Assembly (NCBI RefSeq): GCF_017963645.1
Contig: NZ_JAGMWN010000002.1
Span: 248,001 to 312,000, forward strand
Origin: Marivibrio halodurans
Lineage (GTDB): Bacteria; Pseudomonadota; Alphaproteobacteria; UBA8366; Aestuariispiraceae
DNA length: 64,000 bases
Direction of reading: 5' to 3'
Shown here: positions 1 to 64,000 of the stretch, piece after piece
How positions within the stretch are numbered: the stretch's first letter is position 1
Layout: each line of letters opens with the position of its first letter
Notes under the pieces: generated by a model
Databases searched by the model: none
The model's input: the letters and a program-made list of their open reading frames with translations, nothing else
Told to the model about the DNA's origin: nothing
Made by a program: the position numbers and the translations under genes

Positions 1-1
1 C

Positions 2-2272
2 ATCGAGGGGAGCTGGGAGCGTGTCGCCGACGCGCTTGCCGCGGCGGAGGCGGAGCCGGCGGTCTGGCGGGAACGGTTCCTGGAGGCGCTGCGGGATTTC
101 CGTTTCATGCCGGCCGGGCGCATATTGGCGGGGGCGGGCTCGCGGCGCGACGTCACCCTGTTCAATTGCTTCGTGATGGGGACGATCCCGGACAATATCG
201 CCGGAATCTTCGACGGGCTGAAGGAAGCCGCGCGGACCCTGCAGCAGGGGGGCGGCATCGGGTACGATTTCTCCACCCTGCGGCCGCGCGGCGCGCCGGT
301 CGGCGGGGTCGGTTCCGACGCGTCCGGTCCCGTTTCCTTCATGGAGGTGTGGGACGCGATGTGCCGAACCATCATGTCGGCCGGCTATCGCCGGGGCGCG
401 ATGATGGGAACAATGCGTTGCGACCATCCGGATATCGAGGAATTCGTGGACGCCAAGGCCGAGGCCGGGCGGCTGACGAACTTCAACATGTCGGTGCTGG
501 CGAGCGATGCCTTCATGGAGGCGATCGACGCGGACGAGCCCTGGGACCTCGTCTTCGAGGGCAAGGTCTTCCGCACCGTGCGCGCGCGCGATCTGTGGGG
601 CCGGATCATGCGCTCCACCTACGATCACGCGGAACCGGGGGTGATCTTCATCGACCGGATCAACGCGCGGAACAATCTGAATTATTGCGAGACGATCGCG
701 GCCACCAACCCCTGTGGGGAGCAGCCGCTGCCGCCCTATGGCGCGTGCCTGCTGGGCTCGATCAATCTCGCGCGCTTCGTGACCGACCCGTTCGGCGACG
801 CGGCCGCGCTCGACGAGGAGGCGATGGCCGCGACCGTCGCGACCGCCGTGCGCATGCTGGACGACGCGATCGATGTCTCGCGCTTCCCCTTGGAGGCGCA
901 GCAGGAGGAGGCGCGGGCCAAACGGCGGATCGGCCTGGGTGTCACCGGGCTGGCGGATGCCTTCCTGATGCTGCGCGTGCGCTATGGCAGCGCGGAGTCG
1001 GTCGCCCTGACCGAACGCTGGCTCGGCCGGGTGCAGGAGGCCGCCTATGCCGCATCCAGCGATCTGGCGGCGGAGAAGGGGAGCTTCCCGCTCTATGACG
1101 CGGACGCCTTCGCCGCGTCGGAGACGGTGCGGCGCCTGCCGGAACCGGTGCGCGCGAGGATCGCGGCGCGGGGCATGCGCAACGGCCTCGTCACCTCGAT
1201 CGCGCCGACGGGCACGATCTCGCTGGTGGCGGAGAATGTTTCCTCGGGGATCGAGCCGGTCTTCTCCTTCCGGGCCAAGCGCTCCGTCCTCGCCCCCGAC
1301 GGCAGCCGGGAGGCGCATGACGTCGTCGATTACGCCTATCGCATATACCGCGACCTGTTCGGGGCGGAGGCCGAGGTGCCGGATTACTTCGTCGACGCCC
1401 AGACTCTGGCGCCCGACGACCATCTGGCGATTCAGGCGGCGGCCCAGCGCCATGTGGACAGTTCCATTTCCAAGACCATCAACCTGCCCGCCGACATTTC
1501 CTTCGAGGCCTTCAAGGACGTCTATGCCAAGGCTTTCGCCATGGGGTGCAAGGGCTGCACGACCTATCGACCGAACGCGGTCACCGGCGCCGTGCTGACG
1601 ACCGCCGAGGAGGAGGCACCCGCGCCCGGCGAAGGTGATCCGGCGGGGTCGGTGGGACCGGCGGCCGGGGAAGGCACGGCGCCCCGCGACCCCACCCGAC
1701 GTGACCATGCGCGGGCCCGCGCCGAGGGTGATATCGTCTATATGAGCGAACCGCTCGACCGGCCGTCCGCCCTGGAGGGGCGGACCTATAAGCTGCGCTG
1801 GCCGGAAAGCGACCACGCGATCTATATCACCTTGAACGATATCGAGGAGGCGGGCCGCTGGCGCCCGTTCGAGGTCTTCATCAATTCCAAGAACATGGAG
1901 CACTATGCCTGGACCGTGGCGCTGACCCGGATGATCAGCGCGGTCTTCCGGCGCGGCGGCGACGTCGCCTTCGTGGTGGAGGAGTTGAAGGCCGTGTTCG
2001 ATCCGCGCGGCGGCTATTGGATGGAGGGGCGCTACGTGCCCTCGCTCCTCGCCGCCATCGGTGGGGTGATCGAACGGCATATGATCGAGATCGGCTTCCT
2101 GGGCGAGGGGGAGCGTCCCAATCTCGGCGACCCCGCCAAACGTCGCGCGGTCGCGGGGCGTCCCGGCACGGCGGGCGCCGCCGCGCAGTGCCCGCGCTGC
2201 GGCGAGGCGGGGCTGGTGCGCGAGGAGGGCTGCGACACCTGTCATAGCTGCGGCTGGTCGCGTTGTGGGTAG
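2..2272 (+). CDS. nrdJ: Adenosylcobalamin-dependent (class II) ribonucleotide reductase, 5' end outside the window
   Basis: Reduces ribonucleotides to deoxyribonucleotides using a B12-generated thiyl radical. The frame is open from base 2 with no start, so the N-terminus lies upstream; about 756 residues are visible. Seen: the FNCFVMG segment (redox Cys) near base 160, the active-site NPCGEQPL motif near base 705 with GACLLGSIN after it, and the APTGT(I)S loop near 1200. A low-complexity linker (bases 1600-1720) leads to a TSCPD-type domain and a C-terminal zinc ribbon (CPRCG...CDTCHSCG, about 2188-2262). This architecture is standard for alphaproteobacterial NrdJ. Together with the B12-type MetH further on, it shows that the cell relies on cobalamin. 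Confidence 0.96.
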   Translation: MEGSWERVADALAAAEAEPAVWRERFLEALRDFRFMPAGRILAGAGSRRDVTLFNCFVMGTIPDNIAGIFDGLKEAARTLQQGGGIGYDFSTLRPRGAPVGGVGSDASGPVSFMEVWDAMCRTIMSAGYRRGAMMGTMRCDHPDIEEFVDAKAEAGRLTNFNMSVLASDAFMEAIDADEPWDLVFEGKVFRTVRARDLWGRIMRSTYDHAEPGVIFIDRINARNNLNYCETIAATNPCGEQPLPPYGACLLGSINLARFVTDPFGDAAALDEEAMAATVATAVRMLDDAIDVSRFPLEAQQEEARAKRRIGLGVTGLADAFLMLRVRYGSAESVALTERWLGRVQEAAYAASSDLAAEKGSFPLYDADAFAASETVRRLPEPVRARIAARGMRNGLVTSIAPTGTISLVAENVSSGIEPVFSFRAKRSVLAPDGSREAHDVVDYAYRIYRDLFGAEAEVPDYFVDAQTLAPDDHLAIQAAAQRHVDSSISKTINLPADISFEAFKDVYAKAFAMGCKGCTTYRPNAVTGAVLTTAEEEAPAPGEGDPAGSVGPAAGEGTAPRDPTRRDHARARAEGDIVYMSEPLDRPSALEGRTYKLRWPESDHAIYITLNDIEEAGRWRPFEVFINSKNMEHYAWTVALTRMISAVFRRGGDVAFVVEELKAVFDPRGGYWMEGRYVPSLLAAIGGVIERHMIEIGFLGEGERPNLGDPAKRRAVAGRPGTAGAAAQCPRCGEAGLVREEGCDTCHSCGWSRCG

Positions 2273-2339
2273 GCGGCGGTTTCGGCCCTCGGTTCCCGTC
2301 CTTGCGCCGGGGCGGGAGTCTTCGTAAGGCTTGTGGTCT

Positions 2340-3539
2340 ATGATGTCGCGCCGCTCCATCCTGCTGTCGCTCGCCCTGCTGCTGATCGTCGTCGGTGGCT
2401 ATTCGGCCTATTGGTGGGTCGCGGCCGACCAGGCGGGCAAGGCCATCGATCGCTGGATCGCCGATTGGCGGCGCGCCGGCTTCACGGTGGAGACCGGGGG
2501 GCGGGATCTCGGCGGGTTTCCCGGTGTCGTGGCGATCGATCTGGACAATCCGCGCGTCGTCGATCCCGAGGGGCTGTGGCACTGGCAGGGCACGCGGTTG
2601 CGGTTCGAGGTGCGCCCCTGGGCGCCGACCGAATACCGGGTCGAACTGTTCGGCACCAACCGCGTCACCGCCCCGGTCGGTGGCCAGCCCGTTCCCTTCG
2701 CGGTGGAGGCGGCGCGCGCCGTGGGCGCCGCGGGAATAACGCTCGACGGGGCGTTGCGGCGTGCCAGCCTGACCTTCGACGACATGTCGATCGAAAGTCC
2801 GGCGCTCGACCTCGAAAGTGCCGCGCGGCGAGTGGTCGCGACGCTGGAGTTACCCCCAACCCCGCCGGAGGACGCGCGGACGGCCAGCGCGGAACTGATC
2901 CTGACCGGGGAGGGGGTCCGTCTGCCGGAGCGCCATTCAGGGCCGCTCGGGCCTGAATTGGACTTGCTCTCCACCCGTCTTCTTTTGATGGGGCCGATGC
3001 CGAAGGCGGGCTTGCGCCGGGCGCTTCACGATTGGCGCGCGGCCGGCGGACGGCTTGAGACGCCATGGCTGCGGGTCGGGTGGGGGCCGCTCGGCCTCGA
3101 TGCGGAAGGGGCGCTGTCACTTGATTCCGCGCTCCGCCCCGTCGGCGAGTATCGGGCGCGGATCAGCGGTTTCGAAGGGGCCATCGCCCGTTTCCGGGAC
3201 GCCGGCATGATCGATCCCACCGCCGCGCGGTTGCTGGCCGGCGGCGCGCGGCTCTTCGCCAATACCGGCGCCAATGGCGGGCGCTATATCGAAATGCCGT
3301 TGACGGCGGAGGCGGGCGGCCTCTTCCTCGGTCCGATCCGGATCGCCCGGCTGGACCCGGTGCTGCCGCCACCCGCCGGGCAAGCGGCATCGGAACCCGG
3401 TCAACCGGTCCAACCGCCGGGCGCGTCCGCCCCCGACCCTGGCCCGGTGGAACGCCAGGACCTGCCCTCGATCGCCGAACCGCCCACCGTCGGCCCGAAC
3501 TTCCCCGGTGGGGGCGGGCCCGATGGCGGCGGGGAATAG
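2340..3539 (+). CDS. DUF2125 family protein, membrane-anchored
   Basis: A 399-residue protein of the DUF2125 family, found in alphaproteobacteria and without known function. Seen: one N-terminal hydrophobic segment (residues about 8-28, ending YSAYWW), which is probably an uncleaved anchor or signal peptide. A beta-rich body follows with the family's early pattern FTVETGGRDLGGFPGVV. The Pro-rich tail after residue 345 looks disordered. Tandem ATGs at 2340 and 2343 follow an AAGG stretch; a TTG at 2331 is also in frame but less likely. The protein is expected on the periplasmic side. It converges with tyrA, 12 bases away. Confidence 0.8.
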   Translation: MMSRRSILLSLALLLIVVGGYSAYWWVAADQAGKAIDRWIADWRRAGFTVETGGRDLGGFPGVVAIDLDNPRVVDPEGLWHWQGTRLRFEVRPWAPTEYRVELFGTNRVTAPVGGQPVPFAVEAARAVGAAGITLDGALRRASLTFDDMSIESPALDLESAARRVVATLELPPTPPEDARTASAELILTGEGVRLPERHSGPLGPELDLLSTRLLLMGPMPKAGLRRALHDWRAAGGRLETPWLRVGWGPLGLDAEGALSLDSALRPVGEYRARISGFEGAIARFRDAGMIDPTAARLLAGGARLFANTGANGGRYIEMPLTAEAGGLFLGPIRIARLDPVLPPPAGQAASEPGQPVQPPGASAPDPGPVERQDLPSIAEPPTVGPNFPGGGGPDGGGE

Positions 3540-3551
3540 AGGACTATCGGT

Positions 3552-4511
3552 TCAGTCCTCGCCGTCCTTCTCCGTCGCGTAGAAGCGGCCGGCCTGGCCC
3601 TGTTCGACGACGCCGCGCCTAACCTCGCGGGTGCGGGTGAACCAGTCCTCCAGCTTGTCGCCCTCGCCCCAGCGGATGGCGCGTTGCAGGGCCACCAGAT
3701 CCTCCTGGAAACGGCCCAGCATCTCCAGCACCGCGTCCCTGTTCATGGTGAAGACGTCGCGCCACATCACCGGGTCGGAACCGGCGATGCGGGTGAAGTC
3801 CCGGAAGCCGCCGGCGGAATACTTGATGACCTCCCGGGTCTCGACCAGGGCGTTCTCGCTCGCCCGTTCGCGCTTCAACTGGCTCTCCAGGTCGGAGGCC
3901 GTGCCGACGATGGTATAGGCGATCAAGTGCGGCAGGTGGCTGGTGATCGCCAGCACCCGGTCGTGGTGCTGGGCGTCCATCGGCTCGACCATCGCGCCGA
4001 CGCCTTCCCACAGGGCGATCAGCCGCTTCAGCGCCGCCGGATCGGTGTCGGGCGCGGGGGTCACGATGCAATAGCGTTGCTCGAACAGGGTGGCGAAGCC
4101 GGCCTCCGGCCCGGAATTCTCCGTCCCCGCCACCGGGTGTCCGGGAATGCCGTGAACGCCGGCGGGAAGATGGCGCGCGAAGCTCTCCGCCACCGAGGCC
4201 TTGCAGGAGCCGACGTCGCTCACCGTCGCGCCGGGCGCGAGCACGGGCGCGATCCGCTCCAGCACCGCGTCATAGGCGCCGAGCGGGGTGCAGAGCACGA
4301 TCAGGTCCGCGCCCTCGGCCGCCTCCTCGGGGCTGGCATGCACGCTGTCGAGGAAGCCGAGCTTCATGGATTGATCGCGGGTCTGCTGCGAGCGCGCATG
4401 GCCGGCGACATGGCCCGCCAGCGCCTTGCGCCGAATGGCACGGGCGAGCGAGGAGCCGATCAGTCCGAGTCCGATCAGGGCGACGCGGTCATATAGCGGC
4501 TTTTGCTGCAT
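3552..4511 (-). CDS. tyrA: Prephenate/arogenate dehydrogenase
   Basis: Oxidatively decarboxylates prephenate and/or arogenate for tyrosine synthesis. Seen in 319 residues: a Rossmann motif GLGLIG at residues 14-19, the TPLGAY and DVGSCK segments, the active-site region GIPGHPVAGTENSG, and the helical dimerisation domain with HDRVLAITSHLPHL. No ACT domain is present, as expected for alphaproteobacterial TyrC-type enzymes, so whether it prefers prephenate or arogenate cannot be told. It is the last gene of the minus-strand operon chorismate mutase - aminotransferase - tyrA, starting 29 bases after the aminotransferase stop. Confidence 0.93.
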   Translation of the reverse strand: MQQKPLYDRVALIGLGLIGSSLARAIRRKALAGHVAGHARSQQTRDQSMKLGFLDSVHASPEEAAEGADLIVLCTPLGAYDAVLERIAPVLAPGATVSDVGSCKASVAESFARHLPAGVHGIPGHPVAGTENSGPEAGFATLFEQRYCIVTPAPDTDPAALKRLIALWEGVGAMVEPMDAQHHDRVLAITSHLPHLIAYTIVGTASDLESQLKRERASENALVETREVIKYSAGGFRDFTRIAGSDPVMWRDVFTMNRDAVLEMLGRFQEDLVALQRAIRWGEGDKLEDWFTRTREVRRGVVEQGQAGRFYATEKDGED

Positions 4512-4540
4512 GGGAAACTCTTTCGAACTTGATGCGTGCT

Positions 4541-5659
4541 CTAGCGTTGCAGGAAGTCGGCGATGCCGTCGAGCAGCCGGGTCACCTCCTCCGACGTGCC
4601 GACGGTGACGCGTAGATAACGCGGCAGCCCATAGGCGGCCATGACGCGCACGATGACCCCACGCGACAGAAGATAGGCGTTCGCGGCGGTGGCCGTCTCC
4701 TCATCCGCGAACCCGGCGAGGACGAAGTTGCAGACCGACGGCGGCACGTCGAGGCCGAGCTGCTGCAGGGATTGCGTCAGGCGCAGGCGCTGCGCCGCGT
4801 TCTCCGCGATGGAGCGCTTGACGAAATCCTGGTCGCGCACGGCGGCGAGGCCGGCGGCCTGGGCGGCGGCGTTGATGTTGAAGGGGCTGCGCAGCCGGTT
4901 CAGCACGTCCACCACGTTGGCCGGCGCGTAGCACCAGCCGAGCCGCAGCGCCGCCAGCCCGTAGATCTTGGAGAAGGTGCGCGTCATCACCGTGTTGCGC
5001 CCGGCCTCGACCAGCCGCCGGCCGTCGTCATAGCCGTCCGCCTCGACATATTCGGCATAGGCGCTGTCGAGGACGAGCAGCACATGCTCCGGCAGGCCGG
5101 CGCGCAGACGCTCCAGGTCGCGTGCCGGGACCCAGCTTCCCGTCGGGTTGTTGGGATTGGCGACGAAGACGATCCGGGTGCGCTCCGTTACATGCGCCAG
5201 CATCTGGTCGACATCGGTGGCGAGGTTGCTTTCCGGCGCGGCCACGGGCACCGCGCCGACGGTGCGCGCGGTGATCGGATACATCAGGAAGCCGTGACGG
5301 CTGTAGAGCACCTCGTCCCCCGGCCCGGCATAGGCGCGGATCAGCAGCGTGATCAACTCGTCCGAGCCCGCGCCGCAGACGATATGGGCGGGATCCAGGC
5401 CGTGCACCGCCCCGATGGCCTGGCGCAGTTCGACCGAGCCGCCCTCCGGATAGCGGTTCAGATGCGGGGCGGCGGCGCGGAACGCCTCCACCGCCGCCGG
5501 GCTGCACCCCAGCGGGTTTTCGTTCGCCGACAGGATGGCCGGATCGTCGCCCGCCTTGTGCGTGCCGGGAACATAGAGCGGCGCGTCCATCACGCCGGGG
5601 CGCGGCATCGGCGCGCCGGTCGTCGGATCATTCTGGATGTCGGCCTGGGAACTGTTCAT
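4541..5659 (-). CDS. hisC: Histidinol-phosphate/aromatic aminotransferase (HisC family)
   Basis: A fold-type I PLP aminotransferase of 372 residues. Seen: the GAGSDELI segment, NPNNPTGSW (substrate/PLP Asn), the Asp of LVLDSAYAEY, the PLP-binding Lys in TRTFSKIYGLAALRLGW, and the C-terminal RVTVGTSEE that binds the substrate phosphate or carboxylate. HisC proteins in this operon position, between chorismate mutase and TyrA, often transaminate prephenate, phenylpyruvate or hydroxyphenylpyruvate as well as imidazole-acetol phosphate. The context therefore favours an aromatic or dual role (inference). The start codon overlaps the chorismate mutase stop by four bases (ATGA), which implies translational coupling. 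Confidence 0.92.
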   Translation of the reverse strand: MNSSQADIQNDPTTGAPMPRPGVMDAPLYVPGTHKAGDDPAILSANENPLGCSPAAVEAFRAAAPHLNRYPEGGSVELRQAIGAVHGLDPAHIVCGAGSDELITLLIRAYAGPGDEVLYSRHGFLMYPITARTVGAVPVAAPESNLATDVDQMLAHVTERTRIVFVANPNNPTGSWVPARDLERLRAGLPEHVLLVLDSAYAEYVEADGYDDGRRLVEAGRNTVMTRTFSKIYGLAALRLGWCYAPANVVDVLNRLRSPFNINAAAQAAGLAAVRDQDFVKRSIAENAAQRLRLTQSLQQLGLDVPPSVCNFVLAGFADEETATAANAYLLSRGVIVRVMAAYGLPRYLRVTVGTSEEVTRLLDGIADFLQR

Positions 5660-6579
5660 GATGCGTCGGGTCTCTCGGGATCAGGGGGGATGGCGGTATC
5701 TTGGTCCGGCGCTTTCGGTGCCTCCAGCGCGTCGGGGGCGGCCATGTCCTCCCGCCCCAATATTTCCGCATAGGCGCCGACGATGCTGACCCCGCGCACG
5801 ACGTCGCGCACGTCGATCAATTCCAGGCGGCGGTCTCCGACCTCCACGAAATCGCCGAGCTCGATCAGATGATACCACCCGTCGTCGCGGTGCGCGGAGG
5901 CGGTGAAGCGCGGCAGGAGGTTCGCGCGTTGCAGGATGGCGTTGAGGCCCGTGCGGCTGACCGGCTCCTTCGTCTCGACCACGATCAGCGTGCGGTCGCT
6001 GCCCGTCGGCTCCAGCGCCAGATGCGCGACGGCCAGCGCGTCCTGCATCTGTCCGCGCACGCTGCCGACACCGGCGAAGGGGATGCGCATGACGATCTTC
6101 GGTGCCTCGGCGCCGGCCAGGGAGACCCACCAGGGGTCCTCCTCCCCCTCGCGCGGCATGGGCAGGACGGCGACGTCGTGCCGGCCCTCGAACAGTTGCG
6201 CCAACGCGTCGCGCTGGGTCGGATAGGCGGTCATCGGTACCTGGCTGCCGAACTGGTCGCGCGCCAGATCCCACAGCGCATGTTCCTGCGCGTTGGCGAG
6301 CACGGCGATCGAATAGCGCGCCTGCAACATGGTGAAGGCGGCGATCATCTCGTGCCACATCCGGGCAAGCGCCGCGAAGGGGAAGGGCCCCCGATGGCGC
6401 GCGGCCAACCGGCGCAGCATCGCCGCCTCGCGCGCCGGCCGGATCGGCAGGCGCATGGACGCGCCCTTCGCCTCGGCGACGTGGCGCACGGTTTCCCACC
6501 GTTTCAGCAAAAGGTCGTGAATCTGGTCGTCGATCGCGTCGATCTCGCGCCGCAGATCATCGAGATTCCGCTTGGTCAT
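5656..6579 (-). CDS. Chorismate mutase, AroQ type with a long C-terminal domain
   Basis: Converts chorismate to prephenate, feeding Phe and Tyr synthesis. The first about 90 residues are an AroQ helical domain (LRREIDAIDDQIHDLLLKR, a K/R-rich core and WHEMIAAF). The other about 200 residues resemble the ligand-binding part of prephenate-dehydratase-like proteins but lack a recognisable ACT signature; the far C-terminus is Pro/Asp-rich. No dehydratase motif is evident, so a bifunctional P-protein is not supported. It is the first gene of the aromatic operon. A weak promoter-like TTGCTT-N17-TAACTC lies upstream on the minus strand within 6660-6700. Confidence 0.87.
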   Translation of the reverse strand: MTKRNLDDLRREIDAIDDQIHDLLLKRWETVRHVAEAKGASMRLPIRPAREAAMLRRLAARHRGPFPFAALARMWHEMIAAFTMLQARYSIAVLANAQEHALWDLARDQFGSQVPMTAYPTQRDALAQLFEGRHDVAVLPMPREGEEDPWWVSLAGAEAPKIVMRIPFAGVGSVRGQMQDALAVAHLALEPTGSDRTLIVVETKEPVSRTGLNAILQRANLLPRFTASAHRDDGWYHLIELGDFVEVGDRRLELIDVRDVVRGVSIVGAYAEILGREDMAAPDALEAPKAPDQDTAIPPDPERPDAS

Positions 6580-6859
6580 GCTCGCGTTCCCTGGTCCCGC
6601 CGGGCCCGTTGTTCCGCCCTTGGCTTCACCGCCCCGGCCGTCGTCGACCCATGAAGCGGCATTCTGAGTTAGCGCGCGCGGCGCGCGAAAGCAAAGCCTT
6701 CCTCACCTGTTCGTGACGCGCGGACGGGTGATCCCCGGCGAGTTGCATCTGGCGAAATGACGGGGCATGCATTAGGTACCCCTATGCCGACGCAGGGTGG
6801 CCCAGGTGCTTCGGGCCCCCGCCTCCCCGCGCGATTCAGGAAACAGGACAGAAGCCGCG

Positions 6860-7777
6860 ATGCCGATCAAGATTCCCGACGACCTGCCAGCCCGCCGGAA
6901 CCTCGAGGCCGAGGGCATGGTCGTCATGTCCGAGGCCGACGCGGTGCGCCAGGATATCCGTCCCTTGCGGATCGGGCTTCTGAATCTGATGCCCCAGAAG
7001 CAGAAGACCGAGACGCAGATCGCCCGTCTGATCGGCGCGACGCCGTTGCAGATCGAACTGACGCTGGTCACCACGGGGACCTATGTGCCGGGGAACGTCT
7101 CGCGTCATCATCTCTCGACCTTCTATCGGCCCTGGGAGGAGGTGCGCCATCAGAAGTTCGACGGCTTCATCGTGACCGGCGCGCCGGTCGAGACCCTGCC
7201 GTTCGAAGCGGTGAAATACTGGGACGAATTGCGCAGCATCTATGATTGGACGCAGACCAACGTCACCTCGACCCTGAATATCTGCTGGGGGGCGCAGGCG
7301 GCGCTCAAGCATTTCCACGGTGTCGAGAAGCATGAACTTCCGGAGAAGATGTTCGGCGTCTATCCACACCGGGCGGTGGACCCGACGGCAGGGCTGCTGC
7401 ACGGGTTCTGCGACAAGGTGATGATCCCCGTCTCCCGCCATACCGAAACCCGGCGCGAGGAGGTGGAGGCGGCCGACGGAATCTCCATCCTGCTGGATTC
7501 GGAGGAAGCGGGCCTGTGCATGGCGGAGGACGTGGCGCGTGGCCAGATCTTCATGCTGAACCATCTGGAATATGACGCCGGGACGTTGGACGAGGAATAC
7601 AAGCGCGACGTCCGGGAAGGGAAGGCGATCGCGCTGCCCAAATATTACTATCCGGACGACGACCCTGAACGAGAGCCGCCCAATGTCTGGCGCGCGCACG
7701 GCCATCTGCTGTTCGCGAACTGGATCAACAAGACCTATCAGGAAAGCCCCTTCAACTTGTCCCTGATCGGGCGGTGA
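6860..7777 (+). CDS. metAA: Homoserine O-acetyltransferase (MetA type)
   Basis: Acylates homoserine, the first committed step to methionine. The 305-residue protein starts [11 protein letters not shown], the usual MetA N-terminus; an upstream GTG at 6797 would add 21 unlikely residues. Seen: the catalytic Cys in NICWGAQA, and His and Glu in the [10 protein letters not shown] and MLNHLEYD regions. The specificity loop reads GAPVE. In this family Glu at that place goes with acetyl-CoA use, whereas succinyl-CoA enzymes such as that of E. coli have Gly, so O-acetylation is predicted. The 280-bp upstream region shows no SAM-II type riboswitch that I can recognise. Confidence 0.95.
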
Positions 7778-7787
7778 GACGCCAGCC

Positions 7788-8522
7788 ATGCGCTGGAAAC
7801 TGACGGTCGAGTATGACGGCGGTCCGTTCGTCGGTTGGCAACGGCAGAATAACGGCCCCAGTGTCCAACAGGCGCTGGAAGAGGCGGTCGAGGGCTTCAC
7901 GCAGGAACGTGCCCTGGTCCAGGGCGCCGGGCGGACGGATGCCGGCGTCCATGCCCTGGCCCAGGTCGCCCATGTCGATATCGCGAAGCCGGCGGACGGG
8001 CGCACGGTGCGCGACGCGCTGAACCATCATCTCGGCGCGCACCCCATCGCGGTGCTGACGGCGGAGGCGGTGGACGATGATTTCCACGCCCGGTTCTCCG
8101 CCACCGGGCGTGCCTATCTCTACCGCGTTCTGAACCGCCGCGCGCCGGCGGCGCTGACGCGCAGGCGGGTGTGGCATGTCGGCCGCGCGCTCGACGCGGA
8201 CGCGATGGCGGCGGCGGCCGCGCGCTTGCTGGGCCGGCATGACTTCACCAGTTTCCGCGCCGCCGAATGCCAGGCGGACAGCCCGGTGAAGACGCTCGAC
8301 CGCCTGGATGTCGCGCGCGTCGGCGAGGAGATCCACCTGATCGTCGAGGCGCGCAGCTTCCTGCACCATCAGGTGCGCAATTTCGCCGGTACGCTGAAGC
8401 GCGTCGGCGAAGGCGCCTGGACGCCGGATGACGTCGCCCGCATCCTGGCGGCCCGCGACCGCCGCGCCGCCGGGCCGACGGCCCCGGCCCACGGGCTCTA
8501 TCTGACGCGGGTCGTCTACTGA
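7788..8522 (+). CDS. truA: tRNA pseudouridine(38-40) synthase
   Basis: Modifies U38-U40 in the anticodon stem-loop of tRNAs. Seen in 244 residues: [12 protein letters not shown] at the N-terminus, the catalytic Asp in [15 protein letters not shown], the second half beginning [16 protein letters not shown], and HDFTSFRA. The length is normal for TruA. It starts 10 bases after the metAA stop and is probably co-transcribed with it, although the functions are unrelated. It converges with opgH, and an 11-bp direct repeat (CTCGCGGGGCG) lies in the 34-bp gap. Confidence 0.96.
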
Positions 8523-8556
8523 CGTTCTCGCGGGGCGTCTCCCCTCGCGGGGCGCC

Positions 8557-10428
8557 TCAGCGTGCTTCCAGCTTCGCCGTCAACGCCCGCAGGGCCGGGT
8601 TGGGTGCGCGATCCTCCGGGATGTCGCACAGACCCACCCGCCGCGACAGCCGGCCGAGCCAGGGCGAGGCGGTCAGCACCGCGAAGGGAATCGCCAGCAC
8701 GAAGCTCGCCAGCAGCGGGCTGGCCCAGGGCAGGACGGCGGGCACCTTCACGGCCAGCACGGCGCCGAGCGCGAGACCGAAGAGCGTCTGCGGCCAGAGG
8801 CCGCGCGTCGCCTCCCCCCAGCCGAGCGCCTGGCCCTCGCGCCGTTGCGCGCCCCAGCCCATCTTGCGGCCGAGCAACAGGCCGATGATGAAGCGGGCCT
8901 GGGCGAAACTGACCGCCGGGGCCAGCAGGGCGGAGGTCACGATTTCCGTGACCGAGCCCAGCGCGACCCGCGCGGTCCCGCCATAGCGGCGGCGTTGGCG
9001 CCGGCTGACCATCACGTCCAGCATGCCCATTAGCTTGGGCATCAGGCTCATGACCAGGACGGTGACGAAGAGCGCGAGGCCGAGATCGAGCGGAAAGCCG
9101 CCGACCTCCGGAAAGAAGGCGTGCGCCGCGCCGATCGTCAGGAAGGCCATCCATCCCGGCGCGCCGGCATACATAAGGATCGCGAGCGCGAGTTGGAGCC
9201 GGCTCATCGCCGCGACGCCGGGCAGGCGCATGAGCCAGAGATACTGCATGTTGCCCTGGCACCAGCGCAGGTCCCGCTTGATGAAATCGGGCAGGCTGTG
9301 CGGGTTTTCCTCCCAGCTCTCGTCCTCCTCGGCGATCACGCGCACCTCGTAACCGGCGCGGCGCATCAGCACCGCCTCCACCTGATCGTGGCTCAGGATG
9401 TCGCCGGAGAGGACATGGCGGCCGGGAATCGTCGGCAGGTCGCAATGGTCGCGGAACGGGCGGATGCGGATCGCGGCGTTATGTCCCCAGAAGGGGCCGC
9501 AATCGCCCTGCCACCAGGCGCTGCCGGCGGTATAGGTGCGCATGCCGTGGCGCATGCCGAACTGAAAGGTGCGGGAGAAGAAGCTGGGGGACGGCATGCC
9601 GACCACCAGCCCCTGAAGGATGCCGATGCGCGGGTTCGCCTGCATCACCCGCACCATCCGGGCCAGCGCTCGGGCCGACATCAGGCTGTCCGCGTCGAAC
9701 GGCAGGAACAGATCGTATCGATCGCCGCAGCGCTGGACGAATTCCCAGACATTGCCGGCCTTGAAGCCCTCGTTGCTCGTGCGGCGGCGGTAATGGATGC
9801 GGCCGCCCGATGCGTCCGGGTCGCCGATCGCCTGGCGCCAGGCATCGACGGCGGCTTCCTCCGCCGCGCCGATGGCGGCATCGGTCGTGTCGCTCAACAC
9901 ATGGAAATCGAATCGATCGCCAAGGCCCGCGGCGTCCAGATCCTCCTGCACCACGCGCAGCCGCGCGACGGCATAGCTCGGGTCCTCGTTGCGCACGGTC
10001 ATGGCGATGGCGGAGCGATAGGTGATCGGATCGCTGTCCGAGGCGTTGGCCAGCGCGGGCGTGACATAGGCGGCCGGATCGCGCGCCAGCACATGGATCG
10101 CGAAGCCGATCAGCGCGTTCCAGAGCCCGATCGACAACCAGGGAAGCGTCATCGCGAAGCAGGCGAGCATCACGATTTCCCCGACACTCCACCCGCCGCT
10201 GCCGAGAATGGCGCTCATCAAGGCGATCAGCGCGCCGATCGTGACGAGGTTGAGGAAGAGCACCAGCAGACGCCGCCAACGATAGGGACGCCACGCCTCG
10301 GCCACGCGGTCTCCCCGCTCGAAGGCGGTCAGCGGGGCGTCCATCCCCCGGTCGACGGCCCGGGTCCCTTGATCGACGTCCATCACGATGGTCCTGCTCC
10401 TCTTCACGCGCGGTAAGTCCTGACGCAT
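8557..10428 (-). CDS. opgH: Glucans biosynthesis glucosyltransferase H
   Basis: A processive inner-membrane family-2 glycosyltransferase that builds the beta-glucan backbone of osmoregulated periplasmic glucans from UDP-glucose. Seen in 623 residues: two N-terminal membrane segments (about 50-75 and 85-110), a cytoplasmic catalytic domain with FDADS, QGDCGPFWGHNAAIR, the acid/base-region LSGDILSHDQVE and the RDLRWCQGNMQY form of QxxRW, then several C-terminal membrane helices. Candidate starts are the ATG at 10428 (preceded by GGAAAGCGGG) and an ATG at 10383. The usual partner opgG is not adjacent, so it must be elsewhere or absent. Confidence 0.93.
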   Translation of the reverse strand: MRQDLPRVKRSRTIVMDVDQGTRAVDRGMDAPLTAFERGDRVAEAWRPYRWRRLLVLFLNLVTIGALIALMSAILGSGGWSVGEIVMLACFAMTLPWLSIGLWNALIGFAIHVLARDPAAYVTPALANASDSDPITYRSAIAMTVRNEDPSYAVARLRVVQEDLDAAGLGDRFDFHVLSDTTDAAIGAAEEAAVDAWRQAIGDPDASGGRIHYRRRTSNEGFKAGNVWEFVQRCGDRYDLFLPFDADSLMSARALARMVRVMQANPRIGILQGLVVGMPSPSFFSRTFQFGMRHGMRTYTAGSAWWQGDCGPFWGHNAAIRIRPFRDHCDLPTIPGRHVLSGDILSHDQVEAVLMRRAGYEVRVIAEEDESWEENPHSLPDFIKRDLRWCQGNMQYLWLMRLPGVAAMSRLQLALAILMYAGAPGWMAFLTIGAAHAFFPEVGGFPLDLGLALFVTVLVMSLMPKLMGMLDVMVSRRQRRRYGGTARVALGSVTEIVTSALLAPAVSFAQARFIIGLLLGRKMGWGAQRREGQALGWGEATRGLWPQTLFGLALGAVLAVKVPAVLPWASPLLASFVLAIPFAVLTASPWLGRLSRRVGLCDIPEDRAPNPALRALTAKLEAR

Positions 10429-10649
10429 CCCGCTTTCCGTTCCGGCGGGTGGCGTCGGGTGTCAACGATCGTCGTTATGTGTGTACGCAGGCGGCGCCGT
10501 GTCAGACCTCCGCACGGTCTTGTGAGAAATATTTACGGATATCCGCAAGCCATGCCGACCCGCATCGCGTTAATACGCAGGCCAGTGCCTCCAGTGCATC
10601 CGGAGGCTCGGGGGCATCATGGGGCACGTCATCGGGCGCGTGGTCCCTA

Positions 10650-11885
10650 TCAATGGCATTCCCCCATGATGGCCGATGCATGGGACCGGCATCTCGCCAA
10701 CGCGGCCGTCATGCCGAGGGTGGCGAAGGTAAGGACGGCGGGGTCCGCGCCGAGCCCGTCCATCAGGATTCCGAAGAGGGGCGCGCCGATGGTTTGGCCG
10801 ATGGCGATGGTGAGAAAGCCGACCATCAGTCCCGTGGCGGGGCGGTGGGGCAGCGCGGAAACGCCCCAGATCAGATAGATGCCCGTCAGCATCACATAGG
10901 CCGCGCCGAACAGCGCCCCGCCGATCAGGGCCGATGCCGGGGTCGCCGCGGCGGACCCGGCGGCCACCATGCCGGACGCCATGATCCCGAGAAACGTCAG
11001 GTGAAGCCGGTTGATCCCGAAGCGGGATACGAGTCCACCGGCCCAGGCGCCGGCGATTCCGGCCGTGCCGATGGCGGTCCAGAAGATACCGATGCCGCGC
11101 GCGTCCCAGCCGAACCTTAGGGAAAGCAACTGGCCGCCGAAGGACCAGAGGGCCGTGCTGGCCGCCCCCATGAGGAACGCGGCGGCGATCAGCCGCGCCA
11201 GGTCGTCAGTGAGCGTCGGCAGGCCACGCGCCGGGCGAGGATCGCGTCGCGCGCCATTTCTCCCAACGTCATTCTGGCGTTCCGGCTGGCGTTCCGGCTG
11301 GCGTTCCGGTTTCGGCCCGACATCCCGTCGGGATGGGGTGCGCGGGACGGACCGCGCCGTGGCCACCGCCAAGCCGAGCGCGAGGACGGCGAAGGCGGCG
11401 AAGGCCAACCGCCACTGACCCGTGATCATCAGGGCCACGGGACCGGACAGCGCGACGCCCGCGCTGGTCCCGGCATTGATCGCGCTATTGGTTGCATCCC
11501 GCCGGTCCCGGCGCACGACGGCGGATACCGCGGCCGCCATCGGCGGGGAGGCGAGCCCCGTGCTCGACCCCGCGATCATCACGGCGGCGGCGAGCCAGAC
11601 GGCGTTCGGCGCCATGGCGATGCCCGCCATGCCCACGGCGGCCACGAGGGCGGCCCCGACGGCTACGGCACGCGCGCCCATCCGCTCCGTCAGGGAGGCG
11701 GAGGCGATGATGGCGAGGCAATAGCCGAGGAACGAGCCCCCCGCGATCGCCCCGGCGAGCGTCGACCCGAGGCCGAGATCGGCATCGATGCGGGGCAGGA
11801 AGAGACCGAAGGCGAAGCGGGCGAAGCCGTAACAGACCGCGATCAGGCCGAAGCCCACGGCGCCCAGGCGGAATGCCGGGCTCAT
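10650..11885 (-). CDS. MFS transporter, TetR-controlled efflux candidate
   Basis: A 411-residue major facilitator superfamily protein with about 12 hydrophobic segments in two halves, separated by a cytoplasmic loop rich in Pro, Glu, Arg and Gln. The loop holds three copies of a PERQ unit, encoded by a 12-bp tandem repeat at 11274-11309. The motif-A region reads LTERMGARAVAVGA. The start ATG overlaps the stop of the upstream tetR gene (ATGA), so the two are one transcript. The pairing suggests drug or toxic-compound efflux induced by the regulator's ligand. The substrate is unknown. Confidence 0.85.
   Translation of the reverse strand: MSPAFRLGAVGFGLIAVCYGFARFAFGLFLPRIDADLGLGSTLAGAIAGGSFLGYCLAIIASASLTERMGARAVAVGAALVAAVGMAGIAMAPNAVWLAAAVMIAGSSTGLASPPMAAAVSAVVRRDRRDATNSAINAGTSAGVALSGPVALMITGQWRLAFAAFAVLALGLAVATARSVPRTPSRRDVGPKPERQPERQPERQNDVGRNGARRDPRPARGLPTLTDDLARLIAAAFLMGAASTALWSFGGQLLSLRFGWDARGIGIFWTAIGTAGIAGAWAGGLVSRFGINRLHLTFLGIMASGMVAAGSAAATPASALIGGALFGAAYVMLTGIYLIWGVSALPHRPATGLMVGFLTIAIGQTIGAPLFGILMDGLGADPAVLTFATLGMTAALARCRSHASAIMGECH
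11274..11309. repeat. Three tandem copies of a 12-bp unit inside the MFS gene
   Basis: CTGGCGTTCCGG occurs three times head to tail. The period keeps the reading frame and encodes PERQ repeats in the central cytoplasmic loop, so copy-number change would be tolerated. Slippage is the likely origin. Confidence 0.9.
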
Positions 11886-12412
11886 GACCGCGTCCGCGCG
11901 ATCAGGGACGCCGCCGCCGCCCGCGCCGCCATGACGGCGCGCGGGCCCCGATAGACGGATGCCGCGGTCGCCCCCTCGACCAGGACCAGCACCTGCTCCG
12001 TCAGCGCCGGATCGCCGTGCCCTCCGAGATCGGCCGTCACGATCTCGTCGATACGCTTGTGGAACGCCGCCTTGTGCGCCGCGACGGCCTGGGCCACCTC
12101 GGGCAGGTCTCCCCCTGTTTCGCCCCGGGCACGCAGGAAAAGGCATCCCCGCGCGCCTTCCGTCCGAACCCAATCCTCCAGCGCCACGAACAGCGCGTCC
12201 ACGCTCCGAACGTCGAGGTGCCGCATGAAACGGCGGTCCCGCTCGCCCAGAACGTCGGCCATGAGGGCAGCCTTGCCCCCGGTGTGCTTGTAGAGCGTTC
12301 GGCTGGACATGCCGGCGGCCGCGGTCAGGCGGTCCATGCCGGTGGCCATGAAACCGTGCCGATCGAACAGGGCTTCCGCAGCGGTAATGATCTTGGCTTT
12401 GGCTGTCATCAT
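11882..12412 (-). CDS. TetR family transcriptional regulator
   Basis: A 176-residue repressor-type protein. The N-terminal helix-turn-helix is clear (residues about 5-50: IITAAEALFDRHGFMATGMDRL, then GMSSRTLYKHTGGKAAL). The C-terminal ligand domain carries ARGCLF. Two ATGs (12412 and 12409) are possible starts. It is translationally coupled to the MFS gene that follows. Its own promoter overlaps a perfect palindrome 9 bases before the start, so negative autoregulation of the tetR-MFS operon is very likely. Confidence 0.92.
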   Translation of the reverse strand: MMTAKAKIITAAEALFDRHGFMATGMDRLTAAAGMSSRTLYKHTGGKAALMADVLGERDRRFMRHLDVRSVDALFVALEDWVRTEGARGCLFLRARGETGGDLPEVAQAVAAHKAAFHKRIDEIVTADLGGHGDPALTEQVLVLVEGATAASVYRGPRAVMAARAAAASLIARTRS

Positions 12413-12419
12413 GAGTCGG

Positions 12420-12448
12420 AATGTAAAACGATCGTTTTACATTTTCAA
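12420..12448 (-). promoter_or_regulatory. tetR promoter with embedded 22-bp palindromic operator
   Basis: Seen: a perfect palindrome at 12421-12442 with half-site ATGTAAAACGA. On the minus strand a -35 TTGAAA (12448-12443) and -10 TACATT (12425-12420) are separated by exactly 17 bases. The palindrome fills the spacer and reaches into the -10 box. The predicted transcript starts almost at the tetR ATG. This layout is classical for TetR autorepression. Confidence 0.85.
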
Positions 12449-12494
12449 GCCCCCTGAGATTCTGCCGATAACGAAACCATCATATAAAGATATC

Positions 12495-12523
12495 TTGATA
12501 TTGTTCTGAGGTTTTGGTATGCA
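12495..12523 (+). promoter_or_regulatory. Candidate sigma-70 promoter for metF
   Basis: TTGATA (12495-12500), a 17-base spacer and TATGCA (12518-12523), about 80 bases before metF. It lies in a short AT-rich patch of an otherwise GC-rich gap. I see no SAM, SAH or cobalamin riboswitch signature between it and metF. Confidence 0.4.
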
Positions 12524-12604
12524 GGAGTCCGAAGGGGCGCCCGGATAAGGGCTCGCCTAGGGCAAGGCCCGCAGGGGACGAGCAGGGGACGAAAGGATCA
12601 GGGG

Positions 12605-13540
12605 ATGAGCATGCCTACCAATCTTGCGGAAAAGCGCACGGCCGCCCGTGGCGCGGGTCGGACGGCGCGCGGCGGCGCGGGTCCGCGTGTTTCCTTCGAG
12701 TTTTTTCCCCCGAAGACCGACAAGGCGGGTGCCTCGTTGGAGGAGGCGATCCGGGGGCTGGCTCCGCTTGCCCCGCAATTCATGACGGTGACCTACGGTG
12801 CCGGCGGCAGCACGCAATCCGTGACCCGGCAATGGGTCGACCGGGTGGCGGAGCTGGGCGGCACGCCGGTCGGTCATCACCTGACCTGTGTCGGGGCCAC
12901 GCGCGCGGAGATCGACGCCTTGGCGCGGAGCCTTTGGAACGACGGCATCCGTCATATCGTGGCGTTGCGCGGCGACCCGCCCCAGGGCACCACGCGCTAT
13001 GAACCGCACCCGGACGGCTATGCCTTCGCCGCCGATCTGGTGGAGGGGCTGCGCCGCGTCGCCGATTTCGAGATCAGCGTCGGCGCCTATCCCGAGGTTC
13101 ATCCGGAGGCCGCCAGCGCCGCCGCCGACATGGACAATCTGAAGCGCAAGCTGGATGCGGGCGCGACCCGCGCCATCACGCAGTATTTCTTCGACGTGGA
13201 GACGTTCCTGCGCTTCCGCGACCGGGCGCACGCGGCCGGGATCACCAAGGAGATCGTGCCCGGCATCATCCCGGTGACGAATATCGAGAGCCTGATCCGC
13301 TTCAGCGAGGCCTGCGGGGCGACCGTCCCGCGCTGGCTGACCGACCTGTTCGACGGCCTTCAGGAGGACCCGGAGACCCGGCAGATGATCGCCGCCTCCG
13401 TCGCGATCGAGCAATGCACGCGGCTCCAGGCCGAGGGGGCGGACAGCTTCCACTTCTACACCCTCAACCGGGCGAACGTGACGCGCGCGGTGTGCCATGC
13501 GCTCGGCGTGCGCGCCTCGGCGGACAAGGTCGCGGCCTGA
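12605..13540 (+). CDS. metF: Methylenetetrahydrofolate reductase
   Basis: Reduces 5,10-methylene-THF to 5-methyl-THF, the methyl donor for methionine synthase. Seen in 311 residues: VSFEFFPPKTDKA (catalytic Glu), MTVTYGAGGSTQ, HHLTCVGATRAE, ALRGDPPQG, VGAYPEVHPEA, and GITQYFFD-like ITQYFFDVETF. The length is usual for the bacterial enzyme, with about 25 extra basic residues at the N-terminus. It stands 61 bases before the two methionine synthase genes and surely forms one methionine/one-carbon unit with them. Confidence 0.96.
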   Translation: MSMPTNLAEKRTAARGAGRTARGGAGPRVSFEFFPPKTDKAGASLEEAIRGLAPLAPQFMTVTYGAGGSTQSVTRQWVDRVAELGGTPVGHHLTCVGATRAEIDALARSLWNDGIRHIVALRGDPPQGTTRYEPHPDGYAFAADLVEGLRRVADFEISVGAYPEVHPEAASAAADMDNLKRKLDAGATRAITQYFFDVETFLRFRDRAHAAGITKEIVPGIIPVTNIESLIRFSEACGATVPRWLTDLFDGLQEDPETRQMIAASVAIEQCTRLQAEGADSFHFYTLNRANVTRAVCHALGVRASADKVAA

Positions 13541-13601
13541 AATCGGCGCGTCGTCTTCACCGCGCGTTCCGACACGGCCAAGAACGAAGGATAAGAAATA
13601 G

Positions 13602-14686
13602 ATGACAGATCGAAGCGAGCGCGAGGCGGCCCTTCGCCGGCGCGCGGACTCCGAAATCCTGATGCTCGACGGTGCCATGGGCACGATGATCCAGGAACTG
13701 GATCTGAGCGAGGAAGATTACCGTGGCGAGCGGTTCGCCGATCACGACCATGACCTGCGCGGCAACAACGATCTGCTGACGCTCACCCGGCCGGAGGCGA
13801 TCCAACGCATCCACGAGGACTTCCTGGAGGCCGGCGCCGATATCCTAACCAGCAATACCTTCAACGCCAACCGAATCAGCCAAGCCGACTACGCGTTGGA
13901 GGAATTGAGCCGGGAATTGAATGTCGAGGCGACGCGGATCGCCCGCGCCGCCGCCGACAAGGTGACGGCCCGGGACCCGGACCGGCCGCGCTTCGTCGCC
14001 GGTGCCCTGGGGCCGACGAACAAGACCGCCTCGATCTCGCCCGACGTCAATGATCCCGGCTTCCGGGGCGTCACCTTCGACGAACTGGTCGCGGCCTATG
14101 CCGAGGCGACGGAGGGGCTGATCGAGGGCGGCGCCGATCTGATCCTGATCGAGACCATCTTCGACACGCTGAACGCCAAGGCCGCGATCTTCGCGGTGGA
14201 GAAGGTCTTCGCCGATCAGGGCGTGCGGTTGCCGATCATGATCTCCGGCACCATCACGGACCGGTCCGGCCGGACGCTGACCGGCCAGACGCCGGAGGCC
14301 TTCTGGATTTCGATCAGCCATGCGCGCCCCTTCTCCGTCGGGCTCAATTGCGCGCTCGGCGCGAAGGAACTGCGCCAGCATGTGAAGTCGATCGCCGGCG
14401 TCGCGGACACACTGGTCTGCGCCTATCCGAATGCCGGCCTGCCGAACGAGTTCGGCGGCTATGACGAGACGCCGGAGCAGATGGCCGAGGCGCTGGGCAA
14501 ATGGGCCAAGGACGGGCTCGTCAACATCACCGGCGGCTGTTGCGGCACCACGCCGGATCACATCCGCGCCATCGGCGAGGCGGTGCGCCAGCACCGGCCG
14601 CGCAAGATTCCGGAAATCGCCCCGGCGCTTCGTCTCTCCGGGCTGGAGCCGTTCGAGGCGGGGTCCATCGAAGCGGGAGAAGCGGC

Positions 14687-14690
<4 letters not shown>
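13602..14690 (+). CDS. metH: Methionine synthase, homocysteine-binding subunit of split MetH
   Basis: This is the N-terminal homocysteine S-methyltransferase module of cobalamin-dependent methionine synthase as a separate 362-residue protein. Seen: [15 protein letters not shown]-like [13 protein letters not shown], the zinc Cys of LNCALG, and the [14 protein letters not shown] pair that completes the zinc site. It must work with the next gene's product, which carries the folate, B12 and activation modules. The stop codon overlaps the next start by four bases (ATGA), which keeps the two halves in equal supply. Such splits are known in several alphaproteobacteria. Confidence 0.95.
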
Positions 14691-17374
<2,684 letters not shown>

Positions 17375-17382
17375 GGCACGAA

Positions 17383-17438
17383 AAAGCCCGCCCCCTTGCC
17401 GGTGTGCCTGTTCGGCGACCGGGAAGGGGGCGGGCTTT
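17383..17438. terminator. Bidirectional intrinsic terminator between metH and leuA
   Basis: Perfect 15-bp arms, AAAGCCCGCCCCCTT (17383-17397) and its complement (17424-17438). The left arm is preceded by As and the right arm followed by Ts, so it can terminate both the metH transcript and the converging leuA transcript. Confidence 0.9.
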
Positions 17439-17471
17439 CGATTCGGCCCGTATCGGGAAGAGGGTCGGCGG

Positions 17472-19304
<1,833 letters not shown>

Positions 19305-19318
19305 CTATGCGACCCGTC

Positions 19319-19356
19319 AAACAGCCGCCGGCGGCCGCGATCCATCCCGGCGGCTG
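19319..19356 (-). terminator. Candidate attenuator hairpin of leuA
   Basis: On the minus strand the arms CAGCCGCCGG (19356-19347) and CCGGCGGCTG (19331-19322) form a 10-bp GC stem, followed at once by TTTG. The U-run is short, so termination would be modest or factor-aided. It lies between the leader peptide and leuA, where an attenuator is expected. Confidence 0.5.
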
Positions 19357-19540
19357 CCCGTAAGTCGTAGCGTCGGCGCGCGCATGCGTGATCCGGGGGC
19401 GCGGTCGGGGAAGGAAATCTGGAAGTGGGTTGTCATTTTCGGATCTTCTCGGCGCTGGGGAAAAGCGATCTCGGCTGGATGCGAGACCGGCCTGCTCGGG
19501 CGGTGGATTTCGGCAAGGGCCGGCGGCCCCGCGCCCACCG

Positions 19541-19600
19541 TCAGAGTAGGCCGAGAAGAAGTCGCTCCGGAAGGAGCGCATATTCGCGTGCGGCGATCAT
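19541..19600 (-). CDS. leuL: Leucine-rich leader peptide of leuA (attenuation)
   Basis: A 19-codon reading frame, MIAAREYALLPERLLLGLL, with seven leucines clustered as LL, LLL and LL. None of the seven uses CTG, the main Leu codon of this genome: they are CTC, CTT and one CTA. This is the pattern of a leader peptide that senses charged tRNA-Leu. It precedes leuA on the same strand with a GC hairpin between them. A promoter-like TTGACC-N17-TAGCTT ends 7 bases before the ATG, so the RNA probably begins at the start codon (leaderless), as described for some alphaproteobacterial trp leaders. There is no Shine-Dalgarno sequence, in agreement. The call is by pattern, not homology. Confidence 0.75.
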   Translation of the reverse strand: MIAAREYALLPERLLLGLL

Positions 19601-19607
19601 GGCGTAA

Positions 19608-19636
19608 AAGCTACCGGCCTCCCGCCGGATGGTCAA
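19608..19636 (-). promoter_or_regulatory. Promoter of the leuA leader
   Basis: On the minus strand, -35 TTGACC (19636-19631), a 17-base spacer and -10 TAGCTT (19613-19608). The expected start point falls at or next to the ATG of the leader peptide at 19600. Confidence 0.55.
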
Positions 19637-19732
19637 GCGGCCATGCGCGGGGTCATCGGGGCGCGGGCCGTCGGGGTGTCCCGGACCATCGGGTGGGAGG
19701 CCGGTAGGAGAGGCCGGATAGGGCGCGTCTTC

Positions 19733-19996
19733 TCAGCGCCCCCGGATATTCATCACCTCTACCGAGGCGTCGGCATGCGCGCGGGTCAGGCGGTAGAGGT
19801 CGACCGGGTCGGTCACGAATTCCTCGTGCCCCGGATAGCGCACGCGATACATCAGCCGCGCCGCCCAATCGAGTGTCCGGGCCTTCAGCGCATTCGGCAG
19901 CCGGGCCGCGCCCTCGTGCCGGGCGAAGGTGACCTCGTCGCGATAGCCCCCGTGCGGGCCGACCAGGATCAGGCTGTTCGTCATATCGTACATCAT
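19733..19996 (-). CDS. Small protein of unknown function, divergent from the XRE-type regulator
   Basis: An 87-residue protein that I do not recognise. It is soluble-looking, with NSLILVGPHGGYRDEVTFARHEGAARLPNALKAR-like segments, and has no signal peptide or membrane helix. Its reality is supported by a strong Shine-Dalgarno (AGGAGGG, 7 bases before the ATG) and by a good upstream promoter that carries an operator. Control of the promoter by a palindrome shared with the divergent regulator suggests a regulated accessory role. No function can be given. Confidence 0.65.
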   Translation of the reverse strand: MMYDMTNSLILVGPHGGYRDEVTFARHEGAARLPNALKARTLDWAARLMYRVRYPGHEEFVTDPVDLYRLTRAHADASVEVMNIRGR

Positions 19997-20078
19997 GGGA
20001 CCGCCCTCCTTTCATCGTCTGTCGCGCCGACCGGACGCGTCTCGCGACATGTTCCGGGCCGGGCGGGTGCGGTGTTTG

Positions 20079-20157
20079 GCGCACCCAGTGCGCCTTGCTG
20101 ATGAAGATATACGCGCACATTGTGCGCATTTCAAGATTAAATGCGCACCCTGTGCGC
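20079..20157. promoter_or_regulatory. Three operator palindromes GCGCAC-N3-GTGCGC
   Basis: Seen: GCGCACCCAGTGCGC (20079-20093), GCGCACATTGTGCGC (20113-20127) and GCGCACCCTGTGCGC (20143-20157), each a perfect 6-bp inverted repeat around three free bases, with centres 34 and 30 bp apart. They fill the gap between the 87-residue gene and the XRE-type regulator and have no coding role. The natural reading is cooperative binding by that regulator (inference). Confidence 0.85.
20106..20134 (-). promoter_or_regulatory. Promoter of the 87-residue gene with operator in its spacer
   Basis: On the minus strand, -35 TTGAAA (20134-20129) and -10 TATATC (20111-20106) flank a 17-base spacer that is almost exactly the middle GCGCACATTGTGCGC palindrome. 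A protein bound there would block RNA polymerase. Confidence 0.75.
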
Positions 20158-20287
20158 GCTTGCTTCATAAAACTGTCATAGAAAGCATCTATATCGGCAT
20201 TGACCGGCCGGTGGCGCTGGGCCAAATCCGAGGCGAACCGGTACATGGCCGTTACCGGGCGTCGCAACCGTGGACGAGAGTCAGGAT

Positions 20288-20719
20288 ATGGAACCCGAGG
20301 ATTTCCGGCGTTGGCGCAAGAGCCTGGGTCTGTCGCAGAAGGACGCGGCCCATGCGCTCGGCCTCAAGCGGCGGGTCGTGCAATATTACGAGAAGGGCGA
20401 GCGCGACGGGAAGGATCTGGAGATTCCGCGTTATGTGCGCCTCGCCTGCGCCGCGCTGACCGCCGGGATTCGGGATTTCCACGGCCCGCCCGGATCGGTG
20501 GGGGAAAAGGACCTGCCGAAGAAGGTGCGCAAGGGCGCGAAGAAGGCCGCCAAGGACGGCAGGGAAGAACCCAAGACCGACACCACCGACACCACCGCCG
20601 CCGTCGTCATGGCGCCGGAGGCGGCCGAGGCCGCCATCTATGACAGCGACGACGAAGAGGATGTCGTGGACGTCGTCGTGAAGGCCGACGGCCCGGTCGA
20701 AGGCGCGGACACCGCGTGA
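20288..20719 (+). CDS. XRE-type helix-turn-helix regulator with Lys-rich and acidic tail
   Basis: A 143-residue protein from the ATG at 20288 (an in-frame GTG at 20270 is an alternative). Residues about 4-60 are an XRE/Cro-type helix-turn-helix (FRRWRKSLGLSQKDAAHALGLKRRVVQYYEKGER). The rest is low complexity: a Lys-rich stretch (KKVRKGAKKAAKDG), a Thr-rich stretch and an Asp/Glu-rich end. It probably binds the three palindromes upstream and controls itself and the divergent small gene. The unusual tail could mediate oligomer formation or be a phase of disorder; nothing in it marks a known domain. It converges with msrA. Confidence 0.8.
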   Translation: MEPEDFRRWRKSLGLSQKDAAHALGLKRRVVQYYEKGERDGKDLEIPRYVRLACAALTAGIRDFHGPPGSVGEKDLPKKVRKGAKKAAKDGREEPKTDTTDTTAAVVMAPEAAEAAIYDSDDEEDVVDVVVKADGPVEGADTA

Positions 20720-20741
20720 CGGCACGCGCGGCGGGGTGCGA

Positions 20742-21425
20742 TTACTCCGCCGCCGGTGACTCCGTTCCGTCCCGGTCGGCGGCGGGCATCGGACAGGCGA
20801 CGCCCGTCCCGCCCAGGCCGCAATAGCCCATGGGGTTCGCGGCCAGATATTGCTGATGCGCCGCCTCGGCGTAGTAGAAGGTCCGGTCGCGCGCGATCTC
20901 GGTCGTTATAGCGCCCTGGCGGTGCCGGCCCAGCGCCTTGGCATAGGCGTCGCGGGACTCCAACGCCATATGCTCCTGCGCCGCCGTCGTCGTATAGATG
21001 GCGGAGCGATATTGCGTGCCGACATCGTTGCCCTGCCGGCTGCCCTGGGTCGGATCGTGCCCTTCCCAGAAAATCTTCAGCAGCGTCGCGAAGCTTATGC
21101 GGGCCGGATCGTGGACCACCAGAACGGCCTCCGTGTGGCCCGTCCGGCCGGTGCAGGTCTCCTCATAGGTTGGGTTGGGCGTATGGCCGCCAGCATAGCC
21201 GACCGCCGTCACATGCACGCCCGGTTGCGTCCAGAACAGCCGTTCCGCCCCCCAGAAGCAGCCCATGGCGAACAGCACGCTTTCCGTCCCCTCGGGGAAG
21301 GGCGGTTTCAGCGCCTTGCCGGTGACGCGATGGCGCTCCAGCGTCGGGATCGCCTGGGCACGGCCTTCAAGCGCCTCTTCCGGCGTGGGCATCGTCAGTT
21401 TGGTGGAATCCTTCAGGAACCACAT
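20742..21425 (-). CDS. msrA: Peptide-methionine (S)-S-oxide reductase
   Basis: Repairs oxidised methionine (S-epimer) in proteins and free methionine. Seen in 227 residues: the catalytic Cys in [12 protein letters not shown], then [28 protein letters not shown], and [22 protein letters not shown]. The C-terminal GYCGLGGTG supplies the resolving Cys region. About 45 N-terminal residues before the core match the long MsrA form. It is a single gene, 90 bases from ubiD on the same strand. Confidence 0.95.
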
Positions 21426-21515
21426 GGGGTGTCTCCTTGTCGCGGCGGCTTGCGCGCGTCTCGTCCCATAGATGTCGGTCGGTCGGCTTTCCGATCAAGG
21501 GGGAGGGCGGGCACC

Positions 21516-23030
21516 TTACCAGATGGATTTACCGCCGCCGGGCAGGCCCAGGTCGCCCCACATGGCATCGATCTTCTCGACCACCGCGCGGTCCATCTCG
21601 ATCTTACGGCCCCATTCGCGCTTGGTCTCGGGCGGCCATTTGTCGGTGGCGTCGAAGCCGACCTTGGAGCCGAGGCCGCTCTCCGGACTGGCGAAATCGA
21701 GATAGTCGATCGGCGTGTTCTCGATCACCGTCATGTCGCGCGCCGGGTCCATGCGCGTCGACATGGCCCAGACCACATCCTCCCATTTGCGGGCATCGAT
21801 GTCGGCATCCACGACGATCACGAACTTGGTGTACATGAACTGGCGCAGATAGGACCACGCGCCCATCATCACGCGCTTCGCATGGCCGGGATAGGCCTTC
21901 TTCATGGCGATCACGGCGACGCGATAGCTGCACCCCTCCGGCGGCAGCCAGAAATCCACGATCTCCGGGAACTGCTGTTGCAGCAGGGGGATGAAGACCT
22001 CGTTCAGCGCCTCGCCCAGGATCGAGGGTTCGTCCGGCGGCCGTCCGGTGAAGGTGGAGAGATAGATCGGCTTCCGGCGCATGGTGATGGCGCTGACCTT
22101 GAAGACCGGGAAGCTCTCCACGGAATTGTAATAGCCGGTATGGTCGCCGTAAGGCCCCTCGTCGCCATGCTCGTCCAGCATGACATGGCCTTCCAACACG
22201 ATCTCCGCTTCGGCCGGGACCTTCAGCGGCACGGTCTTGCAATCGACCAGGTCGACCTTGCGACCGCGCAGCAGGCCCGCGAACTGATATTCGCTCAACG
22301 TGTCGGGAACGGGCGTCACGGCGGCCAGGATGGTGCCGGGATCGGCGCCCAGCACGACGGCGGCGGGCAGGGGCTCCGGCTTGCTTTCCTTCCAGCGGCG
22401 GTAATGCTGCGCGCCGCCGCGATGCTTCAGCCAGCGCATCAGGGTCGTGTCCCGCCCCGTCACCTGCATGCGATAGATGCCGAGATTGAAGACGTCCGAC
22501 TTGTCGCCCTTCGGATCGGGACCTTGCGTCACCACCAGGGGCCAGGTGATCAGCGGCGCCGGTTCCCCCGGCCAACAGGTCTGGATCGGCAGGCGGGCGA
22601 GGTCGATGTCCCCGCCGGTCAGCACCACCTCGTGCACCGGTGCGCGGCCGCCGATCGTGCGCGGCTTCATCGCCATCACGGTCTTGAGCAGGGGCAGCAT
22701 GTCCCAGGCCTCCCGGAAACCGCCCGGCGGCTCCGGCTGGCGCAGGAAGGCGAGGGTCTCGCCGACCTCGCGCAACTGGTGCGGCTCGCGCTCCATGCCC
22801 CAGGCCACGCGCTCGACCGACCCGAAGAGATTGACCAGCACCGGCATATCGGAGGCCGTGCCGTCCGCGCGCACCGGGTTCTCGAACAGCACGGCCGGCC
22901 CGCGCTCGGCCAGCAGGCGGGTCTGGATCTCGGTCATCTCCAGCACGGTGGAGACGGGCTTGCTGACGCGCACGAGCCGGTCGGCACGTTCGAGCCGGTC
23001 GATGAAATCGCGCAGGCTGGCGAAGGGCAT
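21516..23030 (-). CDS. ubiD: UbiD family 3-polyprenyl-4-hydroxybenzoate decarboxylase
   Basis: A prenylated-FMN-dependent decarboxylase; in ubiquinone synthesis it removes the carboxyl group of polyprenyl-hydroxybenzoate. Seen in 504 residues: [33 protein letters not shown], the R-containing [14 protein letters not shown] segment with catalytic Glu/Asp context, and [20 protein letters not shown]. The length and these segments fit UbiD proper rather than the catabolic decarboxylases. It starts with [13 protein letters not shown]; in-frame sequence further upstream is rejected. The partner ubiX is not in the window. Confidence 0.92.
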
Positions 23031-23283
23031 GGGCCGCCTCCTCCTGATTCGTTCGCGTCGGCCGCCCCGTGCGAGGGGCACGGCGGGCCAAGCCGTCGGG
23101 GTGAGGTAGCGCGCGCCGTGCCCTCCGGCAAGCGAGCGTATCAGGGTCGGGCCCCGGTCGGCATGCGAATTCGCGGGCGCGCGCCGCTTCCAATTTCGAC
23201 GGATTTCGCTAGGGTGCGGCGAATGGAACCCAACGCCCGCGCGGCCCCGGCCGGGACCGGGCGCTTGCCAGCGAGGAGGCAGC

Positions 23284-23655
23284 ATGTCCGAGCAATATTG
23301 GGTCGTGGGCGGCCGCTATACCGATACCAGCTTCTCCGAATTGGAGCCGGGAGAGAAGGAAACCCGCCTCGGCCCCTTCGCCACCCACGATCAGGCCAAC
23401 GCGGTCTGGCGCGCCAAGGCGATGGAGACGGTGGACGAAGCCTATGCCCGCTTCCATATCGAACGCGAGCGTCACGACGAGTTCTGGGTCGTCGGCGGCG
23501 AATATACCGATACCGATTTCCAGGCCATGAAGCCGGGGACCGAAGAGCGGCTCGGCCCCTATTCGCGCTATGAGGACGCGGAGAAGGTCTGGAAGCAGAA
23601 AAGCATGGCCGCGATCGACGATGCCTATGTCCGATACCGTATCGACCAGCAGTGA
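23284..23655 (+). CDS. Tandem-duplicated DUF4170 protein
   Basis: A 123-residue protein made of two copies of the small alphaproteobacterial DUF4170 domain: residues about 5-59 ([23 protein letters not shown]) and 67-120 ([23 protein letters not shown]). Family members usually have one copy in about 75-80 residues, so this is an internal duplication. Function is unknown; the fold is likely a small ferredoxin-like or dabb-like barrel (inference). A strong Shine-Dalgarno (GAGGAGG) precedes the ATG. The next gene begins inside its 3' end. Confidence 0.82.
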
Positions 23656-24391
23656 AACCGGCGGCGCCGAGACCGGGGACGCGCGCGCCCACCTGTTGCA
23701 CCGCGCGCGCAACTATCCCTACGCCGCGCCGGAACACAGCTATATCTACACCGCCGAGGGCATCCGTGCCTTCGACCCCGACGCGCGGGCCGGGCGGACG
23801 CCGGTGCTCGCCATCGGGTCGAACCGCGCGCCGGAGCGGCTGAAGCAGAAATTCGGCCACGACCCCGCGCATAGCATCCCGGTCCAACGCGCGCGGCTGC
23901 ATAATTTCGACGTCGTCTTCTCCGCCCATATCACCAGCTACGGCGCGGTGCCGGCGATGCTGCAGGTCTCCCCCGGGACGGCCGTGGAAATCTGGGTCAC
24001 ATGGCTCAGCGACGATCAACTGCCCGTCATGCATGAAACGGAGTTGGGCGCGGCCAATTACCATTACGCGGAACTGGCCGGCGTGAAGCTCCAGATGGAG
24101 GATGGGAAGGTCGAACGCTCGGCCTTCGCCTATATCTCCCAGCGCGGGCACATGGTGCATGAGGGCAGGGCGCTGGCGCTCGCCGACGTGCCGGCGGCGG
24201 GCCGGCGCTATGCCGCGGCGACGACGGGCGAGGCGCTGGAGCATGTGCGCGCCCGTGTCGGCGCGCACGATCATGTCTCCGACGATTGGATCGCGCGGCT
24301 GGTGGAGGACCCGGCCTACCGCCGGGGCGTCACCGATACGATCGCCGCCGATTGCATCGCGATGCAGCACCCCTTCCGGATCATCGAATAG
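23627..24391 (+). CDS. Conserved hypothetical, gamma-glutamylcyclotransferase-like fold suspected
   Basis: A 254-residue protein starting inside the DUF4170 gene (29-base overlap), so translation is coupled. Residues 60-130 (PVLAIGSNRAPERL, QRARLHNFDVVFSAHITSYGAVPAML, then TAVEIWVTWLS) recall the gamma-glutamylcyclotransferase-like fold, where a YGSN-like loop binds ligand. A clear catalytic Glu could not be placed, so activity is not claimed. No signal peptide or membrane segment is seen. The overlap suggests that it works with the duplicated DUF4170 protein. Confidence 0.7.
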   Translation: MSDTVSTSSETGGAETGDARAHLLHRARNYPYAAPEHSYIYTAEGIRAFDPDARAGRTPVLAIGSNRAPERLKQKFGHDPAHSIPVQRARLHNFDVVFSAHITSYGAVPAMLQVSPGTAVEIWVTWLSDDQLPVMHETELGAANYHYAELAGVKLQMEDGKVERSAFAYISQRGHMVHEGRALALADVPAAGRRYAAATTGEALEHVRARVGAHDHVSDDWIARLVEDPAYRRGVTDTIAADCIAMQHPFRIIE

Positions 24392-24439
24392 GCCGTGCCC
24401 CCGTGATCCGGCAGGGATCGGGCGGGCCGCTTGGCGTCC

Positions 24440-27199
24440 TCAGTGCGCCTCGGCCCAGCTCGCGCCCTTGCCGCCCTCGACGACGAGGGGGACGGAGATG
24501 TTGACGACCGGGCTGCTCGCGCCTTCCATTACCTCGCGGATCGCCTCGATCGCCTCGTCCGCGCGATCCTCCGGTGCCTCGAAGATCAGTTCGTCATGCA
24601 CCTGGAGCAGCATGGCGACACCCTTCATCGACTCGTGAGCCAGCACCGGCGGGATGCGGATCATCGCGCGTTTGATGATGTCGGCGGCGGAGCCCTGGAC
24701 GGGCGCGTTGATCGCCTGCCGCTCGGCATAGCCGCGCTGCTGCGGGTTCTTGGCGTTGATTTCCCCCAGATGGATGCGGCGGCCGAAGATGGTCTCGACA
24801 TAGCCGTGCTTGCGGCAATAGGCGATGGTTTCGTCCATATAGTCGCGGATGCCGGGGAAGCGCTCGAAATACTTGTCGATATAGGCCTTCGCCTCCGAGG
24901 TGGAGACGCCGATCTGCCGTCCCAGGCCGAAGGGCGAGATGCCGTAGACGATACCGAAATTGATCGCCTTGGCCTGGCGGCGCACCTCCGGCGTCATCTG
25001 GTCGAGGGGCACGCCGAAGACCTCCGAGGCGGTGGCGGCGTGAATATCCTGCCCGTCGAGGAAGGCGTCCCGCAGCGTTTCGATCCCCGCCATGTGCGCG
25101 ACGAGGCGCAATTCGATCTGCGAATAGTCGAGGCTGATCAGCACCGATCCCTTCGGTGCGACGAAGGCGGTGCGAATCTTGCGCCCTTCCTCGGTGCGGA
25201 TCGGGATGTTCTGCAGGTTCGGATCGGTGGAGGACAGGCGCCCCGTCTGCGCGCCGGTCATCATATAGCTGGTGTGGACGCGCCCGGTCGTGGCGTCGAT
25301 ATCCTGGACCAGCGCGTCGGTATAGGTGCTGCGCAGCTTCGAGAGCATGCGCCAGTCCAGCACCTTCTGGACGATTTCGTGCTCCGCCGCCAGCGGCTCC
25401 AGAACGTCGGAATTGGTGGAATAGGCGCCGGTCTTGGTCTTCTTGCCGCCCTTGAGGCCCATCTGGTCGAACAACACCTCGCCCAGTTGCTTCGGGCTGC
25501 CGACATTGAAGTCGGTGCCGGCCAGTTGGTGGATTTCCCCCTCCAGATCGCCGATACGCTTGCCGAAATCCTCCGACATGGCGCGCAGCACCTGGGGATC
25601 GACCAGGATGCCGGCGCGCTCCATCGCGGCGAGCACGGGCACGAGCGGCCGCTCGATCGTCTCGTAGAGCGTCATTAGACGCTTCTCCAGGACCATCGGC
25701 TTCAGCTTCCGCCACAGGCGCAGGGTGATGTCCGCATCCTCCGCCGCGTAGGTCAGCGCCTTGTCCAGCGGCACGTGGTCGAAGGTGACCTGGTTCTTCC
25801 CCTTGCCCGCGACCTCGGCATATTTGATCGGCGTCAGGCCCAGATGCAGTTCCGCCAGCGCATCCATGCCGTGGCCGTGCATCCCGCCCTCCGCCACGAA
25901 GGACAGCAGCATCGTGTCGTCGATCGGCGCGACCGTCACCCCGTGCTTGGCGAGGATGGAAAGATCGTACTTGATGTTCTGGCCGATCTTCAGGACCGCC
26001 GGGTCCTCCAGCATCGGCTTCAGGATCGCGATCGCCTCGTCGCGCGGGATCTGCGCCGGCGCGCCGCCTTCGGCGCTGTCGCCGAACAGATCGGTTTCCC
26101 CCGGGTCGCGGTGGGCAAGCGGAATGTAGCAGGCCCGCCCCGGCTCGGTGCTGAGCGAGACGCCGACCAGTTCCGCCCGCGCGGTGTTGAGATCCGTTGT
26201 CTCCGTGTCGACGGCGATGAAGCCGGCCTTCTTCGCCGCCTCGACCCAGTCTTGCAGCGCCTTCTTGTCCTGCACCAGGACATAATCGGCGTCCTTCGGG
26301 TCGGGGGCGGTTTCCTCCGCGGGCGCTTCCGCCTCGTCCGCCATCTCGCTCTCGAAGCGGGCGGTCAGGCGCTTGAACTCGTTTTCCTTGAGGAAGGCGA
26401 TAAGCCGGTCGCGGTCGAGTTCCCGGCGCTTCAGATCCTGGAGCGGCACCTGCAAATCGACATCGTTCTTGAGACGGACGAGCTGCTGGCTGATCCGTGC
26501 CTGCTCGGCATAGTCGATCAGGCTCTGCCGGCGTTTCGGCTGCTTGATCTCCTCGGCCTTGGCGAGAAGCGTTTCCAGGTCCCCGAACTGTTCGATCAAT
26601 TGCGCGGCGGTCTTCACCCCGATTCCGGGGACGCCGGGCACATTGTCCGTCGAGTCGCCCGCCAGCGCCTGAACGTCCACCACCTTTTCCGGGCCGACGC
26701 CGAATTTCTCCACCACTTCGTCCGGGCCGATGGTGCGGTTCTTCATCGGGTCCCACATGGTGACCCCGGGCCGGACCAGTTGCATCAGATCCTTGTCGGA
26801 GGAGACGATGGTGACCTCCGCTCCCTCCTCGACGGCGAGGCGGGCATAGGTCGCGATCAGGTCGTCCGCCTCGTACCCCTCCATCTCGATCGAGGGGCAG
26901 TTGAAGGCCTCCGTCGCCTCCCGGATCAGGGCGAATTGCGGGATCAGTTCCTCCGGCGCGTCCGGCCGGTGGCCCTTGTAGTCGGGATAGATCTCGTTGC
27001 GGAAATTCTCCCGCGCGGCGTCGAAGATGACGGCGACATGGTCGGCGTCCGTTTCCTCGATCAGCTTCAGTACCATCTGGGAGAAGCCGAAGACCGCATT
27101 GGTCGGCGTGCCGTCCGCCCGGTTCATCGGCGGCAATGCGAAGAAGGCCCGGAAGATGAAACCGGACCCGTCGATCAGGTAAAGATGCTTTGCTGCCAT
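24440..27199 (-). CDS. polA: DNA polymerase I
   Basis: Fills gaps and removes RNA primers in replication and repair. All three domains are present in 919 residues: 5'-3' exonuclease (LYLIDGSGFIFRAFFALP, GYEADDLIATYA, GIGVKTAAQLI; 1-290), 3'-5' exonuclease with the DxE motif intact in FIAVDTETTDL (about 320-520), and the polymerase with LISLDYSQIELRL, KAINFGIVYG and LLQVHDELIFEA. Many bacteria lose the DxE pair; here proofreading looks active. The gene is followed at its 5' side by a small zinc protein on the same strand. Confidence 0.97.
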   Translation of the reverse strand: MAAKHLYLIDGSGFIFRAFFALPPMNRADGTPTNAVFGFSQMVLKLIEETDADHVAVIFDAARENFRNEIYPDYKGHRPDAPEELIPQFALIREATEAFNCPSIEMEGYEADDLIATYARLAVEEGAEVTIVSSDKDLMQLVRPGVTMWDPMKNRTIGPDEVVEKFGVGPEKVVDVQALAGDSTDNVPGVPGIGVKTAAQLIEQFGDLETLLAKAEEIKQPKRRQSLIDYAEQARISQQLVRLKNDVDLQVPLQDLKRRELDRDRLIAFLKENEFKRLTARFESEMADEAEAPAEETAPDPKDADYVLVQDKKALQDWVEAAKKAGFIAVDTETTDLNTARAELVGVSLSTEPGRACYIPLAHRDPGETDLFGDSAEGGAPAQIPRDEAIAILKPMLEDPAVLKIGQNIKYDLSILAKHGVTVAPIDDTMLLSFVAEGGMHGHGMDALAELHLGLTPIKYAEVAGKGKNQVTFDHVPLDKALTYAAEDADITLRLWRKLKPMVLEKRLMTLYETIERPLVPVLAAMERAGILVDPQVLRAMSEDFGKRIGDLEGEIHQLAGTDFNVGSPKQLGEVLFDQMGLKGGKKTKTGAYSTNSDVLEPLAAEHEIVQKVLDWRMLSKLRSTYTDALVQDIDATTGRVHTSYMMTGAQTGRLSSTDPNLQNIPIRTEEGRKIRTAFVAPKGSVLISLDYSQIELRLVAHMAGIETLRDAFLDGQDIHAATASEVFGVPLDQMTPEVRRQAKAINFGIVYGISPFGLGRQIGVSTSEAKAYIDKYFERFPGIRDYMDETIAYCRKHGYVETIFGRRIHLGEINAKNPQQRGYAERQAINAPVQGSAADIIKRAMIRIPPVLAHESMKGVAMLLQVHDELIFEAPEDRADEAIEAIREVMEGASSPVVNISVPLVVEGGKGASWAEAH

Positions 27200-27227
27200 G
27201 ATATCGGCGCTCGGTTCCGGCGCGCGC

Positions 27228-27446
27228 TCAGTGATGCCCGGAGGGCTTCGCCCCTTCCTTCAGGACGAATCGCCGGTCGCAATAGGGGCAATCGACCCAG
27301 CCTTCCTTGGTCAGGTTCAGATAGACGCGCGGGTGGCCGAGGGCGCCGCCCGAGCCCTCGCAAGAGACGCGCAGTTCCTCGACCTCCACCGTCTCCGGCG
27401 CATCGTGCGGCATGGTCTTCGGCGCGGCGGGTGCGGGGGTCGTCAT
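27228..27446 (-). CDS. Zinc-finger protein, zf-CHCC family
   Basis: A 72-residue protein with the CHCC zinc pattern: C (in VSCEG), H (in LGHPRVYL), then CPYC. It is related to the C-terminal domain of the mitochondrial complex I subunit NDUFS6, and alphaproteobacteria carry it as a free small protein. A role with complex I is inferred from that relation and not shown here. The start is the ATG at 27446 after GGGAGAG; an upstream ATG at 27512 would add a basic stretch unlike the family. It lies 28 bases upstream of polA. Confidence 0.85.
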   Translation of the reverse strand: MTTPAPAAPKTMPHDAPETVEVEELRVSCEGSGGALGHPRVYLNLTKEGWVDCPYCDRRFVLKEGAKPSGHH

Positions 27447-27608
27447 GGCAGGTCTCTCCCGGCTTGGAAATGGAAAGGCGGTCGGCACCCGGCTTGTCCG
27501 GGCGCGGCGCACCCTCTATGTAACCCAGCGAACCCGGTTTGGTAAGCCCCGGCGCGCGCGTCGGGGCGACGACCCACCCAGAACGAAACGACGCCCGAGG
27601 ACCCCCCG

Positions 27609-28640
27609 ATGACGAGCGCGCAGGCGATCGAAGAGGCCCCCCGACAGGATAGCATCGCGGATGACGGCGATGCGCCGGATTACGCGCTGGAGGCGGTCGG
27701 CCTCACCAAGAAGTACCGCGCGTCCGGCGGTCAGCCGGGCAAGCTCGCGCTCGACCATGTGGATCTGAGGATTCCGCGTGGCAGCCTCTTCGGCCTGCTC
27801 GGCCCGAACGGGGCGGGAAAATCGACCTTCATCAACATCCTGGCCGGTCTCGTCGTGAAGACCGAGGGCACGGCCAAGGTCTGGGATCACGACATCGATA
27901 CCCAAACTCGCCTCGCCCGGGCCTCGATCGGCGTGGTGCCGCAGGAACTGAACATCGATCCGTTCTTCACGCCGCAGGAACTGCTGGAGGTTCAGGCGGG
28001 TCTCTACGGCGTGCCGAAATCCGAACGGCGGACGGAGGAGGTGCTGCGCCTCGTCGGCCTCGACGACAAGCGCAAGGCCTATGCGCGCACGCTCTCCGGC
28101 GGTATGCGCCGGCGCCTGCTGATCGGCAAGGCGATGGTGCATAATCCGCCGGTCCTCGTCCTCGACGAACCCACGGCGGGCGTCGACATCGAACTGCGCC
28201 GGCAGCTTTGGGAGAATGTGGTGGAGCTCAACCGGCGCGGCACCACCGTCCTGCTGACCACCCACTATCTGGAAGAGGCGCAGGAACTCTGCGACCGGAT
28301 CGCCATCATCAACCACGGCAAGGTGGTGGCGAACGACGAGAAATCGGCGTTGCTCGGCCGGCTCGACGCGAAGACGCTGCGCTTCACCGTGCGCGAGAAG
28401 GTGTCGAGCGTGCCGGACGCGCTCAAGCCCTTCGACCCGCAGATCGTCGCCGCCGACGGGGCCGAGCATCCGTTGACCGAGATGACCGTCGGCTACCGAC
28501 CCTCCGTCACCAATGCGGGCGATATCGTCGGCGCGATCTATGAGGCGGGGCTGACGCTGGTCGACCTCACGACGGAAGAGACCGATCTGGAGGATATCTT
28601 CCTCCAGCTCACCCGCGACGCGGATGCCAGCCGCGCGTAG
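27609..28640 (+). CDS. ABC transporter ATP-binding protein (ABC-2/YadG-like)
   Basis: A 343-residue ATPase. Seen: Walker A GPNGAGKST (about residue 77), Q-loop GVVPQE, signature LSGGMRRR, Walker B VLVLDEPTAGVD and the H-loop TTHYLEEA, then a C-terminal extension of about 80 residues. It resembles the ATPases of ABC-2 type exporters. The expected membrane permease does not follow; the next gene is a lipoprotein hydrolase overlapping its end by 17 bases. The permease must be elsewhere, or the ATPase is an orphan. Confidence 0.9.
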   Translation: MTSAQAIEEAPRQDSIADDGDAPDYALEAVGLTKKYRASGGQPGKLALDHVDLRIPRGSLFGLLGPNGAGKSTFINILAGLVVKTEGTAKVWDHDIDTQTRLARASIGVVPQELNIDPFFTPQELLEVQAGLYGVPKSERRTEEVLRLVGLDDKRKAYARTLSGGMRRRLLIGKAMVHNPPVLVLDEPTAGVDIELRRQLWENVVELNRRGTTVLLTTHYLEEAQELCDRIAIINHGKVVANDEKSALLGRLDAKTLRFTVREKVSSVPDALKPFDPQIVAADGAEHPLTEMTVGYRPSVTNAGDIVGAIYEAGLTLVDLTTEETDLEDIFLQLTRDADASRA

Positions 28641-29639
28641 GACGCACCCTCCGGCCGGACGATCCGGGATCGGGCGCGGTCCGGACATCCGGGCGCCGCG
28701 TATCCTGGCGGCCGTGCTGGGGGGGCTTCTCCTTGCCGCCTGCGCCGCCTGCACACCGCGCGTGGAGCCCATGGGGCCGCCGATCCAGCCGCCTTCGCTC
28801 GCGGGCGGCGCCTTCACCATGGCCGACGGCTACCACCTGCCCTATCGCCGGTGGGGCACGCCCGGAACGGCGCGGGCGATCGTCCTGGGCCTACACGGCT
28901 TCAACGATTATTCCGCCTTCCTGTCGAATGCGGGGCCGGTCTGGGCCGAACGCGATATCGCGACCTTCGCCTACGACCAGCGCGGCTTCGGGGAAACGGC
29001 GGGGCGCGGCCTCTGGCACGGGCGGGCGGCGCTGATCGCGGACGCGCGCGCGGTCGCGGGCCTGATCCGGGCGCGCTATCCGGACCGGCCGCTCTTCCTG
29101 CTGGGGGAGAGCATGGGTGGTGCCGTCGCCATCGCCGCGGTGTCGGGCCGTCCGCACGCCGCGGTCGCTGGCACCGTGCTGACCGCGCCGGCGGCGGCCG
29201 ATTGGCAGGGTTTCGCCTGGTATCAGCGCTGGTCCATGTGGGCGGCCGCGCACACGCTGCCCTGGCTGGAGGTGACGGGGCAGGGGCTGCGTCTCCAGCC
29301 CAGCGACAATATCGCGATGCTGCGCGCGCTGTCCCGTGACCCCCTGGTCATCAAGCGAACCCGGATCGATGCGCTCTGGGGGCTGCTGCGGCTCGGTGAC
29401 CGGGCCTTCGACGTGGCGGATAGCTGCCGGCACCCGCGCTGCTGCTCTGGGGCGCGCGAGAGGAGCTTATTCCGGAGCGCGCCCGGGATGCGCTGAATGC
29501 CCGCCTGCCCGATCACGTCGACCGCCGGGTTTATCCGGAGGGGTATCATATGCTGACCCGCGACAAGGCGGCCGATATCGTGCTGGCCGATATCGCCGAT
29601 TGGGTCCTGGCCAAGGCGCCGGACGGACCTCTAGACTGA
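28624..29639 (+). pseudogene. Lysophospholipase-like alpha/beta hydrolase lipoprotein, frameshifted
   Basis: Frame one (28624-29496) encodes a lipoprotein signal (GGLLLAAC), the oxyanion region GLHGFNDYS, the nucleophile GESMGG and about 265 residues of an alpha/beta hydrolase. After DVADS at base 29424 the family sequence continues in another frame: LPAPALLLWGAREELIPERA, ending with the catalytic-His region PEGYHMLTRD and stop at 29637. One lost base (a C near 29424) explains it. Without a correction the product lacks the catalytic Asp and His. This is either a recent inactivation or a sequencing error. It overlaps the ABC ATPase gene by 17 bases. Confidence 0.85.
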
Positions 29640-29722
29640 CCGCCAGACGAGGTGAGACGAGGGGCGATGGCCGGGAATACCCAAGGGCGGTATCCCCATC
29701 GCGAAGCAGGAGACGGACCCCC

Positions 29723-30349
29723 ATGGCGGCGACGCGCGACAAGACGGCCCTGATCGTGATCGACGTGCAGAACGACTTTTGCCCCGGCGGCGCGCTGGCG
29801 GTGGGGGAGGGCGACGCGGTCGTGCCGGTGGCCAACCGGCTGATGGCGGCCTATCCGCTGAGCGTGCTGACCCAGGATTGGCACCCGGCGGACCATGCGT
29901 CCTTCGCCGCCAATCATGACGGCGCGGCGCCCTTCTCCACGACCGAGATGCCCTATGGCACCCAGGTCCTCTGGCCGACCCATTGCGTGCAGGAGAGCGC
30001 GGGCGCGGCCTTCCATTCCGATCTGGAGACGGGGCGGGCCAAGATGGTGGTGCGCAAGGGCTTCCGCCCGGAGATCGACAGCTATTCAGCCTTCTTCGAG
30101 AACGACCGCGAGACGCCGACGGGCCTCGACGGCTATCTGCGCGATCTCGGCATCGGGCATCTGGTGATGCTCGGCCTGGCGACCGATTTCTGCGTCCATG
30201 ATTCGGTGGTCGACGGGCTCGCGCTCGGCTATCGCGTGACCTTGGTGGAGGACGGTTGCCGGGGTATCGACCTCGACGGCTCGCTCGACGCCGCGCTCGC
30301 CGACATGAGGGAGAAGGGCGCGGTCTTCGCGATCAGCGACGCGCTTTAA
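29723..30349 (+). CDS. pncA: Nicotinamidase
   Basis: Hydrolyses nicotinamide to nicotinate for NAD salvage. Seen in 208 residues: catalytic Asp in VIDVQNDFCPGGALAV, metal ligands in QDWHPADHASFA, catalytic Lys in VRKGF, and the nucleophilic Cys in GLATDFCVHDSVVDGL, the full isochorismatase-type triad. The ATG at 29723 places the family's N-terminus correctly. The gene stands alone, 83 bases after the damaged hydrolase. Confidence 0.95.
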   Translation: MAATRDKTALIVIDVQNDFCPGGALAVGEGDAVVPVANRLMAAYPLSVLTQDWHPADHASFAANHDGAAPFSTTEMPYGTQVLWPTHCVQESAGAAFHSDLETGRAKMVVRKGFRPEIDSYSAFFENDRETPTGLDGYLRDLGIGHLVMLGLATDFCVHDSVVDGLALGYRVTLVEDGCRGIDLDGSLDAALADMREKGAVFAISDAL

Positions 30350-30507
30350 CCCTGATCCCTCCTTCCCCGTAACGCGCACGATGTTCCGCGACGCGGCGGA
30401 TTCTTGCCCCGCCGGTCGAAACGCGCTAGGCACCCTTGCCGCCGCGCCGGCCCGCTTTCGGGGCTTGGCGGCTTTAGTCGTGCGCGTAAGGACGGACGAA
30501 CGGACCC

Positions 30508-31680
30508 ATGAACGTCGATGCCGCGAAATCCCTGCTGCCGGATGGGCTGCGCGATCTGCTGCCGCCCGAGGCGGAGCATGAGGCCTGGGCGGTCGCCGCC
30601 CTGGTCGGACGCTTCCGCCAGGAGGGATATCAGCGCGTCGATCCGCCGTTGGTGGAGTTCGAGGACGGGCTGCTTGCCGGGCCCGGTGCCGGGACCGCGC
30701 CGCACACCTTTCGCCTGATGGACCCGGTCAGCCAGCGCATGATGGGGCTGCGCGCGGATATAACCGTTCAGGTCGCGCGCATCGCGGTCAGCCGCCTGAC
30801 CCGGCAACCCCGGCCCTTGCGCCTCTGCTATGCCGGGCCGACCCTGCGGGTGCGCGGCACGCAGCTCCGACCCGAGCGGCAGGTGACCCAGGCCGGATGC
30901 GAGATCATCGGCAGCCGGTCCGCCGCCGCCGACGCGGAGGCGATCGCGCTCGCCGCCAATGCGCTCGACACCATCGGCGTGCCCGACCTTTCCGTCGATA
31001 TCGCGTTGCCGACGCTGGCCCCCCGGCTGGTCGATGGGCTGGGCCTCGCCGCCGCCGACCGGGTGGCCGCGCGCGATGCGCTCGACCGGCGGGACGCGGC
31101 CGCGGTTCGCGCGCTGGGCGGGGAGGCCGCGCGGCTCCTCGGCGCGATTCTCGATGCCTCTGGCCGCGCGGGACCCGCGCTCGCGGCGCTGCAGGCGATC
31201 GACGGCCTGCCGGATGACGGCCGGGCGGAGATCGCGCGCCTCGCCGATGTCTTGCCGCGCCTGGCGGAGGCCGCGCCGGGCCTCGCCGTCACCGTGGACG
31301 CGGTGGAGCGGCGCGGCTTCGAATATCAGACCGGCCTCAGCTTCACCCTCTTCGCCAAGGGCGTGCGGGGCGAACTCGGCCGGGGCGGGCGCTATCTGGC
31401 GGGCGCGGAGAACGGCGGCGCGGGCGAGCCGGCGACCGGCTTCACCCTCTACATGGATTCCGTCATGCGTGGCGCCCGCGCGGCGACGGCGGAGCCGCGC
31501 TGTTTCCTGCCGGCGGAACTGGCGGCGGAGGCCGGACCCCGGCTGCGCGCGGCGGGGTGGGTCACGCTCGCGGGGCTCGACCCGGTCGGCGACGCGCGTG
31601 GCGAGGCCCGGCGCCTCAAATGCACTCATTTCATCGATCCGGCCGTGGGCGCCGGGTCCGATCCCCTGCCGGTCGACTGA
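30508..31680 (+). CDS. hisZ: ATP phosphoribosyltransferase regulatory subunit
   Basis: A HisRS-like paralogue without tRNA charging activity; it forms a complex with the short HisG and gives histidine feedback control. Seen in 390 residues: [42 protein letters not shown], and [15 protein letters not shown] with GRGGRYL. Some HisRS motifs are degenerate, as is normal for HisZ. It is followed after 38 bases by purA, an order common in alphaproteobacteria. hisG is not in the window. Confidence 0.93.
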
Positions 31681-31718
31681 ACGGCCGGCATCGTTCCAGG
31701 ACGAGGACGAACAGAAGC

Positions 31719-33011
31719 ATGACCAATGTGGTGGTGATCGGCTCCCAGTGGGGGGACGAAGGCAAGGGCAAGATCGTCGATTGGCTGTCGGAACGCGCGG
31801 ATATCGTCGTGCGTTATCAGGGCGGCCACAATGCCGGCCATACGCTGGTGATCGGCGAGAAGGTCTTCAAGCTGAGCCTGTTGCCGTCGGGCGTCGTGCG
31901 GCCCGGAAAGCTGGGCGTGATCGGCAATGGCGTCGTGGTAGACCCCTGGGCCCTGCTGGAGGAGATGGAGCGTGTGCGCGCCCAGGGCGTCGAGATCGAT
32001 CCGGGAAGCCTGGTGATCGCGGAGAATGCCTCCCTGATCCTGCCGGTTCACCGCGCGCTCGACCGCGCGCGCGAACTGGCGCGCGGCGCCGACAAGATCG
32101 GTACCACGGGCCGCGGCATCGGCCCGGCCTATGAGGATAAGGTCGGCCGGCGCGCCGTGCGCATGTGCGACCTCGCCGATCCGGAGCAACTCCGCCGTCG
32201 GGTGGACGGGCTGCTGGTCCATCACAACGCGCTGCTCAAGGGGTTGGGCGACGAGCCCGTCTCGGCCGAGGCGTTGGTGCGCGAACTGGAGGCCATCGCG
32301 CCGCGCATCCTGCCCTATGCCGGCGTTACCTGGCAGGTGCTGTCGGAGGCGAAGCGCGCGGGCAAGCGCGTGCTTTACGAGGGGGCGCAGGGCGTGATGC
32401 TCGATGTCGATCACGGGACCTATCCCTTCGTCACCTCCTCCAACACCGGCGCGGGTCAGGCCGCGACCGGCAGCGGCAGCGGTCCGAATTCGATCGGCTA
32501 TGTCCTCGGCATCACCAAGGCCTATACGACGCGCGTGGGCAGCGGGCCCTTTCCGACGGAACAGGATAACGAGATCGGCCGAACGCTGGGCGAGCGCGGC
32601 CGGGAATTCGGCACCGTCACGGGCCGCGCGCGACGGTGCGGCTGGTTCGACGCGACATTGGTGCGTCAGGCGATGCGGGTCGGCGGGGTGAACGGCATCG
32701 CGCTCACCAAGCTGGACGTGCTGGATGGCTTGGACGAGATCAGGATCGGCATCGGCTATGATATCGACGGCCGGCGCTATGACCACCTGCCGGCCTCGGA
32801 GGCGCTTCAGGCCCGGGCCGTGCCGGTCTACGAGACCATGGAAGGCTGGAAGGAAAGCACCTACGGCGCGCGCCGCTGGGCCGACCTGCCGGCGACCGCG
32901 ATCAAATATATCCGCCGCATCGAGGAATTGATCGATACGCCCGTCGCCCTGCTTTCCACCAGCCCCGACCGGGACGACACGATCCGCGTGCGCGATCCGT
33001 TCGAGGATTGA
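31719..33011 (+). CDS. purA: Adenylosuccinate synthetase
   Basis: Joins IMP and aspartate with GTP in AMP synthesis. Seen in 430 residues: the N-terminal [16 protein letters not shown] loop (catalytic Asp), [12 protein letters not shown] (catalytic His), [36 protein letters not shown], and [12 protein letters not shown]. The length and start agree with bacterial PurA. It is likely co-transcribed with hisZ, linking purine and histidine synthesis. Confidence 0.97.
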
Positions 33012-33160
33012 CCGACGGCGGGGCGGACCGTGCGCCAAGCTGGCGTTCGGCTCGAATCGTGATAGCGTTCCGCCACTGGGATGTGCACTGTTGGAGGATA
33101 GGGCCGCCGCGTTCGCGCGTGCGGTGACGGCGGCACGTCGGCTAGGCGGAAAACGGACTG

Positions 33161-35203
33161 ATGGCGCTTAAGGTCAGCGGCGGCAAGGGCGAGGAGGCGG
33201 TCGAACCCGGCGGCCCGCTGCTGGTCAAGGACCGGTTCGAGGTTCATCCCGACCATCCCCTTCCGCATCTCGACAATCCGCCGGCGGTGGCGGTGCGCAC
33301 GACGCATACGCGCGACGGCTCGCGGCAGATCTATGCGCTGGTCTGCGATCCGAAGATGCCGCCCCGGCTCGACATCGTCTCGACCGTGCACCGTGTCGAT
33401 CATCGCAATCTGCAGCGCGTCGTGGATTGGAGCGTTCTCGACTGGCCACAGGAAGGGCGGCGGTGCCCCGTGGTCGTCATGGAACAACCGCAGGGCGACC
33501 GCGTCTTTCCCCAATTGACCGACTGGCGCGCGCCGATGACGGAGGAGGCGGTGACCCGCCTTTTCCTCGCTCCCGTCGTTAGTATTCTGCGCGACATGCA
33601 TGCGCTTGGCGTGCATCACCGCAATATACGCCCCAACAACCTCTATTTCGTGAATAGCGACGACCGGGAGATGTGTCTCGGCGAATGCTTCACGGCGCAG
33701 CCGGGGACCAACCAGACCGCGCTGTTCGAGACCATGGAATGCGGTCTGGCGGCGCCGGCCGGCCGGGGCGAGGGCGGGGCGGAGAACGACCTCTACGCGG
33801 TGGGGGCGACGGCGATCGCGCTTTTGACCGGCAAGGTGCCGATGGCCGAGAAGACCGACGAGGAGGTGATGCTGCGCCGTCTCAATGTCGGATCGTACGC
33901 CGCGCTGGTGCATAACCAGCGTATCTCGCTGACCATGATGGAGCCCTTGCGCGGCCTTCTGAACGACGACCCGAAGGAGCGCTGGACGCTTGAGGATCTG
34001 AGCCTTTGGCTCAATGGCCGTCGTCTCTCGCCCAAGCAGCAGGTGATGCCGACCAAGGCCTCGCGCGCCTACAGCTTCGCCGGGCGGGACTATTTCACCG
34101 CCCGCGAGTTGGCGCATGCGATGCACCGGCATTGGGATTCGGCCGTCATGCCGATCCGGGACGGCAGCCTCGATACCTGGCTTCGCCGGGGGTTGAGCGA
34201 GGACGACCGGGTCGAGGCCGTGAACCAGGCGAAGGGCGGCGTCGGTCAGCATGACGACGACAAGTTGATCGCGCGGGTGCTGATCGCCCTCGATCCGGAA
34301 GGGCCGGTGCGCCTGCGCGATTTCAGCGCGACGATAGAGGGGATCGGCTCCCTGGTCGGCCTGAACGTCCATGATGCCAATGCGCGCACCCTGTTCGCGC
34401 GGGTCAACAGCATGGGGCTCGGCCAATTCTGGCTGGAGCAGCAGCGCAAGGTTGATCCGAACCAACTGCGCTATCTCACTCGAATGGACAAGGCCAAGAT
34501 GGTGATGAACCAGCCCGGCCTCGGTTTCGGGATCGAGCGGGTGGCCTATGAGCTCAACCCGAATCTGCCCTGCCTCTCGCCGCTCTTCGAGCGCGATTAT
34601 ATCGCGACCATAGAGCATCTGCTGCCGGCCTATGAGCGCTTGGCCCAGGCGGTAGAGGCCGGGCGGGTCGATCCCGTGCGCCGGCTGATCGATCGCGATT
34701 CGGCCGCCTATATCGGGGTCAATTACAAGCGCCCGAGTGGTACCGAACTGCGCGATATCGAGCGCGAGGGCGACGACCCCCCGGGGCGGATCGCGCAGAT
34801 CCGGCTGCTCGCCAATATCCAGGACTACATGCACAAGAAGACCGATTTTCCGGCATTGTGCGCGCTCGCCGCGACGATCCTGGAGCCCGCGATAGAGCGG
34901 TTCCAGAGCCGGGAACGGCGCGCGCGGGTACGCGACCGGTTGCGCAAGGCCGCGCGGGGAGGCCGGCTCTCGGCGCTGCTCGACGTCGTGGACGATCAGC
35001 AGGAGGTCGCCAACGACCAGCGTAATTTCGAGTCGGCGGTGCGCAACTATGCCGCCTCGGTCGAGGAGACGATCCAGGTCAAGCGCGACATCAAGAACCG
35101 CTCGCAACTCGCCCACGAGGTCGGCGGGCAACTCGCCAGCACCTTTTCCGCCCTCGGCGCGACCGTCACCGCCCTTATTACCTTCATCGTGTGGTGGTTC
35201 TGA
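33161..35203 (+). CDS. Tail-anchored pseudokinase-like protein
   Basis: A 680-residue protein with a Ser/Thr-kinase-like region (about 20-290) and a long unknown region. The catalytic-loop equivalent reads HRNIRPNN (residues 153-160) where kinases have HRDxxxxN, and the DFG place reads LGE (173-175), so two acidic residues needed for catalysis are replaced. The lobe-C helix END(L)YAVGATAIALLTGKVP is kept. Residues 290-620 match nothing I know. A hydrophobic C-terminus (about 657-680, ending FIVWWF) would anchor it in the inner membrane with the bulk in the cytoplasm. It overlaps the next membrane-protein gene (TGATG) and is probably its partner. Confidence 0.75.
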   Translation: MALKVSGGKGEEAVEPGGPLLVKDRFEVHPDHPLPHLDNPPAVAVRTTHTRDGSRQIYALVCDPKMPPRLDIVSTVHRVDHRNLQRVVDWSVLDWPQEGRRCPVVVMEQPQGDRVFPQLTDWRAPMTEEAVTRLFLAPVVSILRDMHALGVHHRNIRPNNLYFVNSDDREMCLGECFTAQPGTNQTALFETMECGLAAPAGRGEGGAENDLYAVGATAIALLTGKVPMAEKTDEEVMLRRLNVGSYAALVHNQRISLTMMEPLRGLLNDDPKERWTLEDLSLWLNGRRLSPKQQVMPTKASRAYSFAGRDYFTARELAHAMHRHWDSAVMPIRDGSLDTWLRRGLSEDDRVEAVNQAKGGVGQHDDDKLIARVLIALDPEGPVRLRDFSATIEGIGSLVGLNVHDANARTLFARVNSMGLGQFWLEQQRKVDPNQLRYLTRMDKAKMVMNQPGLGFGIERVAYELNPNLPCLSPLFERDYIATIEHLLPAYERLAQAVEAGRVDPVRRLIDRDSAAYIGVNYKRPSGTELRDIEREGDDPPGRIAQIRLLANIQDYMHKKTDFPALCALAATILEPAIERFQSRERRARVRDRLRKAARGGRLSALLDVVDDQQEVANDQRNFESAVRNYAASVEETIQVKRDIKNRSQLAHEVGGQLASTFSALGATVTALITFIVWWF

Positions 35204-35946
35204 TGGCCAAGCCGGCGACGAAGGCCAGGAAGGGCGCCAAGGGGGGGCGGAACAAGGGAGGCCGGAACAAGGAGGGTCAGAAGACGCTCGGCGCCGGGAA
35301 GCGTTTCCTCGCGCTCTTCATCGCCATCATTCTGGTGACCTTGTTCTTCGACAGCATGATCCTGCTTGCGGCCGGCATGATCCCGACGGGGGTCGCCTAT
35401 CTGACCGACCGGGGCCCGCGCAAGCATGCCACGCGCACCGTCGCCTGGATGAATCTTGCCGGCTGTCTCATCGTGATCCTTGATCTGTGGGGCGGCGGCG
35501 GGTCGTTGGATCATGCGATCAGGCTGCTGATGGACCCGCTTAACTGGGTGCTGATGTTCGGGTTCGCGGGTATCGGGTGGGTGATCTATTTCACGCTGCC
35601 GCCGATCGTCTCCGGCTATCTCGCGCTTTCCCAGGAGATGCAGTTGAAGGATCTGGCCAAGCGTCAGAAGGCCCTGGAGAAGGAATGGGGCAGTGACGTG
35701 CGCAAGAACGCGCCTCTCGACCGGCTCGACATGATCGAGGAGGAGATCGCGGAGGCGGAGCGCCGCGCCAAGGCCCCCAAGGCATCCGGTGGAGAGGCGA
35801 CCGATTCCGAAACGGCGGACTCGGAGGAGTCGATGGGGGTCGAGGCGGGCGAGGATCTCACCGACACGCCGGCCGGCCGGCCGGTCGCCGGCCGGCATGG
35901 AGTCGCTTCCGGACAGTCCGGCCGCACGCCGGCAAAGGCGGGGTGA
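35203..35946 (+). CDS. Membrane protein, partner of the pseudokinase
   Basis: A 247-residue protein with a Lys/Gly-rich N-terminus (1-30), three or four hydrophobic segments (about 34-65, 80-98, 118-145), a cytoplasmic helical stretch rich in Lys and Glu that may form a short coiled coil (about 148-190), and a disordered acidic tail. I do not recognise the family. The ATG at 35203 overlaps the pseudokinase stop (TGATG), which indicates tight coupling and a joint complex at the membrane. It converges with rpoH at 13 bases. Confidence 0.75.
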   Translation: MAKPATKARKGAKGGRNKGGRNKEGQKTLGAGKRFLALFIAIILVTLFFDSMILLAAGMIPTGVAYLTDRGPRKHATRTVAWMNLAGCLIVILDLWGGGGSLDHAIRLLMDPLNWVLMFGFAGIGWVIYFTLPPIVSGYLALSQEMQLKDLAKRQKALEKEWGSDVRKNAPLDRLDMIEEEIAEAERRAKAPKASGGEATDSETADSEESMGVEAGEDLTDTPAGRPVAGRHGVASGQSGRTPAKAG

Positions 35947-35958
35947 GGCGCCGGTGGT

Positions 35959-36849
35959 CTACGCGCTCTGCAGGCGGCGCTCGAGGGCGAGGTTCTTCAT
36001 CGCCTTCTGAAGCTTCTCGAAGGCACGTACCTCGATCTGGCGCACGCGCTCGCGGCTGATATCGTATTCCTGGCTGAGTTCCTCGAGCGTCTTCGGCTCG
36101 TCCTGCAGTCGACGCTCGGTCAGGATGCGGCGTTCCCGGTCATTCAGGGTCTTCATCGCCTCCTCCAGCATCTCGCGCCGGATCGACAGTTCCTCGGTAT
36201 TGGCGATCATGGTTTCGTGGCTTTCGGAATCATCCTCCAGCCAATCCTGCCATTCGCCCTCGCCATCGGCGCGCAGGGGGGCGTTCAGCGAGTTGTCGCC
36301 ACCGGCCAGCCGGCGGTTCATGGACACGACATCCTGTTCGGGGACGTCGAGCTCCTCCGAAATCTGCTTCACGTTCTCGGGCGAGAGGTCACCTTCCTCG
36401 AAGGCCTGAAGGCGGCCCTTGATCTTGCGCAGATTGAAGAACAGCTTCTTCTGCGCCGCCGTGGTGCCCATCTTCACCAGCGACCAGGAGTGCAGGATAT
36501 ATTCCTGAATCGCCGCGCGGATCCACCACATGGCATAGGTGGCCAACCGGAAGCCACGGTCGGGGTCGAAGCGCTTGACCGCCTGCATCATCCCGACATT
36601 GCCTTCGGAAATCAGTTCCGCCACCGGCAAGCCGTAGCCGCGATAGCCCATCGCGATCTTGGCGACGAGACGCAGATGCGAGGTCACGAGTTGATGCGCG
36701 GCCCCACGGTCGTCATGCTCGCGCCACCGCTTGGCGAGCATGTATTCCTCGTTCTGTTCGAGCATCGGGAATTTCCGAATCTCATCCAGATAGCGCTGAA
36801 GATTGCCTTCCGGCGTCAGCGTCGGGATGTTCCTGTCGGCATTGCTCAT
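35959..36849 (-). CDS. rpoH: RNA polymerase heat-shock sigma factor (sigma-32)
   Basis: Directs transcription of heat-shock genes. Seen in 296 residues: region 1.2/2 (AHQLVTSHLRLVAKIAMGYRGYG, ISEGNVGMMQAVKRFDPDRGFRLATYAMWWIRAAIQEYIL), the RpoH box region QKKLFFNLRK, and region 4 (LNDRERRILTERRL, LEELSQEYDISRERVRQIE). The family start MSNADRNIPTL is at 36849. A candidate promoter lies about 65-90 bases upstream. Confidence 0.96.
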   Translation of the reverse strand: MSNADRNIPTLTPEGNLQRYLDEIRKFPMLEQNEEYMLAKRWREHDDRGAAHQLVTSHLRLVAKIAMGYRGYGLPVAELISEGNVGMMQAVKRFDPDRGFRLATYAMWWIRAAIQEYILHSWSLVKMGTTAAQKKLFFNLRKIKGRLQAFEEGDLSPENVKQISEELDVPEQDVVSMNRRLAGGDNSLNAPLRADGEGEWQDWLEDDSESHETMIANTEELSIRREMLEEAMKTLNDRERRILTERRLQDEPKTLEELSQEYDISRERVRQIEVRAFEKLQKAMKNLALERRLQSA

Positions 36850-36912
36850 CGGATGCGGTCTCTCCCCGAAGCGAAAGGCGCGCACCCCGAATAGGGCGCG
36901 CGTTATGCTGGA

Positions 36913-36941
36913 TAAATGTGCGCGCAAACCCCGATTTTCAA
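36913..36941 (-). promoter_or_regulatory. Candidate rpoH promoter
   Basis: On the minus strand TTGAAA (36941-36936), 17 bases, then CATTTA (36918-36913). The -35 is good, the -10 weak. The flanking AACCCC/GGGGTT arms around the -35 form a 6-bp inverted repeat. It could be read by sigma-70 or by RpoH itself; the sequence does not decide. Confidence 0.35.
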
Positions 36942-36996
36942 GGGGTTCATGTCTCCACGCGCTGGGATGGCGCGCACGGGCGCTGATGGATTCGCG

Positions 36997-38100
36997 CTAT
37001 ACCGTGGGCGCTTCCAATGCCTCGATCAGCGCCGCCATGTCGCCCGGCAAGGGGCATTCGAAAGTCATGCGTCGACCGTCCTCGGGATGGTCGAAGGAAA
37101 GCTCCGCGGCATGCAGCGCCTGGCGCGCGAAGGTCTCGGCCGCGTCTCGTCCCCGGGGCGATAGGCGGCCGCGTCGCGCCGTGGTCGCCCGGCCATAGAC
37201 GGGGTCGCCGATCAAGGGATGGCCGATATGCGTCAAGTGGACGCGGATCTGATGGGTGCGGCCGGTCTCCAGCCGGCAGGCGATCCGGCTGGCGCCGAGG
37301 CCCAGACGTTTCTCGACCCGGTAATGAGTGACGGCCCGCTTTCCGCCTCCGCTCACGACGGCCATGCGCTTGCGCTCGCGCGGGTCGCGGCCGATCGGGG
37401 CGTCGATCGTGCCTTCCGACGGGCTTGGCGTGCCCCAGCAGACGGCGATATAACGGCGTCCGGCGCTATGTTCGGCGAATTGGCGGCTCAGTTCCGCATG
37501 GGCGCGGTCCGTCTTGGCGCAGACGATGAGGCCGCTCGTCTCCTTGTCGAGCCGGTGGACGATCCCCGGCCGCGCCACCCCGCCGATACCGGAGAGCGTG
37601 TCCGCGCAATGGGCAAGCAGCGCGTTGACCAATGTCCCGTCCGGACTGCCCGGCGCCGGATGCACGGCCAACCCAGCCGGCTTGTCGATCACGATCAGGT
37701 TGTCATCCTCATGCAGGATGGTGAGCGCGATGGCTTGCGGGCGCGGGGTCGCGGGTTCCGGCGGGGGCACGTCGATCGTGATTCGCGCCCCGGGTTTGAC
37801 CGGGGTTTTCGGCTCCTTTACGGTTTCGCCATTGATCGTGACCATGCCGTCGAGCATCAAGGCCTTGATCCGACTCCGAGACATTTCAGGCAGGGCATCG
37901 GCCAGCCATCGGTCGCATCGCGTACCGTCGGTCCCCGGAGCGGGGCCTATGGCGGTCCCCGGGGCGGTCCCTGGGGCGGCGACCCCGGTGCTGGCCGCGG
38001 CGCCGACCGTCAATGCGATCCGTTCGACGGGGAGGGGCGGGTCGTCCGCGTCGGCATGGTCCGTGTCGGCATGGTCTGTGTTCATGGAGGTTCCGTTCAT
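36997..38100 (-). CDS. rluD: Ribosomal large-subunit pseudouridine synthase, RluD family
   Basis: Makes pseudouridine in 23S rRNA. Seen in 367 residues: an S4-like N-terminal RNA-binding domain (RCDRWLADALPEMSRSRIKALMLDG), then the RluA-type catalytic domain with Asp in GIVHRLDKETSGLIVCAKT, YRVEKRLG, and LETGRTHQIRVHLTHIGHPLIGDPVYG. The first about 60 residues are low complexity, with His-Ala-Asp and Pro-Gly-Thr repeats, and are unlike the usual family N-terminus. Starts at 38100 or 38085 are both possible. It is divergent from the DUF6476 gene. Confidence 0.92.
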   Translation of the reverse strand: MNGTSMNTDHADTDHADADDPPLPVERIALTVGAAASTGVAAPGTAPGTAIGPAPGTDGTRCDRWLADALPEMSRSRIKALMLDGMVTINGETVKEPKTPVKPGARITIDVPPPEPATPRPQAIALTILHEDDNLIVIDKPAGLAVHPAPGSPDGTLVNALLAHCADTLSGIGGVARPGIVHRLDKETSGLIVCAKTDRAHAELSRQFAEHSAGRRYIAVCWGTPSPSEGTIDAPIGRDPRERKRMAVVSGGGKRAVTHYRVEKRLGLGASRIACRLETGRTHQIRVHLTHIGHPLIGDPVYGRATTARRGRLSPRGRDAAETFARQALHAAELSFDHPEDGRRMTFECPLPGDMAALIEALEAPTV

Positions 38101-38172
38101 GTCCGGCACTGGGCGCCTCGCCGTGCGTGCCGCTGGGCTCGCCGCTGGGCTCGCCATCGAGGAAGGGGAACA

Positions 38173-38469
38173 ATGCAGGCGTTGAAGGCCCTGGTTATCG
38201 GCATGGGCGTCCTGCTCATCCTGGGTGTTGTCGGCTTGGTCTACGCGATCGTGACGGATGCGGGCAAGAAGGTTGCCCCGTTGGCCGGCGCGGGGACCCC
38301 GATGCGGGTGGAACTTCCGGCCGGATCGGCGGTGAAGGGGATTCATCCGGATGGGGACCGACTCTATCTCCATCTGGAAACCGGATCGGGTACGCGTATC
38401 CTGATTTTGGATAGTGCCACCGGTCGTGATCTGGGCAGCATCGATCTGGTGCCCGGCGGTGTTGAATAG
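38173..38469 (+). CDS. DUF6476 family small membrane protein
   Basis: A 98-residue protein with one N-terminal membrane segment (ALVIGMGVLLILGVVGLVYAIV) and a short periplasmic beta-rich part ending in DLVPGG. This matches the DUF6476 family seen next to rluD in alphaproteobacteria, which has no known function. The ATG at 38173 follows a strong AGGAAGGGG. It precedes the threonine aldolase gene by 10 bases. Confidence 0.8.
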   Translation: MQALKALVIGMGVLLILGVVGLVYAIVTDAGKKVAPLAGAGTPMRVELPAGSAVKGIHPDGDRLYLHLETGSGTRILILDSATGRDLGSIDLVPGGVE

Positions 38470-38479
38470 GGCGAGGGAC

Positions 38480-39526
38480 ATGAATTTCTGCTCCGACAAC
38501 GTGACCGGCGCGGCACCGGAGATTCTGGCGCATCTGAGCGCGGTCAACGCCGAGCCCATGATGCCCTATGGCGAGGACCCGGTGACCGCGCGGGTGGATG
38601 CCGCGCTGGCCGCCGTCTTCGAACGCGCGCCGGGGACGATGGCGAGCTTTCCGGTCGCGACCGGAACGGCCGCCAACGCGCTGTGCCTCTCCGCCGTGGT
38701 GCCGCCCTATGGCGCGGTGCTGTGCCATCGAGACGCGCATATCAATGTGGATGAGTGCGGCGCGCCGGAGCACTTCACCGGCGGGGCGAAGCTGATCCCG
38801 CTCGACGGCGCGGCGGCCAAACTGACGCCGGAGACGGTGGCCGAGGCGCTGGCCGCCGGATGGACGGGCGTCGTCCATCACGCGCAGCCGGCGTGCCTGT
38901 CGATCACCCAGGCGACGGAGGCCGGCGCCGTCTACACCCCGGACGAGGTGGCGGCGCTGGTCGATGTCGCGCATGCCCATGGGCTGATGGTTCATATGGA
39001 CGGTGCGCGCTTCGCCAACGCCCTGGTCGCCGTGGGCTGCGCCGCCGCCGACATGACCTGGCGGGCGGGGGTCGATCTGATGAGTTTCGGGGCCACCAAG
39101 AACGGTGCCCTGGCGGCGGAGGCGGCCATTTTCTTCCGGCCGGAACTGGCGGAGAGCATCGCCTTCCGGCGCAAGCGGGCGGGTCATCTCTTCTCCAAGA
39201 TGCGTTTCCTCTCCGCCCAGTTGGAGGCCTATCTGGCCGGGGACCTGTGGCTGCGCAATGCGCGGCATGCCAACGCCATGGCCGCGCGTCTGGCCTCCGG
39301 GCTGGTCGACGTGCCGGGCGTATCGCTCGCCGATCAGGTGGCGGCGAACGAGTTGTTCGTGCATTTGCCGGATGGTTTGGCGGCGCATCTGCGGGCGCGG
39401 GGCTTCGCCTTCTATCCCTGGACGGCGGGTGGGGCCGACTGCTACCGCTTCGTTACGGCATGGTGCACCGCCCCGGCGGACGTGGACCTATTGATCGAGA
39501 CGGCGCGCGGCTCGGCTGCTGCTTGA
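38480..39526 (+). CDS. ltaE: Low-specificity L-threonine aldolase
   Basis: A PLP enzyme that cleaves threonine or allo-threonine to glycine and acetaldehyde. Seen in 348 residues: FCSDNVTGAAPEIL, PVATGTAANALCLSAV, CHRDAHINVDECGAPE, VHMDGARFANAL, and the PLP Lys in DLMSFGATKNGALAAEA. It resembles the beta-eliminating lyase branch typical of alphaproteobacteria. The GAGGGAC ribosome site precedes the ATG. It is in line with the DUF6476 and PAS genes. Confidence 0.92.
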   Translation: MNFCSDNVTGAAPEILAHLSAVNAEPMMPYGEDPVTARVDAALAAVFERAPGTMASFPVATGTAANALCLSAVVPPYGAVLCHRDAHINVDECGAPEHFTGGAKLIPLDGAAAKLTPETVAEALAAGWTGVVHHAQPACLSITQATEAGAVYTPDEVAALVDVAHAHGLMVHMDGARFANALVAVGCAAADMTWRAGVDLMSFGATKNGALAAEAAIFFRPELAESIAFRRKRAGHLFSKMRFLSAQLEAYLAGDLWLRNARHANAMAARLASGLVDVPGVSLADQVAANELFVHLPDGLAAHLRARGFAFYPWTAGGADCYRFVTAWCTAPADVDLLIETARGSAAA

Positions 39527-39559
39527 GAGGGCACGGTCTTCGAGGCGGGTGGTTCGGAC

Positions 39560-40183
39560 ATGGCCGGCGTGGCCGATCTGGAGCATTCGGAGTACGAGGA
39601 GAAACCGTTGGGCGCGATCGAGAGCGAAAGCTTTGGTGGCCTGGCGCTCGACCATGTGCGCGGAGAGGAATTGCGGCGTTTCGCGGCCAATTGGGTCGCG
39701 GTGCGCGGTGGCCGGCTCATGCCGATGCGGCGGGATTTCGATCCGATGGCGGTGCCGCGCTTGCTAGGGCGGCTCTGGCTTTGCGATTTCCTGCCGGCGG
39801 AACGGCGTTTCATCTATCGATTGGCCGGGGAGGACATCAACGATGTCTATGGCCGCTCACTCAAGGGCCTCGATCTGGAACAGGTGATCACGGCCGGCTC
39901 CTATGCCAATATCCATCGGCGGTTGCTCGCCACGGTCGAGACCCCGGGTATCGTCCATGTGATCGGTCGGATCTATATCGACAGCGATCGTCTCCTGGTG
40001 GGGGAACGGCTGATCCTGCCGCTCGCGAACGAGGCGGGGGAAGCCCGTTTCGTGCTCGGCGCGACGGTGGTCGAGGGTGATTGGGAATGGGACGAACGCG
40101 CGACCGTCGGCGCGCCCAGCCACTATGTCGCGACCCTCACACCACTCGACGGCGGGTCCGCCAAGCCTCTGCCGGGGGCCTGA
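39560..40183 (+). CDS. PAS domain protein (PAS_5 type)
   Basis: A 207-residue protein with one PAS domain of the type common in alphaproteobacteria (about 30-170). Seen: the early helix ELRRFAANWVAVRGGRLMPMRRDFDP, the strand LWLCDFLPAERRFIYRLAGEDINDVYGRSLKG, and the end GERLILPL. No output domain, helix-turn-helix or kinase is attached, so it may act as a one-domain sensor or binding protein. It begins 33 bases after ltaE and ends 160 bases before tRNA-Glu. Confidence 0.82.
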   Translation: MAGVADLEHSEYEEKPLGAIESESFGGLALDHVRGEELRRFAANWVAVRGGRLMPMRRDFDPMAVPRLLGRLWLCDFLPAERRFIYRLAGEDINDVYGRSLKGLDLEQVITAGSYANIHRRLLATVETPGIVHVIGRIYIDSDRLLVGERLILPLANEAGEARFVLGATVVEGDWEWDERATVGAPSHYVATLTPLDGGSAKPLPGA

Positions 40184-40343
40184 GGCGGACTGAAGGAGGG
40201 CTGGCGCCCACCGGACCCGTTCTCCCTGGGGGGAGGGGGCGACCGTGCCGCGTATCATTTGGCTTGATCACAGCCCGGCGATCCGTTAGAACCCGCGCCG
40301 TCCCCGGAGGCGGCATGGTCCGCCCGATGGAACAACCGGCCAA

Positions 40344-40419
40344 GCTCCCTTCGTCTAGTGGCCTAGGACGCCGCCCTCTCACGGCGGAAACAGGGGTTCG
40401 AGTCCCCTAGGGAGCGCCA
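40344..40419 (+). tRNA. tRNA-Glu (CTC)
   Basis: A complete cloverleaf: acceptor stem GCTCCCT/AGGGAGC, anticodon stem CCGCC/GGCGG around loop CTCTCAC (anticodon CTC), T-arm CAGGGGTTCGAGTCCCCT, discriminator G and encoded CCA (40417-40419). Its last 14 bases (40406-40419) recur at 45836-45849, the other side of the genomic island. Confidence 0.97.
40406..40419. repeat. Attachment site at the tRNA-Glu 3' end
   Basis: CCTAGGGAGCGCCA, the T-arm/acceptor end of tRNA-Glu plus CCA. Identical to 45836-45849 over 14 bases, with mismatches on both sides of the match. Confidence 0.88.
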
Positions 40420-40500
40420 GCGCCTTTCCAAGCGCTTGATATCCCAAAAACCCCATATTACGGGGCATTGCGGCTTTCGCGGTGCTACAAAGCACGCTTT

Positions 40501-41159
40501 ATGCGTGGTCTCACCAAACGAGGAAATACCTTCTGGTTCCGTCGTGGCGTCCCGCCCGGTCTGCGCGCGTCGATTGGTGCGCGTGAGATCACTCAACCGC
40601 TCAAGACAACTGACAAGAAGGTCGCGGAGCGGTGCTGTGCCGAAGCCTGGCTCGCGTCGGAGGAAAGGCTTGATGAAGCGCGCCTGGCGGCCAAGCGATC
40701 CGCGATCGGACAGGAGGATGAGCTTCTCGAGGATTGGTTGATGGGTCATGTCTCTCGGTGGTGGGAAGAGCACATAGGAACATTCGATCCTGACCACGGA
40801 TCCCCAGAAGTTCGAGGACACGACTGAGGCGCACGCCGCGCGCTATAAATTCTCCGACCAGCACCTTCAGCAGTTTCGTGAAATCTGCCAAGAAGAACAC
40901 TTTGGTCAGTTCGGTTGCTACCCAGGCGAACCATTATCCGCACGGGACCGTCCTCGTTCTCCACAGCAATCTCGAGACTCGTTGGGACATGTGGCCCAGT
41001 ACATCGGCGAGACGAACAGCCAGACGGAGCCGCGACTGAGCGAGCTGCTCGAGCGGTACGTGCTCGCGAAAGAGACAGATGGCGGTACACTCACTGAATG
41101 GCGCCGAGCATTCAGGTTGCTCATCGACATTATCGGCGATCTCAAACCATCAGAAATTA
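40501..41159 (+). pseudogene. Tyrosine-type site-specific integrase, remnant
   Basis: The first part (40501-40827) reads MRGLTKRGNTFWFRRGVPPGLR...REITQPLKTTDKKVAE, the N-terminal arm-binding (DUF6538-like) domain of tRNA-targeting phage integrases. Near 40800 the sequence shifts by one base and continues in another frame (QKFEDTTEAHAARYKFSDQ..., then LSELLERYVLAKETDGGTLTEWRRAFRLLIDIIGDL), which is the core-binding SAM-like domain. An IS element cuts it at 41159. The catalytic domain with R-H-R-Y is missing on the other side, so it is dead. It explains the island's insertion in tRNA-Glu. Confidence 0.85.
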
Positions 41160-42008
41160 GGCCATAAACTCATAAACAGGATTCCCTTTTCGCCGGTTTT
41201 GTGCTTCACGTTTTTCCTCTTTGCAGAGGAGGAACGATGAGCCGCCGCCGCTATGACCTGACGGATTTCGAATGGTCCGTGATCCAGCCGTTGTTGCCGA
41301 ACAAGCCGCGCGGGGTGCCGCGTGTCGACGATCGCCGGGTGTTGAACGGCATTCTTTGGCGGTTCCGGACGGGCTCGCCCTGGGCGGACATCCCGGAGCG
41401 CTACGGCCCCTACACGACCTGCTACAATCGCTTCGTGCGGTGGCGGAAGGCCGGGGTGTGGGATCGGCTTTTGGAAGAGATATCCAGGGCCTATGACGGC
41501 GATATCATCATGATCGACAGTTCCTGCGTCCGCGTCCACCAGCACGGTGCGACGGCAAAAAGGGGGATTCGGACGATGGCCGCATGGGACGTTCCCGTGG
41601 CGGTCTGACGACGAAGATCCATGCCTTGGTCGATGCCGAGGGGCGTCCGGTCGCACTCGACCTGAGCGCCGGTCAGGCCCACGACGGCACGGCGGCCGAG
41701 AGCCTACTGGAATGGCTGGGGACGGCGCTATCCTGCTTGCCGACAAGGCTTACGACAGCAACGCCATTCGGGAATTCGCCACGGCGCGCGGCGCCTGGGC
41801 CAACATCCCCGCCAGAAGCAATCGGAAGGAAACCTTCGCCTTCAGCAAATGGCTCTACCGCCAGCGCAATCTGGTCGAGCGCTTCTTCAGCAAGCTCAAG
41901 CAGTTCAGAGGCATCGCCACGCGCTATGACAAGAAACCCGAGAACTTCCTCGCCGCCGTGAAACTCGCCTCAACGCAGATATGGCTGCGAAATTATCAGT
42001 CTACGGCC
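41160..42008 (+). mobile_element. IS5-family (IS427-like) insertion sequence, 849 bp
   Basis: Ends match as imperfect inverted repeats: GGCCATAAACTCATAA on the left and GGCCGTAGACTGATAA (read inward) on the right, 13 of 16 identical. The flanking duplication is TA (41158-41159 and 42009-42010). One DDE transposase gene fills it. Size, ends and TA target fit the IS427 group of IS5. Confidence 0.85.
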
Positions 42009-42011
42009 TAA
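41237..42011 (+). pseudogene. IS5/IS427-type DDE transposase in three frames
   Basis: Frame one (from ATG 41237, after AGAGGAGG) gives RRYDLTDFEWSVIQPLLPNKPRGVPRVDDRRVLNG to DSSCVRVHQHGATAK (first catalytic Asp). At AAAAAGGGGG (about 41558-41567) a -1 step leads to MGRSRGGLTTKIHALVDAEGRP; IS427 elements use a programmed -1 shift at such a site. A second -1 step near GGGG at 41718 is needed to reach LLADKAYDSNAIREF (second Asp) and RNLVERFFSKLKQFRGIATRYDK (Glu). The second step is not a known family feature and probably reflects a lost base, leaving the enzyme inactive. The stop TAA is completed by the target duplication. Confidence 0.85.
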
Positions 42012-42290
42012 ATTAAGTTTCATCAGGACCGCTTCTCTCAGGATATCGGAAAAATCTGGCATTGGAGCCGCCGTCCGTTCCTGACCCGGAGCGAACTTTC
42101 AACCGTTTTGCTGCTCGGAACAAACTCTTTCCGCGGCGCCTTACGTCCTTCGCGACAATTCTCCAAAAAAACGCATTCGAACCTCACCAATTTTAGGAAA
42201 TTGTGCTTTAATACATGGGGAAATCTTTCGACTCTGCATGCTCATTTAAGCGCTGATCCCGAAATAGGAAAAAAGCCACTACGGTCAAGC

Positions 42291-43418
42291 ATGAAGCCAA
42301 AGAGCGAACTTCGTCTAGGTATACTAGAAAAAGTGACTGAGGCCGCGTTGGATGACCGCCTTTGGAAAGAGGTCATGGAAGATTTACGCGTCGAATTATC
42401 GGGCAGTCACGGGATCATTTTCACACCTGACGTCGATCCAACCAGTGCTGGCGGAATATGGAGCAGTCCGACCATCAGCCCCACCGATGTTTCCGAGTAT
42501 TTACAATATTACCATGCGAAGGATTTGTGGACCGTTCGAGGACTAGAAACCGGAATGATAAAAACCGGCCGTATCTTCGTCGGGCAGGAAGTGGTCAGCG
42601 ACCAAGATTTCGTTGAGTCTGAATTTTATCAGGATTTCATGCGTCTCCTCGACGCAAAGAACCTGCTCACCGCTACTGTTTTTGATGGTACGAGTGATGT
42701 TCCCCGCGTCATGATGAGTATATTTGCGGGCAATCAGTCCGATCCATTTGCAAAGGATGCGGTCGAATTCTATCGGTCCATTATTTCAGGTGTCCAAAAC
42801 AGCATCGCTCTTCGGCAAAGATTCAAGACATTTGAAGACAAGTCTTTGTCGTTCGAGTTTTTGTTTAATTCCATACAGACGCCATCGTTACTAGTAGACG
42901 ACTCTAGGCGAGTCATAGCAATTAATGCCGCTGCAGAAGGTCTTTTGACGTCGACTGATGATTTTTTCGTCAGATCCAAGCTCGCGTGCTGGTGTCCAAA
43001 TGATCAGAGGAAATTGGACGCGGCGTTCCATCGTGTCAGCGAGGTTGGCACCGTTGAGCGGGAAAGATCAGCCGTTGTTACGGTTAAGAGCAAATACTCG
43101 ACGACACCCTATGTCATCGATTTCCGCACCGTTCCGGGAAGTCGGGACGTTTTTGGGCGAACGCCCTGTGCTATGATTTGCATTTCGTCTACGCGCCCGA
43201 CAAACATGGAGCACATTTCCGCAGTCTGCGACTTCTACGGTCTGACCAAGGCGGAAAAGGCTCTTTGCCTTCGGTTGCTCAACGGTCACTCCTTAATTGC
43301 ATCCGCGGAACTGTTGGGAATTACCGAAGGTACGGCACGACAACGTCTCAAGACAGTGTTCAGCAAGACCGGTACCCGCTCGCAAGTTGCTCTGAATAGT
43401 CTGTTCAGATCTTTCTAA
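42291..43418 (+). CDS. LuxR-type transcriptional regulator
   Basis: A 375-residue regulator with a C-terminal LuxR helix-turn-helix (about 315-372: YGLTKAEKALCLRLLNGHSLIASAELLGITEGTARQRLKTVFSKTGTRSQVAL). The N-terminal 230 residues (SELRLGILEKVTEAALDDRLWKEVMEDL onward) and a PAS-like middle (SLLVDDSRRVIAINAAAEGLL) form the sensory part. The ATG at 42291 is preferred; in-frame sequence back to 42108 is an unlikely extension. Base composition is clearly more AT-rich than the chromosome. It is the likely local regulator for the lipoprotein hydrolase genes that follow (inference). Confidence 0.85.
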   Translation: MKPKSELRLGILEKVTEAALDDRLWKEVMEDLRVELSGSHGIIFTPDVDPTSAGGIWSSPTISPTDVSEYLQYYHAKDLWTVRGLETGMIKTGRIFVGQEVVSDQDFVESEFYQDFMRLLDAKNLLTATVFDGTSDVPRVMMSIFAGNQSDPFAKDAVEFYRSIISGVQNSIALRQRFKTFEDKSLSFEFLFNSIQTPSLLVDDSRRVIAINAAAEGLLTSTDDFFVRSKLACWCPNDQRKLDAAFHRVSEVGTVERERSAVVTVKSKYSTTPYVIDFRTVPGSRDVFGRTPCAMICISSTRPTNMEHISAVCDFYGLTKAEKALCLRLLNGHSLIASAELLGITEGTARQRLKTVFSKTGTRSQVALNSLFRSF

Positions 43419-43503
43419 AGATCACACCGCACGCCTCCCAATTGGGAGTTCTCCGTCGATCAATCCCACGATCATAATTGCGCGGCAAGACTAGGAGGCG
43501 GGC

Positions 43504-43924
43504 ATGTATGGACGGATTCTATCCGTATTTTCAGCGATCATTATCGCTGGATGTGTCAGCAACCATCGAGTGGATAGCTGGCCTTCACCAAATGGCAAGG
43601 CAACATCGCTCAAGGCCGAGTACCGCCCGTTGGAGGGGGAAGATCCTCGCCCGGCCGTTATTCTATTGCACGGTTGCGGTAGTTGGTATGGCGACCGCTT
43701 GGGGGTGTGGGGCGAATGGTTTCGTGAGCGTGGCTATCACGCGTTGGCCGTCGACAGCTTTGAAAGCCGCGGCTACACGGATGGGATTTGCAGGGATTTG
43801 GGACGGGTACCGTATTTCAATCGCGTAAGCGACGCCTATGGCGCGCTTTAACTGGTTGGCAAAGCGCTCTGAAGTAGATGGCGGACGCGTGGTGCTCATG
43901 CGTGCGGCTCCTCAAGGAGCATAG
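43504..43924 (+). pseudogene. Dienelactone-hydrolase-like lipoprotein, broken
   Basis: The first 115 codons encode a lipoprotein signal (SAIIIAGC) and the start of an alpha/beta hydrolase (PAVILLHGCGSWYGDRLGVWGEWFRERGYHALAVDSFESRG). An extra T in the CTTT at 43846-43849 makes TAA at 43849; in the shifted frame the family sequence goes on as NWLAKRSEVDGGRVVLM and then leaves the family pattern just before the nucleophile GWSxGG, with a stop at 43922. So it has a frameshift and a lost 3' half. It is a paralogue of the intact gene at 44756 in the same island. Confidence 0.8.
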
Positions 43925-44063
43925 AGCCATCTTAGGTTTAGAGAGGCGCCTGGTTCGCGCTGAAACATTGATCTTTCTCCGCTGCAGCTTCGGAGCGGTT
44001 AGTCAGCTTAGCGAACCGACCGGATTTTGACGTGCAGGCGTTTTCAAGATTGGGGGACTAAAA

Positions 44064-44666
44064 ATGCAATTATGGAAGAATGCGCGTTTCGCAACGCTGA
44101 GCCTCTTGTGCGTACTTACGGCATGCGCGGGAGTTAAAACTGGGCCCGTCTCAGAGCTGATGCCGCCAGCACCGCCGCCTACCTATAAGATTGGTGATCA
44201 CTACCGATACAGTATTGCGGTGCTCGAGGACGAGCAGACGGTTGTCGACCAAACAGCGGAAGCCGCAATCATAGAATCGACGGTATTCGGCCGCCTTAAA
44301 CAACCGCGTGCGTTTAGCAATCCACGAACCTGGAGCGGCGCGGTCGCATCAAAACTGTCGGTGGATATGGAGGGAAATCTGGACGCTCTGTTTCCTCTAG
44401 AGGTTGGTAAGACAGTAAGTGCGCGCGGCACGTCCCACTACAAGGGACGCAGTAGCCCGTTCGAACGAACCTGCGTCGTCGAGGATCAGTTGAAGATCAC
44501 GGTGCCTGCCGGCGCGTTCGATACTTTCAAGGTCGACTGCCGAATTCGGTTCCGTCAGGGCGGCTACACGGTCACGTTCTGGTACGCGCCCTCGATCCAC
44601 CATTTCGCCGCCTTCAGCGACCATGGAATCTTTCTCCTACTCGACTATCGGCTCGCGGAGAACTAG
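44064..44666 (+). CDS. Lipoprotein of unknown function
   Basis: A 200-residue protein with a type II signal peptide (FATLSLLCVLTAC, lipobox LTAC) and a Pro-rich linker. The globular part (about 40-200) has two later Cys (CVVED, DCRIRF) that could form a disulfide. Sequence such as YKIGDHYRYS and AGAFDTFKVDCRIRFRQGGYTVTFWYAPSIHHF recalls proteins with a DUF3108-like periplasmic fold, but I cannot assign it. It lies between the broken and the intact hydrolase lipoprotein, 90 bases before the latter, and is probably co-expressed with it. Confidence 0.75.
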   Translation: MQLWKNARFATLSLLCVLTACAGVKTGPVSELMPPAPPPTYKIGDHYRYSIAVLEDEQTVVDQTAEAAIIESTVFGRLKQPRAFSNPRTWSGAVASKLSVDMEGNLDALFPLEVGKTVSARGTSHYKGRSSPFERTCVVEDQLKITVPAGAFDTFKVDCRIRFRQGGYTVTFWYAPSIHHFAAFSDHGIFLLLDYRLAEN

Positions 44667-44755
44667 CGCCCAAACTAATGACCCTTGCCCTGCGAAAGGA
44701 CACGGATCCCATCGCGTCGCCGCCGGCACGTGCCGGCTCACCGGGAGTCGAACGA

Positions 44756-45574
44756 ATGTTGAAGATGCTCTGCAAGCTTTTGGCAATTTTCTACATGGCT
44801 GTTTTGGGCGGCTGCCAGACGATGGGACCGAAGATCACCGACCTCTCGGATGGCAGGACCGGGCAGGTCTACTACGAGAGTTATCTCGACAGTGACCTTA
44901 CCTTGACCGGCAGTGTGCAACTTCCGGAATCGGTGAGCGGCCCCGTGCCTGCAATAATTCTGGCGCATGGTTCAGCCGGTGTCGGATACAGAGAATCGAC
45001 GTGGGGCAGCTTCTTCCGAGAGAAAGGCTACGCCACAATGGTCATCGATATGTTCGGGCCGCGCGGTTTCAAACCGATGTCCGGGCCCAATGTGGGCGGG
45101 TACGACGACATCATAGATGCCTTCAATATCCTGAAAACACACCCGATGATTGACCCTGATCGAATCGCCGTCATGGGATGGTCGTTTGGTGGCGGCAATG
45201 CGCTAAACGCTGCCTCGATGACAAGGCGACGAGGGGAGGGCCATGCACTCAAGGCGTTCGTTTCTTTTTATCCAGTTTGCGGCGTCTCGGCAGTTCCTTT
45301 TATCGGAGAGGAAGATGCGAAAATCCTAGTCGTGATTGGCACCGAAGATACCTACACCGAGGTATTTCAGTGCGAAAGGATCGTCGAAAAAGGGAAGCAG
45401 GATGGACGGGACGTTCAATTGATCGTCTACGAGGGCGCATATCACGGATTTGATGGCAACCTAAATACGACGTTTTTTCACGGAAAATTTGGACGGCAGA
45501 GAGTCAAGCCGAGCGCAACAATAACTATGCGTGCCCGTCGAGACGTACTTACCTTCCTGGAAGCTAGTATGTGA
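44756..45574 (+). CDS. Dienelactone hydrolase family lipoprotein
   Basis: A 272-residue alpha/beta hydrolase with lipoprotein signal (LLAIFYMAVLGGC). The triad is visible: nucleophile in MGWSFGGGNAL (Ser rather than the Cys of true dienelactone hydrolases), Asp in VIGTEDTYTE and His in YEGAYHGFDG. The start at 44756 puts the signal peptide correctly; an upstream in-frame ATG at 44678 would bury it. As an envelope lipoprotein it would hydrolyse esters in the periplasm or outer membrane. Substrate is unknown. Confidence 0.85.
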   Translation: MLKMLCKLLAIFYMAVLGGCQTMGPKITDLSDGRTGQVYYESYLDSDLTLTGSVQLPESVSGPVPAIILAHGSAGVGYRESTWGSFFREKGYATMVIDMFGPRGFKPMSGPNVGGYDDIIDAFNILKTHPMIDPDRIAVMGWSFGGGNALNAASMTRRRGEGHALKAFVSFYPVCGVSAVPFIGEEDAKILVVIGTEDTYTEVFQCERIVEKGKQDGRDVQLIVYEGAYHGFDGNLNTTFFHGKFGRQRVKPSATITMRARRDVLTFLEASM

Positions 45575-45835
45575 ATGGATGTGAGTTGCAAGTTGTCAGC
45601 ATATGGCTATGCACAGACATTGGTTCCGGCAAAGCGATATTCTGTATTCGGCATAGAAGCAGACAGAGCGCATTTCATCGTATGCGTCGTGCAGGCGCTT
45701 TGTGCTATACTAATGACCCTCGCGCCGATGCTGACCACCGCCCGAAAATGATACAAAATCATGCTACAAGGCACGTTCGAGGGAAGGGGCAAGGTATTAT
45801 TTTAACATATAAATTTTTGACGGACGCAGCATCCT

Positions 45836-45849
45836 CCTAGGGAGCGCCA
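45836..45849. repeat. Attachment repeat at the right end of the island
   Basis: CCTAGGGAGCGCCA, identical to the tRNA-Glu 3' end at 40406-40419. Nothing else of the tRNA is duplicated here. Confidence 0.88.
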
Positions 45850-46179
45850 ATTTCCCACGACCGATCCATTCATGTGACTCGTTGAGGGTCGACGGGTCCG
45901 TTCCGATTCGTCGATAAGTCGGGCCGTTTGGAAAGCGCTCCCCATTCGGGACGCGCGGCACCGGGCGGAGTAATCGAGCGTTACATCCAAGGTCTCGAAT
46001 CATTCGCCGCCGGCATGGCACGTTCCGTGCGCGTGATGCGCCCGTGTCGATCACCCCCCTTCCGTCGTGACCGAACGCCGGCGTGTTCCTTCCCCTCTTT
46101 GTCCGATTTCGTCCGTGTGTGGCGTGAGGCACATCGCGCTTCCGTCCATGCCGCGAGAATTTCGTGGCTGGCCCCTTGC

Positions 46180-46209
46180 ATGATTTATGGTCTTAAAGAT
46201 ATAAATCAT
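46180..46209. promoter_or_regulatory. Inverted repeat, candidate operator of the biotin carboxylase operon
   Basis: ATGATTTAT (46180-46188) and ATAAATCAT (46201-46209) are perfect 9-bp arms with centres 21 bp apart, two helical turns. The patch is AT-rich and lies 70-100 bases before the gene. The string GCATGATTTA recurs at 54597-54606 before the second carboxylase unit. Confidence 0.5.
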
Positions 46210-46279
46210 ATAAATGTATAAGCGATGACGTTCGGTGCCGACCGGCGCCCGGCGTCCGAGACAGTAACGGGAGGAAATC

Positions 46280-47650
46280 ATGGCGCTTCGCCGTATTCTG
46301 GTCGCGAACCGGGGCGAGATCGCCCTTCGCGTCATCCGTGCCTGCCGCGATCTGGGGATCGAGGCGGTGCAGGCACATTCCACCGCGGATGCCGACACGT
46401 TGCCGGTCCGGCTCGCGGACGCGGCGGTCGAGATCGGTGGTCCCAAGGCCACGGAAAGTTATCTGAAGGGCGATGCCGTGATCGAGGCGGCCAAGCGAAT
46501 GGGCGCCGATGCGATCCACCCAGGCTACGGCTTCCTGTCCGAAAATGCCGCCTTCTCCGATGCCTGCGCGGCGGCGGGGCTCGTCTTCATCGGGCCGAAA
46601 GGGTCGGTCATCGACCTGATGGGCAACAAGGCGGCCGCGCGCGACGTGGCGCGGAAGGCCGGGGTGCCGGTGACCCCCGGTTCCCAGGACCCGGTATCGG
46701 ACCCGGCGGAGGCGTTGAAGGTCGCGCGCGATGTCGGTTTCCCACTGCTGATCAAGGCGTCGGCGGGCGGTGGCGGCCGCGGCATGCGCGTCGTCGAGTC
46801 GGAGGACAAACTGAAGGAAACCCTGGAAAGCGCCGCGCACGAAGCGTCGGTCGCCTTCGGGGACGGCTCCGTCTATATCGAGAAATATCTGTCCGACGTC
46901 CGCCATGTCGAGGTTCAGGTCTTCGGCGACGGCAAGACGACACTGCATTTCGGCGAGCGCGATTGCAGCACCCAGCGCCGACACCAGAAGCTGGTGGAGG
47001 AAAGCCCGTCCCCGGCGATCACGCCGGAACTGCGCGAGGCGATGACGGCGGCGGCCTGCGCGCTTGGCGATCAGGTCGGCTATGAGGGGGCGGGCACGGT
47101 CGAATTCATCGTCGATGCGGCCACCCAGAGCTTCTACTTCATCGAGATGAACACCCGCATCCAGGTCGAGCACCCGGTGAGCGAGGAAGTCTCCCGCGTC
47201 GATCTGGTGAAGCGCCAGATTCAGCACGCCGGCGGTATCGCCCCGGCGCTCCGTCAGGAGGATATCCGCCTCGAAGGTCATTCGATCGAATGCCGTATCA
47301 ACGCGGAGGATCCGGAGAAGGGGTTCATGCCAAAACCCGGGCGGATCGAGACTTTCACCCTACCGGCCGGGCCGGGCATTCGGGTCGATACCCATGTCTA
47401 TCCCGGCTATCAGATGCCGCCTTTCTATGACTCGCTGTTGGCGAAGGTCATCGCCACCGGCCGTGATCGGGACGAGGCACTGGCGCGCATGCGCCGCGCG
47501 CTCGGCGAGATGAAGGTGGAAGGCGTGCCGACCACGATCGGCTTCCACCAGAGGCTGCTGGACGATCCCGCCTTTCTCGAGGGCCGGGTCCATACCCGCT
47601 ATCTCCGCGAGGAGATGTATGCGGGCCATCGCATGCAGCAAATGCTCTAG
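46280..47650 (+). CDS. accC: Biotin carboxylase subunit
   Basis: Carboxylates biotin on its carrier protein with ATP and bicarbonate. Seen in 456 residues: RILVANRGEIALRVIRACRDLGI, HPGYGFLSENA, ATP-grasp glycine loop KASAGGGGRGMR, ERDCSTQRRHQKLVEESPSP, and MNTRIQVEHPVSEEV with the catalytic Glu, Asn and Arg. It is AccC-like in length but lies in a catabolic cluster, so it is probably a dedicated copy serving the carboxyltransferases nearby rather than the fatty-acid enzyme (inference). GGGAGGAAATC precedes the ATG. Confidence 0.93.
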   Translation: MALRRILVANRGEIALRVIRACRDLGIEAVQAHSTADADTLPVRLADAAVEIGGPKATESYLKGDAVIEAAKRMGADAIHPGYGFLSENAAFSDACAAAGLVFIGPKGSVIDLMGNKAAARDVARKAGVPVTPGSQDPVSDPAEALKVARDVGFPLLIKASAGGGGRGMRVVESEDKLKETLESAAHEASVAFGDGSVYIEKYLSDVRHVEVQVFGDGKTTLHFGERDCSTQRRHQKLVEESPSPAITPELREAMTAAACALGDQVGYEGAGTVEFIVDAATQSFYFIEMNTRIQVEHPVSEEVSRVDLVKRQIQHAGGIAPALRQEDIRLEGHSIECRINAEDPEKGFMPKPGRIETFTLPAGPGIRVDTHVYPGYQMPPFYDSLLAKVIATGRDRDEALARMRRALGEMKVEGVPTTIGFHQRLLDDPAFLEGRVHTRYLREEMYAGHRMQQML

Positions 47651-47956
47651 GCGGCGCGCGGCCGGCCGGCGTCACCCCCGGGACCCTGTTCCACGGACCC
47701 ATCCCGGAGCCGTCCGGGTGGTGGGCGGGTCCCGGTTGACGCGCTTGTGACTTCAATATGATATATATGAAATAGTTGTTTCCGACGGCATGACGGCCCG
47801 ATGGGCGGGCCCCATTGGCGACTCCGACGAGTGGGGCCCGACCAGTGGGGTCGAGAAGCCGGGCCTGATGCGGGCGAGGGCGGTTCGCCCGCGGACATGT
47901 CGCCGGAAACGGAGGAAACACCGGGCCACACGCCCAAGAAACAGGAAGGTTGAGCA
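47651..47956. other. Intergenic region with AT-rich patch and hairpin
   Basis: No gene. It holds an AT-rich patch around 47755-47775 (ATATGATATATATGA) that may be a promoter or operator for the biotin carrier gene, and a hairpin with 9-bp arms CGGGCCCCA (47806-47814) and TGGGGCCCG (47832-47840). The break suggests that the carrier and later genes can be transcribed apart from biotin carboxylase. Confidence 0.5.
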
Positions 47957-48517
47957 ATGTCTGGCCCTGCGGATCTAACCCACCAAGCCGTGGTGCGTAT
48001 TCTTCAAATCGTCGACCAGGCCGAGGATCTGGAGGTTCTCGTCGAATATGGCGGCATGAAGCTTCGCGTCCAGAAGGGGGCGGCGGGCGCCGGCGCCCCG
48101 TTGGCCGCCTTCGCCGGTCAGGCGGCGCACGTGCCCGTGACGCAGCCGGCTGCCCAACCGGCGCCGGCCGTCGCGGCTCCGGCGGCCGCTCCGGCGCCGC
48201 CCCCCGCCGGGGACGGTCCCGAAGTGGGGGCCGATGGCCCGGGTCTCGACGGGGCGAGCGATGCCCTGCCCGAGGGGGCGGTGGCGGTCGCGGCACCGAT
48301 GATGGGCACGTTCTACCGCGCTTCCAATCCCTCCGCCCCCCCGTTCGTCGAGGTCGGCGACCGGATCGGCCCGGACGACACCGTGGCCCTGATCGAGGTG
48401 ATGAAGCTGTTCAACACGGTCGAGGCCGGCGTCGGCGGCACCGTCCTGGAAATCCGTGCCGGGAACGGGGCGATGGTCGAGGAAGGCCAGACCATCCTCG
48501 TCGTCCGGCCCGATTGA
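47957..48517 (+). CDS. accB: Biotin carboxyl carrier protein (AccB-like)
   Basis: A 186-residue carrier with an N-terminal helix region (about 1-40: LTHQAVVRILQIVDQAEDLEVLVEYGGMKLRV, like AccB), an Ala/Pro-rich swinging linker (about 45-100), and a biotinyl domain with the modified Lys in ALIEVMKLFNTVEAG. The APMMGTFYRASNPSAPPFVEVGD strand is typical of AccB. It sits between biotin carboxylase and a 5S/OadA-like carboxyltransferase, so it most likely shuttles carboxybiotin between those two. Confidence 0.93.
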   Translation: MSGPADLTHQAVVRILQIVDQAEDLEVLVEYGGMKLRVQKGAAGAGAPLAAFAGQAAHVPVTQPAAQPAPAVAAPAAAPAPPPAGDGPEVGADGPGLDGASDALPEGAVAVAAPMMGTFYRASNPSAPPFVEVGDRIGPDDTVALIEVMKLFNTVEAGVGGTVLEIRAGNGAMVEEGQTILVVRPD

Positions 48518-48539
48518 TCCGATGCCGAGGGAGGAAACC

Positions 48540-50036
48540 ATGACCGAAGCCGAGAAGGTCCATGCCTGCCGGGCGAAGGACGGCAAGATCGGTTTGATCG
48601 ACACCACGTTGCGCGACGCGCAGCAGTGTCTTTGGACCACCCGCATGACCACCGGCATGATGATGCCGATCGCCGACCGGATGGAGCGCGTCGGGTTCGA
48701 GATGATCGATTTCATGGCGCCGGTTCAGTTCGATGTCTGCGTGCGCTATCTCAACGAGGACCCGTGGGAGAAGGCGCGCCTGATGAAGCAGCGCTTCGTC
48801 AACACGCCCTTGCGGAGCTATTGCCGCAGCAAGAGCCTGATCGGCTTCAGCCTCGCCCCCGACGACATGGTCGAGATGTGGATGGAACGGCTGGCCGCGA
48901 ACGGGTTCTCCGTCGTCGGCACGCTGGACGCGCTGTTCGATGTCGACAACATGGCCGTCAGCATCCGGCACGGGAAGAAGCTGGGGCTCTATACCGTCGG
49001 CGCCCTGGTCTTCAGCGAAAGCCCGGTGCACACGGACGAAGTCTATGCCAATACGGCCAAGGCCCTGATCGACCAGACCGATGTCGATGCGATCATGATC
49101 AAGGATTCCGGCGCGCTACTGACGCCGGACCGTATCCGCACGCTGGTGCCGGCGCTGAAGGCGGTGATGGGCGGCCGCCCACTTGAATTACACAGTCATT
49201 GTAATACTGGCCTGGCGCCGCTGGTCTATCTGGAGGGCACGAAGCTCGGCGTCGATCAGCTTCACGCCTCCATCGCGCCCTTGGCGAGCGGCCCGGCCCA
49301 GCCGTCGGTGCAGAACACGCTGCGCAATCTCTTCCATGCCGGCTACGAGACCGCGATCGACGGCGCGTTGATCGACGAGGTCAGCGACTATCTGACCGAC
49401 CTCGCCGCCCAGGAAGGCTTCCCCCACGGGCAGCCGATGGAATACGACCTGTTCCACTATAAGCACCAGATGCCGGGCGGGATGCTCAATAATTGGCGCT
49501 TCCAGCTTCGCGAGCAGGGGCTGGAGGATCGGTTCGACGAGATCCTGGAGGAGATCGTCACCATCCGCGCGGAATTGGGCTGGCCCATCATGGTGACGCC
49601 CTTCTCCCAGATCGTCGGGGTGCAGGCGATGCTGAACGTCGTCGGCGGCGAGCGCTATGGCAGTGTTCCGGACGAGATCAAGCGCTACGCGCTCGGCCAT
49701 TTCGGCAAGCTTCTGTCCCCGGTCGATCCGAACGTCCTGGACCGCATCGTGGAGAATGGCTCCCCCGCCATCCCGATCGAGCCGACACCGCTGGAGCCGG
49801 CCCGCCCGAAGCTGGCGCGCGACTATCCCAATCTCGACGATGACGAGCGGATGCTGCGCTACATGTTCGCGGGCGGCGAGGTCGATTCGATGAAGGCGGC
49901 GGGGCCGATCAAGACCACCGCGACGCTCGGCAGCCCGGTCGAGGCGCTGCTGCGTGGATTGAACGACCGTCCGAACGTCACCGGTTTCGAGCTCGAGTTC
50001 CACAACACGCGGGTCGCCTTGCGCCGTACGGCCTAG
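48540..50036 (+). CDS. Biotin-dependent carboxyltransferase, 5S/OadA/PycB-like
   Basis: A 498-residue TIM-barrel carboxyltransferase of the oxaloacetate decarboxylase alpha / pyruvate carboxylase / transcarboxylase 5S group. Seen: LIDTTLRDAQQCLW (metal Asp), the Lys that is carboxylated in this family in AIMIKDSGALLTPDR, the metal His pair in LELHSHCNTGLAPLVY, and FSQIVGVQAMLNVVGGERY of the C-terminal part. No biotinyl domain is fused; the carrier is the preceding gene. The group moves CO2 to or from a 2-keto acid, but MIKDSGALL and HSHCNTG differ from the usual IKDMAG and HxHxTSG, so the substrate may not be pyruvate. Confidence 0.85.
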   Translation: MTEAEKVHACRAKDGKIGLIDTTLRDAQQCLWTTRMTTGMMMPIADRMERVGFEMIDFMAPVQFDVCVRYLNEDPWEKARLMKQRFVNTPLRSYCRSKSLIGFSLAPDDMVEMWMERLAANGFSVVGTLDALFDVDNMAVSIRHGKKLGLYTVGALVFSESPVHTDEVYANTAKALIDQTDVDAIMIKDSGALLTPDRIRTLVPALKAVMGGRPLELHSHCNTGLAPLVYLEGTKLGVDQLHASIAPLASGPAQPSVQNTLRNLFHAGYETAIDGALIDEVSDYLTDLAAQEGFPHGQPMEYDLFHYKHQMPGGMLNNWRFQLREQGLEDRFDEILEEIVTIRAELGWPIMVTPFSQIVGVQAMLNVVGGERYGSVPDEIKRYALGHFGKLLSPVDPNVLDRIVENGSPAIPIEPTPLEPARPKLARDYPNLDDDERMLRYMFAGGEVDSMKAAGPIKTTATLGSPVEALLRGLNDRPNVTGFELEFHNTRVALRRTA

Positions 50037-50070
50037 GCGGAAAACCGCGTATCAACGGGAGGATTCGAAG

Positions 50071-50952
50071 ATGACCATGATGATGCCGCCGATTATCGAT
50101 ATGCGCCTTCGCCCGCCGATTCCCGCCTGGACGCGGGGCAGCGTGTTCCGCACCGCGATGCACTATCCCCGGCAGATGATCAGCTTCAAGGGCGCGCGCT
50201 CCGCCTGGCTGGAGGATCTCGATCTGTTGTTCGAGGAGATGGATTCCGCCTCCATCCGCTATGGCGTCCTGATCGGCAGGGCCTCCTCCGGGGCCGGTAC
50301 GCTCGGCGGTGTCGACAATGCCGAGATCGTGGAGGCCGTGAACCGCTATTCCGACCGGTTCCTGGGCTTCCTGGGGGTCGACCTGGACGATATCGACAAG
50401 GGGCTCGGGGAAATCCGCGACTATGCCTCGGTCGAGAACATCAAGGGCATTTCCATCGAGCCCGGGTCCGCCCGCGAGCCGCGATGGTCGGACGATGCCA
50501 GCCTCGATCCGATCTATGAGATCGCGCTGGAATACGACCTGCCGGTGTCGATCTCGCTTTCGGGATTGCTGTCGGTCCTGGGCGGGCACGATATCACTTG
50601 GTCCAGCCCGGTCTCGATCCAGCGGGTGGCCCAGAAATATCCCGATCTGAAGATCATCGTCTCGCACGCCGCCTGGCCCTATGCGCAGGAGATGGTCGTC
50701 GTCGCGCTCGCCTGTCCGAACATCTATGTGTCGCCGGACCTCTATGCCTCGACGAAGGGCATGATCTGCGCCGATACCTATGTGCAGGGGGCGAACATGT
50801 TCCTTGAGGATCGCACGCTTTTCGGAACCGCCTATCCGGTGAAGGACATTCAGGATTCGCTGCGCGACTTCCTGGATCTGGGCTACCGGCAGGATATCGT
50901 TCCGAAGATCCTCTACGGAAACGCGGCCAAGCTGCTGAAGCTCGATCTCTGA
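50071..50952 (+). CDS. Amidohydrolase-2 family protein
   Basis: A 293-residue TIM-barrel protein of the amidohydrolase-related group (ACMSD, 4-oxalomesaconate hydratase, lactonases). Seen: IIDMRLRPPIP in place of the usual HxH metal site at strand one, IIVSHAAWPYAQEM (His after strand six region), YVSPDLYAS and FGTAYPVKDIQDSL near the end. The first HxH is replaced by RLR, so metal binding, if any, is changed. It follows the carboxyltransferase by 34 bases and is likely in its operon. Hydrolase, decarboxylase or lyase activity is all possible. Confidence 0.8.
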   Translation: MTMMMPPIIDMRLRPPIPAWTRGSVFRTAMHYPRQMISFKGARSAWLEDLDLLFEEMDSASIRYGVLIGRASSGAGTLGGVDNAEIVEAVNRYSDRFLGFLGVDLDDIDKGLGEIRDYASVENIKGISIEPGSAREPRWSDDASLDPIYEIALEYDLPVSISLSGLLSVLGGHDITWSSPVSIQRVAQKYPDLKIIVSHAAWPYAQEMVVVALACPNIYVSPDLYASTKGMICADTYVQGANMFLEDRTLFGTAYPVKDIQDSLRDFLDLGYRQDIVPKILYGNAAKLLKLDL

Positions 50953-51005
50953 ACGGAGAGGGCGAGGAACGAGAATGGAAGCGGACGGCTCCCGACCGAG
51001 TTGGA

Positions 51006-51842
51006 TCAGGGGCCGTCCGACTTCAGCAGGTTCCGGTACTCGAAATTCTCCGTGTTGAGCAGCGTGCGCCGCCATTCCACGGGGCGGTCCTCGAAGGTGA
51101 CGGCGACGCGTATGATCTCCAGCAGCGGCGTGCCCAGCGCGATGTTCAGCCGCTTGGCCGTGCGCGCGTCGGCGGGGATCGCGCGCAGCCGGTCCAAAGT
51201 CCGGATCACGTTGATGCCGAAACGGCTCTGATAGAGGTCGTAGATCGTCGTGTCGCGCGCCACGAACTCCGCCTCCGTCAGGCCGGGGAAAAGCGATTCC
51301 GGGATGCGGATCTCGTCCAGAACCGCCGGTTCCCCGCCCATCAGCATGATGTTGAACACCCGATAGATCGGGTCGCCCACGCGAAGCCCCAACGCCTCCG
51401 CCGTCGGCGCGTCGGCGGTCGCGGCCTCGAAGGACAGCGTCTGGACGATCGGGATTTCCCGGTGTCCGTCATGGCTGACGATGTGGAAGAAGAAGTTCAG
51501 CATCCGCTCCGGGCTATAGGGCGCCAGGAAGGTGCCGCGCCCCTGCTGGCGGATCAGGACATGTTCGGCGACCAGCTCGTCGATGGCGCGGCGGATCGTG
51601 CCGATGCTCGTTCCGAACATCGCGCAGAGTTCCTTCTCCGTCGGGATCGCCTCTCCGGCCTGGATGTCGCCGCTGCTCAACATCCGGGTGATCGCGAACT
51701 TCACCTCTTTATAGAGCGGTTGGCGGGACTCCCCCATCAGGGTCACCGACTCGCGGCGGCCGCGCCGGGCCGGTTTGGGATCGCTCGTCTGAGCGGCCTT
51801 CGTCGGGGGGACGGTCTCGGTGGTCGGGGAGCGTCTTGGCAT
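51006..51842 (-). CDS. GntR/HutC family regulator with UTRA domain
   Basis: A 278-residue regulator: winged helix-turn-helix (about 45-110: YKEVKFAITRMLSSGDIQAGEAIPTEKELCAMFGTSIGTIRRAIDELVAEHVLIRQQGRGTFL) and a C-terminal UTRA ligand domain (about 120-275). The ATG at 51842 is chosen because the sequence before it is basic and lacks family similarity. It is divergent from the MmgE/PrpD gene, and the gap between them contains palindromes. It probably senses the pathway substrate or an intermediate. The 5' part of its transcript holds a large perfect hairpin. Confidence 0.88.
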   Translation of the reverse strand: MPRRSPTTETVPPTKAAQTSDPKPARRGRRESVTLMGESRQPLYKEVKFAITRMLSSGDIQAGEAIPTEKELCAMFGTSIGTIRRAIDELVAEHVLIRQQGRGTFLAPYSPERMLNFFFHIVSHDGHREIPIVQTLSFEAATADAPTAEALGLRVGDPIYRVFNIMLMGGEPAVLDEIRIPESLFPGLTEAEFVARDTTIYDLYQSRFGINVIRTLDRLRAIPADARTAKRLNIALGTPLLEIIRVAVTFEDRPVEWRRTLLNTENFEYRNLLKSDGP

Positions 51843-51997
51843 GATCCGCGTCTCGTCGCTTTCGTTATCGGGAGATGCCGCCCGGCGACGGGTCACGTGC
51901 CGTCGATTTTCGGGCATTGTCGGCGAGGAACCCGGCCCGGTGGCGAAGCCTAGACAGGATTCCCTCATCCTTCCAGGCCTCGTTGCCAGGTCGCCTT

Positions 51998-52039
51998 GCC
52001 CGGTCGCCTTGCCAGGCCTCATTGGCAAGGCGACCGGGC
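51998..52039. repeat. Perfect 17-bp inverted repeat with nearby partial direct copies
   Basis: GCCCGGTCGCCTTGCCA (51998-52014) and its exact complement (52023-52039) around an 8-base loop. A further partial copy, GGTCGCCTTGCC, lies at 51989-52000, and AGGCCTC-TTG-C-AGG segments flank it. No T-run follows on either strand, so it is not a standard terminator. Confidence 0.85.
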
Positions 52040-52068
52040 GCGGGCGGCGCGGGATGCGACACCTCTTG

Positions 52069-52099
52069 ATTATCGGTCGATAATAGATTTGTATCATAC
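52069..52099. promoter_or_regulatory. Operator candidates between gntR and the MmgE/PrpD gene
   Basis: Two palindromes in 31 bases: ATTATCGGTCGATAAT (52069-52084, 7-bp arms) and GTATCATAC (52091-52099). They lie 34-64 bases before the MmgE/PrpD start, in an AT-rich patch. The divergent GntR-family protein is the likely binder (inference). Confidence 0.6.
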
Positions 52100-52132
52100 A
52101 TATGTTTTAGCTGTCACTGCATGAGGCCTGGG

Positions 52133-53479
52133 ATGAACATCACGAAGGAAATCGCGGCGCGCGTCGCCGGAACGCGGTTCGAGGATTTCTCGGACCACGA
52201 CGTCGCCTACTCCAAGACGCTTGCCATGAGCGCGCTGGGCGCGATGGTCGCCGGTCCCTATTGCGTCGGCAGCGATATCATGACCCGCTATGTCGAGCGC
52301 GCGGGCGGGGCCGGGGAGGCGAGTGTCCTCGGCGCCGGCATGAAGGCGCCGGTGGAGATGGCGGCGCTGGCCAACGGCACCTATGCCCACGCGACGGAAT
52401 ACGAGGACGACAGCTTCCCCGAGGCAGTGTCCAGCTACACGCTGTTTCCCGCCATTCTGGCGATGGGGGAGAAGCTCGGCTCCGACGGTAAGGACGTCAT
52501 CGCGGCCTTCATCCTGTCCTACGAGGCGCAGGCGCGCATCGGCCTCGCCTGCCGGGAGGCGAGGCGTCTCGGCTACATGGTGTTGAGCCTCGCGGGCTCG
52601 ATCGGCTGCGCGCTCGCCGGCGCCAGGCTGCTCAAGCTCGACGAGGAAGCGACCGCCAATGCCATCGCGATCGCCGCCTCCCAGGCCAGCGGTCTCGGTT
52701 ATCAGACGGGCACCATGTCGCACATCGTGGAGATGGGCTTCTCCGCGCGGAACGGCTTGACCGCGGCGCTCCTGGCGGCGGACGGCTTCACCGGCCAAAA
52801 GGACATCCTCGAGGCGCCGCGCGGGCTGTTCAACATCATCACGGCCGGCAAGGTGGATAATCCGGAGGGCATCATCGAGGATTGGGGCAAGCCCTTCCGC
52901 ATCAACGAAATCGGGATCAAGTCCTATCCCTGCTGCTACCACCTGCAACGGATGATCGAAACGACGGCGGCGGTGAAGGAAGAGGAAGGGTTGAGCGCCG
53001 ATGACATCGACGCGATCTCGGTCGAGGTCAACGCGTTCTTTCCGACCGTGGTGCAGCATGCCGAGCCGAACGATCCGATCCAGGCGCAATTCAGCCTGCC
53101 TCATTCGCTGGCCATCGCGATGCTGGAACCCCGCGTCCTGCCCGCCGGTTTTGGCCGGGACAAGATCGCGGACCCCGCCTTCGCGGCCTTCCGCAAGAAG
53201 GTCGAGACCGTCGTGCGCGAGGATTGGGGCTGGACCCCGACCGGCTGGACGCCGAGCCTGACCTACCGGTTGAAGGACGGGCGGGTCATCGAACGCCGCC
53301 CCGAAACCGCGAAGGGCCAGCCGCCGGCGCTCCTCGGCTTCGAGGAGTGCGTCCCGAAATATCGCGGCTGCGTCGAGGGTATCGTGCCGGAGGACAGGAT
53401 CGTCCGGTCGATCGAACTGATGGCCGGCATGGAGGAGTGCGCGGATATCGGCCAGTTGATGCGCGCGGTGGCCGTCTGA
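52133..53479 (+). CDS. MmgE/PrpD family protein
   Basis: A 448-residue member of the family containing 2-methylcitrate dehydratase, cis-aconitate decarboxylase and related enzymes that act on tricarboxylic or substituted succinic acids. Seen: the all-helical N-terminal domain with YAHATEYEDDSFPEAVS (the place of the active-site His/Asp), ASQASGLGYQTGTMSHIVEMGFSARNGLTAALLA, and IGIKSYPCCYHLQRMIE. It is the first gene of its transcript and divergent from gntR. It may dehydrate or decarboxylate a carboxylated intermediate made by the neighbouring carboxylases. The ATG at 52121 is an alternative start. Confidence 0.88.
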   Translation: MNITKEIAARVAGTRFEDFSDHDVAYSKTLAMSALGAMVAGPYCVGSDIMTRYVERAGGAGEASVLGAGMKAPVEMAALANGTYAHATEYEDDSFPEAVSSYTLFPAILAMGEKLGSDGKDVIAAFILSYEAQARIGLACREARRLGYMVLSLAGSIGCALAGARLLKLDEEATANAIAIAASQASGLGYQTGTMSHIVEMGFSARNGLTAALLAADGFTGQKDILEAPRGLFNIITAGKVDNPEGIIEDWGKPFRINEIGIKSYPCCYHLQRMIETTAAVKEEEGLSADDIDAISVEVNAFFPTVVQHAEPNDPIQAQFSLPHSLAIAMLEPRVLPAGFGRDKIADPAFAAFRKKVETVVREDWGWTPTGWTPSLTYRLKDGRVIERRPETAKGQPPALLGFEECVPKYRGCVEGIVPEDRIVRSIELMAGMEECADIGQLMRAVAV

Positions 53480-53524
53480 CCATCCGCACGTCGCGGTTTA
53501 GAGCATGATGATATCATCCATTCT

Positions 53525-54442
53525 CTAGAAGTTCCGGAAGCTCTCCTCGAAGCCCTTCGCGCGGTCGCGCAGGGCCTCGATGAGGGTTTCCACCGCATGC
53601 GATTGCGGACGCTGAACCGGTAGCAACATGCCGAACTGCAGCGTGATGGCGGGGCGGAAGGGTTTCAGGATCACGCCCTTGTCGGCGAAGGCGCTGGCCG
53701 TGAAGACCTCGACGATCGAAACGCCCAGTCCGGCGGCCACCATGTCGCAAATGGCGGCGCCGGATTGGGTCTCGATCATCAGTTGGCGCTCCACCCCCAT
53801 CTCGTCGAAGACCTGATCGACGCGGCGGCGCAGGACCGTGTCCGGGATGATCGAGATGAAGGATTCGTTCGCGAGATCGCCGGCCGTGATCACCGGGGCC
53901 TCGCTCAGCCGATGGCCGGGCGGCAGGACGCAGACGCAATTCAGGCTCGCCAAGGGCATGATGTTGGCCGCCGGATAATCCACCGGCAGGGTCGCCAACC
54001 CAATGTCGAACTGCTGGCCGTCCAGCCACTCCCGCAGTTCGCGCTTGACGATGGTCTTCACCGAGAGCTGGATTTGCGGCATCTGCTCGTGAAAGACCTT
54101 CAGGGCCTCCGGCACCAGCCGCTGGACCATCGGCATGGTCGCGATGATCCGGATCAGACCGCTGTCGGTCAGCGCGATGTTCTGCATCAGATTGCTGAGA
54201 TGCGTCAGGCCGGGATAGACGCGTTCGATCCCGCGATAGAGAGCCTCGGCCTCCGGCGTGGGGTGAAGTCGCCCGCCGCGCCTTATGAAGAGCTGATAGT
54301 CGACCTGTTCCTCGAAATTGTGGATCAGCCGGCTGACCGCCGGCTGCGAGATGTGCAACGTCGCCGCCGCCTGGCTTGTCGATCCGGAGATCATCACCCA
54401 GCGGAACGCATCGATCTGCTTGAGGTTCAGGGCGCCGGCCAT
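53525..54442 (-). CDS. LysR family regulator
   Basis: A 305-residue LysR-type regulator: N-terminal winged helix-turn-helix (LKQIDAFRWVMISGSTSQAAATLHISQPAVSRLIHNFEEQVDYQLFIRRGGRLHPTPEA, split here by position 5-63) and a periplasmic-binding-like effector domain (about 90-300). The start is set at MAGALNLKQ. It is divergent from the acyl-CoA carboxyltransferase gene, and an ATAAT-N7-ATTAT box lies between, so it is the probable activator of the 54702-58792 operon. Confidence 0.92.
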   Translation of the reverse strand: MAGALNLKQIDAFRWVMISGSTSQAAATLHISQPAVSRLIHNFEEQVDYQLFIRRGGRLHPTPEAEALYRGIERVYPGLTHLSNLMQNIALTDSGLIRIIATMPMVQRLVPEALKVFHEQMPQIQLSVKTIVKRELREWLDGQQFDIGLATLPVDYPAANIMPLASLNCVCVLPPGHRLSEAPVITAGDLANESFISIIPDTVLRRRVDQVFDEMGVERQLMIETQSGAAICDMVAAGLGVSIVEVFTASAFADKGVILKPFRPAITLQFGMLLPVQRPQSHAVETLIEALRDRAKGFEESFRNF

Positions 54443-54596
54443 GCGTTTCTCCGAAATGAATAGTCGCGGTCTAATATATACCGAAAGCTTATGTCTTGTC
54501 CTGTGGATTGGCATGAAACGCCTTGATCTATCAACGCCATGCTGGGCAGGGGCGGGCGCGCGTGTTGTGATCGTTTCTATGCTAAAATGTTATAGA

Positions 54597-54624
54597 TGCA
54601 TGATTTAATAATATTGGAAATTAT
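54597..54624. promoter_or_regulatory. LysR-type binding box before the acyl-CoA carboxyltransferase gene
   Basis: ATAAT (54608-54612), seven bases, ATTAT (54620-54624) fits the T-N11-A palindrome of LysR regulators. The overlapping string GCATGATTTA (54597-54606) is also found at 46179-46188 before biotin carboxylase, a hint of shared control. Confidence 0.55.
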
Positions 54625-54701
54625 AGGGTGAGCCCGCGAGAATATATTGAAAGGGCGCCCGGGGCGCCGACGAAGAAGAGTGTTCATGCGGGAGGATATC
54701 G

Positions 54702-56231
54702 GTGGCGTTCGACGATTTGCTCGATGATCATGCGCGGCGGAAGCAAACCGCCCTTGCTATGGGGGGCGAGGAGAAGCTCGCGAAGCGGCGCGACCAGGGA
54801 AACCTGAATGCGCGCGAACGCTTGGATGTCCTGCTGGACCGGGGGTCGTTCTTCGAATCCGGTTTGTTCGCCAAGGGCATTCGCCCCGAGGCGCGTCACA
54901 AGACGCCGGCGGACGGCAAGATCGCCGGCTATGGCCGTGTCGACGGGCGCGAGGTCGCGGTTGTCTCGAACGATTTCACGGTCGTCGGCGCGACGAGTAG
55001 CGCCATCAACGGCAAGAAGATCCGTCATATGCGCGAGGTCGCGAGCGAGCGCGGCCTGCCGCTGATTTTCCTGGGAGAATCGGCCGGCGCGCGCATGCCG
55101 GATCGCATGGGGGCCGCGGGCCGCGCCATGCTGGGCCAGGACGCGGCGGAATATCTGCGCGACCGGAAGACGCCCTGGGTGTCGGCGCTGCTGGGTGACT
55201 GTTACGGGTCCTCCACTTGGTATGCTTGCCTGTCGGACTTCGTCGTGATGCGCAAGGGCGCGACCCTTGCCGTCGCCAGCACGCGCGTCACCTCGGTCGC
55301 GATCAACCAGTCGGTGGAAGCCGAGGATCTCGGCGGGTGGCGGCTGCATACCGGGTCGACGGGCCTGGTCGATATGGCCGTCGACACGGACGAGGAGGCG
55401 CTGGAGGCGGTTCGTACCTTCCTTGGCTATCTGCCGAGTCACCGCGGCGAGGCGCCGCCCCGGGTCGAGGCCCGGCCCCCGGAGGACGGCGCGGCCGACC
55501 GGATTCTCGACATCCTGCCGGACGTGCGGAACGCCGTTTACGACGTTCGCGATATCGTGCGCTGCGTCGTCGACGCGGACAGCCTGTTCGAGTTGAAGGC
55601 GCGCTTCGGCAAGTCGGTCGTCACGGGCCTTGCCCGGATCGATGGGCGTTCCGTCGGTATCCTGGCGAATAATCCGAAGTTCAAGGGCGGCGCGATCGAT
55701 GTGGATGCGATGCGCAAGGCGGTGAGCTTCCTGGTCCTGTGCGATTCCTACAATATTCCGGTCGTCTTCATGGTCGACCAGCCTGGCTTCCTGATCGGCA
55801 TCGATGGAGAGAAGCGCTGGGCGCCCGGGCGCATCATGAACTGGATGAACGCCATCAGCCTGGTCACCACGCCCAAGATCTCGGTGATCATGCGCAAGAG
55901 CTACGGCCAGGCCTATCTGAACATGGGTGGCGGGCGGAACTCCGACGAGGTGCTGTCCTGGCCCACGGCCGATCTGGGGTTCGTCGACCCGGTTCTCGGC
56001 GTGCACATGCTCCACAAGCTGAAGCGCGAGGACGATCCGGAACGCTTCGACTCGCTCGTCGCGGAGCTGAAGCAGGATTCAACCGCCTATTCCTTGGCCG
56101 AGCTTTACGAGACGCATGCGGTCATCGACCCGCGCGAGACGCGGGACGCGCTGACGCGCCTGTTGGAAGTGCATGCGCGGGAGGGTGTGGTCGGCGAGCA
56201 CAAGTTGGCCAATTGGCCGACCTCCTACTGA
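54702..56231 (+). CDS. Acyl-CoA carboxyltransferase, PccB/12S-like
   Basis: A 509-residue crotonase-fold carboxyltransferase of the propionyl-CoA carboxylase beta / transcarboxylase 12S group. Seen: KLAKRRDQGNLNARERLDVLLDRGSFFE, NDFTVVGATSSAINGKKIRHMREVASERGLPLIFLGESAGARMPD in order along residues 30-130, DQPGFLIGIDGEKRW, and IMRKSYGQAYLNMGGG. The oxyanion positions are unusual: GDCYGSS where PccB has AGGA, and GQAY where it has GGAY, so the acyl-CoA pocket probably differs. The GTG start follows GGGAGGATATC. It begins the operon with a small biotin carrier and an acyl-CoA synthetase. Confidence 0.88.
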   Translation: MAFDDLLDDHARRKQTALAMGGEEKLAKRRDQGNLNARERLDVLLDRGSFFESGLFAKGIRPEARHKTPADGKIAGYGRVDGREVAVVSNDFTVVGATSSAINGKKIRHMREVASERGLPLIFLGESAGARMPDRMGAAGRAMLGQDAAEYLRDRKTPWVSALLGDCYGSSTWYACLSDFVVMRKGATLAVASTRVTSVAINQSVEAEDLGGWRLHTGSTGLVDMAVDTDEEALEAVRTFLGYLPSHRGEAPPRVEARPPEDGAADRILDILPDVRNAVYDVRDIVRCVVDADSLFELKARFGKSVVTGLARIDGRSVGILANNPKFKGGAIDVDAMRKAVSFLVLCDSYNIPVVFMVDQPGFLIGIDGEKRWAPGRIMNWMNAISLVTTPKISVIMRKSYGQAYLNMGGGRNSDEVLSWPTADLGFVDPVLGVHMLHKLKREDDPERFDSLVAELKQDSTAYSLAELYETHAVIDPRETRDALTRLLEVHAREGVVGEHKLANWPTSY

Positions 56232-56289
56232 CCCTCCAACTCCTCCGCGCGCGGCGGAACAAGCGAAGAGAGAAGAGAAGAAGGACCCC

Positions 56290-56511
56290 ATGGCCGAGAT
56301 CGAAGTAAAGAGTGATATCGCCGGCACCGTTTGGAAGATCATGGTCGCGCCCGGCGCCGAGGTCGCGGAGGACGACACCTTGGTCATCCTGGAATCCATG
56401 AAGATGGAGATCCCGGTCTCCTCGCCGGAGGACGGGACGGTCAAGAGCATAGCGCTGGCGGAAGGCGATGCCGTGGTCGAAGGGCAGCTTGTCCTGGTTC
56501 TGGAAGTCTGA
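56290..56511 (+). CDS. Small biotin carrier protein (1.3S-like)
   Basis: A 73-residue protein that is almost only a biotinyl domain: IAGTVWKIMVAPGAEVAEDDT, then VILESMKMEIPV with the biotin Lys between two Met, and DGTVKSIALAEGDAVVEGQ. It matches the carriers that serve acyl-CoA carboxyltransferases or the 1.3S subunit of transcarboxylase, without their N-terminal assembly region. It lies directly after the 12S-like gene and is the second carrier of the locus; the 186-residue carrier is 8 kb away. Confidence 0.92.
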   Translation: MAEIEVKSDIAGTVWKIMVAPGAEVAEDDTLVILESMKMEIPVSSPEDGTVKSIALAEGDAVVEGQLVLVLEV

Positions 56512-56545
56512 GGACGATGTGGAGGATGCCGGGCGGAGTGGCGCG

Positions 56546-58792
56546 ATGAGCGACGCGGCGTTGAAACTGGGGGATGGGACCGGCCGCGAGGAGGCGCGGT
56601 CGGTCCTGGCGCGTGCCCATGAGGAAGGGCGGAGCGCCTTGGACGAGAGCCTCGGCAAGAAGGTTCTGGCCGATTACGGCGTGCGCGTTCCGCGCGCGGC
56701 CACGGCGCGGACGCCGGATGCGCTGGCGCTGGCGGCGGGGCGGTTGACGCCCCCCTTCGCGGTAAAGGTTCTGTCGTCCCAGGCCCTGCACAAAAGCGAT
56801 CTGGGCGGGGTCCGCCTCGGTCTCGCCACGGCCGGGGACGCGGCCGGGGCCGCCGCCGCCATCCGCGACGGATGGCCGGGCGAGGCGCCGGCCATCGAGG
56901 GATTCCTCGTCGAGGAGATGGCGCCCGCCGGTCAGGAGATGGTGATCGGCGGTTTCCATGATCCGCAGTTCGGCCCGATGGTCATGGTTGGCTTCGGCGG
57001 GGTCTTCGTGGAGATCTTCGCCGATGTCACCTTCCGCATCTGCCCGATCGATCGCGCGGATGCGTATGCGATGCTGGACGAATTGACGGCCAAGCCCTTG
57101 CTGGAGGGCGCGCGGGGTCGGCCGCCCCAGGACAAGGAGGCGCTGGTCGACGCCCTGCTGCGCATCGGCGGCGCCGACGGGCTGTTGATGGAGGCCGGCG
57201 GCGGGATCGCGGAGCTCGACATCAATCCGATGATCGTCGGGCGCGAGGGCGCGGTGGCGGTCGATGCGCGCATCGTCCTGCGCGCCGGCGATGCCGGGGC
57301 GTCGCGCTCCCCGGATCAGGATGTCGCGCCCCCGCCGGCGAGTTTCGCCCCCCTCTTCGCGCCCCGGACCGTCGCCGTGGCGGGGGTATCGGCCTCCGGC
57401 AAGGGGCCCGGCAACCGCTTCATCGCCAATCTGCGCGCGCTCGGCTTCGCGGGCACGATCTACCCCATTCATCCCAAGGCGGAGACGCTGGAAGGGCTGA
57501 CGGTCTATCGCGATCTCGGCGGGACGCCGGAACCCGTGGATTACGCCTATATCGCCGTGCCCAAGGCCGGCGTCGCGGATCTCTTGCGGTCGGCCGGTGG
57601 GCGGGTGCGCTTCGCCCAGGTCATGACCAGCGGCTTCGGGGAAGGCGGCGCCAACGATGATGGGCAGAATGCCCTGATCGCGGCGGCGCGCGAGGGGGGC
57701 GTGCGTGTCCTCGGCCCGAATTCGCTCGGTACCTATTCGCCGCGCGGGCGGATCGCCTTCGCGGAGGTTCGTCGCGCGGAATCGGAGCCCGGCCGCATCG
57801 GCATCGTCTCCCAGAGTGGCGGCATCGGCATCGACTTCGTGCGCACCGGCCAGTCGCGGGGGCTGCGCTATTCCGGCGTGGTGACCGTGGGGAACAGCGC
57901 CGATCTGGGGCCCAACGACCTGTTGGCGCATTTCATCGACGATCCGGAAACCACCGTCATCGGCATGTATCTGGAGGATATCGGGGATGGGCGGCGCTTC
58001 TTCGACCTGCTGCGTCGGGCCCAGGGACGCAAGCCCATTGTCCTGCTGAAGGGCGGACGCAGCGCCGAGGGGCAAAAGGCCGTGGTCTCCCATACCGGTG
58101 CGCTGGCGGGCGATTTCCGCATCTGGCGCGCCCTGTCGGCGCAAACGGGCTGTATCCTGGTCGATACGATCGAGGACCTTCTGGAGGTCCTGTTGCTGTT
58201 CCAGACGATCACCCCATCACCCGACCGGATCAGCCGCCGATTGGCGCTGTTCGGCAATGGCGGCGGCGCCAGCGTGGTGGCGACGGATTGTTTCGTCGAG
58301 CAGGGGTTCGAGATCGCGACTTTCGCCGAGAAAACCGCGGAGAGGCTGGCCGCGCTGGATATTCCCGATGGGGCCAGCACGAGCAACCCGATCGATTTCC
58401 CGGCGAATGCCTTCAACCGCAGCAATGGCAAGGTAGCGGCGGATATCCTGCCGGCGCTGCATGACGATTCGGGGACGGATGCGATCCTGTTGCACCTCAA
58501 TCTGCCGGTGCTGATCAGCTATCGCGGCAGCGACATCGTGCCGAACATCATCGAGTCCGCCATCGCGGCGCGGGGGCAGGCGGGGCAAGATGCGCCGCAT
58601 CTGGTGATCGTGATGCGCTCCGACGGCACGGACGAGGTGGACGGCGTCCGGCGCGAACAACGCCGCCGCGCCGTCGCCGCCGGCATCCCGGTTTTCGAGA
58701 ATTTCGCGACGGCCGCGCGGGCCCTGGGCGCCATGGCCCGGTTCGAAGCCTTCCAGGCGGCGCGGTCGCACGGCGGAGGCGGCAACAGATGA
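56546..58792 (+). CDS. ADP-forming acyl-CoA synthetase (acetate-CoA ligase family)
   Basis: Activates a carboxylic acid to its CoA thioester with ATP, or the reverse. In 748 residues the domains run in swapped order: ATP-grasp first (about 20-250: LADYGVRVPRAATARTPD, FAVKVLSSQALHKSDLGGVRLGL, ELDINPMIV), then the CoA-binding Rossmann domain (FAPRTVAVAGVSASGKGPGNRF) and the ligase domains with the phosphorylated His in KAVVSHTGALAGD. It lies 34 bases after the small biotin carrier and overlaps the next gene by four bases. It probably makes the CoA ester that the neighbouring 12S-like enzyme uses (inference). Confidence 0.9.
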   Translation: MSDAALKLGDGTGREEARSVLARAHEEGRSALDESLGKKVLADYGVRVPRAATARTPDALALAAGRLTPPFAVKVLSSQALHKSDLGGVRLGLATAGDAAGAAAAIRDGWPGEAPAIEGFLVEEMAPAGQEMVIGGFHDPQFGPMVMVGFGGVFVEIFADVTFRICPIDRADAYAMLDELTAKPLLEGARGRPPQDKEALVDALLRIGGADGLLMEAGGGIAELDINPMIVGREGAVAVDARIVLRAGDAGASRSPDQDVAPPPASFAPLFAPRTVAVAGVSASGKGPGNRFIANLRALGFAGTIYPIHPKAETLEGLTVYRDLGGTPEPVDYAYIAVPKAGVADLLRSAGGRVRFAQVMTSGFGEGGANDDGQNALIAAAREGGVRVLGPNSLGTYSPRGRIAFAEVRRAESEPGRIGIVSQSGGIGIDFVRTGQSRGLRYSGVVTVGNSADLGPNDLLAHFIDDPETTVIGMYLEDIGDGRRFFDLLRRAQGRKPIVLLKGGRSAEGQKAVVSHTGALAGDFRIWRALSAQTGCILVDTIEDLLEVLLLFQTITPSPDRISRRLALFGNGGGASVVATDCFVEQGFEIATFAEKTAERLAALDIPDGASTSNPIDFPANAFNRSNGKVAADILPALHDDSGTDAILLHLNLPVLISYRGSDIVPNIIESAIAARGQAGQDAPHLVIVMRSDGTDEVDGVRREQRRRAVAAGIPVFENFATAARALGAMARFEAFQAARSHGGGGNR

Positions 58793-59847
58793 GCGACGCG
58801 ACGGGAACCGCGCTGATCGTGGGGGCCGGCGGCGTGGTCGGGCGTACCGTGCTGGATCATTTCACGGGTCTGGACGGATGGTCGGCGATCGCGGCCTCGC
58901 GCAATCCGCCGGAGACGGTGGACGGCGCGCGACGCGTCGCCATCGATCTGCAGGACCCGGCGGATTGCCGGCGCCGAATCGCCGAGAATGCCGATGTGAG
59001 TCACATCTTCTTCGCGGCCTATCGCCCGGCGCCGGACCCGGTGTCGGAGATCGAGGCCAATCTTTCGATGCTGGTCAATCTGGTGGACGCGGCCGAGGCG
59101 GAGGCGCCCGGCCTGCGTCATGTCAATCTGGCCCATGGGCAAAAATGGTACGGCAATCACCTCGGCCCCTATCGCACGCCGGCGAAGGAGGACGACCCCC
59201 GGCACATGCCGCCGAACTTCTACTACGACCAGCAGGACTTCATCGCCGCGCGGCAGAAGGGAAAAGCCTGGACATGGTCGGCCGTGCGCGTTCAGGCGCC
59301 GCTCGGCTTCTCGCTCGGCAGTCCGATGAACCAGGTGTTGATCGTCGGCCTCTACGGCTCGATCTGCCGCGCCCTGGGGCAACCCTTGAACTTTCCCGGG
59401 CCGGCGGGGTGCTTCGATGCGCTTTACCAGGTAACCGATCCGGACATACTGGCCCGGTCGATGCATTGGATGGCGACCCGTCCCGGCTGTGCCAACCAGG
59501 CCTTCAACGTCACCAACGGCGACCTGTTCCGCTGGCGCAATCTATGGCCGCGCCTGGCGGCGTTCTTCGGCGTTCCCTGCGGGGAGGTCCGTACCCGCTC
59601 CCTCGTCGATCTGATGGGGGATAAGGGGGATGTCTGGGATCGTCTGGTGGCGGAGCACGGTCTTCAATCCTACAAGATGGATCAGCTTGTCAATTGGCGC
59701 TGGGGTGATTTTATCTTCGGCAGTACATACGACAATGTTTCATCAACAATAAAAATAAGAAAAACAGGCTTCACCAACTGTATGGATAGTGAGGAGTGTT
59801 ATCTGAATGCTCTGGAGAGGCTACGGAACGAGAAAATAATACCGTAG
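58789..59847 (+). CDS. PRISE-type short-chain reductase (progesterone 5-beta-reductase-like)
   Basis: A 352-residue NAD(P)-dependent oxidoreductase of the extended SDR class. Seen: the N-terminal GAGGVVGRTV, which fits the family's GxTGxxG place, NLAHGQKWYGNHLGP, FYYDQQDFIAARQKGKAWTWSAVRV with the conserved Tyr of the PRISE group, GFSLGSPMN, and QAFNVTNGDLFRWRNLWP. PRISE enzymes reduce activated C=C bonds of enones, which suggests reduction of an unsaturated intermediate. Its start overlaps the synthetase stop (ATGA). The last about 50 codons are richer in A/T than the rest. Confidence 0.88.
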   Translation: MSDATGTALIVGAGGVVGRTVLDHFTGLDGWSAIAASRNPPETVDGARRVAIDLQDPADCRRRIAENADVSHIFFAAYRPAPDPVSEIEANLSMLVNLVDAAEAEAPGLRHVNLAHGQKWYGNHLGPYRTPAKEDDPRHMPPNFYYDQQDFIAARQKGKAWTWSAVRVQAPLGFSLGSPMNQVLIVGLYGSICRALGQPLNFPGPAGCFDALYQVTDPDILARSMHWMATRPGCANQAFNVTNGDLFRWRNLWPRLAAFFGVPCGEVRTRSLVDLMGDKGDVWDRLVAEHGLQSYKMDQLVNWRWGDFIFGSTYDNVSSTIKIRKTGFTNCMDSEECYLNALERLRNEKIIP

Positions 59848-60016
59848 GTTTTCTTCTTCTCCGGGGGTGCCGGGCGGCCGATACGACCGCGCCCGGTTGG
59901 AGAAGGGTGCCGGAAACGAAAGAGCTTCCGGTTCGCCGATCGAACGCGGGGGAGACGATCTGCCCCGCGCGAAACAAACCGGACCCCGTGGATGTCCGGT
60001 AAAATGGGAGGTAACG

Positions 60017-61243
60017 ATGAATCAAATGTTCAAGAACGTATCCCGCCGGGATCTGATGAGTATCTTTGGCCGTTACGGCATGGCGTCGACGATGCTCGCC
60101 GCGTCCGGCATGGCCGGTGCGATCACCGCGCCGCGGCTGGCGGCCGCGGCCGAGGAAACCCAGAAGGACCGCTATACGAGCGAGCCGAAGTATAAGTTGC
60201 GCTATGGCGGGGCCGGCTATAACGCCGAACGCCTGAAATATGTCCATGTCGGGTGCCTCGACTTCATCCGCGATCTGGAGGAGCGCACGAACGGCGCCAT
60301 CCGTGTCGAGTTCATCGGCGAGAACCAGATCTGCAATGAACTGGACTGCGTGAAGAAGACCCAGCAGGGCATCATCGATATCTTCACGTCGTCCACGCAG
60401 AACGCGGCCGGCGCGGCGCCCTACTACAACGCGCTCGATTTCGCCTATATGTTCCCCAGCCGCTCGTCCTTCTATCATTTCCTCTATCATCCGAAGAGCG
60501 AGACGCTGCTGCGCGAGCCGCTGCGTCGCCTGCACAAGGTGCAGTTCCTCTTCACCATGTACGAGGCGCGCGGTCTGATGATGGGCCTGAAGTACAAGGA
60601 CCGGCCGACCATCTCCACGCTGGAGGAATTGCAGGGCGGCAAGAACCGCGTGACCGGCTCCCAGCCGGGCCGGATCGCGATGGATCTGATGGGCCTCAAC
60701 CCCGTTCCGGTCGCCTGGGAGGAGACGCTCGACGGATTGAAGCAGGGGCTGATCGACGGGGCGGAGACGTGGATGTCGGCGGTGGCCGCCTTCAACATGA
60801 CCCCGGTCGTGTCCCAGGCGGTGGATCTGCGGTTCTTCTGCGGGGCCGAGCATGCGGCGATGAATCTCGACGTCTTCGAGAAGCTGGAGCCGGAATACCA
60901 GGACGCGATCATGGAATCGGCCTATCTCACCCAGGCCCGCATCCAGGGCACCCATGAGGCCGCGCTGGTCAACTTCATCGGGGCGACCAATCCGCCGATG
61001 GCCGGTACGGTGTTCGACGAGTACGGCGTGCGCGTGGCGCAGCTTCCGGACGAGGAAATCGCCAAGGCCGAGCAGCTGTGCGCGCCCGAGCATGTTCCCG
61101 AGCCCTGGGAGCAGTGGCGCGAGCGGATCAACGAATGGTCCGGCGGCCATGATGTCTATTCGGAAATCCACGCCATCGCGCGGGAGATTCCGAAGGAAAC
61201 CCCGGCACAGGACGTCACGCCGCGTCGTTGGTGGAACGCCTGA
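60017..61243 (+). CDS. dctP: TRAP transporter substrate-binding protein (DctP family)
   Basis: Periplasmic receptor that hands an organic acid to the TRAP permease. In 408 residues it has a twin-arginine-type signal (SRRDLMSIFGRYGMASTMLAASGMAGAI, cut near AAAAEE), then the DctP fold: FIRDLEERTNGAIRVEFIGENQIC, QQGIIDIFTSSTQNAAGAAPYYNALDFAYMFP, KNRVTGSQPGRIAMDLMGLNPVPVAWEETLDGLKQGLIDGAETW split over residues 210-265. The Arg in the family's carboxylate-binding place appears as GSQPGRIA. GGGAGGTAACG precedes the ATG. A 9-bp stem-loop follows the stop. Confidence 0.92.
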   Translation: MNQMFKNVSRRDLMSIFGRYGMASTMLAASGMAGAITAPRLAAAAEETQKDRYTSEPKYKLRYGGAGYNAERLKYVHVGCLDFIRDLEERTNGAIRVEFIGENQICNELDCVKKTQQGIIDIFTSSTQNAAGAAPYYNALDFAYMFPSRSSFYHFLYHPKSETLLREPLRRLHKVQFLFTMYEARGLMMGLKYKDRPTISTLEELQGGKNRVTGSQPGRIAMDLMGLNPVPVAWEETLDGLKQGLIDGAETWMSAVAAFNMTPVVSQAVDLRFFCGAEHAAMNLDVFEKLEPEYQDAIMESAYLTQARIQGTHEAALVNFIGATNPPMAGTVFDEYGVRVAQLPDEEIAKAEQLCAPEHVPEPWEQWRERINEWSGGHDVYSEIHAIAREIPKETPAQDVTPRRWWNA

Positions 61244-61258
61244 TTTCGGAAGGCGCGC

Positions 61259-61280
61259 GGGGTGGCCGAAGGGCCACCCC
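61259..61280 (+). other. Intra-operon stem-loop after dctP
   Basis: GGGGTGGCC (61259-61267), loop GAAG, GGCCACCCC (61272-61280). No T-run follows. Such hairpins after binding-protein genes usually protect the upstream mRNA and lower read-through, giving more binding protein than permease. Confidence 0.7.
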
Positions 61281-61346
61281 GTCGCCCTTTCGAAAAGGAG
61301 ATAAGAAATTGGGGTCGAAACAGGAAACGCAGCGGGGGCGCGGGAT

Positions 61347-61868
61347 ATGAAGAAAGCCATTCTGTGGCTCGACGACAATATCGAGCCCATTCTCATCTAT
61401 ATCGCCTATGCCGCGATGGCGGGGCTGGTCTTCGAACAGGTGGTTCTGCGGTTCCTCTTCAAGACCCAGGTTGCCTGGAGCGCCGGCGTGGCGATCTACA
61501 TGTTCATCTGGGTCACGTGGTTGGGGGCGGCCTATAACGTGCGCAAGCGCGCGCATCTGACCTTCGGCGAGATTCGCGCGCAGATGTCCTATGGGATGCA
61601 GTTCGTCTGCCTGATCATCGATGCGCTCATGTGGGTCTCGCTCGCGGTCGTCGTGATCTACTACGCGCTGGATCAGATCGATTTGTTGCAGATGAACTTC
61701 GCCTTCGTGCCGGGCACGAGCAATCTGATGCAATGGTGGTTCTATCTGATCATGCCCTTCGGCTGGGGGCTGATCATCCTGCGGGCCGTTCAGAATCTGT
61801 GGCAGGACATCGCCGCGTTCCGCCGGCGCGAGCCGTTCAAGCTCAACGCCCATGCGATGGCGGAATAG
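61347..61868 (+). CDS. dctQ: TRAP transporter small permease (DctQ family)
   Basis: A 173-residue inner-membrane protein with four hydrophobic segments (about 12-33, 46-65, 88-110, 127-150). The family signature is visible in LRFLFKTQVAWSAGVAIYMFIWVTWLGAAYNVRKRAHLTF, which holds the usual Trp-x-x-Glu-like and RxxxH parts. It pairs with the large permease 9 bases downstream. Confidence 0.93.
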   Translation: MKKAILWLDDNIEPILIYIAYAAMAGLVFEQVVLRFLFKTQVAWSAGVAIYMFIWVTWLGAAYNVRKRAHLTFGEIRAQMSYGMQFVCLIIDALMWVSLAVVVIYYALDQIDLLQMNFAFVPGTSNLMQWWFYLIMPFGWGLIILRAVQNLWQDIAAFRRREPFKLNAHAMAE

Positions 61869-61877
61869 GGGGCGGTC

Positions 61878-63161
61878 ATGGAAGGCGAACTCATCGCTCT
61901 CGTCTCGGTATCCGCCGTGGTGCTGTTCTGCATCGGGGTGCCGATCTTTCTGATCATCGCGCATTGGGTGCTGTGGACCAGCGTGATCACCGATTTCACG
62001 CTCGCCAATCTCAGCCTGACGCTGTTCGAGGGGATCAACTTCTTCGGTCTCCTGGCATTGCCATTGTTCATCCTGACTGGAGACATCATCAACGCGGCCG
62101 GTATCGCGAAGCGCCTGACCGATTTCGCCTACGCGCTCCTCGGGTGGGTGCGCGGCGGTCTCGGGCTGGCGGCGCTCGGCGCCTGCGGGATGTTCTCCGC
62201 GATCTCCGGGTCCAACGCGGCGACCACGGCGACGATCGGCTCGATCATGTACAAGGAGTTGAAGGAGGGAAAATACGACGACCGCTTCTCGGCCGCGACG
62301 CTCGCGTCCGGCGGTGTCGTCGGGATCATCATCCCGCCCTCGATCATCTTCGTCATCTACGGCTTCCTGCTGAACCTGCCGATCGGCGATCTGTTCATGG
62401 CCGGTCTGTTGCCGGGCGCGCTGATGATCGTCGGCATGCAGATCGTCTGTCTGGTCCTGTCCTGGAAGTTCGGATGGGGCACGGTCCAGCCGCTGCGGCT
62501 CGGCAATTGCGTCCGCACGGGCCTTCGCGCCTATCTTGGTTTCGTGGCGATCGCGATCGTGTTGCTCGGTATTTATGGCGGTATCTTCTCGCCGACCGAG
62601 GCGGCGGCGATGACGGTGGTTTTCGGCCTGTTCGCCGGCGTGGCGATCACGCGGGAGATCAAGCCGCGCGCCATCCCGAAGGTGTTGCTCCATTCGGGGC
62701 AGATCGCGGGGCTTCTGGTGCCGCTGGTCGCGGTGTCGATCGTGATGCAACAACTCCTCTCGATCATCGGTGCGCCGGCCTTCGTGGCCGGGCTGTTCGA
62801 CGGTGTCGGCGGCTATTACGCGACCATGATGATCTGCATGGCGATGATCCTGGTAACGGGATGTTTCCTGGAAAGCGTGCCGGTGGTCATCATCCTGGCC
62901 CCGATCCTGGCTCCGATCGCCTATGGCGTCGGTGTCGATCCGACGCATTTCGCGATCATCTTCGTGGCGGGAACGGCGATCGGGTTCATCACGCCGCCCT
63001 TCGGCCTCAACCTGTTCGTGGCCAGCAGTATAACCGGCGTGCCGTTCCTGCGGATCGTGCCGTTCGTGGTGCCCTATTTCATCGTGCTGCTGCTGTCCTG
63101 GCTGGCGATCGTCGGCCTGCCTGAATTGTCCACCTACCTACCGTCGATCAGCGGCATGTAG
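61878..63161 (+). CDS. dctM: TRAP transporter large permease (DctM family)
   Basis: A 427-residue sodium-driven permease with about 12 hydrophobic segments. Seen: FEGINFFGLLALPLFILTGDIINAAGIAKRL, GMFSAISGSNAATTATIGSIM, GGVVGIIIPPSIIFVIYGFL, the re-entrant-loop duplicates near FLESVPVVIILAPILAPIAYGVGVDPTHFAI and the GFITPPFGLNLFV end. With dctP and dctQ it makes a complete importer. Its place at the end of the carboxylase cluster suggests that it brings in the growth substrate. Confidence 0.95.
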   Translation: MEGELIALVSVSAVVLFCIGVPIFLIIAHWVLWTSVITDFTLANLSLTLFEGINFFGLLALPLFILTGDIINAAGIAKRLTDFAYALLGWVRGGLGLAALGACGMFSAISGSNAATTATIGSIMYKELKEGKYDDRFSAATLASGGVVGIIIPPSIIFVIYGFLLNLPIGDLFMAGLLPGALMIVGMQIVCLVLSWKFGWGTVQPLRLGNCVRTGLRAYLGFVAIAIVLLGIYGGIFSPTEAAAMTVVFGLFAGVAITREIKPRAIPKVLLHSGQIAGLLVPLVAVSIVMQQLLSIIGAPAFVAGLFDGVGGYYATMMICMAMILVTGCFLESVPVVIILAPILAPIAYGVGVDPTHFAIIFVAGTAIGFITPPFGLNLFVASSITGVPFLRIVPFVVPYFIVLLLSWLAIVGLPELSTYLPSISGM

Positions 63162-63171
63162 GCACTCATCC

Positions 63172-63702
63172 GTGAAAGCCGTTCGCCCCGCGCCCATCGG
63201 TGCGGGGCGGCGGTTCGGAAATGGAGATCCCGTTATTTCCGCGCCCTCTCTCAAGTCGGCCTATCTGGGCGAACTGCGCGTGGTGTTCGCGCGCTCGCAC
63301 ATCATCGGCGACACACCCGCCGGCGCGCGCCGGGTCGATTGCTTCGAGAGCGGTCACTTCCAGGGCCCCCGGTTGAACGCTCGTGTCCTGCCCGGGACCA
63401 GCGATTGGCTCCTCGGGGGGCGGGATGGGGTTCACCGGCCCGATGTCCGGGTCTGCCTGGAGACCGATGGGGGGGAGCGTCTGCTCATGTCCTATCGCGG
63501 CGTGCGGCGCGGCACGCCCGAGGCGATGGAACGCTTCGCCCGCGCGTTGCCGGTCGATCCGGAGAGCTACTATCTGCGAAGCCTGATCCTGTTCGAGGCG
63601 GCGACGAGCGGTCCGCATGCCTGGTTGAACGACCTAGTGGCCGTCGGCATCGGCCGGCGCGAACCCGAGGCGACCTGTTACGATGTCTTCGAAATCCTGT
63701 AG
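63172..63702 (+). CDS. DUF3237 family protein
   Basis: A 176-residue protein; the region from about residue 30 (YLGELRVVFARSHIIGDTPAGARRVDCFESGHFQGPRLNARVLPGTSDWLL to RPDVRVCLETDGGERLLMSYRGVR) matches DUF3237, a small beta-barrel family often found beside catabolic genes and of unknown role. The GTG at 63172 is the only reasonable start, but the N-terminal about 25 residues are not typical. It begins 10 bases after dctM and its end overlaps the next gene by 20 bases. Confidence 0.82.
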   Translation: MKAVRPAPIGAGRRFGNGDPVISAPSLKSAYLGELRVVFARSHIIGDTPAGARRVDCFESGHFQGPRLNARVLPGTSDWLLGGRDGVHRPDVRVCLETDGGERLLMSYRGVRRGTPEAMERFARALPVDPESYYLRSLILFEAATSGPHAWLNDLVAVGIGRREPEATCYDVFEIL

Positions 63703-64000
63703 CGACACGGCCCCTTCCGGCCCCTTCGCGCGCGGGCTGTCCTTCTTGGAGCCGGCCAACGCGATCTTTCCCGGCCTCGCCGTCGCCGGCATCGTCGGCC
63801 TCGCCGCGGCGTTCCTGACGGATCATTACGGCGGGCCGATCATGGTCTTCGTGCTGTTGCTCGGGATGACCCTCAATCCCGTCGCGTCCAGCCCGCGCTT
63901 CGTTCCCGGGATCACGCTGGCAACGACCCGGGTCCTGCGGATCGGCGTCGCCCTGCTGGGCGCGCGGATCACGCTCGATCAGATCCTGTCGCTCGGCCTT
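63683..64000 (+). CDS. YeiH-type putative sulfate exporter family transporter, 3' end outside the window
   Basis: The first 106 residues of a membrane protein of the conserved family PF03601 (YeiH; putative sulfate or organic-sulfonate exporter). Seen: ANAIFPGLAVAGIVGLAAAFL (membrane segment one), GPIMVFVLLLGMTLNPVA (segment two), then FVPGITLATTRVLRIGVALLGARITLDQIL, the family's most conserved stretch. The start at 63683 lies inside the DUF3237 gene. Other family members sit in pathways that release sulfite from sulfonates; whether that applies here is open. Confidence 0.85.
   Translation, partial: MSSKSCSDTAPSGPFARGLSFLEPANAIFPGLAVAGIVGLAAAFLTDHYGGPIMVFVLLLGMTLNPVASSPRFVPGITLATTRVLRIGVALLGARITLDQILSLGL

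What the first reader, a model, noticed from the sequence alone, without database searches (positions are those of the whole stretch)
19733..20719. Divergent regulator - small protein pair controlled by three identical palindromes
Three GCGCAC-N3-GTGCGC sites in 79 bp, one filling the 17-bp spacer of a good promoter, next to an XRE-type regulator with an odd Lys-rich and acidic tail. The controlled 87-residue protein is unknown. The compact, strongly repressed arrangement recalls toxin-antitoxin, phage-remnant or stress switches but matches none that I recognise.
Basis: partly seen in the sequence, partly recalled or inferred. Interest (0 to 1): 0.65.

Follow-up and report, generated by a model that had tools for sequence, protein, structure and literature searches.

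The report
Aca-like repressor with small-protein regulon
A small chromosomal DNA-binding protein sits beside an unknown 87-residue protein and an array of near-identical DNA sites; the same sites recur with the same regulator in many Alphaproteobacteria, also in front of other small genes, and share their core with sites in a phage anti-CRISPR promoter, so this looks like a real, uncharacterised host regulon rather than a toxin pair or phage remnant.

Summary
Three exact GCGCAC-N3-GTGCGC sites lie at 20079, 20113 and 20143, between an XRE-type regulator (20288-20719, +) and an 87-aa protein, SP1 (19733-19996, -). The genome has only 7 exact sites. Regulator, array and SP1 recur together: of 80 named loci encoding the regulator, 40 carry paired sites upstream and 30 a divergent SP1 homologue (29 have both). 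In 43 genomes chosen because they encode it, the paired array occurs 65 times, the reversed control pattern never. In 10 of 10 family relatives with SP1 the pair sits beside msrA and ubiD, so it is vertically inherited, not a mobile toxin-antitoxin or prophage remnant. The array also precedes unlinked genes: small proteins (one in this genome), a coiled-coil protein with a CHAD protein, TPR and ClpP-like proteins. The regulator's closest solved relatives are NE0471 and the anti-CRISPR repressors Aca1, Aca2 and Aca10; the phage JBD30 acr promoter has two GCAC-N3-GTGC sites in the same layout, one in the -35/-10 spacer. Best reading: an Aca-like, probably autoregulating repressor domesticated as a host regulator of small proteins. 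What SP1 does and what relieves repression are unknown. Nothing was tested experimentally.

The parts
20079..20093 (.). Operator O1, GCGCACCCAGTGCGC
   Evidence: exact match
20113..20127 (.). Operator O2, GCGCACATTGTGCGC, fills the spacer of the SP1 promoter
   Evidence: exact match; spacer position
20143..20157 (.). Operator O3, GCGCACCCTGTGCGC, upstream of the SP1 -35 and nearest to the regulator gene
   Evidence: exact match
20129..20134 (-). -35-like hexamer TTGAAA of the SP1 promoter
   Evidence: sequence; a -35-like tetramer lies between the sites in 60 of 79 distinct arrays against 22% of shuffled gaps
20106..20111 (-). -10-like hexamer TATATC of the SP1 promoter
   Evidence: sequence
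20005..20012 (-). Ribosome-binding-site-like AAAGGAGG for SP1
   Evidence: sequence
19733..19996 (-). SP1, 87-aa protein of an unnamed alphaproteobacterial family
   Evidence: homologue divergent from the regulator in 30 of 80 named loci; dN below dS in 7 of 7 pairs; confident model
20288..20719 (+). XRE/HTH regulator (143 aa): HTH residues 1-60 plus low-complexity tail
   Evidence: Pfam HTH_3 1.1e-7; homologues; model

Best explanation
The regulator is a small, one-domain HTH repressor of the Aca/NE0471 structural group, used by the host. A dimer binds each GCAC-N3-GTGC palindrome (here extended to GCGCAC-N3-GTGCGC). Two or three dimers sit about three helical turns apart (30-34 bp) around the -35 and inside the -35/-10 spacer of the SP1 promoter and exclude RNA polymerase. 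The sites also lie upstream of its own gene, giving negative autoregulation. Elsewhere in this genome a second pair of sites represses another small protein (SP2); in relatives further unlinked genes are controlled (SP2 and other Cys-containing small proteins, a coiled-coil small protein often followed by a CHAD protein, secreted TPR and ClpP-like proteins). SP1 is therefore the most common linked target of a small regulon, not the toxin of an antitoxin. Shown by computation: conservation, co-occurrence, layout, sites at unlinked genes, likeness of protein and operator core to Aca1. Inferred: binding by this protein, the sign (repression), cooperativity, autoregulation. Unknown: the inducing signal and what SP1 does; it could be an effector or an antirepressor.
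For: Window: 3 exact sites in 79 bp, 0 of 60 simulations. Own genome: 7 exact sites, reversed control 0. Among 59 genomes (own included) the regulator is found in 18 and SP1 in 11, and each SP1 lies beside a regulator. Named genomes: 40 of 80 regulator loci have paired sites (up to 2 mismatches, 28-35 bp apart) within 450 bp upstream, against 1 pair in 564,241 bases elsewhere in the same loci. Search without the protein: 15 of 387 class genomes hold a paired array, 21 arrays in all; 15 of the 21 lie beside the regulator and 13 of the 15 genomes encode it; reversed control 4 arrays. In 43 genomes that encode the regulator: 65 arrays in 34 genomes, reversed control 0. 80 sites at SP1 loci: the central 3 positions carry 0.02-0.12 bits. 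Layout: in 55 of 79 distinct arrays the best promoter-like pair has a whole site as spacer, against 18% with gap and flanks shuffled. Targets. Solved relatives: NE0471 E 1.7e-6 and Aca1 E 0.001 by sequence; 2auw Z 10.1, rmsd 1.7 over 58; Aca10 Z 9.9, 1.1 over 54; Aca2 (7ezy) Z 9.5, 1.4 over 55; Aca1 (7c0g) Z 8.0, 2.8 over 61. JBD30 acr promoter: two GCAC-N3-GTGC sites, 0.07 expected in the 1,929-base stretch, one inside the 17-nt spacer of TTGCGA/TAATCT. Aca2 contacts R30, Q33, Y34, R39 (PMC9410881, passages) correspond roughly to R29, Q32, Y33, R39, invariant in 26 sequences.
Against: No binding or expression data. 40 of 80 named loci lack paired sites although the recognition helix is nearly the same, so the operator does not follow the helix alone; family relative G006 keeps a regulator homologue without array or SP1. 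One class genome, G147, has a full paired array near a contig end but no regulator at E 1e-10; G116 has only the loose pattern and no regulator. SP1 is missing beside 11 loci with paired sites. Many lone exact sites in other genomes lie inside genes and are probably background. The regulator's own promoter was not identified. Aca-like HTHs are one group among many similar XRE domains (401 of 995 chains have Z 5 or more). The genomes were chosen for the regulator, and many of them for its array.
Confidence: 0.72

Rival explanations
1. Type II toxin-antitoxin: SP1 is a toxin and the HTH protein its antitoxin and autorepressor.
For: Small size; HTH related in sequence or fold to HipB and MqsA antitoxins; several operators in the shared promoter region.
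Against: Divergent instead of one operon; conserved synteny in 10 of 10 relatives with SP1; the regulator occurs without SP1 in 50 of 80 named loci; the same array precedes unlinked genes; no toxin family hit for SP1.
Confidence: 0.07
2. SP1 is an antirepressor or co-regulator: it binds the HTH protein and sets the switch, and the unlinked genes are the real output. (A refinement of the best explanation, not exclusive of it.)
For: SP1 is the linked target in 30 of 80 loci; the HTH protein shows no sensor domain in the model; compact folded SP1.
Against: SP1 is replaced by other small ORFs or absent in loci that keep the array; no interaction evidence.
Confidence: 0.3
3. Prophage or phage-remnant lysogeny switch.
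For: A viral contig (L226) carries three GCAC-N3-GTGC sites before an HTH gene and a pair before a recombinase-like ORF; Aca1 is a phage protein.
Against: msrA and ubiD beside the pair in 10 of 10 family relatives with SP1; only 2 of 50,697 phage records and 4 of 72,556 plasmid records have a relative, all below 60% identity; 1 relative in the viral contig scan.
Confidence: 0.05
4. Anti-anti-CRISPR: a host Aca-like protein kept to silence acr operons of incoming phages.
For: Shared operator core with the JBD30 acr promoter; the idea is in print for Aca-like proteins (PMC9410906, passages).
Against: Cas1 is found in 3 of 14 family genomes, so 8 of the 11 with regulator and SP1 have none (the window's own genome is one of the 3); sites at host genes.
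Confidence: 0.06

Closest known systems
Aca1 of Pseudomonas phage JBD30 (acrIF1-aca1 operon)
   Same: HTH 15/33 identical; two GCAC-N3-GTGC sites, one in the -35/-10 spacer and one upstream of the -35; Aca1 structures among the best matches.
   Different: Phage gene in an operon behind an anti-CRISPR gene; sites 25 bp apart instead of 30-34; I saw no host regulon reported for it.
NE0471 of Nitrosomonas europaea (PDB 2auw)
   Same: Best sequence and fold match of the HTH (E 1.7e-6; Z 10.1, rmsd 1.7 over 58), including a shared IPxTxxLAC stretch.
   Different: The HTH lies at residues 93-141 of a 170-residue chain, so it has an extra N-terminal part; marked 'Unpublished' in a table of PMC9410881 (passages).
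'Solo Aca' proteins (PMC9410906; Aca2-like YdiL, PMC8434428)
   Same: Aca-like HTH genes on bacterial chromosomes without acr genes; autorepression suspected (passages).
   Different: No regulon was reported in the passages I saw; here a conserved operator array and unlinked targets are seen.
MqsA and HipB antitoxins
   Same: HTH fold; autoregulation by palindromes (recalled).
   Different: No toxin partner recognised; divergent layout.

Membership tests
Aca1 family (anti-CRISPR-associated) | HTH related to Aca1 | tested here: inconclusive
   Profile E 0.001, 15/33 identity, Z 8.0, rmsd 2.8 over 61; several other HTHs score alike or higher
Aca1 family (anti-CRISPR-associated) | Encoded next to an anti-CRISPR gene | tested here: not met
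   Neighbours are SP1 and msrA; SP1 has no convincing PHROG or PADLOC family. An unknown anti-CRISPR cannot be excluded
Aca1 family (anti-CRISPR-associated) | Inverted repeat within the core promoter | tested here: met
   O2 is the spacer of TTGAAA/TATATC; 55 of 79 arrays, 18% after shuffling
Aca1 family (anti-CRISPR-associated) | Represses that promoter | not testable with these tools
   needs a reporter or gel shift
Type II toxin-antitoxin | Two-gene operon of toxin and antitoxin | tested here: not met
   Genes are divergent
Type II toxin-antitoxin | Partner of a known toxin family | tested here: inconclusive
   No family above chance for 31 SP1 members; a new toxin is not excluded
Type II toxin-antitoxin | Toxicity neutralised by the partner | not testable with these tools
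   wet-lab test
Prophage repressor module | Phage genes around it | tested here: not met
   msrA and ubiD beside the pair in 10 of 10 relatives with SP1; leuA within the 20-kb stretch in 8 of 10 and directly beside SP1 in 4
XRE/HTH_3 regulators | HTH_3 domain above Pfam's cut-off | tested here: met
   32.1 bits against 23

The most novel reading that the evidence does not exclude
A host regulon written in the operator code of phage repressors: a domesticated Aca-like repressor keeps a set of small envelope and stress proteins silent, and incoming mobile elements that carry GCAC-N3-GTGC arrays (acr-aca1 operons, the repressor and recombinase promoters of L226) titrate it, or are silenced by it, so that the regulon senses or disarms invaders.
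Probability: 0.07. Interest if true: 0.85.

Novelty: new variant of a known kind. Interest (0 to 1): 0.55.

Why it matters
In one survey only 15% of 2,599 Aca-like proteins were linked to known anti-CRISPR genes, and its authors write that the significance of the large solo ones remains to be tested (PMC9410906, passages). Here one Aca-like chromosomal lineage gets a concrete predicted operator, a promoter layout and a list of host targets, testable with one gel shift and one knockout. It also picks out SP1, SP2 and a coiled-coil small protein as apparently co-regulated families without a Pfam entry.

Tried and rejected
SP1 fold: the model is confident (pLDDT 87.9), but no PDB or viral match was found (best Foldseek E 1.7 and 0.14; VIA best Z 3.2). 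This does not show a new fold. NE0471 was not among the SP1 hits shown; its N-terminal part was not compared further.

Polyphosphate idea (CHAD target): the CHAD gene of this genome has no operator, so the CHAD link is seen only in relatives.

One family for all Cys-containing small targets: rejected on re-check. The SP2 profile finds the proteins of L053, L059, L060, L065 and L400, but not the MW-type proteins of L328, L329 and L394, and a direct comparison gives no alignment; they are separate families.

Most viral hits are probably chance.

Notes on counts. One search prints '40 of 79'; the script subtracted one wrongly, and the number of loci is 80. In some searches the window itself (L000) is one of the 31 SP1 members; it is not one of the 80. 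L135 and L149 lie in one genome, several loci are near relatives, and G422 and G428 appear to be one genome (L332 and L363 show the same ORFs). The 79 arrays count overlapping pairs of a triple array separately. Site logos and paired-site counts use the window's motif with up to 2 mismatches, so the arms are conserved partly by selection; centre and flanks are not.

Literature (listings only): searches returned 0 papers, one unrelated paper each, and of the 113 papers the 8 listed were unrelated. So I found nothing on this motif or regulon in the held library; preprints and most subscription papers are not held. led to the Aca papers. That the two JBD30 repeats are the ones that Aca1 binds is recalled; the papers say that Aca1 binds inverted repeats at this promoter (passages).

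Full report
OBSERVATION. The window carries three exact GCGCAC-N3-GTGCGC sites at 20079, 20113 and 20143, 79 bp in all. First-order Markov simulations of the window hold 0.03 sites per 64 kb and none of 60 has three in 79 bp. The whole genome (4,178,930 bases, 22 contigs) has 7 exact sites; the reversed control pattern has none. On the minus strand O2 sits exactly between TTGAAA and TATATC (17 nt), followed by an AAAGGAGG and the 87-aa ORF. The strict promoter scanner reports no promoter in the region. The regulator lies on the plus strand and its conserved part starts at ATG 20288.

THE PAIR IS CONSERVED AND NOT MOBILE. Among 59 genomes searched (own included) the regulator is found in 18 and SP1 in 11, the latter all in the window's family and all beside the regulator. 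In 10 of 10 family relatives with SP1, the regulator, msrA, ubiD and a YCII-like gene follow in the same order. dN is below dS for SP1 in 7 of 7 pairs and for the regulator in 6 of 6. Relatives of the regulator are rare in 50,697 phage records (2) and 72,556 plasmid records (4). The arrays are conserved with the pair in the family while the central triplets vary.

THE ARRAY BELONGS TO THE REGULATOR. A scan of a GTDB collection with the regulator alignment gave 229 relatives, of which the best 80 were kept, among them loci of Thalassobaculum, Tistlia, Novispirillum, Pacificispira, Parvularculaceae and Pannonibacter. Of these 80, 40 have paired sites upstream (up to two mismatches, 28-35 bp apart), 30 have a divergent SP1 homologue, and 29 have both. 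Elsewhere in the same loci one pair occurs in 564,241 bases. The reverse test starts from DNA alone: GCAC-N3-GTGC, 18-23 bases, GCAC-N3-GTGC occurs in 15 of 387 class genomes, 21 arrays (reversed control: 4 arrays in 4 genomes); 15 of the 21 lie beside the regulator and 13 of the 15 genomes encode it. Of the two that do not, G116 has only the loose pattern, but G147 has a full array near a contig end, which I cannot explain. In 43 genomes picked because they encode the regulator (many because they have its array), 34 have arrays of a slightly different pattern, 65 in all, and the reversed pattern none. Against this, 40 of 80 named loci lack the paired sites.

LAYOUT. Neighbouring sites in the family's arrays are mostly 30-34 bp apart, about three helical turns; G001 has a fourth site 65 bp further on. 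Between the sites a -35-like tetramer occurs in 60 of 79 distinct arrays (22% in shuffled gaps), and in 55 of 79 the best promoter-like pair has a whole site as its spacer (18% with gap and flanks shuffled). In 31 SP1 loci 39% have a promoter score of 8 or more at a site against 3% at random positions. This is the layout of a promoter closed by proteins on both sides of the -35.

UNLINKED TARGETS. In this genome a second pair (C2:2214 and 2244, the first with one mismatch) lies upstream of a 77-aa two-Cys protein, SP2. SP2-family proteins also follow sites in G001, G003, G008 and G011. The 65 arrays include 19 away from the regulator. They precede a coiled-coil small protein in 7 (all 7 found by a two-sequence profile; in at least three of these the next gene is a CHAD protein by Pfam), a secreted-looking TPR protein in 4 (all 4 by Pfam), an MW-type Cys-containing small protein in 4, SP2 in 2, a protein related to a ClpP-like one in 1 (no Pfam hit of its own) and a mechanosensitive-channel-like protein in 1. 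SP2, the MW-type protein and the coiled-coil protein have no Pfam family. Lone sites inside genes are frequent in other genomes and are not counted. The CHAD gene of this genome has no operator.

WHAT THE REGULATOR IS. Its HTH is predicted with pLDDT about 95, the tail with 43-69. The best solved relatives are NE0471 and Aca1 by sequence and NE0471, Aca10, Aca2, SO3848, HigA2, MqsA and Aca1, among many XRE domains, by fold. The JBD30 acrIF1-aca1 promoter (L411) has GGCACACTGTGCC and GGCACAATGTGCC 25 bp apart, with TTGCGA-17-TAATCT enclosing the second. Published work on Aca1, Aca2 and Aca10 describes dimers that bind inverted repeats in the core promoter and repress it (PMC9410881, PMC8434428, PMC9410906: passages only). 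By analogy the window's regulator should repress SP1, probably itself, and SP2. Membership in the Aca1 family is not claimed: no anti-CRISPR gene is recognised beside it.

WHAT SP1 IS. A compact predicted fold of strands and helices (pLDDT 87.9) with a loose signature, P-x-L-x-Y-R-V ... T-T-D-x-V-x-V ... H-P-x-A-x-V-x-V-x-P-V (consensus), without recognised relatives in the libraries searched. Some lineages that keep the array have other small ORFs in its place. I favour an effector or an antirepressor; the data do not decide.

LIMITS. Nothing here measures binding, repression, cooperativity or phenotype. Half of the named regulator loci lack the canonical array although their recognition helix is nearly the same.

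Noticed in passing
L116 3522-3871, L124, L140, L167 (minus strand): In four Parvularculaceae-type loci examined, the gene divergent from the regulator homologue is ssrA (tmRNA), with an SspB-like gene (named by me from its sequence) beyond it, instead of SP1; the canonical operator is missing, but a TGCATTATGTGCGC-like element recurs near the regulator start.
   Followed up: partly
L226 2856-2933 and 3472-3516: A viral contig has three GCAC-N3-GTGC sites (33-34 bp apart, a TTGACA between two of them) before an HTH gene with a Lys/acidic tail, and a second pair before a tyrosine-recombinase-like ORF (named from sequence).
   Followed up: partly
L061 4111 and L062 4078: Two relatives (G011, G009) share one site upstream of a gene that looks like a glycine-betaine-type transport protein; possibly a further target or another regulator's site.
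   Followed up: no
L055 4676-4690 (own genome, contig 5): A lone exact site about 14-25 bp before an ORF for a secreted-looking multi-Cys protein without Pfam family; candidate third target in this genome.
   Followed up: no
G000 contig 17, 242376-243053: The window's genome encodes a Cas1-like protein; the CRISPR type was not examined.
   Followed up: no
L063 3987: One exact site 41 bp before a gene that looks like a Na/phosphate cotransporter in G009 (named from sequence).
   Followed up: no
G147 contig 280, 215-257 (L185): A full paired array in a class genome in which no regulator was found; near a contig end, unexplained.
   Followed up: no
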